Below, piece after piece: positions 1-27,072 of a stretch of DNA of 27,072 nucleotides (position 1 is its first letter; each line of letters begins with the position of its first letter). Location: IMG/VR virus record IMGVR_UViG_3300049734_000358, positions 1-27,072 of that record, one strand, 5' to 3'. This DNA is from a virus. The notes under the pieces are model-generated. The model did not search any database and was not told the DNA's origin. It was given only the letters and a program-made list of their open reading frames with translations. Position numbers and translations under genes: made by a program.

Positions 1-112
1 CGTAAACACGGGTGTTTACGTACTGGCCGCCCTGTGTGGTGTTGCCGTTCTCGACGCTGACAATGTGCGCCACGTTGATGAGAAGACCCTTGAAGGTAGC
101 GAACTTAGTCAT
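1..112 (-). CDS. Hypothetical small phage protein, partial at the window edge
   Basis: The minus strand is open from an ATG at 112 to the left edge, giving the first 37 residues (MTKFATFKGLLINVAHIVSV, then a Gly/Asn/Thr-rich turn and a Tyr/Val strand). The start overlaps the TAA of the upstream gene by 8 bases, matching the coupled arrangement of the whole arm. The alternation of hydrophobic strands around an NG turn resembles short all-beta phage proteins, but I do not recognise a family. The C-terminus lies outside the window. Confidence 0.6.
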   Translation of the reverse strand, partial: MTKFATFKGLLINVAHIVSVENGNTTQGGQYVNTRVY

Positions 113-413
113 CGAGCAGCCCCGGCTTGCGGACGTCGACCTTCTTGAACAGGTTGAGCGTCGTGGCCTCCGAGTCCTTGCAGCACTTGTCGACGGCCGC
201 CTTGCCGAAGGTGAGCTCGAGCGTCGGGCGGTCGAGCAGCCGGCGCACGGTGGTCTTCGGCACGGCCATGTAGTCGGCACCGACATAGTCGCCGGTGCGC
301 ATGATGTCGGACCGCAGCTCGTCGGCTTCGGCCTGCATTAACTTAATCTGCTCGCGCAGATCAGCCAGCCTATCGACAGGGTGACGGTTTCGTGTGATCT
401 TTGGTTTGGGCAT
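105..413 (-). CDS. Hypothetical phage protein (102 aa) with N-terminal coiled coil
   Basis: The start is placed at the ATG at 413 (MPKPKIT), not at the in-frame ATG 30 bases further upstream. A GGAG within the recurrent AACCTGGAG sequence (423-431) lies at ribosome-binding distance from 413 and would lie inside the longer reading. Residues about 14-45 (DRLADLREQIKLMQAEADEL) are a charged helix able to form a coiled coil. The second half is beta-like and ends in DVRKPGLLDD. The gene follows the primase-helicase gene and precedes the partial gene at the edge. This N-terminal helix plus beta pattern is common among uncharacterised phage early proteins; no function can be assigned. Confidence 0.75.
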   Translation of the reverse strand: MPKPKITRNRHPVDRLADLREQIKLMQAEADELRSDIMRTGDYVGADYMAVPKTTVRRLLDRPTLELTFGKAAVDKCCKDSEATTLNLFKKVDVRKPGLLDD

Positions 414-422
414 CGCGTTGCT

Positions 423-431
423 CTCCAGGTT
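423..431 (-). promoter_or_regulatory. AACCTGGAG start-associated motif, copy 1
   Basis: Exact 9-base AACCTGGAG on the minus strand, 9 bases before the ATG at 413. Its GGAG serves as ribosome-binding site; the conserved AACCT before it is not explained by pairing with 16S rRNA. Confidence 0.6.
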
Positions 432-446
432 GCGCGGTGTCAAGTG

Positions 447-475
447 ACGGCGGCTCGGTTCACCCCGGCCGCCGT
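447..475 (-). repeat. Stem-loop between primase-helicase and the 102-aa gene
   Basis: Perfect 8-bp arms ACGGCGGC (447-454) and GCCGCCGT (468-475) around a 13-base loop. No T tract follows on the minus strand, so it is not a classic intrinsic terminator; it may be a processing or attenuation structure in front of the next gene. Confidence 0.4.
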
Positions 476-482
476 TGCGATT

Positions 483-2648
483 CTATGTAACGGAATTATC
501 CGTCCACCGCAATAGGCCATAGAGATTTTCTCGCGGATTTTCACTGGGAAATTGCGCAAAATCTTCCACACGATCAATGGCGCGTCTAATTGTTGTGCGG
601 ATGTTGGCGTGAGACAGGCTGCGCGGGAAGCCTTCGATCACCAGCTTACCAGCATCGGCGATATCCTTAACAGTCGATGGCTTGCCCAGGTACTCGAGCG
701 CCAGCACCAGCTTCTCGCGAGCATTGCGCTCTCGCTGATTGCCGGAGCGATGCGCGGTGCCGCCCTTCCATTCGACCACAGCGGTGTCGATCACGGTCCC
801 GTCCGCCAGCGTGCCGATGTCGACCTTCTTCAACGAGAATTCACGGTCGAATTGGTCACCGTCGCGCACCTTGGTGACGGCGAACTTCTTGGAATCGGCG
901 ATCTCGATCTCGACATCGGTTGCCGCACGCAGCGCGCTCGAGCCGCGAGCACCGGCGGTGATGTCCTTGCCACTGTGGTGCACCCAGCCGACGAGCGTGT
1001 GATAGCGGTCGCGCAGGTCGTCGCCGTTCTTGACCAGGGTGGACATGTCCTGGGCGGTGTTCTCGTTGCCGGGTGCCATGACCCTGGCCAGGGTGTCGAA
1101 GACGATCATTTTGATAGGTTTGTCGATCCCGTCGATCACCGCCTTCAACTTCACGATGTCAGCCTTGCCGTCGAACATGTTGACCACCGCCGGCACCAGA
1201 TAGAAGTCGTCGCTGTTGCCGTGCAGATCGAGCAGGGCCTTGAGTCGACGGCGCACCGAACGCGGCGATTCGGCGGCGACATAGATGACAGCACCTTGCG
1301 CGACGCGGCGGCCGTCCCACTCGAGGCCGAGCGACACGCGATAGCAGAGATCGAGCACGGTGAATGTCTTGCCGCTGCCCGATGCGCCGTAGACGACAAA
1401 CATGCCCTGGGAGGGGAACAGTCCCTCGATAACGCCGATCTCGGTGTCGTCGAAGAGACCGGTCACCGACTCCGTCACCGACATCGCGCGGATCGAATCG
1501 ACATGCGCCTTCTGCGCCGCCGCCGCGTCGGCCGGCGATTCAAAGCCCTGGTCGATGGCTTCGCGCTGCAGCGCATCGGCGACGGTGCCGGCGACGTAGG
1601 AGAACAGCCGCTTTTCCTGGAAGGTCCTTTTGACCTTGACGCCGTAGGCGCACAGCAGCAGTGCGATATCCCCAGGCGGGACGTTGAAGCGGACGAGAGC
1701 GCGACAGAGAATATGGTCGTCCTTGCTGGTGTCGCCTGGGGTCGGGTTGGTCACCGGCCGCTTCACCGCCTTCTCGAGCGCCGGCGTGGTGCGCACCAGG
1801 GTTTGAAGATGCTCCGGCAAATGGTCGGGCTTGCCGAGCACCGCGACGAGTTCCGGCTCGGTGACGCCGTCCAGGTCGGTGATGGTGTCGTTGGATGGCT
1901 TCGCCAGATCTTCCGGCCTGATCACGCACAGCCGCCTGAGATTGGTGATCGAGGTCGACGGCCCGCCGTGATGCCACAGCCCCGACACGGAGCGCACGCG
2001 GCCGGCGTTTTTCTTGGCGGCGTTGGGCCAGTTGTAGGTGTAGGGCACGCGGAACAGATTGTTGACGCGGCAGGTCTTCTTATCCGCTCCAAAAGAGCGC
2101 GCCAGGGCCTTCACCATCGATTCGTACTGCGTGATGCCCTTCTCGATGTCCTCGAGCGGCATCAGCGTCGGCTTCACGAACTTGAAGACGACCTGCACGC
2201 CGTTGCCGCTGTCGATCACCGACGTCGGCACGCACAAATCGGTGCCGATCATGTTGTCGATCATCTCGCGCAGGCGCAGGCGCTCGTCCTCGAGCGGAAC
2301 GGTCTTGTCTGGATCGAAGTCGAGCACGACGCCGCGAAACTCGATGATGTCGTCCCTGGCAGGAACGTCCGAATGTTCATACCCGGCGCGGTTCGGCAGC
2401 CAGAACACCTGGAACTGTTGCTTCTCGTGCGCGCGGATGTAGCTGCGCATCGCATCAACGGATTTGGGGTCGCCGGTGTCGAAGGTCTGGCCGCGACCAC
2501 CGGGTCCTTCGGCCGGGATCATCACGACCGTTATCGGGCCGCCGTCGGCGAAATCGCAGAGGAACCGCGTCGCTTTGTCGGCGTCTGGTGCCAGGGTGTC
2601 GGGATAGAGGGTCTTGTAATTAACTGGATTCGCGTTATTTTCTGGCAT
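483..2648 (-). CDS. Primase-helicase fusion (AEP-type primase plus RepA-like RecA-fold ATPase)
   Basis: A 721-aa protein that probably primes and unwinds DNA at the phage replication fork. The N-terminal part has features of archaeo-eukaryotic-type (prim-pol) primases: an acidic motif VVLDFDPD at residues 107-114, DSGNGVQVVFKF at 146-157, and NLFRVPYTYNWP at 197-208, the pattern usual in the last core motif of such primases. The C-terminal part is a RepA/AAA_25-like ATPase: Walker A GASGSGKT at 421-428, AES near 459-461, Walker B MIVFDTL at 514-520 and HHSGKD at 557-562. ATG 2648 is preferred over the ATG at 2735 because AAGGACAG lies 7 bases upstream and the extra 29 residues overlap a terminator-like hairpin. 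Family calls are from motifs seen by eye; the enzymatic role is inferred. Confidence 0.85.
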   Translation of the reverse strand: MPENNANPVNYKTLYPDTLAPDADKATRFLCDFADGGPITVVMIPAEGPGGRGQTFDTGDPKSVDAMRSYIRAHEKQQFQVFWLPNRAGYEHSDVPARDDIIEFRGVVLDFDPDKTVPLEDERLRLREMIDNMIGTDLCVPTSVIDSGNGVQVVFKFVKPTLMPLEDIEKGITQYESMVKALARSFGADKKTCRVNNLFRVPYTYNWPNAAKKNAGRVRSVSGLWHHGGPSTSITNLRRLCVIRPEDLAKPSNDTITDLDGVTEPELVAVLGKPDHLPEHLQTLVRTTPALEKAVKRPVTNPTPGDTSKDDHILCRALVRFNVPPGDIALLLCAYGVKVKRTFQEKRLFSYVAGTVADALQREAIDQGFESPADAAAAQKAHVDSIRAMSVTESVTGLFDDTEIGVIEGLFPSQGMFVVYGASGSGKTFTVLDLCYRVSLGLEWDGRRVAQGAVIYVAAESPRSVRRRLKALLDLHGNSDDFYLVPAVVNMFDGKADIVKLKAVIDGIDKPIKMIVFDTLARVMAPGNENTAQDMSTLVKNGDDLRDRYHTLVGWVHHSGKDITAGARGSSALRAATDVEIEIADSKKFAVTKVRDGDQFDREFSLKKVDIGTLADGTVIDTAVVEWKGGTAHRSGNQRERNAREKLVLALEYLGKPSTVKDIADAGKLVIEGFPRSLSHANIRTTIRRAIDRVEDFAQFPSENPRENLYGLLRWTDNSVT

Positions 2649-2714
2649 GACTGCTGTCCTTTTGCGAGGCTGCGGTTCTTGACTGTGAACCTTGGCGGGT
2701 GAGCAGTTGAATGA

Positions 2715-2748
2715 AAATGGCCGGCGATGTGGCAACCGCCGGCCATTT
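2715..2748 (-). terminator. Intrinsic terminator-like hairpin upstream of primase-helicase
   Basis: Perfect 12-bp arms AAATGGCCGGCG (2715-2726) and CGCCGGCCATTT (2737-2748) with a 10-base loop. On the minus strand the stem ends in TTTTCATT; on the plus strand it ends in ATTTATTTT. It sits between the stop of the zinc-ribbon gene (2760) and the primase-helicase start (2648), so it could end or attenuate the small-gene transcript, and could work in both directions. Confidence 0.6.
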
Positions 2749-2759
2749 ATTTTGCCGGT

Positions 2760-2966
2760 TCACGGCAGGACGCGCAACAGCAATTCTTCGGCACCATAAA
2801 CCGCCGGCTCGCCGCAGGCTTCGCATTCGTATTTCCTGGCGTCCGGCTCGACGCCGGTCTGCTCGTTGCCGCATTCCACGCACAGGCCGGGATCGTCCAG
2901 CGTCATGCGGTGGCGCTCGCAAGCCTGCATCAGGCGCTCGAGCGTGATCGTGTGATGCACCTTCAT
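2760..2966 (-). CDS. Small zinc-ribbon-like phage protein (68 aa)
   Basis: Two CxxC pairs (CVEC at residues 29-32, CEAC at 48-51) separated by 15 residues predict a zinc ribbon. The stretch GVEPDARKYECEACGEPAVY is typical of a family of small uncharacterised phage zinc proteins. The ATG at 2966 has GGAAGGA 5 bases upstream. A GTG at 3029 in the same frame overlaps the preceding stop as GTGA, like other genes here, and would add 21 residues (start KRAEAVNLAW), so that longer form cannot be excluded. A DNA, RNA or protein contact role is plausible, but none is shown. Confidence 0.8.
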   Translation of the reverse strand: MKVHHTITLERLMQACERHRMTLDDPGLCVECGNEQTGVEPDARKYECEACGEPAVYGAEELLLRVLP

Positions 2967-3025
2967 GTTTTCCTTCCAATATTGTCGAGCGCGTCGCCAA
3001 GCGAGATTGACCGCTTCGGCTCGCT

Positions 3026-3184
3026 TCACGGCCACTTGCCCATCTCCACCGCCAGCAGCAACAGCAGCTTGCGGCGCTGGTCTTCCTCGAGCGCCAGGAG
3101 GAATTGCTCGCGCTCGTCGCGCTCGGTGTCGAGGAAGAGCTCCAGCAGCACCAGCGCCTCGAGGTCCTGTTCGATGTCGATCAT
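3026..3184 (-). CDS. Hypothetical small acidic helical protein (52 aa)
   Basis: The start at 3184 overlaps the preceding stop as ATGA, and a purine-rich GGGGGG lies just upstream inside the previous gene. The protein is almost entirely charged helix with repeated Leu (LEALVLLELFLDTERDERE, then RRKLLLLLAVEMGKWP), consistent with a small coiled-coil or helical-hairpin protein. There is no recognisable family. It is one of eight consecutive overlapping small genes. Confidence 0.6.
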   Translation of the reverse strand: MIDIEQDLEALVLLELFLDTERDEREQFLLALEEDQRRKLLLLLAVEMGKWP

Positions 3185-3396
3185 TCCCAGCCCCCCAGCC
3201 AGCGCACGATGTCGCCTTTGTTGGAAACGCCGCGCCCGCGATAGAACCAGTTCTTGGTGCCGCTGTTTGGGTAGTAGTGCAGCGACACCGAGCGGGTGTT
3301 GATCTTGATGGTGAAGAGGCTGCCCTGGCGCTTGGCGATCTGGATGGCGCAATAGAGCATCTCATCGAGCAGTGCGTTGGCTTCGTCCTTGGTCAT
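3181..3396 (-). CDS. Hypothetical protein (71 aa)
   Basis: The start MTKDEANALL at 3396 is chosen because it overlaps the preceding TGA as ATGA and has AACCTGGAG at 3405-3413. An N-terminal helix (residues about 3-22) is followed by an alternating strand segment (FTIKINTRSVSLHYY) and an aromatic, basic tail ending WLGGWE. No family is recognised. The AACCTGGAGAAA that acts as its leader is at the same time the coding sequence for Asn-Leu-Glu-Lys near the end of the gene before it. Confidence 0.7.
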   Translation of the reverse strand: MTKDEANALLDEMLYCAIQIAKRQGSLFTIKINTRSVSLHYYPNSGTKNWFYRGRGVSNKGDIVRWLGGWE

Positions 3397-3587
3397 TCGT
3401 ATTTCTCCAGGTTGAATTCCTTGCTGCCGGTGTGCAGGCACTTCGGCAAGGTGATGCGCTTCTTGATCAGCGACTCGAGGCTGACGCCGTTGCCTTCACC
3501 CTCACCACGCAGCGACTGGCGCATGACGTTGCGGTCCTGCATCTGTCTCGAGACGCGGAAATTCTTGACGTCGACGACCGGTCTCAT
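3393..3587 (-). CDS. Hypothetical basic protein (64 aa)
   Basis: The start MRPVVDVKNFRV at 3587 is supported by CTGGAG 5 bases upstream and by ATGA overlap with the 39-aa membrane-protein gene. The protein is basic, with a short strand (VVDVKNFRV), an Arg/Gln-rich middle and a tail with one Cys (LPKCLHTGSKEFNLEKYE). The stop overlaps the next start as ATGA. I do not recognise it. An upstream in-frame extension to 3845 is a shadow of two other genes and is not used. Confidence 0.6.
   Translation of the reverse strand: MRPVVDVKNFRVSRQMQDRNVMRQSLRGEGEGNGVSLESLIKKRITLPKCLHTGSKEFNLEKYE
3405..3413 (-). promoter_or_regulatory. AACCTGGAG start-associated motif, copy 2
   Basis: Exact copy, 8 bases before the ATG at 3396, embedded in the last codons of the upstream gene. 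Confidence 0.6.
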
Positions 3588-3703
3588 GGGAACTCCAGAT
3601 GCGGTACGTGGATCGATGCGCAGTGGTTGTCCGCTGCGCCGGTGACGAGGTTGGCGATCATCAAGGCGATGACCGCCAACACGAGCAGGTCGGTGAGCCT
3701 CAC
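3584..3703 (-). CDS. Very small single-helix membrane protein (39 aa, GTG start)
   Basis: GTG at 3703 overlaps the preceding stop as GTGA, and the TGA at 3584-3586 overlaps the next ATG as ATGA, so the frame fits exactly between its neighbours. Residues 3-21 (LTDLLVLAVIALMIANLV) form one hydrophobic helix, followed by a short polar tail with His and Cys (TGAADNHCASIHVPH). Small one-helix phage proteins can be holins, spanin parts or host-membrane modulators, but nothing here separates these. It is easily missed because of its size and GTG start. Confidence 0.55.
   Translation of the reverse strand: MRLTDLLVLAVIALMIANLVTGAADNHCASIHVPHLEFP
3593..3600 (-). promoter_or_regulatory. Variant start-associated motif (ATCTGGAG)
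   Basis: ATCTGGAG on the minus strand, 5 bases before the ATG at 3587; it keeps CTGGAG of the common motif but not the AAC. Confidence 0.4.
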
Positions 3704-3897
3704 AGCGCGTCCACCAGCTTGGCCTCAGCCAGGATGGCACCGGCGGCGAAGCGCGCCTTGCCAGACTTGTTGTTGTAGGCGTTGGTGCCGATCCGCTTGG
3801 CCAGCTTGTCGATGTCGATCCACAGGTCGACGCGCACTTGCACATAGCGGCCCTTGTTCTGGTTCCAGACGCGCACGTAGCGAAAGAAGGTCGCCAT
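3700..3897 (-). CDS. Hypothetical protein (65 aa)
   Basis: ATG at 3897 shares one base with the preceding stop (TGATG). The N-terminus is aromatic and basic (FFRYVRVWNQNKGRYVQVRV), beta-like, followed by helices (DIDKLAKRIG and RFAAGAILAEAKLVDAL). The general shape, a strand hairpin then helices, is that of small nucleic-acid or protein-binding phage early proteins, but no family is recognised. It ends in a GTGA overlap with the small membrane-protein gene. Confidence 0.65.
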   Translation of the reverse strand: MATFFRYVRVWNQNKGRYVQVRVDLWIDIDKLAKRIGTNAYNNKSGKARFAAGAILAEAKLVDAL

Positions 3898-4157
3898 CAG
3901 AAACCCCTCTTCATCGGGAAGTCGGCATCAGGCAGACCGGCGAGCGGTGCCAGGGCGGCGGCCTTGCGGGCGTCATCCCTGGCCGCCAGCTTCGGCGTCG
4001 CCAGGATGGCGGCGGCGCGATAGCGCCGCTCATGCAGGGTATGGGCGATGTCCTCGCGCCGCTCCCAGTGGTCGGCATCGAGCGCGCTGGATTCGATCTC
4101 CAGGCGGGCGATGTGAGCGATGGTGTCCACCAGCTCAAGGGCTTGATCGAAGGTCAT
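3897..4157 (-). CDS. Hypothetical helical protein (86 aa)
   Basis: Start MTFDQALELVDTIAH at 4157, with AACCTGGAG at 4169-4177 and an ATGA overlap with the previous stop; upstream in-frame ATGs would run through the previous gene. The protein is mainly helical (residues 3-60), rich in Ala, Arg and Glu, with a short tail LPDADFPMKRGF. No known family. Confidence 0.7.
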   Translation of the reverse strand: MTFDQALELVDTIAHIARLEIESSALDADHWERREDIAHTLHERRYRAAAILATPKLAARDDARKAAALAPLAGLPDADFPMKRGF

Positions 4158-4336
4158 TTCGGGTTTCTCTCCAGGTTGCGGATGGTGACTTCCAGCAGCA
4201 GCAGGCGGTCGAGATACTGTCGCCGCCAGCCCTTGTTGCGGAGGATCATGCGGATGCAATTGTGCAAATGCCTATCCTCCATCCGGCGCACCGGGATGAG
4301 ACGCCCATCCCGGCAGCGCCAAATCGTGTCCCTCAT
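4154..4336 (-). CDS. Hypothetical small phage protein with HLHN motif (60 aa)
   Basis: The start MRDTIWRCRDGRLIPV at 4336 overlaps the stop of the SprT-like gene as ATGA. The pattern W-x-x-x-DG-x-x-IPV-x-x-M-x-x-x-HLHN-x-IRM is a recurring arrangement in short uncharacterised phage proteins. The C-terminal half is a basic helix (RRQYLDRLLLLEVTIRNLER). Its role is unknown. The last codons contain the AACCTGGAG leader of the next gene. Confidence 0.7.
   Translation of the reverse strand: MRDTIWRCRDGRLIPVRRMEDRHLHNCIRMILRNKGWRRQYLDRLLLLEVTIRNLERNPK
4169..4177 (-). promoter_or_regulatory. AACCTGGAG start-associated motif, copy 3
   Basis: Exact copy, 11 bases before the ATG at 4157, inside the end of the 60-aa gene (codes for Asn-Leu-Glu). 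Confidence 0.6.
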
Positions 4337-4992
4337 TTGAGGTGGAATAGCCCGTCGCAGCACAGGCAGGCGGCTTCGAAGTTGTCGCGGGCGACGCGCA
4401 CCTTGACCGGCGGCACACAGTCACACTCAAAGAGCCGCAGGCGCGAGCCTGAGCCCTTGCCTTGCGACTTGCCGCCGCGCGTGCCGACACCGGCACTGCA
4501 CGGCTTCAGCTTGAGCAGGCCAGGGCGCTGGCCGGTCAGCAGCGCATTCCCCGGCATCAGCTTCGACAGGTCGAGCGGCGTGCCGTCCTTCGGCGTGGGC
4601 AGGCGGATGATGGCTTCGCGGATGTCCGGCGCAAAATGCGCCCAGGTATAGGCGGTGCCGGCGGCGCGCACGCAGCGCAGCCCCAGCTTGTCGCAAGCGG
4701 TGTGCCAATCAGCACCATGGCCGGCCTTCCAGCCGGCCAGGACGTGACCGAGCTCATGCAGGGTCGTGCCAGCCAGTTGCACGTTGGATTCCTGGTGCAG
4801 GGCATTGATGGCGACGAACGGCACCGCTTCGGTGCCGCCGTTTTTCCAGCGGTTGTAATAGGTCACTCCGCGCGTGCCGTCGGGACCAGCGCCATAGCAG
4901 AGCTTGACGTCGCGGACGATGGCGGCATCGGTCGAGCTCAACTTGCTGGCGGCGATGTCGGCTATCGCGCCGACGAATTCTTCATGTGTCAT
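4333..4992 (-). CDS. SprT-like zinc metalloprotease (219 aa)
   Basis: Residues 78-97 hold the metalloprotease signature: HELGH at 79-83, followed by GWKAGHGADWH, in which His92 is the likely third zinc ligand and the Trp/His spacing matches the SprT family. The C-terminus has paired cysteines (FECDC, then CLCC) like a degenerate SprT zinc ribbon. SprT/Spartan proteins bind DNA, and eukaryotic members cut DNA-bound proteins; the phage role is not established. Start at 4992 is supported by AACCTGGAG at 5001-5009. Position behind a palindrome-rich leader suggests a new transcription unit begins here. Confidence 0.8.
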   Translation of the reverse strand: MTHEEFVGAIADIAASKLSSTDAAIVRDVKLCYGAGPDGTRGVTYYNRWKNGGTEAVPFVAINALHQESNVQLAGTTLHELGHVLAGWKAGHGADWHTACDKLGLRCVRAAGTAYTWAHFAPDIREAIIRLPTPKDGTPLDLSKLMPGNALLTGQRPGLLKLKPCSAGVGTRGGKSQGKGSGSRLRLFECDCVPPVKVRVARDNFEAACLCCDGLFHLK

Positions 4993-5000
4993 GGGACAAT

Positions 5001-5009
5001 CTCCAGGTT
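5001..5009 (-). promoter_or_regulatory. AACCTGGAG start-associated motif, copy 4
   Basis: Exact copy, 8 bases before the ATG at 4992. The inverted repeats at 5017-5061 lie directly upstream. Confidence 0.65.
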
Positions 5010-5016
5010 TGTCCGT

Positions 5017-5061
5017 CTCGTTTAAACGAGGAACCGTTACAAGTCAACTCACTTGTAACGG
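5017..5061 (-). promoter_or_regulatory. Two palindromic elements before the SprT-like gene
   Basis: A 14-bp perfect palindrome CTCGTTTAAACGAG (5017-5030) is followed by an 11-bp inverted repeat, CCGTTACAAGT (5034-5044) and ACTTGTAACGG (5051-5061), with a 6-base spacer. The repeat overlaps the stop of the membrane-protein gene. Both are well placed for an operator or an RNA structure controlling the next gene. On the minus strand TTGACT at 5054-5049 could be a -35 box, but no good -10 follows. Confidence 0.6.
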
Positions 5062-5333
5062 AACGCTGCGAAAATAATCATGCCCACCGCCGCCACCGCC
5101 ATCGACGGGAAAAACCAGAAAAACGGGATGACGATAGCGGCAGCCAAAGGCTGCTCGATCTCAGGCCGATAGGCAATGTTGTAGAGCCCCATCGCCAGGA
5201 ACGGCACCACCGGCGCGAGCCACACATAGACCCAGGTGCGCACCACCCTGGCCGCCAGACTGGGTGCCGACACGGCGGCGCGCACACCGTGCACGAGCGC
5301 CGCGTCGACAATCTGTTCGCGAACCTTAGCCAT
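5049..5333 (-). CDS. Small membrane protein with two or three helices (94 aa)
   Basis: Hydrophobic segments at about residues 31-50 (VRTWVYVWLAPVVPFLAMGL) and 63-90 (LAAAIVIPFFWFFPSMAVAA, continuing VGMIIFAAF) predict two membrane spans, the second long enough for a tight hairpin. The N-terminus is amphipathic. The start overlaps the preceding gene by 8 bases. The topology fits a class II holin-like or other inner-membrane phage protein, but no lysis gene is adjacent, so function is open. Confidence 0.7.
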   Translation of the reverse strand: MAKVREQIVDAALVHGVRAAVSAPSLAARVVRTWVYVWLAPVVPFLAMGLYNIAYRPEIEQPLAAAIVIPFFWFFPSMAVAAVGMIIFAAFRYK

Positions 5334-5694
5334 GATTGATCACCGGCACCGAATTCAGCTTCATCTCGACTGTCTTCAGCCCCTGGCGCTCAATCGTGGC
5401 ATCGAGCCATAGCTGCGCCTGCCACCGCCAATCGCGCGGCATTTCACGGTGCATCGCGGGATGAGCGACGAACGAGCGCAACATCAGCGGCCCCAGGTCG
5501 GTGACACGGAATCCCGATGCGAAGTCGCTCAGGATCGAGGGTCGGTTGTTGTGGTCGCGCTGCAGCACAAACGCACGTTTGCGCTTGCTGCCGGTGCCGA
5601 GCTCGAGCCATATCTTGTGCCCGGTGCGCTTCTCGAGCACCGGCGGATGATCATTGTCCGCGAAAGTCGGGACGTTAAACTCAATCGTTTTCAT
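5326..5694 (-). CDS. Hypothetical protein (122 aa)
   Basis: Start MKTIEFNVPTF at 5694, preferred over the ATG at 5730 because AACCTGGAG lies at 5703-5711 and the longer form reads through it. The first half is beta-like (IEFNVPTF, HKIWLELGTG, KRAFVLQRD); the middle (FRVTDLGPLMLRSFVAHPAM) and a Trp-rich helix (DWRWQAQLWLDATIERQG) follow. I recognise no family. Confidence 0.7.
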   Translation of the reverse strand: MKTIEFNVPTFADNDHPPVLEKRTGHKIWLELGTGSKRKRAFVLQRDHNNRPSILSDFASGFRVTDLGPLMLRSFVAHPAMHREMPRDWRWQAQLWLDATIERQGLKTVEMKLNSVPVINHG

Positions 5695-5702
5695 TGCCTT
5701 CA

Positions 5703-5711
5703 CTCCAGGTT
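5703..5711 (-). promoter_or_regulatory. AACCTGGAG start-associated motif, copy 5
   Basis: Exact copy, 8 bases before the ATG at 5694; a GAACG-tgat-CGTTC inverted repeat (5713-5726) sits directly upstream. Confidence 0.65.
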
Positions 5712-5728
5712 TGAACGTGATCGTTCCC

Positions 5729-5753
5729 AATGGGGCCGCCGCGCGGCCCCATT
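5729..5753 (-). repeat. Strong GC-rich hairpin after the 65-aa gene
   Basis: Perfect 11-bp arms AATGGGGCCGC (5729-5739) and GCGGCCCCATT (5743-5753) with a 3-base loop, just after the stop at 5762. No U tract follows, so it is terminator-like or a pause/processing site. A smaller inverted repeat at 5713-5726 separates it from the AACCTGGAG motif. Confidence 0.5.
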
Positions 5754-5761
5754 AAACTCGA

Positions 5762-5959
5762 TCACAGGTGCGCCACCATGCGGCGACGCGCCTTCCGATG
5801 CGCCTCGGTCGAATAGACCTTCACTACCTTTTCGACACCGCCGAAGCTGACTTCGGCCTTCACGCACCCTCGATAAGCGGCTTCGCTCTTATTCGGTGCG
5901 AAAACCTCGACGGTGCCTTCGACACCGTCGAGGTAGCGAATAACCACAATCCACCGCAT
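5762..5959 (-). CDS. Hypothetical small protein (65 aa)
   Basis: Start MRWIVVIRYLDG at 5959 with GGAGGG 8 bases upstream and a TGATG overlap with the preceding stop. It is a small alpha/beta protein: strand RWIVVIRY, strand GTVEVFAPN, helix KSEAAYRGCVKAE, strand KVVKVYS, and a basic tail (HRKARRRMVAHL). No family recognised. It pairs with the preceding 63-aa gene as a two-gene unit behind the best promoter on this arm. Confidence 0.7.
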   Translation of the reverse strand: MRWIVVIRYLDGVEGTVEVFAPNKSEAAYRGCVKAEVSFGGVEKVVKVYSTEAHRKARRRMVAHL

Positions 5960-6150
5960 CAAACACCCTCCGGTTCCTGGTCGAGAATCTCGACAATCGA
6001 AACCCTCCGCCATGCGTGGATACTCAGGTAAGGCGAATTGCGGTTGCGCATTTCACCGGCGAACTTGACCGCTTCGGCGTGCGTATCGAAATCAGCGAAC
6101 GTGTCGCGGGTGATCAGAGGGTAATAAACGCGCCATAGAATTTTGGCCAT
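5959..6150 (-). CDS. Hypothetical small protein (63 aa)
   Basis: Start MAKILWRVYYPL at 6150 with AACCTGGAG at 6159-6167. The pattern is strand (ILWRVYYPLI), turn, helix (HAEAVKFAGEMRN), strand (SPYLSIHAWRRVSIVEI), a small alpha/beta fold often seen in phage early genes of unknown role. Translation of the next gene is probably coupled through TGATG. The promoter at 6178-6206 would give this gene a leader of only about 20 bases. Confidence 0.7.
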   Translation of the reverse strand: MAKILWRVYYPLITRDTFADFDTHAEAVKFAGEMRNRNSPYLSIHAWRRVSIVEILDQEPEGV

Positions 6151-6158
6151 GTGATTTT

Positions 6159-6167
6159 CTCCAGGTT
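6159..6167 (-). promoter_or_regulatory. AACCTGGAG start-associated motif, copy 6
   Basis: Exact copy, 8 bases before the ATG at 6150; CCGTTAC (6171-6177) lies 3 bases upstream. Confidence 0.65.
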
Positions 6168-6170
6168 TCA

Positions 6171-6206
6171 GTAACGGATTATAGCGGCTTGCCTCAAGAG
6201 AGGCAA
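6171..6206 (-). promoter_or_regulatory. Sigma70-type promoter with CCGTTAC next to the -10 box
   Basis: Read on the minus strand, TTGCCT (6206-6201), a 17-base spacer, then a perfect TATAAT (6183-6178), then CCGTTAC (6177-6171). The -35 box matches TTGACA at 4 of 6 positions. The expected start of transcription falls in or just after CCGTTAC, an ideal operator position, and about 20-25 bases before the ATG at 6150. Confidence 0.6.
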
Positions 6207-6209
6207 GCC
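6186..6209 (-). repeat. Stem-loop across the glycosylase stop codon
   Basis: Perfect 10-bp arms GGCTTGCCTC (6186-6195) and GAGGCAAGCC (6200-6209), 4-base loop. It includes the TGA of the glycosylase-like gene (6194-6196) and the -35 box of the next promoter. There is no U tract on the minus strand. Confidence 0.5.
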
Positions 6210-6784
6210 ACATGGTAGGCGCTCACGGCGTCACCGCTCACGAGCGATTTGTTTGCCCTATTGCCGGCGACAAAGTCGCACCAGGAATTCCACCAATGAC
6301 GCGCACCGCCGGTTGCGCTGCAAAGTGCAACATAATCGGCGATTTTCTTGCGCTTTGTCTCAGGCTTGACGCTTTTCGCCAGCTTGAAAGCGCTTTCCGC
6401 CAAGCCAAGCCGCCTAAGATTGTGCGTGTCCAAACAGGCGACCTCCAGGCCGACTATCTGGGCGATGAAGCTAGCTTTCACTATCCCCAGGCCGGGAATA
6501 TTCGACAGCACATCCACCGCGCCGACGACGTCGTTGACACGCACCGCTTCACTCACTGCGGCGAAAATGACTTCCTTGTGTGCCACCGCGTAGGCGTAAC
6601 CACCGCGCTTCGATCCAAAGAGGTATTTGGAATTCTCGCCGTTCTCGCGAATGTCGCGCATTTGATTGGCGACACTTTGGAGCGGCTGCTGGATGGTGCA
6701 CAGGACAAAGGCGACGATGTCGACAAGCCCGTTTGGATCGCGCAATGCGTGTGTGCGCATTAACGGCATATCGCGGTCATACAT
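6194..6784 (-). CDS. HhH-GPD DNA glycosylase-like protein (196 aa)
   Basis: The helix-hairpin-helix core is visible: IPGLGIVKASFIAQIVG (residues about 95-111) followed by LDTHNLRRLG (118-127), matching the LPGVGRKTA...VDTH pattern of endonuclease III-type base-excision glycosylases. The Asp of LDTH is the conserved catalytic Asp. By eye the Lys of bifunctional enzymes is replaced by Val, with a Lys one position later. It lacks the Cys cluster of endonuclease III. The C-terminus (WWNSWCDFVAG, then VSAYHVACL) is unlike cellular enzymes. Start 6784 is supported by AACCTGGAG at 6793-6801. It is read first on the leftward arm. It could remove or help make a modified base; the substrate is unknown. 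Confidence 0.75.
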   Translation of the reverse strand: MYDRDMPLMRTHALRDPNGLVDIVAFVLCTIQQPLQSVANQMRDIRENGENSKYLFGSKRGGYAYAVAHKEVIFAAVSEAVRVNDVVGAVDVLSNIPGLGIVKASFIAQIVGLEVACLDTHNLRRLGLAESAFKLAKSVKPETKRKKIADYVALCSATGGARHWWNSWCDFVAGNRANKSLVSGDAVSAYHVACLS

Positions 6785-6792
6785 GATTTGCT

Positions 6793-6801
6793 CTCCAGGT
6801 T
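6793..6801 (-). promoter_or_regulatory. AACCTGGAG start-associated motif, copy 7
   Basis: Exact copy, 8 bases before the ATG at 6784, just downstream of the CCGTTACA/TGTAACGG inverted repeat. Confidence 0.65.
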
Positions 6802-6805
6802 TAAT

Positions 6806-6826
6806 CCGTTACATTCCTTGTAACGG
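6806..6826 (-). promoter_or_regulatory. CCGTTACA/TGTAACGG inverted repeat
   Basis: Perfect 8-bp arms (6806-6813 and 6819-6826) with a 5-base loop TTCCT, four bases upstream of AACCTGGAG copy 7. Probably an operator controlling the leftward arm. Confidence 0.6.
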
Positions 6827-6907
6827 TTTTGCTGGAGATTGCAAGCGAAAAACGTGTTTAAGCGTGAAAAAGTGTGCTGTCGGGATTCAATGAAATCAAT
6901 GACTTAG

Positions 6908-7107
6908 GAGAGCACAAACATTGCTCGAAAAACGGCCTTGTGCTCTCGCTTGTGCTCTCGCTTGTGCTCTCATGTGCTCTCGGCTTTGTGCTCTCTTAAG
7001 TGTTTGATTTCATTCAATGTCGAGAGCACAAACTTTTATGTGCTGAGCACAAACCATGGCACGAGAGCACAACATTCGGGTGCATATACTATGCACGTTG
7101 TGCTCTC
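6908..7107. repeat. Iteron-like array of TTGTGCTCTC units
   Basis: Forward TTGTGCTCTC at 6938-6947, 6950-6959, 6962-6971, 6986-6995 and 7098-7107; ATGTGCTCTC at 6972-6981; inverted GAGAGCACAA at 6908-6917, 7022-7031 and 7063-7072; a degenerate CTGAGCACAA at 7043-7052, part of TGTGCT-G-AGCACA (7039-7051). The first three forward copies are spaced exactly 12 bases apart. Such clustered direct and inverted short repeats are typical of initiator- or repressor-binding sites. Confidence 0.8.
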
Positions 7108-7108
7108 G
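7062..7108. repeat. Nested 47-bp palindrome
   Basis: Outer perfect 12-bp arms CGAGAGCACAAC (7062-7073) and GTTGTGCTCTCG (7097-7108) enclose an inner perfect 7-bp palindrome GTGCATA-tac-TATGCAC (7080-7096). The outer arms are two members of the iteron family facing each other. Confidence 0.75.
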
Positions 7109-7146
7109 GAGGCGCGACTCGCCGCGCACCCTCCTATTATTCCCGG

Positions 7147-7169
7147 CGGTGGAATCGGAAATTCCGCCG
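7147..7169. repeat. Imperfect stem-loop
   Basis: CGGTGGAAT (7147-7155) and ATTCCGCCG (7161-7169) pair with one mismatch (a possible G-U pair) around a 5-base loop. Confidence 0.35.
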
Positions 7170-7181
7170 TGTCAAGTCGAG

Positions 7182-7204
7182 CTCCTGACAAGCACTGTCA
7201 GGAG
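7182..7204. repeat. Perfect 9-bp stem-loop
   Basis: CTCCTGACA (7182-7190) and TGTCAGGAG (7196-7204) with a 5-base loop agcac. No T tract on either side. Confidence 0.55.
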
Positions 7205-7263
7205 ACCTATCTGTGCAACCTTGGGGTGTGGCGCTCCAGCACCCTCTCGAGCCCATCTATACT

Positions 7264-7304
7264 GTAACGGTTTGGTATAGAAAAAATCTATACCAAACCG
7301 TTAC
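7264..7304. repeat. Long perfect inverted repeat ending in GTAACGG/CCGTTAC
   Basis: Arms of 18 bp, GTAACGGTTTGGTATAGA (7264-7281) and its complement (7287-7304), around a 5-base A loop. The outer seven bases of each arm are the CCGTTAC motif seen throughout the early region, so this is a double site. It could extrude as a cruciform, act as a two-way transcription block or bind a dimeric regulator. Confidence 0.75.
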
Positions 7305-7368
7305 TTGCGATGTGCGCGCTTATACTGTCGAGGTGGAGGGTAGGCGGCCCGGGGGATCGTCGGCGGGC

Positions 7369-7393
7369 CGGCCCCGAAATTTTTTCGGGGCCG
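7369..7393. repeat. GC-rich hairpin, terminator-like
   Basis: Perfect 11-bp arms CGGCCCCGAAA (7369-7379) and TTTCGGGGCCG (7383-7393) with a TTT loop. It lies downstream of the XRE gene (stop at 7500) on the minus strand and could end its transcript, though no U tract follows. Confidence 0.5.
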
Positions 7394-7499
7394 CTACCAC
7401 CCTTGCGCGGGGATAGGGTCCCAGCGAAACCGTTACTTCAAGGATCGATCAGGGACTCCACCCACCCACGCAGTGAACCAAACAACGAAGTTAGGTTCA

Positions 7500-7730
7500 C
7501 TAAGCTGCGCGACGGGGTGACCAGTCACGCACCATCTTGCCGGTGCTCCTGCCGGCGGTGCGCTCGAGCTCGTACATCGCCATGGCGATATGGTCGGGGA
7601 TTGGGACGGGGTTGGTCGAGCGCTCGTACTCCGAGATCCTGACCTTCTGGCGATAGCCGAGCAAGTCTGCAAGTTCTTGCTGGGTCAGCAAGAGGGAGTG
7701 GCGGATTAGCTTGAACTCTCGAGGGGTCAT
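7500..7730 (-). CDS. XRE-family helix-turn-helix DNA-binding protein (76 aa)
   Basis: Start MTPREFKLIRHSL at 7730 overlaps the preceding stop as ATGA. Residues about 13-45 (LLLTQQELADLLGYRQKVRI, then SEYERSTNPVPIP) show the helix-turn-helix pattern of Cro/CI-type regulators, with the usual LTQxELAxLLG and SxYERG/S-like segments. The C-terminal 25 residues are basic and Arg-rich. It is long enough for only one HTH domain, so it resembles a Cro-like repressor more than a two-domain CI. It is the second gene of a minus-strand pair whose promoter region faces the late genes; it is the natural candidate to bind CCGTTAC or TTGTGCTCTC sites, but this is inference. Confidence 0.8.
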   Translation of the reverse strand: MTPREFKLIRHSLLLTQQELADLLGYRQKVRISEYERSTNPVPIPDHIAMAMYELERTAGRSTGKMVRDWSPRRAA

Positions 7731-7978
7731 ACGGCTTTCCTCAGCTTTTTCGGCGGGAAGACGTGGAAGTCGCCGCCGGTGCGATCCCAGTCGCGGGCCA
7801 GTTCCGCGACGGCAAGCTTGACGATGGCGGGCTCGACGTTCGCGCCGACCTGGGTCTGCATCTCGGTGCCGGTGTTGTGCAGCACGATCACCACCACGCC
7901 GAACTCGGTGCCCTCGCCGTGGGTTCGGATGTCGTCCCAGGCGAGCTCGGTGACGTCCATCAAGGTGTTTGGTTTCAT
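7727..7978 (-). CDS. Hypothetical protein (83 aa) upstream of the XRE gene
   Basis: Start MKPNTLMDVTELAW at 7978 with CCCTGGAGGG 8 bases upstream; longer in-frame readings run through the divergent leader and plus-strand genes. Strands (EFGVVVIVLHNTG, EMQTQVGANV) are followed by a helix (AIVKLAVAELARDWDRTGG) and a basic end (FPPKKLRKAV). No family recognised. It is co-transcribed with the XRE regulator by ATGA overlap and may modulate it. Confidence 0.65.
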   Translation of the reverse strand: MKPNTLMDVTELAWDDIRTHGEGTEFGVVVIVLHNTGTEMQTQVGANVEPAIVKLAVAELARDWDRTGGDFHVFPPKKLRKAV

Positions 7979-8047
7979 GGTCTTCCCTCCAGGGATGTGA
8001 TGAGCATATAGTAACGGATCGACCGTGGATACCAGGGGTGTCGACCA
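7979..8047. promoter_or_regulatory. Divergent intergenic region between the XRE unit and the late genes
   Basis: This 69-bp spacer holds CCCTGGAGG (7987-7994 region, a variant of AACCTGGAG) for the leftward unit, one GTAACGG copy (8011-8017) and TATAGT (8007-8012), a 5-of-6 match to a rightward -10 box that overlaps the GTAACGG. I see no good -35 box at 17 bases. AGGGG about 9 bases before ATG 8048 can serve as ribosome-binding site. Confidence 0.45.
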
Positions 8048-8221
8048 ATGCCTTCCGTATCGGAGGCTCAACGACGGGCCATGCAGGCCGCGAAGGCCGG
8101 GAGGAGCACGCTCGGCATACCACAATCGGTGGGCGCTGAGTTCGTCGCCGCCGACAAGGCCAAGCGGCGCTCGAGCGGGCCGTTCAAGTTGCCGGTGCAC
8201 AAGGGGAAGTCGAAGCGATGA
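8048..8221 (+). CDS. Small phage protein with SEAQRR and GIP-SV motifs (57 aa, DUF3008-like)
   Basis: [20 protein letters not shown], then [15 protein letters not shown] and a basic tail ([19 protein letters not shown]). The combination of an N-terminal S-x-AQRR-M helix with GIP-x-SV-x-x-FV matches a widespread family of very short phage proteins of unknown function (DUF3008 type as I recall it). It is the first plus-strand gene after the divergent region and overlaps the next as ATGA. Confidence 0.7.
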
Positions 8222-8385
8222 AGAAGGGTTCACCGTTCTACTGCGCCAAGGGTTCGGACCAGAACGCCCCGATGAAGGGCGACCACGAGCAGCAGGTTCC
8301 ACGCTCGACCGCGCCGGGGACCAAGCCGAAGCGGCCGAAGCCGGTGAAGACGGGCGGTGCGTACCGGCTGCCGCGACATGCCTGA
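8218..8385 (+). CDS. Hypothetical small basic protein (55 aa)
   Basis: ATG 8218 overlaps the preceding stop. The protein is short and Lys/Pro-rich ([12 protein letters not shown]) with one Cys ([10 protein letters not shown]), probably disordered. No family known; its place in a strict chain of ATGA overlaps supports it as a real gene. Confidence 0.55.
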
Positions 8386-8467
8386 GATCGGCCACGGATG
8401 GCCGGCGGTGGCCGCCCTGGCGCTGGCGGTGGTGATCGTCATGGTGCAGAGCCGGAGGTCGAGATGA
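8378..8467 (+). CDS. Tiny single-helix membrane protein (29 aa)
   Basis: MPEIGHGWP is followed by one hydrophobic helix (AVAALALAVVIVMVQ) and a basic end (SRRSR). The start lies inside the previous gene and the stop overlaps the next ATG. The arrangement of hydrophobic helix then Arg-rich cytoplasmic tail follows the positive-inside rule. A role in lysis or membrane attachment is possible, not shown. Confidence 0.45.
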   Translation: MPEIGHGWPAVAALALAVVIVMVQSRRSR

Positions 8468-8616
8468 ACGTGTTGTCCTACCATTTCGAGCGCGATCCTA
8501 ACGAGTTCACTGCCGATCCGATGCGCGAGGCGCGCGGGCTGGCCGTCGGGATGGTCATCGCCGGCGCGGTGTGGCTGGCGGCGGCGCTGGTGATCGCGTT
8601 GTGGATTTTTGGATGA
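8464..8616 (+). CDS. Small membrane protein (50 aa)
   Basis: A polar N-terminal half (MNVLSYHFERDPNEFTADPM) leads into one long hydrophobic segment (GLAVGMVIAGAVWLAAALVI, then ALWIFG) that spans the membrane. ATGA overlap with the tiny upstream gene suggests joint translation, so the two one-helix proteins may work together. No endolysin or spanin is adjacent. Confidence 0.6.
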   Translation: MNVLSYHFERDPNEFTADPMREARGLAVGMVIAGAVWLAAALVIALWIFG

Positions 8617-8636
8617 CGATGGAAGGGAGCATTGAG

Positions 8637-8822
8637 ATGCCGTGCAGCAAGGACCAGTACCATTTGACGCTTCAGGAAAACCTGAGGCGCATGAACACGT
8701 CGAGGGACGAGGCGGTCAGGATGACCAACGTCGAGCACGGCTACGGCGAGTCGACCGCGCTGCAGCACGACGTGCCGGACCGCGTGGTCGACGCGCCGAC
8801 GCAGCACGACACCAAGGACTGA
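8637..8822 (+). CDS. Hypothetical protein (61 aa)
   Basis: MPCSKDQYHLTLQENLRRM is chosen as the start because GGAAGGGAG lies 8 bases upstream; an ATG at 8613 that overlaps the previous stop is possible and would add 8 residues. The first half is a charged helix; the second half is polar and His/Asp-rich (QHDVPDRVVDAPTQHDTKD). No family recognised. Confidence 0.6.
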   Translation: MPCSKDQYHLTLQENLRRMNTSRDEAVRMTNVEHGYGESTALQHDVPDRVVDAPTQHDTKD

Positions 8823-9118
8823 TGCGCCGGCTTCTGAGGTTTCTCGGCTGGATAGGGCGACAGCCCGAGGACATGCCGCCATTCCCTTTCGGCGCGAGCG
8901 AGCGGCTGTGGGCGTGGCTGACGAAGCCGGCCGACTGCTACCCCATGCCGCCGTACCCGACCGACGAGAACGCGAGGGGAACCGGCTGGAGCGGGCAAGA
9001 GCGCACGCGGCCGTTCGCGCCGCGCGCGCCGCTGCGGAGCGATGCCGGCCAGGACATCGTGACGGTGAACGAGAACATCCAACATCGGAGAACCTGGGAT
9101 GAGCCTGGAACAGACTGA
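8822..9118 (+). CDS. Hypothetical protein (98 aa), Pro/Arg-rich
   Basis: ATG 8822 shares a base with the preceding stop. An N-terminal basic amphipathic stretch (MRRLLRFLGWIGRQ) precedes a Pro- and Trp-rich middle (MPPFPFGASERLWAWLT) and a polar tail. The protein is likely to be mostly disordered. Its last 20 bases overlap the start of the gp49-family gene. Confidence 0.55.
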   Translation: MRRLLRFLGWIGRQPEDMPPFPFGASERLWAWLTKPADCYPMPPYPTDENARGTGWSGQERTRPFAPRAPLRSDAGQDIVTVNENIQHRRTWDEPGTD

Positions 9119-9446
9119 CGAAGCCTCTCGCGCGGTGCAGAAGACGCCCTGGAGGATCAGCCTCGCCTACATCGAGAGCCAGATCATGAACGAGAATTAC
9201 ACGCGGGGCGCGCTGCTGGACCACATGACCATCTGCGAGATCATGTTCAAGAACGGCTTCGTCGTCTTGGGGAAGACCGCGCCGGCGGATCCCGAGAATT
9301 TCAACGCCGAGCTCGGGCAGAAGTTCTCGAGGGAGGACGCCATCCGGCAGGCGTGGCCGCTGTTCGCCTTTGCGCTGCGCAACGAGCTCTCCGGCATCAA
9401 GATCACCAGGGGCCTGACGGTGGAGGCGGAGGGTGGAGAAGTTTAG
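9099..9446 (+). CDS. N4 gp49 / Sf6 gp66 family protein (115 aa)
   Basis: Residues about 25-100 follow this phage family closely: an initial helix ending in IMNENYT, then the segment MTICEIMFKNGFVVLGKTA, then PENFNAELGQKFSREDAIRQ and W-PLFAFALRNEL. The family is found in many unrelated phages and has no known function. The start has CGGAGAACC 8 bases upstream. The gene lies at the beginning of the plus-strand arm, before the packaging genes. Confidence 0.8.
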   Translation: MSLEQTDEASRAVQKTPWRISLAYIESQIMNENYTRGALLDHMTICEIMFKNGFVVLGKTAPADPENFNAELGQKFSREDAIRQAWPLFAFALRNELSGIKITRGLTVEAEGGEV

Positions 9447-9642
9447 CCTCACCCAGGAGGCGCTATACGTGGAAACGCTGCGCCAGGAGTGGCTGGCGGA
9501 GCGCAACGCGGTGCAGCGGCTGGTCCAGGAGTGCAGCGCCAAGAAGATGACGCCGCCCAACAACTACTGGCAAGCCGCGCGCAAGGCCGAAAAACGGTTT
9601 ATGATGGCACTCCAGGTTCTGACGGTGCTGGAAGGGACATGA
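9433..9642 (+). CDS. Hypothetical helical protein (69 aa, GTG start)
   Basis: GTG at 9433 with GGAGG just before it, overlapping the previous gene by 14 bases. The protein is helical throughout (LTQEALYVETLRQEWLAER, later YWQAARKAEKRFMMALQVL), with a loop SAKKMTPPN between two helices, giving a helical hairpin. No family recognised. It ends in TGATG with the next gene. Confidence 0.65.
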   Translation: MEKFSLTQEALYVETLRQEWLAERNAVQRLVQECSAKKMTPPNNYWQAARKAEKRFMMALQVLTVLEGT

Positions 9643-10247
9643 TGATGGCTGAAGGCAGTACCTACACCACAAGCGGCCCGCAGGGGTCCAGTTGGAAGCG
9701 CAACGCGCAGGGCAACCGAACGTCGGCCATCCACGGAAAGACCACCAAGGGCGGCGGCAAGAAGGCCGCCTCGAGCGGCGGCAAGAAGAAATCGACGTCG
9801 CCCTACAAGATATCGCCGGTAAAGACGGCATCGACGCCGCGCCGCGACATGACGTCGCCCGATCTCGCGCCGTCGCCGAACCCTTATGCAGCCAACAGCC
9901 CGGTCGGCCCCGGCCAGGGCCGCACCATGCCGGGGCCGGTGGGTCCGGTATTCGAGCCGGGGGGCGGCGCGCCGCCGAATCTCGGCCTGGGCGCGTTCAA
10001 GCCGGGGCTCGGCAATCTCTACACACCGCCGAACGAGCTCGCCGACGCCCGCCTGCGGGGCAACCCGGTGCCGATGAACCCGGCGCTGAGCCAAGCGTCG
10101 GTGCTGGCGTCGACGCCGCCGGCACTGCAGCAGGATCCGGTGGCCAACATGCTGAAGGGCATGGACAAATATGCCGGTGGCAGTGCTCCCTTCGGCTTCA
10201 ATCCAGGGGCGATCTTCTTTGATCCGTCGAGGGCGCGCCGCTGGTGA
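9642..10247 (+). CDS. Low-complexity, probably disordered protein (201 aa)
   Basis: Start chosen at ATG 9642, which overlaps the previous stop and has GGAAGG 6 bases upstream; ATG at 9639 and 9645 are close alternatives. The N-terminal 60 residues are Lys/Gly/Ser-rich (HGKTTKGGGKKAASSGGKKK); the rest is Pro/Gly/Ala-rich with NPYAANSPVGPGQGRTMPGP and a C-terminal patch (GGSAPFGFNPGAIFFDPSRA). No fold or function recognised. The position directly before the small terminase may hint at a packaging or virion role. Confidence 0.65.
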   Translation: MMAEGSTYTTSGPQGSSWKRNAQGNRTSAIHGKTTKGGGKKAASSGGKKKSTSPYKISPVKTASTPRRDMTSPDLAPSPNPYAANSPVGPGQGRTMPGPVGPVFEPGGGAPPNLGLGAFKPGLGNLYTPPNELADARLRGNPVPMNPALSQASVLASTPPALQQDPVANMLKGMDKYAGGSAPFGFNPGAIFFDPSRARRW

Positions 10248-10729
10248 AGAAGACGTTCGGTTCGCATAATCTGGCCGCCGCTCGAGCGGCGCGCACCGGG
10301 CAGCGGAAGGAGGCGCTCACCGACAAGGAGCGTGTCCTGGTGCAGGGGCTGGCTGGCGGCCTGTCGAAGGCTGCAGCGTTTCGGAAGGCCGGCTATGCCA
10401 GCGGAGTGCGGCAGGACGAGGTGCTCGGCCGCGCGCGGCTGGTGCGCTACCTGGACGAGCTCAGGAAGCGACAGGTCGAGCGCCTCGATTATTCGATTGA
10501 GAACCTCTGTGCTCGACTCGAACACATTGCTTTTTCTGCGGTTGACGAGGGCCAGTACGCTGCGGCGGTGAGCGCTGTCATGGGCATCGCCAAGATGATG
10601 GGCCATCTCGCCGACAAGACCGAGATCGAGATGCACATCATCTCCAAGCCGGCCCGGGAACCCACGAAGGAGATCACGCTGTCGCCGGAGGAGTGGCAGC
10701 GTCAGTTCGCGCCAAAGGCGATCCAATGA
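10244..10729 (+). CDS. terS: Terminase small subunit (161 aa)
   Basis: The small terminase binds phage DNA and hands it to the motor. Residues about 25-70 (EALTDKERVLVQGLAGGLSK, then AAAFRKAGYASG) follow the Terminase_2-type HTH pattern LTxKxxxFVxxxxxGxSxxxAAxxAGY. Helices up to residue 125 fit an oligomerisation region, and the tail PEEWQRQFAPK is a plausible large-subunit contact. GTG at 10244 overlaps the previous stop as GTGA. The large subunit lies 1 kb downstream, separated by three small genes. Confidence 0.8.
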   Translation: MKKTFGSHNLAAARAARTGQRKEALTDKERVLVQGLAGGLSKAAAFRKAGYASGVRQDEVLGRARLVRYLDELRKRQVERLDYSIENLCARLEHIAFSAVDEGQYAAAVSAVMGIAKMMGHLADKTEIEMHIISKPAREPTKEITLSPEEWQRQFAPKAIQ

Positions 10730-10935
10730 AGGACGGCGATAAACTGTGGTTGTGGAAGAACGGCCCAGGAGAATTCTGGGCCTTCGACAATCTCCATCCA
10801 TGCTACCCTGACGGCGATCCGATGACGTTGGGGGAACCTGTCGGCTATGCCGTCTTCAAGCGGTCGGTGGATGGCCGGCAATCATGGCTGGTCAGCAAGT
10901 CGCTGGACGTGCCGGACACGCCGCCGCTGAAATGA
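10726..10935 (+). CDS. Hypothetical protein (69 aa)
   Basis: Start MKDGDKLWLWKNGPGEFWAF at 10726 overlaps the terS stop as ATGA. The sequence is rich in Trp and Gly with short strands (KLWLWKNG, FWAFDNL, GYAVFKRSVDGRQSW), fitting a small beta protein. No family recognised. ATGA overlap with the next gene. Confidence 0.65.
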   Translation: MKDGDKLWLWKNGPGEFWAFDNLHPCYPDGDPMTLGEPVGYAVFKRSVDGRQSWLVSKSLDVPDTPPLK

Positions 10936-11300
10936 GCGAGGTTCCCTGCAACGGCTGCACCGCCTGCTGCAAGAACGATGTCATCTTCCTGCGGGATGAA
11001 GACAACCCCAAGGACTACGACACGGTGTGGACGATCCACCGCTCGACCGGCATCGGTGGTCTCGCGCTTAAACGCAAGGAGAACGGGCACTGCATCTACC
11101 TGATCGAGGACAAGGGCTGCTCGATCCACGGTCGCGCGCCGTACAATTGCCGCATCTTTGACTGCCGCAAGACGTGGCGTGATTACCTGTCGCTTCCCAG
11201 GCCACAGCGCCGCCGCCTGATGAAGGAGCTGCAGCGCCAGCACCTCTTCGGCGGCGAGGTCGTCGCGGCCGCCAAGGCACGGATGCACACGCTCGAATGA
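10932..11300 (+). CDS. YkgJ-type cysteine-cluster protein (122 aa)
   Basis: Eight cysteines lie in the pattern CNGCTACC near the N-terminus, then HCIYL, GCSIHGRAPYNCRIFDC. This is the signature of the YkgJ/UPF0153 family, predicted to bind Fe-S or zinc; bacterial members have unclear roles. A basic helical tail follows (RPQRRRLMKELQRQ). It sits between terS and the HNH gene. Start at 10932 is chosen for ATGA overlap; upstream in-frame sequence lies in the previous gene. Confidence 0.8.
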   Translation: MSEVPCNGCTACCKNDVIFLRDEDNPKDYDTVWTIHRSTGIGGLALKRKENGHCIYLIEDKGCSIHGRAPYNCRIFDCRKTWRDYLSLPRPQRRRLMKELQRQHLFGGEVVAAAKARMHTLE

Positions 11301-11749
11301 AACCGACCAATCAGATATTTTTCAATGACGTCGTGCTCGCGCACGACAGCGACGAGTGCTTGTTGTGGCCCTTTTCGACGACGCAGAAGGGTTACCCGCA
11401 CATGTATTCGGCGGGTCGGTGGAAGCTGGTGACCCGCCGCGTCTGCGAGCATTTTCACGGCCCCGCGCCGAGCCCCAGGCACCATGCCGCGCATTCGCAT
11501 CGGGAGAACAAGCTCTGCGTGAACTGGCGGCATTTGCGGTGGGCGACACCAAGCGAGAACGAGCAGGATAAGATCGCGCACGGCACCTACCAGTTCGGCG
11601 AGCGGAACCCGATGGCGAAGCTGACGGCTGAACAGGTGATCGAGATTCGCGGTGCTACCGGAAGCCACCGCGAAATCGCCGAGCGTTACGGCGTCGGTAG
11701 GGAGGCTGTCAGCAAAATCAAACGCGGCGAGCGGTGGCAGACGGTATGA
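11297..11749 (+). CDS. HNH endonuclease, probably free-standing homing type (150 aa)
   Basis: Residues about 45-95 carry an HNH_3-like site: RRVCEHFHG, then AAHSHRENKLCVNWRHLRWAT and PSENEQDK, with the His/Asn residues of a beta-beta-alpha metal finger. The C-terminus (LTAEQVIEIRG, then SHREIAERYGVGREAVSKIK) is a helix-turn-helix of the kind that positions homing endonucleases on DNA. Such genes commonly sit beside or inside terminase genes. It overlaps the 3' neighbour terL by 4 bases (ATGA). Its base composition is like the surrounding phage genes, in contrast to the terL segment that follows. Confidence 0.85.
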   Translation: MKPTNQIFFNDVVLAHDSDECLLWPFSTTQKGYPHMYSAGRWKLVTRRVCEHFHGPAPSPRHHAAHSHRENKLCVNWRHLRWATPSENEQDKIAHGTYQFGERNPMAKLTAEQVIEIRGATGSHREIAERYGVGREAVSKIKRGERWQTV

Positions 11750-13152
11750 ATATAACTGTTCGCTTAGGTTTTGTTCCTCAACCAGGGCCTCAAACAGCTT
11801 TTATTAAGTGTCCTGCCGATATTGTAGTGTATGGAGGCGCGAGAGGTGGTGGTAAAACCTATGCTAGTCTAGGAGAGTTCTGGATACATGCAGAAGATCA
11901 TGGCGAAAATGCGATAGGGTTGATTGTTAGACGTACAAGAGAGGATTTGAAAGACACTATTGCTACAGCTATTAGAATGTACGGCAACGCAGCTAAATAT
12001 TCAGAAAAAGGCAATATGTTTAGGTTCCATAACGGAGCTAGACTTAACTGCGCTTACCTTGAAAATGACAGAGATGCTGAAGCATATCAGGGATGGTCAC
12101 TTACGAGAGTGTACGTTGAGGAGTTGACGCAATTTCCATTGCCTGATCCTGTTTTTAAATTACTTGCTACTCTCCGTTCGTCAGCTGGCATCAAGCCGCA
12201 GATGCGGTGTACGTGCAATCCAGGGGGTAGCGGTCATGGCTGGGTCAAGGAGTGGATCATCGATCCTGGCGAATACGTGCTCACCGTCGATGACGAATCG
12301 CAGCTTGTGCGCACATACATTCCAGCAAAGGTAGCGGACAATCCCGCCTTGCTGGCGAACGACCCTAACTACCTCAACCGCCTGAAGGCTGTGGGCTCGC
12401 CGGAACTGGTCCGCGCTTGGCTGCTCGGCGACTGGACGGTCATCGAGGGGGCCTTTTTCCCTGAGTTCAACCCACTTCGGCATGTGGTCGAGCCTTTCCA
12501 GATTCCAGAGCACTGGATCAAGTGGCGCGCCATGGACTGGGGCAGCGCCAAGCCGTTCTCGATTGGTTGGTATGCACATGTCCAGGACACCAAGATCCAC
12601 AACGGCGTGACCATGCCTCGAGGCGCTATCGTGCGCTACGCCGAATGGTACGGCTCGCTCAAGCCGAATGTCGGCCTCCAGCTGCCGGCTGAGAAGGTCG
12701 CGGCTGGCATAGTCTCCCGCGAAACGCATGATGGTCGGCGTGACAAGATTGCCTATGGCGTACTCGACCCCAGCGCTTTCGCGGTGATCTCCGGCCCGTC
12801 GGTGGCTGAGACCTTGCAGCGCGGCGGTGCCGCCTTCCGGCGCGCCGACAACACGCGGCGCTCGGTGGACAAGAAGATGGGCGGCTGGGATCAGGTCAGG
12901 AACCGGCTTGTCGGCGACGCCGACGGCAACGCCATGCTGTTCATCTTCTCGACCGGCAAGCACCTGATCCGCACGTTGCCGATGATGCAGCACGATTCCT
13001 ACAATCCCGAAGACCTCGATACCGAAGCCGAAGATCACGCGGTGGACGAATTGCGTTACTCGTGCCTCTCCAGGCCGTTCTACACGCGCAAGGAACGGAT
13101 CGAGAATAGGAATCCATACCTGATCAAAAACGTGTTCAAGCTGAAGGACTGA
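11746..13152 (+). CDS. terL: Terminase large subunit: packaging ATPase and nuclease (468 aa)
   Basis: The motor protein that cuts concatemers and drives DNA into the prohead. ATPase domain: Walker A GARGGGKT at residues 31-38, Walker B-like RVYVEEL at 121-127 and the coupling motif TCNPGG at 156-161. Nuclease domain (RNase H fold): first Asp in MDWG (Asp264), a second acidic site near LDPSAF, and DELRY near residue 435. Start MNITVRLGFV at 11746 is chosen for ATGA overlap with the HNH gene; a GTG at 11734 is possible. Codons 1 to about 146 are AT-rich with AGA, TTT and AAA codons, unlike the rest of the gene and its neighbours, while the protein remains intact. Confidence 0.93.
   Translation: MNITVRLGFVPQPGPQTAFIKCPADIVVYGGARGGGKTYASLGEFWIHAEDHGENAIGLIVRRTREDLKDTIATAIRMYGNAAKYSEKGNMFRFHNGARLNCAYLENDRDAEAYQGWSLTRVYVEELTQFPLPDPVFKLLATLRSSAGIKPQMRCTCNPGGSGHGWVKEWIIDPGEYVLTVDDESQLVRTYIPAKVADNPALLANDPNYLNRLKAVGSPELVRAWLLGDWTVIEGAFFPEFNPLRHVVEPFQIPEHWIKWRAMDWGSAKPFSIGWYAHVQDTKIHNGVTMPRGAIVRYAEWYGSLKPNVGLQLPAEKVAAGIVSRETHDGRRDKIAYGVLDPSAFAVISGPSVAETLQRGGAAFRRADNTRRSVDKKMGGWDQVRNRLVGDADGNAMLFIFSTGKHLIRTLPMMQHDSYNPEDLDTEAEDHAVDELRYSCLSRPFYTRKERIENRNPYLIKNVFKLKD
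11749..12183 (+). other. AT-rich foreign-looking segment of terL
   Basis: Counting bases at 11761-12180 gives 181 G+C of 420 (43%); the next 120 bases give 70 of 120 (58%). The change is abrupt, near codon 146. Arg codons are mostly AGA and third positions mostly A or T in this segment only. The left border coincides with the end of the HNH gene. The segment encodes both Walker motifs. It suggests replacement by a homologous piece from an AT-rich relative. Confidence 0.85.
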
Positions 13153-13230
13153 CGTCCTTGGCCCAGCGAACAGGTTGCCCGATTAACCATCGGGTGTTAA
13201 ACCGCGACCAGATGCGGAGAGCCTACGAGG

Positions 13231-15534
13231 GTGGCTCAAGACCCAGCGATCACACAACCGCTGAACGCACCAGTTGCGTCAGCAGAGATCGGGCGGCCTG
13301 ATGCCGTACCGAGCGATGACGGTTTCGATAGAGACGTTGATCGCGGTTATTGGGAGCGCTGCCTCGCTGATGCCGAGCGCGCCGAGCAGGCTTGGCGGCG
13401 ACGCGGCCGCGACATAGTCCAGATCTACCGAAACGAGGGACCAGGGGCGAATAATCCCCGCTCGAGCAAGAATGCCGGCGGTGCGCACTTTAATATCCTG
13501 TTTGCGAACACTGAGGTCATGCTGCCTGCGGTCTACACCCAGCCACCTACGCCCGTAGTCCGCAGCCGTTTCATTCAGTCTCGCAAATTGGTGCCGGTGA
13601 TGCCCTCGCCGCCTACTCCACCTGGGCTCGGAGGGCTTCCGCCACCGCCACCGGGACCAGGAGGCGGCCTTACTCCACCGCCCCCTGGCCCTCCTTCTCC
13701 TGGCGGTCCTGGCATCCCGCCCCAAGCGGAATCGTTGCCACCTGGACCGCCTGAAGCGCCGCCGCCCGGTGTCCCTCCAGGTTCGCCGGGTGGCGGGCCG
13801 CCTCCCGTCGAGCCGGGAATGCCGCAGCCGCCGCCACCGGGATTGCCGCCGGTGCCGACCTTCATGGTGCAGCAGCCTCCCGGCCCGAAGCCTGAGGACA
13901 TCGACACCGCTGCGGCGGTGATGGAGAAGGCGCTCGAGATCGTCGTCCAGGACGAGGCCAGCCACGAGGCGGTGAAGACGGCGATCAAGGACGTGCTTCT
14001 CCCTGGCAGGGGTCTTTGCCGCGTCCGCTGGAACCCGAAACTCGTCGACAAGCCGATGCCCGGTGGTCCGCTACCGGACGGCACCGTGCCGAGCCAGACC
14101 GTCAAGGTGTGGGAGACCACCAACACCGAATATGTCTACTGGGAGGACTTCCTCTGCGATCCGGTCCGCCAGCACGTTGACTGCAAGTGGATCGCTTTCC
14201 GCCACCTTTTCACCGGTCCAGAGTTGCAGGCCGAATTCGCCGGAACACCGGAGTTCGACAAGCTTGTTGGAGCAGGCAAACTCGATTCTCTGTTGAAATG
14301 GACTGAGGAATCCGCCGCCAAATCACCCCCGTCTGGCGGCGGATACGTCAAGAGCGCCGATCAGCTCGGCGACGTCATCCGCAAATGCATGGTGTGGGAG
14401 ATCTGGGACAAGACCGACCCGGCCAACCCGCGCATCATCTGGTTCGTGCGCGACTCTGGCGGCCTGCCCTTGCGCAAGGATCCCGACAGCTTGCAGCTCT
14501 CCGGCTTCTTCCCGATCCCGGTGCCGATGCTGTCGATAGCGACGTCCGACACGCGGATTCCGAAGCCGTTCTACGACCTCTATGCGCGGCTCGCAGAAGA
14601 CCTGGAGTCCACGTCGGTTCGCATCTCCAACCTGACCAAGCAGATCAAGGTGCGCGGCGCGTACAACAGCGCCTCGAGCGAGATCGCCGATCTCCTGAAG
14701 GCCGACGATAACAAGATGATCCCGGTCGACGGCGTCGACATGATCAACGGCGGGCTGGCCAACCACATCTGGATGCTGCCGATTGACCTGTGGATGCAGG
14801 CGCTCGACAAGCTCATGCAGGCGCGCGAAGCGCAGAAGCAGGCGATCTACGAGATCATGGGCATCAGCGACATCATGCGCGGTGCCACCAAAGCGAGCGA
14901 AACGGCGACGGCTCAACGCATCAAGGGGTCGATGGGCGTCGTGCGCCTGCAAGACCTCAAGACGGCAGCGGCCAACTTCGCTCGCGACATCATGGCGCTC
15001 CAGGGCGAGATCATCGCCAAGAATTTCGACGCCGCCACGCTGACCAAGATGACGGGTGAAGAAGTGACGCCGGCGGTGCAGCTCATCTTGCGCGATGATT
15101 TCAGCCGCGTCTGCTCCATCGACATCGAAACCGACTCGACGGTGCAGGTCGACGAGCAGACCGAGCAGCAGTCGATGGCCCAGGTCATGCAGTCGATCCA
15201 GGCGGTGATGATGGGCACCCAGCAAATGATGATGACCGGCATCTTGCCGCCGCCGCAGATCGTACAGCTCGCCATCGAGCTGCTTAGGATGTTCCTGCAC
15301 CCGATCCGTCAGTCGCGCGGCGTCATGGAGCTGCTCGACGATTTCAAGGAGACCTTGGAGGCGTCCCTCGCGATGGCACCGCCTCCAATGTTGGGCGGAC
15401 CACCGACGGGCGGCCCTCCTCCCGGCCCTCCAGGTGGCGGCCCGAAAGCCGGACCGCCCAAGGAACCCGGCGGTCCGGCTGGCGCAGGACCCAGGCCAGG
15501 AACGATGAACGGACCACCGCCACCCATGCAATAG
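13231..15534 (+). CDS. Portal protein with Pro/Gly-rich insertion (767 aa)
   Basis: The portal forms the dodecameric DNA gate of the capsid. Identity is inferred from the position directly after terL and from the core sequence: N-terminal segment YWERCLADAERAEQAWRRRG, then FNILFANTEVMLPAVYTQPP, a long alpha/beta core, and late helices (EEVTPAVQLILRDDF, QVDEQTEQQSMAQVMQSIQA) typical of P22-like portals. A run of almost pure Pro/Gly (residues about 125-220) interrupts the N-terminal domain, and the last 55 residues are also Pro/Gly-rich. GTG start at 13231 with GGAGAG upstream. The length exceeds common portals mainly because of these two regions. Confidence 0.82.
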   Translation: MAQDPAITQPLNAPVASAEIGRPDAVPSDDGFDRDVDRGYWERCLADAERAEQAWRRRGRDIVQIYRNEGPGANNPRSSKNAGGAHFNILFANTEVMLPAVYTQPPTPVVRSRFIQSRKLVPVMPSPPTPPGLGGLPPPPPGPGGGLTPPPPGPPSPGGPGIPPQAESLPPGPPEAPPPGVPPGSPGGGPPPVEPGMPQPPPPGLPPVPTFMVQQPPGPKPEDIDTAAAVMEKALEIVVQDEASHEAVKTAIKDVLLPGRGLCRVRWNPKLVDKPMPGGPLPDGTVPSQTVKVWETTNTEYVYWEDFLCDPVRQHVDCKWIAFRHLFTGPELQAEFAGTPEFDKLVGAGKLDSLLKWTEESAAKSPPSGGGYVKSADQLGDVIRKCMVWEIWDKTDPANPRIIWFVRDSGGLPLRKDPDSLQLSGFFPIPVPMLSIATSDTRIPKPFYDLYARLAEDLESTSVRISNLTKQIKVRGAYNSASSEIADLLKADDNKMIPVDGVDMINGGLANHIWMLPIDLWMQALDKLMQAREAQKQAIYEIMGISDIMRGATKASETATAQRIKGSMGVVRLQDLKTAAANFARDIMALQGEIIAKNFDAATLTKMTGEEVTPAVQLILRDDFSRVCSIDIETDSTVQVDEQTEQQSMAQVMQSIQAVMMGTQQMMMTGILPPPQIVQLAIELLRMFLHPIRQSRGVMELLDDFKETLEASLAMAPPPMLGGPPTGGPPPGPPGGGPKAGPPKEPGGPAGAGPRPGTMNGPPPPMQ

Positions 15535-15543
15535 GAGATCGCC

Positions 15544-15804
15544 ATGGCGAAGGCTTCAACCAAGGACTACGAAGACGACGAGCCCAAGGCAAAATCCGCT
15601 GCGAAAGCAGAGGAAAAGGTCGAGTCGAAGTTGAAGGCTGGTGGGCATATCGCGCCAGCGGATATGCGCAAGGAGGTCGCCGGCAAGCCGCTCGAGGATC
15701 TTTCGGCCGACATCGATTCCGCCAGGGCACCGTATCCGCATGGCTCACCCAGAGACCCAGCCGACATCTTCGAAGAGGGGCATGGATACAGAAAGGCTGA
15801 GTGA
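15544..15804 (+). CDS. Hypothetical acidic/basic disordered protein (86 aa)
   Basis: AGGAGA lies 5 bases before ATG 15544. The N-terminal half is a charged, Lys/Glu-rich helix (DEPKAKSAAKAEEKVESKLK); the second half has ADMRKEVAGKPLEDLSADID and PHGSPRDPADIFEEG. Probably a small head-associated or scaffold-like protein given the position right after the portal, but there is no family evidence. TGATG overlap with the next gene. Confidence 0.65.
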   Translation: MAKASTKDYEDDEPKAKSAAKAEEKVESKLKAGGHIAPADMRKEVAGKPLEDLSADIDSARAPYPHGSPRDPADIFEEGHGYRKAE

Positions 15805-16475
15805 TGGCACTCCAAGACCTCAATCGCACGAGCGACACCACCGGCGACGGCCAGACCGGCATCGACGCGCCGACGACCAATGCGCTGGCCGAGATCACGC
15901 CGAAGAACTGGCACAAGTTCCCGCCGGCGATTGCCAACCCGACGCAGGCCCTGGCCAATGCCAACGCCGCCAAGCCGCGCTATGGGACAGCAGGAGATTG
16001 GGCGCTCGGTGTTCCCGGAGACGACACCGATACCGCTAAAGCCACAGTGGCCCTAGCGCGGTCGGACGGCGGCGCAGCTGAAGCCGACTACACACCCCGT
16101 ACCCAGGCTGCGAAGGCGACGGCGATGTCGACGACACTTGCCGTCGACGTCGCTCGTCCTCGAGGCTGGATCGAGCCTGCCGACCCCTACCAGGGCAAAG
16201 GTTCGGCTCCCGTCGCGCCGGTGGTGACCTCGATCTCACCGACAACCGGCGCTGCGGCGGCGTTGCCGATGCGCGTCGTCATCACCGGCACCGGCTTCAC
16301 GCCGTGGTCGACGGTGCGGACCGGCGGATCGGCAACGCCTGATGTCAGCGGCAAGTACATCAGCGCGACGCAGATGGAGGTGGCGATCTGGAAGGCTTCC
16401 GCCGGCACCGTGTCGGTGGCGGTCGAGGATCATGATCTCCTGTCGAACGTCGACAAGGTGTTCACGGTGACGTGA
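15804..16475 (+). CDS. Phage protein with C-terminal IPT/TIG-like Ig fold (223 aa)
   Basis: The C-terminal 85 residues follow the IPT/TIG pattern: PVVTSISPTTG, a strand VVITGTGFTPWSTVRTGG, an ISATQMEVAIW strand and GTVSVAVEDHD near the end. Such Ig-like domains occur on phage capsid decoration and tail proteins. The N-terminal part is Thr/Ala-rich (NALAEITPKNWHKFPPAIAN, then NPTQALANANAAKPRYG) without a known motif. Between portal and scaffold, the likeliest role is a capsid surface or decoration protein; this is inferred. ATG 15804 overlaps the previous stop. Confidence 0.7.
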   Translation: MALQDLNRTSDTTGDGQTGIDAPTTNALAEITPKNWHKFPPAIANPTQALANANAAKPRYGTAGDWALGVPGDDTDTAKATVALARSDGGAAEADYTPRTQAAKATAMSTTLAVDVARPRGWIEPADPYQGKGSAPVAPVVTSISPTTGAAAALPMRVVITGTGFTPWSTVRTGGSATPDVSGKYISATQMEVAIWKASAGTVSVAVEDHDLLSNVDKVFTVT

Positions 16476-16711
16476 TGAAGCTGTCGGAGACGAAGCTGAC
16501 CCCGCAGCAGGAGCGTGAAGCGCGGCAGAAGATCCACCTCGACCACATCGACGAGGCGTTCTCCGAGCTCAGGCTGACGCTTCATGCGGCTGAAGGGTCG
16601 GCTCCTCCGACAGAACACCAGGAGCATGTCTGGTCGTCGCGGCGCATGAGCATCGCGGCGACCCATCTGGAGATCGCCGAGATGTTCGCCAGGAAGGCGG
16701 CGACGGAATGA
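16475..16711 (+). CDS. Small helical protein, possible Acb2/Tad1-hairpin-like (78 aa)
   Basis: ATG 16475 overlaps the previous stop (TGATG). The protein is two helices joined by a Pro/Gly-rich loop: helix 1 QQEREARQKIHLDHIDEAFS, helix 2 SSRRMSIAATHLEIAEMFAR. The second helix matches the pattern R-x-x-x-IA-x-TH-L-x-x-x-M that I associate with Acb2-type proteins, which bind cyclic nucleotides and block CBASS immunity, and with related short phage proteins of unknown role. The first helix lacks the usual Acb2 start. Treat the link as a hypothesis; a simple structural accessory protein is equally possible. Confidence 0.6.
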   Translation: MKLSETKLTPQQEREARQKIHLDHIDEAFSELRLTLHAAEGSAPPTEHQEHVWSSRRMSIAATHLEIAEMFARKAATE

Positions 16712-16968
16712 CGGTCTGGGTTTATCGCGACGGCCAGATCGTCGAGAAGCGGTTTCGCAGCGTTGCGAAACCGGCATTGGCGGCACCGATGGTGTCGCGC
16801 TTCGAAGCGATGGAATCGCCGGTGACGGGCAAGTCGATCTCGTCCTGGCGCGAGCGTGACAGGGACATGAAGGCAGCCGACGCGGTCGACCCGCGCGACA
16901 TCCCGGCGGCGGCTTTCGAGAAACGCAAGAGGACAGTCGAGCGCAATGTCAGATCAGGGAACACCTAA
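16708..16968 (+). CDS. Hypothetical small phage protein (86 aa)
   Basis: ATGA overlap with the gene before. N-terminal strand segment MTVWVYRDGQIVEKRF, then MVSRFEAMESPVTGKSISSW, the segment RERDRDMKAADAVDPRDIPA and a basic tail (EKRKRTVERNV). The central ESPVTGKxISSxRERDRDM pattern recurs in short phage proteins near structural genes, function unknown. Confidence 0.7.
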   Translation: MTVWVYRDGQIVEKRFRSVAKPALAAPMVSRFEAMESPVTGKSISSWRERDRDMKAADAVDPRDIPAAAFEKRKRTVERNVRSGNT

Positions 16969-18106
16969 CGGCGCGGACACGCAGCCGAAGGGTTTACGCG
17001 AAGTCGCCGAAGCGGCCTGGGACGAGGTCGTCGAGCAGGCCAGCGAGGAGTCGACCGAGGAGTCGACCCAGGATGAATCTGAACCCAGCGGCCAGCCGCG
17101 CGACGAGCGCGGCCGCTGGATACCGAAATCTCAGGAGGGTGTAGCAGCGGCTCCAGAGCCACCCAGCCCCTCCGAGACCACCCAGGAGCCAGAACAGCCG
17201 CACCCAGCCCCGGTGACACCACCGCCGGGTGAAGCAGCGCAGGCACCGGCAAACTGGAGCGCAGAGGATCGCGCCAATTTCGAGAAGCTGCCGCAGGAGG
17301 GGAAGCAGTTCCTGCTCAAGCGGCACTCCGAGATGGAGAGCGATTATCAGAAGCGCGTGCAGGCCACCGCGATGAGCAACCAAATGCTCCAAGCGATTGC
17401 GCCAGTGTTCAACGACTTCGACATCTCGAGCTCGTTGAACCGTCTCAACATGAACGCCATCGACGCCATCCACCAGTGGGGCGCGTTCTACAAGCGTTCG
17501 ATCAATCAGGACCCGAGGGCCAGGATTGAGCTGTTGTTTGAGATGGCGGATCGCATGGCGCTTGATCCAGCAGCGGTATTCGGCCACCTGAATTCGCGGT
17601 CGCCAGAGACCCAGCTCTTCACCAAGGAGGAGCTGGCCAATCCGGCGGTCAAACGTTTTGCCGATCATCTCGGCCAACTCAACCAGCGACTGTCGGCGCA
17701 GGAGAGTGCTCTTCAGCAATCTCGTGCCGCCGAAGAGACCGCTCGCGTGGGCGCATCGCGCGCCCAGATCGATGCTTTTGCCAACGCCAAGAATGCGGAC
17801 GGAACTCCCGCTCATCCGTATTTCGACGCGGTGCTCCCGATTGCCATGGAGCACTACAAGGCCAATCCGACCTGGAGCATCGAGCAATGCTATCAAGCGG
17901 CCATCGAGCCCCTCCTGGGTCCGATGCAGCAACAGGCTCAGGCGTCCGTGGCGCAAGCCCAGAACGTCGCCCGAGCCCAGGCAGCCGTGCGCAGCAATGT
18001 CCGTGGCAACACGGCACCTGTGTCACGACCTGCGCCGCCTGAGGGCAAGCGAGGTCTGCGACAAGTCATGGAAGAGGCGGCGGAGGAGATCGGCTTCAAC
18101 GGGTAA
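16946..18106 (+). CDS. Scaffolding protein (386 aa)
   Basis: Identity rests on position (immediately before the capsid gene) and on character: a long, acidic, Glu/Pro/Ser/Thr-rich disordered N-terminus (about residues 1-105), a helical middle (ANFEKLPQEGKQFLLKRHSE and onwards) and a helical, Gln/Ala-rich C-terminus ending in a charged tail (RGLRQVMEEAAEEIG). Scaffolds guide capsid assembly and leave before DNA packaging. It contains no protease motif. Start 16946 has GAGGACA upstream and overlaps the previous gene by 23 bases. Confidence 0.75.
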   Translation: MSDQGTPNGADTQPKGLREVAEAAWDEVVEQASEESTEESTQDESEPSGQPRDERGRWIPKSQEGVAAAPEPPSPSETTQEPEQPHPAPVTPPPGEAAQAPANWSAEDRANFEKLPQEGKQFLLKRHSEMESDYQKRVQATAMSNQMLQAIAPVFNDFDISSSLNRLNMNAIDAIHQWGAFYKRSINQDPRARIELLFEMADRMALDPAAVFGHLNSRSPETQLFTKEELANPAVKRFADHLGQLNQRLSAQESALQQSRAAEETARVGASRAQIDAFANAKNADGTPAHPYFDAVLPIAMEHYKANPTWSIEQCYQAAIEPLLGPMQQQAQASVAQAQNVARAQAAVRSNVRGNTAPVSRPAPPEGKRGLRQVMEEAAEEIGFNG

Positions 18107-18124
18107 TCCCGTTCGGAGGCCGAT

Positions 18125-19090
18125 ATGGCTGAACCTACCGTAAATCAACTGATCGCCACGACGATCAACAACTACCACAAGGAATTCGCAGACAACGTCT
18201 CCAACTCGAATGCGGTTACCGCCCAGCTTCGCCAGGGCAACCGCATCCGCGTCGTCGACGGCGGCAAGCAGATCTCGACGCCGCTCACCTACGCCGAGGA
18301 GACGTTCGCTTGGTACAGCGGCACCGAGCTGCTCTCCCGAGCGGTGAAGGAGACGATCTCGGAGGCCGACTATTCGCCGGCCAACTCGGTCGCCTCAGTC
18401 ACGCTGAGCGGACCCGATCTCGCCAAGAACCGTGGCAAGGAGCGCATCCTCAATCTGCTCGAGGGTAAGCTCGACAATGCCGAAGCCACGATGAGCAATA
18501 ACATCACGAAGTGCATCTACTCGGACGGGTCGCTCGCCAAGAGCTTCCCTGGCCTGAAGGCGTTCGTCACCGACGACGGAACCGGCACCGTCGGCGGCAT
18601 CATCAGCGGTACCTGGACGTTCTGGAAAAACCAGTTCCAGGGCGTGGTGCGCGCCACCGGCCTGCAATACCCCGCGCTGAAGACCGGCATGAACGCGCTG
18701 TGGATGAAGTTGGTGCGTGGCACCGAGCATCCTGACCTGATCGTCGCCGACGGCGAGGTCTATTCGACCTACGAGTCCGGCCTCCAGGAAAACCAGCGTT
18801 ATGCCGATTCCAGGCTCGGCAGCCTGGGCTTCGAAACCCTGAAATACAAGCAAGCAGCCATTGTATTCGATGGTGCCGCTACTGGTATTTCGACGCCGAC
18901 TGGTGGGGCTTATTTCCTCAATACGAAGTATTTGAAGCTGGAAATCTACAGCGGATACAACTTCGAAGCCCTCGACCTGCCGGATCAGTCGCCTGACATG
19001 GACGCCGTCACCAAGCACATCGGCTTCATGGGGGCGCTGACGCTGTCGAACCGCTCGATGCAGGGCCGGCTGGTCCTGTCCGGTAGCTGA
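18125..19090 (+). CDS. Major capsid protein (321 aa)
   Basis: GGAGG lies about 6 bases before ATG 18125. The sequence has an N-terminal helix (TVNQLIATTINNYHKEFADN) and a predicted alpha/beta core including RIRVVDGGKQISTPLTYAEE, later DLIVADGEVYSTYESGLQEN and a beta-rich end (FMGALTLSNRSMQGRLVL). This DLIVADxxxYxxYE arrangement is familiar from HK97-fold capsid proteins of short-tailed phages. It lies between scaffold and connector genes, and the length is in the usual range. A stem-loop follows the stop. Confidence 0.85.
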   Translation: MAEPTVNQLIATTINNYHKEFADNVSNSNAVTAQLRQGNRIRVVDGGKQISTPLTYAEETFAWYSGTELLSRAVKETISEADYSPANSVASVTLSGPDLAKNRGKERILNLLEGKLDNAEATMSNNITKCIYSDGSLAKSFPGLKAFVTDDGTGTVGGIISGTWTFWKNQFQGVVRATGLQYPALKTGMNALWMKLVRGTEHPDLIVADGEVYSTYESGLQENQRYADSRLGSLGFETLKYKQAAIVFDGAATGISTPTGGAYFLNTKYLKLEIYSGYNFEALDLPDQSPDMDAVTKHIGFMGALTLSNRSMQGRLVLSGS

Positions 19091-19115
19091 TCCGCGCGCC
19101 TGACGCCGGTCAGTA

Positions 19116-19155
19116 GGCGGGGCGGTGTGTCCGTTCCCTGGCCCACCGTCCCGCC
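19116..19155 (+). repeat. Stem-loop downstream of the capsid gene
   Basis: GGCGGGGCGGTG (19116-19127) can pair with CACCGTCCCGCC (19144-19155) as a 12-bp stem with one G-U pair and a 16-base loop. No U tract follows. It is in the 94-base gap after the capsid stop and could attenuate read-through or stabilise the capsid mRNA end. Confidence 0.55.
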
Positions 19156-19184
19156 GCAACAACAGGGAACATGGAGAACGACCA

Positions 19185-19721
19185 ATGAGCGACCACCCCG
19201 CGCTGATAACCTTTTCTGAAGGTTGGGCACTGTCAGCCGAATCCAGCCCCGACGGAATGCCGATCTATAACGAGGCTGTGATCATCCACATCGAGCGGCC
19301 GCCGCTGCTCAGTCTTCAGAGAGCGGCAACCAAGGAAGATTTCGCGGACCACCCGGCCGAGTACGAGGCTTTCCAGGCGGTCCGCAAGGCCAGACGGAAC
19401 GTAGGGGATGACGGTTATCCGCTGGTCTACTGGCCCGCTGTCTCGGCAGCGGAGCTCCAGATGCTCGCGGTGCGAAACATCGTGACCGTCGAGCAGCTCG
19501 CGAAACTGGCCAACAATCGCGAGCTGCCGGGTCAGTTGGCGGACCTCGCACTGCGAGCAGAACGCATGTTGGACATGCAGAAGAACTTCGGGAGTTTCGA
19601 GAAGCTTCTCGCCGAGTCCAACGCCGAGCGCGACGAGATGATCAGCCAGAACAAGGAGCTGAAATCGTCGCTCTCCGCCGCTCAGGCACTGGTCGAGACA
19701 CTCAAGCTGAAGGTCGCATGA
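19185..19721 (+). CDS. Hypothetical head-region protein with C-terminal coiled coil (178 aa)
   Basis: Start MSDHPALITFSEGW at 19185 with GGAGAA 6 bases upstream. The first part is beta-like and contains IYNEAVIIHIERPP; the middle has PLVYWPAVSAAELQMLAVRN and IVTVEQLAKLANN; from residue about 125 a heptad-like helix runs to the end (LLAESNAERDEMISQNKELK). The YWPAVSxxEL...TVEQLA pattern recurs in uncharacterised proteins next to capsid genes. Role unknown; possibly head completion or capsid association. Confidence 0.7.
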   Translation: MSDHPALITFSEGWALSAESSPDGMPIYNEAVIIHIERPPLLSLQRAATKEDFADHPAEYEAFQAVRKARRNVGDDGYPLVYWPAVSAAELQMLAVRNIVTVEQLAKLANNRELPGQLADLALRAERMLDMQKNFGSFEKLLAESNAERDEMISQNKELKSSLSAAQALVETLKLKVA

Positions 19722-19722
19722 G

Positions 19723-20142
19723 ATGAGGCTCGCTACCGTGAAGGACGTCGTCAGCCAAGCCGCGTTGGAGATCGGAACCACCCAGGTCGGTGTATCCCAA
19801 GTATTTGGGTCACCGGATCAGGACGTCGTCCAGATGGGTTTCCTGCTCAGCGCGGTGGCCGACGAGGTCCTTCTCGAGGAGCCCTACCGGATCACGCTCG
19901 GCGATCATGTCTGGGTGCATGACGCCAGCGGCGATCCGAAGATCTATCCGACCGAGGATACCGACCGGATTCTGTTCGACGCGCGGCTCGCCATCAACGG
20001 CGTCAAATACCGCTTCCTGCAAGCCAAGGGCCTGGAGTTCGGCGAGCAGCTCCGCGAGTTCGTCGTGCGCATGAACAAGCTGGCGGGCCGCGTCAATGCC
20101 AAGGTGCTCGATCTCGATCAGGAGGTGGACCGCGCGATATGA
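19723..20142 (+). CDS. Putative head-tail connector protein (139 aa, P22 gp4-like position)
   Basis: Helical N-terminus (TVKDVVSQAALEIGTTQVG) with a predicted helix-loop-helix core (QDVVQMGFLLSAVADEVLLE) and a C-terminal helix (GEQLREFVVRMNKLAGRVNA). The length, fold prediction and place directly before a roughly 620-aa tail hub-like gene match P22 gp4-type connectors that extend the portal. No direct sequence identity is claimed. Confidence 0.6.
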   Translation: MRLATVKDVVSQAALEIGTTQVGVSQVFGSPDQDVVQMGFLLSAVADEVLLEEPYRITLGDHVWVHDASGDPKIYPTEDTDRILFDARLAINGVKYRFLQAKGLEFGEQLREFVVRMNKLAGRVNAKVLDLDQEVDRAI

Positions 20143-21992
20143 GGTCGATGGCCACCCACTATACCGACAGGGCGGTTCCCAAGTTCTTCAAGAAGAAACA
20201 CGGGGAGCTGGCGCACGTCGCGCCGCCGCTGTTCGGCCTGTCGCTGGCGACGCAGTTCAACGAGGGCAACAAGGACGAGCCGACGGCGACCATCCTCACC
20301 AACTTCACGGTCGAGGACGACCGCATCAAGGTGCGCGCCGGCTTCAAGAAGAGGGCGACGCGCGGCACCGCTCCGGTGTGGTGCCTGCTGCCCTTCTACA
20401 GCGACATCAACGCATTGCTCGCCGCCTCGAACAACGAGCTCTGGGACGCGCAGAACGGCAACCTCGTCAAGTCTGGCTTCACCTCCAACGATTGGCATTG
20501 GACCGCCTTCAGCAATCTCAGCCAGCAGGACTACACCGTCATGGTCAACGGCCTCGACGGCGTCTGGAGCTGGAACGGTGCGATGGCCGCCGGTGCCGAC
20601 CAGCCCGCCGTCAACGTGACCAATCTCAGCAATGCCAATCCGGCGGTGATCACCGTTGCGGCCGCCGACGTCAACAAGCTGCAGAACGGCATGACCGTCA
20701 CCATCGCCGGCGCGACCGGGACGGGCATGACCGCCGCCAACGGCTCGCGTGTCCTGCAGCAGGTCGAAACGCCGGCCAATTCCTTCATCCTGGTCGGCGT
20801 CAACACCTCCGCCGGTTCCGGCCCGCAAACGTCAGGCGTCACCGCTGATCCGCCAGGACTGGCCCCGATCTACAAGGAGATGGTCAACGCGCCGTCGACC
20901 GAGACCTGGGTCGACCCGGACAAGTTCCACATCGTGCTCGCCCACATGAACCGGCTGTGGTTCGCCGACGAGAAGAACCTCGCCGTCTATTACCTGCCGC
21001 TCCGCCAGAAGAGCGGCACCGTCAAGGTGTTGCCGCTCAACGCCTTGTTTAAACGCGGAGGCTCTATCCGCGCGATGTATACCTGGACGATGGACGGCGG
21101 CGAGAATGTCACCGACCAGTTGGTGATCTTCACCTCGAACGGCGAGTGCGCGATCTACGGCGGCACCGACCCCGATTCCGACTTCGGGCTTTCCGGCGTC
21201 TTTCGCTTCGATGCGCCGATGAGCAAACACTCGGTGATCAACTACGGCGGCGACCTGTACGTCATGATTTCCACAGGCGTCATGCCGCTGTCGCAACTGA
21301 TCAAGGCGGAGACCGAATTCCTGGGCAATTTCGACCGCTCGGTCGTCTCTGTGTTCCTTTCCGATGCCGTCAATTTCCGCTCGAGCAAGGGTTGGGCGCT
21401 GTTCCTGAACCCCTCCACTGGAAGGCTGATCTGCAACATCCCCCAGGGCGCGACCAACCGCTACAAGCAGATGATCCGCCACATGCCGAAGGCGGTGTGG
21501 TCGGATTGGCAGGACATCCCCTCGCGCTGCTACGGCTGGATCGACCCCTTCGTCTATTTCGGCGACGACAAGGGCAATGTCTACGAGATGCATCCGATGC
21601 ACCTCAACGACGACGGCAACCCGATCAACGTCGTCGTGCAGTCCTACTGGAGCCAGTTCGGCACGCCGGCCAGGAAGCACTTCCTGGCGATCCAGACCTA
21701 CATGATCTCGAACGGCCAGCCGCGCCCGTCCATCGATCTCAAGGTCGACTACGACTACAGCCCCGGCATCAACATCCCCGACATCACCGAGCTCGTCGGC
21801 TCGTCGCTGTGGGACGTCGCCCACTGGAACACGGCGATGTGGTCACCGGGCGAGAAGGCGATGAAGGTGTGGAATGGCGTTCCCTCGAGCGGCATCAGCG
21901 GCTCGGTGCGCGTGTCGGCGTCGATCTACAATTGCGCCTTCGCCATCACCGGCTGGGACGTGCTTTTCGAGACGGGGAAGTTCGGCCCATGA
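20139..21992 (+). CDS. Tail hub / DNA-stabilisation-like protein (617 aa)
   Basis: A long beta-rich protein: N-terminal DRAVPKFFKKKHGELAHVAP, repeated Trp/Gly strands resembling propeller blades (SNNELWDAQNGNLVKSG, LDGVWSWNG) and the late segment KAVWSDWQDIPSRCYGW. Residues about 165-235 form an insert with NPAVITVAAADVNKLQNGMT and VTIAGATGTGMTAANGS, resembling the FCCH-like beta domain found in other phage tail proteins. Size and position after the connector match P22 gp10-type tail hub/nozzle proteins. ATGA overlap at both ends. The assignment to tail nozzle is by context. Confidence 0.7.
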   Translation: MRSMATHYTDRAVPKFFKKKHGELAHVAPPLFGLSLATQFNEGNKDEPTATILTNFTVEDDRIKVRAGFKKRATRGTAPVWCLLPFYSDINALLAASNNELWDAQNGNLVKSGFTSNDWHWTAFSNLSQQDYTVMVNGLDGVWSWNGAMAAGADQPAVNVTNLSNANPAVITVAAADVNKLQNGMTVTIAGATGTGMTAANGSRVLQQVETPANSFILVGVNTSAGSGPQTSGVTADPPGLAPIYKEMVNAPSTETWVDPDKFHIVLAHMNRLWFADEKNLAVYYLPLRQKSGTVKVLPLNALFKRGGSIRAMYTWTMDGGENVTDQLVIFTSNGECAIYGGTDPDSDFGLSGVFRFDAPMSKHSVINYGGDLYVMISTGVMPLSQLIKAETEFLGNFDRSVVSVFLSDAVNFRSSKGWALFLNPSTGRLICNIPQGATNRYKQMIRHMPKAVWSDWQDIPSRCYGWIDPFVYFGDDKGNVYEMHPMHLNDDGNPINVVVQSYWSQFGTPARKHFLAIQTYMISNGQPRPSIDLKVDYDYSPGINIPDITELVGSSLWDVAHWNTAMWSPGEKAMKVWNGVPSSGISGSVRVSASIYNCAFAITGWDVLFETGKFGP

Positions 21993-22480
21993 ACATCTCC
22001 TTCGCCCCGCTCAAGCCCGACGCCGCCGCCTTCCTGACGGACAGGACAGGCGTCTTTTTCAGCAACACGTTCGAGCCGCCGCGCTGGTTCTGCGCCACCG
22101 TCCGCAGCCACTACGGCGACATCAAAGCGGTGCTCGCCTGTGAGTTCAGGACGCGGTTCGAATGCTCCTTCAACGCGGCCATCGACGACCCGCGTTTCAT
22201 GAGCCGGCGTTTCCTGCGCGCGGTGTTCAAGGCGCTGTTCACCCAGGCGCGGCGGATCACCGCCGAGATCGACGTCGACAACCGCGCCGCCCAGAAAATC
22301 GTGCCGCGTCTCGGCTTTGTCTACGAGGGCTACTGCCGGCTCGGCATCAACGGCGTCAGGGACGCGCTGATCTTCGGGATGCTGAAGGAGGACTGCAAGT
22401 TCCTCCCTGGCTACAGCGGCGGCACCATCACTCGTTTCATGGAGATGCCCGATGGGTATCAAGGGCGGCGACCAAACTAG
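21989..22480 (+). CDS. GNAT-family N-acetyltransferase-like protein (163 aa)
   Basis: The C-terminal half carries the GNAT fold signature: ITAEIDVDNRAAQKIVPRLG, then FVYEGYCRLGING and RDALIFGMLKEDCKF, corresponding to the acetyl-CoA-binding strand-helix and the last two strands. The N-terminus (FFSNTFEPPRWFCATVRSHY) fits the acceptor part. GNAT-like proteins occur in the tail/ejection modules of several short-tailed phages; their acceptor is not known. ATG 21989 overlaps the tail gene stop. A longer reading in this frame upstream is a shadow. Confidence 0.75.
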   Translation: MNISFAPLKPDAAAFLTDRTGVFFSNTFEPPRWFCATVRSHYGDIKAVLACEFRTRFECSFNAAIDDPRFMSRRFLRAVFKALFTQARRITAEIDVDNRAAQKIVPRLGFVYEGYCRLGINGVRDALIFGMLKEDCKFLPGYSGGTITRFMEMPDGYQGRRPN

Positions 22481-23621
22481 CGCGCAGGAGCAAGCCACCG
22501 CGCAGGCCGGTGCGAACTACAACACCGCGCAGCAGAATGTCGGCTTCCAGAACGCCAATCAGGTGACGCCGCAAGGCACGCAGACCTGGGAGCAATCCGG
22601 CTGGCAGCCGATCTACGGCGCGAACGGGCAAATCACCTCTTACTCCCCACGCTACACCTCGACCGTCAAATACTCGCCCGGTGAGCAGGCAGTCTACGAG
22701 AAGAACCTGCAGGCCAGAACTGGCGTTGCTGACCTCTCCGTCGCGCAGCTCGACCGCCTCTCGAGGAGCCTGGGCCAGGAGCTCGATCCGTCGACGTGGC
22801 AGGCGTGGCAGGCGGCTGCCGCACCAGATCCGGTGCGCCGCGACGAAGATCCCACCGACCGCGCCGCCGTCGAGAAGGCGATGATGGAGCGGTACATGCG
22901 TGATGCCGATCCGGCCAACGCCGCCCAGCAGGCGAAGATGGCGGCGATGGGCCTCAATCCTGGCAGCCAGGGCTACGGCACCATGCAGCGCGCCCAGGAC
23001 GACGCGCTGGCCAATGCCTCGCGCGAGGCTTACCTCGCGAGCGGCGCGGAATCGCGCGCCGCGCAGGGCGCTTACAACCAAGCCACCCAGCAGAAATACC
23101 AGATGGGTGCCGACTGGGCGGCGCAGCTCAACAACCTGCGCATGGCGCAGCAGCAATCCGACACCGCTCTGCACGACCAATCCCTGAAGGAGACGATGGG
23201 CCTGATGGGCCTGGGTACGCCGCAGAACGCCCAGTTCACCCCGTTCCAGGGGCAGACCATGCAGGCCCCGCAGATCGCCCAGATGATGCAGGCCGAAAAC
23301 GAGCGCAAGCAGGCGCAGTCGAATGCGTTGTGGGGTGGTGTCGGCCAGATCGGCTCGGCGCTGATCGGCGCGATCCCCTTCTCCGACCGGCGGCTGAAAT
23401 ACAATATCCGCGCCACTGGCGAGAAGCTGGCCGGGGTGCCGCTCTACTCGTTCCGTTATCGCCAGCATCACGTCATCCCGAAGGACCTGTGGGGCACCGG
23501 CCGCGTCGGCGTGATGGCGGACGAGGCCAGACAACTTCACCCCGACGCCGTCTACCGCCTCTCCGACGGCTACGACCGCGTCAAATACGAACTCCTGAAC
23601 GAGAGGCACGCACATGGCTAA
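22452..23621 (+). CDS. Helical virion protein with C-terminal peptidase S74 chaperone domain (389 aa)
   Basis: The N-terminal region (QNANQVTPQGTQTWEQSGWQ) belongs to a common short-tailed-phage protein type; the middle (residues about 120-300) is Ala/Gln-rich helix. The last 79 residues start with SDRRLKYNIRATG and contain YSFRYRQ, GRVGVMADEARQLHPDAV, the signature of S74 intramolecular chaperones, which trimerise tail spikes or fibres and are often released by self-cleavage next to the Ser. GGAG lies 8 bases before ATG 22452, which is inside the acetyltransferase gene. Whether it forms a fibre or an internal protein cannot be told. Confidence 0.8.
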   Translation: MGIKGGDQTSAQEQATAQAGANYNTAQQNVGFQNANQVTPQGTQTWEQSGWQPIYGANGQITSYSPRYTSTVKYSPGEQAVYEKNLQARTGVADLSVAQLDRLSRSLGQELDPSTWQAWQAAAAPDPVRRDEDPTDRAAVEKAMMERYMRDADPANAAQQAKMAAMGLNPGSQGYGTMQRAQDDALANASREAYLASGAESRAAQGAYNQATQQKYQMGADWAAQLNNLRMAQQQSDTALHDQSLKETMGLMGLGTPQNAQFTPFQGQTMQAPQIAQMMQAENERKQAQSNALWGGVGQIGSALIGAIPFSDRRLKYNIRATGEKLAGVPLYSFRYRQHHVIPKDLWGTGRVGVMADEARQLHPDAVYRLSDGYDRVKYELLNERHAHG

Positions 23622-24243
23622 GGGCAGCGGAGAGGGCGGCTGGCAGCCAGGACAAACGCCGACCGGGGGCGCGACCAAGCCGGCGAACGGCATGACGATG
23701 CCGACACCTGGACAGAGCGATCCCGCCATGATGCAGCGATTTAGAGACTTCATGACGCAGATGCGGGCGAACCCTGGCGCGACGGTGAATGCCGGCACGC
23801 CGCCGGCCAATACGGTCGCCCCTGGGGCGGCGTTGCCGCCGACCAGCAACGATCCGATCATGGGTCCGAGCTACATGCCGAACCAGCCGAACATGGCGGG
23901 TGCTCCAGTCGCTGCCGCTCCGGCTGCAGCGCCGGCACCGAAGAAGCCGGTGACGCCCACCCCGGCCGCGACGACGCCGCCGAAGCCTCCTGGCGGCATC
24001 GACCCGAAGGTCCAGCAGCAGGCTTGGGACATCCTCATGCGCGGCGGCAGCATGGGTGGCGGCTCCTATGGCGGCTTCGCAGGTCCGTCGAGAGCCTTCG
24101 CCGACCAGCAGCGCCAGATGCTGGCCTTGGGCGGTCAGGGAGCCAGCCCAGAGACGCGGCAGATGCTGTCGGCCATGAACCAGCGCATGGTCGACATGTT
24201 CAACCAGAAGCGCAGTGGCAACCGTCAGGGAGGCAGCCGCTAG
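23614..24243 (+). CDS. Low-complexity Pro/Ala/Gly-rich virion-region protein (209 aa)
   Basis: GAGAGG lies 6 bases before ATG 23614, and the gene overlaps the previous stop. Composition is Pro, Ala, Gly and Gln (AAPAAAPAPKKPVTPTPAAT), with short helices (PAMMQRFRDFMTQMRANPG, PETRQMLSAMNQRMVDMFNQ). Probably disordered and ejected or capsid-associated; position between the S74 protein and the lysozyme suggests a virion component. No family recognised. Confidence 0.65.
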   Translation: MAKGSGEGGWQPGQTPTGGATKPANGMTMPTPGQSDPAMMQRFRDFMTQMRANPGATVNAGTPPANTVAPGAALPPTSNDPIMGPSYMPNQPNMAGAPVAAAPAAAPAPKKPVTPTPAATTPPKPPGGIDPKVQQQAWDILMRGGSMGGGSYGGFAGPSRAFADQQRQMLALGGQGASPETRQMLSAMNQRMVDMFNQKRSGNRQGGSR

Positions 24244-24975
24244 ATGGGCCGCGTCGCGCCAGGAGCAGTGGTCGACGCCCTGGTCGCCAGGGGCGTCCCT
24301 CTGCACGTCGCGCAAGGCGTGGTGATGAATTTCCAGGATGAGAGCGGCCTCGACACCGGCATCCAGGAGATCAACCCCACCGCCGGTCGCGGCGGCTACG
24401 GGCTGGCGCAATGGACTGGCCCCAGGCGCATCGCGCTCGAGGATTTCGCGCGTTCGCGCGGCGTGCCGGTGAACGACCTCGAGGCACAGCTCGACTTCTT
24501 CATGCAGGAAAACGCCGGCCCCGAAGCCGCCGCCTGGAAGCAGGTCATGGCGGCGCAGAACGCCAACGACGCGGCGGTCGCCTTCGTCAACAAGTGGGAA
24601 CGCCCACGCTCGGACTACGCCGCCCAGCGCACGGCCAAATACGGCGGTGCCGACGCCGTCAAGGCGACCAGTCCCTACGGCATCACGGCGAAGCACCCCG
24701 GCAATCCGACTGTCGGCACCGGCGGCTACGTCTCGCCCACCGCCAACAAGACGCAGCCGCAGGCGAAGCCGAAGACCGATTGGGCCAAGGCGCTCAGTGG
24801 GGGATTGGGGGGATTTGCCGGTGCCATGCAGTCGGACGGGTCGCAGACGCAAATTTCCCCGTCGCTGATCACGCCGATGGAAGCCGCGCCGATGTCGTTC
24901 GTCGCCCCCAGCCAAGCCGATGAAAATGCCCGCAACCAGTTCGCCGCTCTGATGCAGAGCTATTGGATGAAGTGA
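24244..24975 (+). CDS. Virion-associated lysozyme, phage_lysozyme2 type (243 aa)
   Basis: Residues 15-110 follow the phage tail lysozyme family: VVMNFQDESGLDTG with likely catalytic Glu33, then GGYGLAQWTGPRRIALEDFA, then QLDFFMQENAG and FVNKWERPR. Such enzymes make a small local opening in peptidoglycan during entry. The C-terminal 120 residues are polar and Gly/Pro/Thr-rich with a short final helix (ENARNQFAALMQSYWMK). ATG 24244 follows the previous stop directly. Position in the ejection module fits a virion enzyme, not a late endolysin. Confidence 0.85.
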   Translation: MGRVAPGAVVDALVARGVPLHVAQGVVMNFQDESGLDTGIQEINPTAGRGGYGLAQWTGPRRIALEDFARSRGVPVNDLEAQLDFFMQENAGPEAAAWKQVMAAQNANDAAVAFVNKWERPRSDYAAQRTAKYGGADAVKATSPYGITAKHPGNPTVGTGGYVSPTANKTQPQAKPKTDWAKALSGGLGGFAGAMQSDGSQTQISPSLITPMEAAPMSFVAPSQADENARNQFAALMQSYWMK

Positions 24976-24976
24976 C

Positions 24977-26353
24977 ATGCCAGACGTCGATTTCCACTCC
25001 GCCTACCGCGACTCCACCAGGGGCTCGACCTTGAAGGCTTTGCAGCTTCGCCAGCGCGAGCTGCAGGACCTCATGGCGCAGACGCAGGCACCGCGTCGCA
25101 TCGAGCACCCCGCCCAGGCTTTCGGCCAGATGGCACAGACACTGTCTGCCGGGATCCGCGAGGGCCGCGCCGCCGCCCAGGAACAGGCCGGCAGGCAGCG
25201 TTTCGCCGAATTGCTTGCCGGTGGATTGTCCGCTGACGAGATGGGTGAGGCCATGGGCATCGATCCCGATATCGCGCTGCGCTACCAGGAGAACACCTGG
25301 GCGCAGGAGAAGGAGGCTCGCGCTGCGGCCGCTCGAGCGGGCGAGCTGAAGCAGGGCCACGATTGGGACGTCGAGGCGGCGACCGCGCGCGTCGAGGCCG
25401 AGAAGGCCGCCGCAGCGGAGCGCGCCAGGGTCGAGCAGGAATCGCAGGGCCGCACGTTCGAGCAGCAGGACAAGACGGCGGAAGAGCTCGCTCGAGAGCA
25501 GGAGGCCGCCAAGACCGTCGAGAACCAGCGCAAGCTCGAGCAGGACAAGCTCAACGCCACCCAGGCGCAGGAGCAGGCCGGCCTGACCGCCGCCTTGGGA
25601 AGTCCCGAGGCGGAGCTCAGGGAAGGTCTGAAACGCGGCACCATCACCCAGGCCGATTTCGACTCCGGCATGGCCAATCTCAAGGCCAAGGCGGCGAAGG
25701 AAGGCATGACCCCCGGTCAAACGAAGTTGGAACAGGACTATGCCACCGAGCACGGCGAATGGACGTCGACCGGCCGCGCGCAGTCGATCTCCAATTTGCA
25801 GCAATTGCAGAGGGCGGCGACCACGCTCGGCAAGCCGCAGGGCGCGCTCGCCGATTACACCGGCATCGGCGCGACCAGCGGCGTCATCACCGGCGCGCTG
25901 CCGGATTGGCTCAACCGGCTGACCGGCAACCAGGAGGCGGTGAACACGCGCGACACTGTTCGCTCGGTGGCCCAGGAATCGCTGAAGGCGGTGCTCGGTA
26001 CGCAGTTCGCTGCGGTGGAAGGTGCGCAGGTGCTCGAGCGTGCCTTCGACCCGAGCGCCACGCCGGAAGAGAACCAGCGCCGCGTCGGCCTGCTGGCCGC
26101 CAAGCTGCAGCAGATCGCCAACCAGCGCGAGGCCAAGGCGGAATACTGGAACAAGAATGGCATGATCAGCGGCTATGTCGGGCCGTCGCTCGACGAGGCC
26201 AAGGCCGACTTCCTGTCGCTGATGAACGAGTTTGATGCCGGCGGTGCCGCTGCTCCGCCGGACACCAATTCAGGTGCCGGTGCCAACGCTCCGGCGCAAC
26301 CCGAGCTCACCGACGAGCAGCTTCTCGAAATGTACAGGCCGAAGCCGAAGTAA
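24977..26353 (+). CDS. Helical internal virion/ejection-like protein (458 aa)
   Basis: Almost entirely helical: Ala/Glu/Gln-rich coiled coil in the first 240 residues (KALQLRQRELQDLMAQTQAP, later AEELAREQEAAKTVENQRK), then a more globular region with TGVITGALPDWLNRLTG-like turns and GTQFAAVEGAQVLERAFDPS, and a disordered end (FDAGGAAAPPDTNSGAGANA). Segments like AQxLERAFD and YWNxNG are frequent in ejection proteins of P22- and N4-type phages. Role by context: DNA ejection. Confidence 0.65.
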   Translation: MPDVDFHSAYRDSTRGSTLKALQLRQRELQDLMAQTQAPRRIEHPAQAFGQMAQTLSAGIREGRAAAQEQAGRQRFAELLAGGLSADEMGEAMGIDPDIALRYQENTWAQEKEARAAAARAGELKQGHDWDVEAATARVEAEKAAAAERARVEQESQGRTFEQQDKTAEELAREQEAAKTVENQRKLEQDKLNATQAQEQAGLTAALGSPEAELREGLKRGTITQADFDSGMANLKAKAAKEGMTPGQTKLEQDYATEHGEWTSTGRAQSISNLQQLQRAATTLGKPQGALADYTGIGATSGVITGALPDWLNRLTGNQEAVNTRDTVRSVAQESLKAVLGTQFAAVEGAQVLERAFDPSATPEENQRRVGLLAAKLQQIANQREAKAEYWNKNGMISGYVGPSLDEAKADFLSLMNEFDAGGAAAPPDTNSGAGANAPAQPELTDEQLLEMYRPKPK

Positions 26354-26354
26354 G

Positions 26355-27072
26355 ATGGCAACCCGCGACGAGATCCTCGCTGCCATTCGGGCAGCGCACA
26401 CCGCCGGCAACAAGGAGCACGCCACGCGGTTGGCGGCGATGCTCGACGCCATGCCGTCGGACACGCCGGAAGGCGAGGTCGGCTGGCTGACCCCGGTCGA
26501 CGACGCCATGCGGGTCGCCGGCGACACCATCAGCAGGGGTTATCTCGACAAGCTGCTCGGCCCAGAAGCACAGGCCCACACAGCCCGCTCCCGTGAGCGC
26601 CTGAGCGATTGGGTCGAAGCCCCGGTCGAAGTTGCCTCTGCCGTCGCCTCGACGCCCTACCGCGTCGGCAGCACCGCCGCCGGCGGATTGTTCGGCGCGC
26701 TCGAGGGCGCTGCCTCCGCCTATGGCCACCAGGACGATTGGATCCCCAGCCCCAGCGAAGCCAGCGACATCGCCTGGGAAGCCGGCAAGGGAGCCTTGCT
26801 CGGCTCCGGCGCGGCGAAGGCCGGCGAGTGGATCGGCAAGGGCTGGAACAGGCTGATGCCGGAAGCACCGGTGCACGGTCCGCCGACGGCACCGTCCGAC
26901 CCGAAGCTGAGCAAGATCGGATCGGCCGTTCATTTCGCCGCCAAGCAGCCGCTGCAGAACACCGTCCCGGTCGACATTGCCCTGCATACGCTCGGCTTGC
27001 CGCCGGTGGCCTCCGGCACGGCCCGCGCCGCCAGGGTGGCGGCACCGGCCTTCAAATACCAGCCGCAGCCGG
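26355..27072 (+). CDS. Internal virion/ejection-type protein, partial (at least 239 aa)
   Basis: ATG 26355 follows the previous TAA by one base, and the frame stays open to the window edge. The N-terminus TRDEILAAIRAAHTAGNKEH, continuing ATRLAAMLDAM, is the short helical repeat often found at the start of large phage ejection proteins and injection transglycosylases. Later residues form amphipathic helices with Gly-rich turns (GSTAAGGLFGALEGAASAYG, GAAKAGEWIGKGWNRLM), suited to membrane insertion. The C-terminal part, where any enzyme domain would lie, is outside the window. Confidence 0.65.
   Translation, partial: MATRDEILAAIRAAHTAGNKEHATRLAAMLDAMPSDTPEGEVGWLTPVDDAMRVAGDTISRGYLDKLLGPEAQAHTARSRERLSDWVEAPVEVASAVASTPYRVGSTAAGGLFGALEGAASAYGHQDDWIPSPSEASDIAWEAGKGALLGSGAAKAGEWIGKGWNRLMPEAPVHGPPTAPSDPKLSKIGSAVHFAAKQPLQNTVPVDIALHTLGLPPVASGTARAARVAAPAFKYQPQP

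Follow-up and report, generated by a model that had tools for sequence, protein, structure and literature searches.

An AT-rich, silently diverged end of a phage terL gene beside an HNH endonuclease gene, and similar tracts at other HNH-abutted gene ends

Nuclease genes beside essential genes

In phage T4, the HNH nuclease MobA is encoded next to an essential gene that has itself been altered, and gene 60 carries a bypass element. The free-standing homing endonucleases SegF, SegG, and MobE of T-even phages are associated with marker exclusion and co-conversion (PMC2988022). In phage HEG islands, endonuclease genes border exchange near essential genes, including terL (Barth et al., 2023; PMC10448857). 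SNP density gradients have been reported beside mobile introns in fungal mitochondria, where co-conversion would require donors from outside the population and none was found (Repar and Warnecke, 2017; PMC5378118). Finally, engineered home-and-rescue gene drives couple a nuclease with a silently recoded part of the adjoining essential gene (PMC7968924).

Here we analyze a 27,072-bp virus record, hereafter the window (mean GC 0.628), in which the gene for an HNH-family endonuclease, HNH-1, overlaps the start of terL. As with SegF, SegG, and MobE, a promoterless nuclease gene overlaps or abuts an essential gene, the neighboring sequence appears to go along with it, and the target is possibly distant from the insertion. 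Unlike in those systems, the gene end on the nuclease side is silently saturated and AT-shifted while the protein is kept, and the cutter is a candidate by sequence. We found no report of silent recoding of this kind in the literature searched. As beside the fungal introns, an endonuclease-bearing element adjoins coding sequence of unusual diversity and donors were not found, but the polymorphism gradients have their counterpart here in abrupt, saturated tracts beside free-standing phage HNH genes. HEG islands show high identity over 10 kb, whereas the present tract is short and of low DNA identity. As with T4 MobA and gene 60, an HNH nuclease gene adjoins an altered copy of an essential gene, and in a relative, L016, the target gene is interrupted by a hairpin; the window shows recoding and no insert, and bypass in L016 would be conjectural. 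The coupling of a nuclease with a silently recoded part of the adjoining essential gene is shared with the engineered drives, but here it is natural, and rescue and cutting are conjectural.

The AT-rich tract at the start of terL

The locus comprises the following features:

10244..10729, + strand: terS (phrog_51, E=3e-7)
11297..11749, + strand: HNH-1, HNH-family endonuclease of 150 aa with a C-terminal helix-turn-helix-like stretch and normal GC (phrog_59, E=3e-21)
11746-13152, + strand: terL, 468 aa (whole protein: Terminase_6N, E=9e-16; phrog_979/phrog_2)
11746..12186, + strand: AT-rich, silently diverged tract, terL codons 1-147 (GC3 0.30, changepoint LR 99)
11833..11859, + strand: Walker A motif (GGARGGGKT) with the AT-type codons AGA, GGT, and AAA (sequence, alignment, and codon comparison)
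12109..12123, + strand: Walker B motif (VYVEE), within the tract (sequence and alignment)
12187..13152, + strand: remaining terL, codons 148-468 (GC3 0.78, normal)

The GC3 changepoint in terL fell after codon 147, at nt 12187 (0.30 versus 0.78, likelihood ratio 99). GC content was 0.424 in 11746-12186, compared with 0.583 for 12187-12306 and 0.611 for the HNH gene (GC3 0.79), and no other 441-nt stretch of the window was as low as the tract, the runner-up elsewhere reaching 0.474. Its onset was abrupt at the ATGA overlap of the HNH stop and terL start (11746-11749), with a GC3 of 0.70-0.73 in the final HNH bins versus 0.15 in the first 20 terL codons. These values bear out the original prediction of an AT-rich terL start beside an HNH gene of normal composition, with the Walker A and Walker B motifs both inside the tract. 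The predicted left edge at the HNH/terL junction also held, but the start given for the segment, 11297, is that of the HNH gene, and the tract itself starts at 11746. An assembly chimera was ruled out, because two IMG/VR sequences from two other metagenomes (L002, L003) were 100% identical to the window over both tract borders; a third IMG/VR sequence (L019) matched the terL portion beyond the tract. A second low-GC stretch of the window lies among short ORFs at 6600-7200 (about 0.48-0.50).

HNH-1 carries the HNH endonuclease domain expected of a free-standing HNH homing endonuclease, according to its phrog_59 match; its Pfam HNH_3 match (E=1e-4, 22.1 bits) was slightly under the curated cut-off of 24.8, and its PDB match to the HNH homing endonuclease 1u3e was weak (E=0.29). 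Apart from the window phage, L016 was the only one among the relatives with HNH-1 upstream of terL, the others having another HNH gene or none at this place, with a terS-terL gap of 3 nt in L008 and 9 nt in L015, both HNH-less. This patchy distribution, together with a clean HNH insertion in L066 compared with L062, is that of a sporadic insertion. A packaging nuclease of the HK97 gp74 or GVE2 type was considered and rejected because the HNH gene is not a conserved, fixed partner of the terminase genes: the HNH genes are sporadic, belong to several families, and vary in both flank and strand relative to terL.

We compared the window with 85 terL loci, then with 75 more that were mostly distant; no similar DNA turned up in cultured phages. 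Relative to L004, the tract had 93% amino acid identity but only 24% identical codons among same-residue codons, while the rest of terL had 81% amino acid identity and 53% identical codons. The Walker A motif was invariant across the aligned relatives. Separate protein trees of codons 1-147 and 148-468 gave the same nearest relatives, L004 and L005, which goes against the original prediction at the protein level and rules out a foreign protein lineage for codons 1-147. Because both parts share these relatives, the tract is the same protein lineage written in other codons, and the proposed chimeric motor stands at silent sites only. The tract shared 49 codons with L007, compared with 35 expected by chance (P=0.0003); its DNA therefore descends from the terL clade of the window. 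As had been anticipated, relatives without HNH-1 have a GC-rich terL start. In another locus, L024, terL appears frameshifted near codon 314 (3353-3356; two tblastn pieces in different frames).

The second carrier of HNH-1, L016, has a 43-nt insert (3106-3148) that contains a strong 11-bp hairpin and falls precisely within the Walker A codons of its terL. The insert lies between Gly codons, shifts the frame, and is known from a single contig; it had no match in Rfam and has no counterpart in the window terL. A target of HNH-1 at the Walker A DNA would fit, because both carriers lack the usual DNA there, the window by recoding and L016, as seen in one contig, by insertion. The contig carrying L016 also contains a 23-nt tandem repeat array (L034, 3250-3602).

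Tracts at other HNH-abutted gene ends

The most direct comparison came from L066 and its close sister L062, which has no HNH gene. In L066, an HNH gene is inserted immediately 3' of the terL stop, ahead of the next gene. Codons 1-407 of the two terL genes were 95% identical in DNA, whereas from codon 408 to the HNH insertion DNA identity fell to 67% with 95% protein identity: 58 of 61 residues matched, compared with only 11 of the 56 informative codons. Silent changes in this stretch were bidirectional, mainly from GC to AT (36:6, versus 13:16 outside). Since dS outside the tract was only 0.16-0.26, the L066 tract did not diverge in place after the split, and comparison of the two sequences indicates import together with the HNH gene or because of it. 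Active avoidance of the sister's codons was not significant in this pair (11 shared versus 13.1 expected, P=0.20).

Scanning for low-GC3 stretches across the terL loci yielded three strong cases, namely the 5' end in the window, codons 407-467 of L066, and codons 380-465 of L016. Each touches an HNH gene. These genes differ from one another, and both flanks of terL are represented: HNH-1 lies upstream in the window, another HNH gene directly downstream in L016 (4452-4850), and yet another beside the tract of L066 (1865-2359). Among 265 terL ends drawn from 133 representatives, the three most AT-shifted (lowest z-scores) all abut an HNH gene. A common origin of the L016 and L066 3' tracts was not accepted, the excess of shared codons being weak (P about 0.04). 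The fourth end in this census abutted by a sense HNH gene, the L016 5' end beside HNH-1, was not AT-shifted. It is a diverged tract all the same: compared with the nearest relative, L011, its codons from 1 to about 158 were mostly 33-64% identical, followed by a near-identical stretch, and this edge is close to that of the window (147). Alternatively, edges near codons 147-158 may mark a recombination site shared within a conserved block, because the terL genes of L008 and L009, which lack a sense HNH gene, break near codon 160. Outside terL, a small gene after the portal gene of L010 (6866-7401) has an HNH gene, related to the second HNH of L016, immediately next to its AT-rich last 14 codons, and this end may be a short fourth AT-rich case.

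The association was also present in a set blind to GC, made of 80 loci gathered by HNH protein similarity alone. Taken together, the seven terL ends abutted by a sense HNH gene were AT-shifted compared with 221 controls (Mann-Whitney p=1.8e-4), and the three outside the discovery set (L259, L269, L272) gave p=0.003 against controls on their own. In 54 other HNH-abutting genes, some of which are perhaps ORFs rather than real genes, GC3 was lower at the near end (mean z -0.95 versus -0.23 at the far end; Wilcoxon p=0.004). A tract beside every HNH gene was ruled out by insertions that have none. Two loci differed in layout: in L291 (upstream of 2501), the gene preceding the HNH gene was AT-shifted at its far end (z -7.4) and not on the HNH side, and in L078 (747-870), terL codons 2-41 were AT-shifted (GC3 0.33 versus 0.73) with no adjoining HNH gene, possibly a footprint remaining after HNH loss.

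Cultured phages gave a comparable picture at the portal gene (gene 8) of T7, which is abutted by the HNH gene 7.7. Codons 1-100 of T7 gene 8 (L189, 3411-3711) had 75-85% DNA identity, about half of their codons identical, and about 94-95% protein identity to the HNH-less phages Bas65 (JacobBurckhardt) and Yersinia phage Yep15, whereas DNA identity was 95-100% over codons 101-200, with an abrupt edge near codon 100. Bas65 and Yep15 are the same as each other over codons 1-100, the HNH-bearing phage HZ2R8 carries the T7 version of the gene 8 start, and Salmonella phage CHRF_10025, which has no HNH gene, falls in between. Among Kayfunavirus HNH genes, one type (Vec13, VIPECLMC06, SEA1f) adjoins a tract about 40 codons long, whereas those of EFA-1 and ST31 have none; in Klebsiella phage IME304, the difference is limited to about 20 ligase codons. 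Silent-divergence tracts beside HNH genes are common but not universal. Those of T7 and Vec13 are not AT-rich, the AT shift being observed only in GC-rich phages. A replaced tract beside an HNH gene was seen in L066/L062 and in T7; the window phage is without a close HNH-less sister, and its tract is read from composition and codons only. The predicted tie between segment and HNH gene is strengthened by the HNH-abutted 3' ends of L016 and L066 and by the replacement in L066 relative to L062.

Origin of the tracts

The tracts are linked to HNH genes, have sharp edges, and are saturated at silent sites with the protein kept, and in L066 the tract was imported relative to the HNH-less sister. Judging from these sequence patterns, it is somewhat probable that each is an HNH-linked, silently diverged allele of a gene end, brought in with the HNH gene by homing-type co-conversion. 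Free-standing phage endonucleases are known to co-convert their flanks (PMC2988022), and from this family we infer by analogy that the HNH protein may cleave terL, that homing may move the tract, and that the carried allele may be immune. The HNH gene and the adjoining terL end would move as a single linked unit. On co-infection of an HNH-bearing phage with an HNH-less relative, the nuclease would cut within the relative's terL, and repair would copy the HNH gene plus the donor's terL end, so the tract would begin at the HNH gene and end at the cut or past it. The carried terL end would have evolved apart until its silent sites were saturated, with AT-rich codons in GC-rich phages as the putative outcome, and its protein would have stayed constant because the motor is essential. 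Unlikeness to the uncut allele would both shield the carried allele and make repair continue through the HNH gene.

Because no search showed an AT-rich donor, and such a donor would be expected to bring an AT-rich HNH gene, contrary to the data, it is a serious although unproven possibility that HNH-linked alleles are shaped by selection or mutation, much like the recoded rescue in engineered drives. Phage HNH genes might even be natural home-and-rescue drives, in which selection silently recoded the end of an essential gene from the cut site to the HNH gene, giving a self-immune cassette that is copied whole; we put this forward only tentatively.

Ordinary mosaicism, in which recombination with an unsampled AT-richer relative replaced the terL end and HNH genes merely sit at recombination-prone junctions, seems unlikely but is the strongest rival. 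The breakpoint of L008/L009 indicates that terL is mosaic in this family without HNH genes too, and 41 of 377 HNH-less terL pairs combined a conserved protein with few shared codons, so that saturated silent sites with a conserved protein are by themselves not unusual. However, all terL genes at least 62% identical to that of the window were GC-rich along the entire gene, and no search revealed an AT-rich donor allele outside HNH-bearing phages. A pattern search for Walker A with AGA/AAA codons returned only the window phage, L007, and one terL at 32% identity. The HNH genes flanking the tracts are GC-rich right to the junction, which rules out an AT-rich donor that delivered the HNH gene as well, and AT-shifted ends associate with HNH genes.

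A mutational footprint, with HNH nicking or cutting and error-prone repair raising adjacent mutation and purifying selection leaving silent changes biased from GC to AT, is less plausible still. Such a process has been proposed for fungal mobile introns (PMC5378118), and it would agree with the GC>AT to AT>GC counts in the three tracts (36:6, 93:7, and 43:5), which are not matched outside (13:16, 41:33, and 64:39). It is at odds with the abrupt edge and low outside dS of L066/L062 and with the unaffected HNH gene just over the junction. A role of AT-rich gene-end codons in initiating translation, or in coupling to the overlapping HNH gene, is very improbable: GC3 is slightly reduced at the terL starts of controls (mean z -0.51), but the tract extends over 147 codons, and two of the three strong cases lie 3' in terL.

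Under homing-type co-conversion of a silently diverged gene end, HNH genes look as if they carry along the end of the neighboring gene in disguise. If this is right, a free-standing homing endonuclease would leave a readable footprint, the edge of which would mark the cut site and the essential target gene without biochemistry, and phages would hold a natural counterpart to the recoded rescue of gene drives. A shift in GC or codon usage within a phage gene may then be the footprint of an endonuclease rather than the result of transfer from another host.
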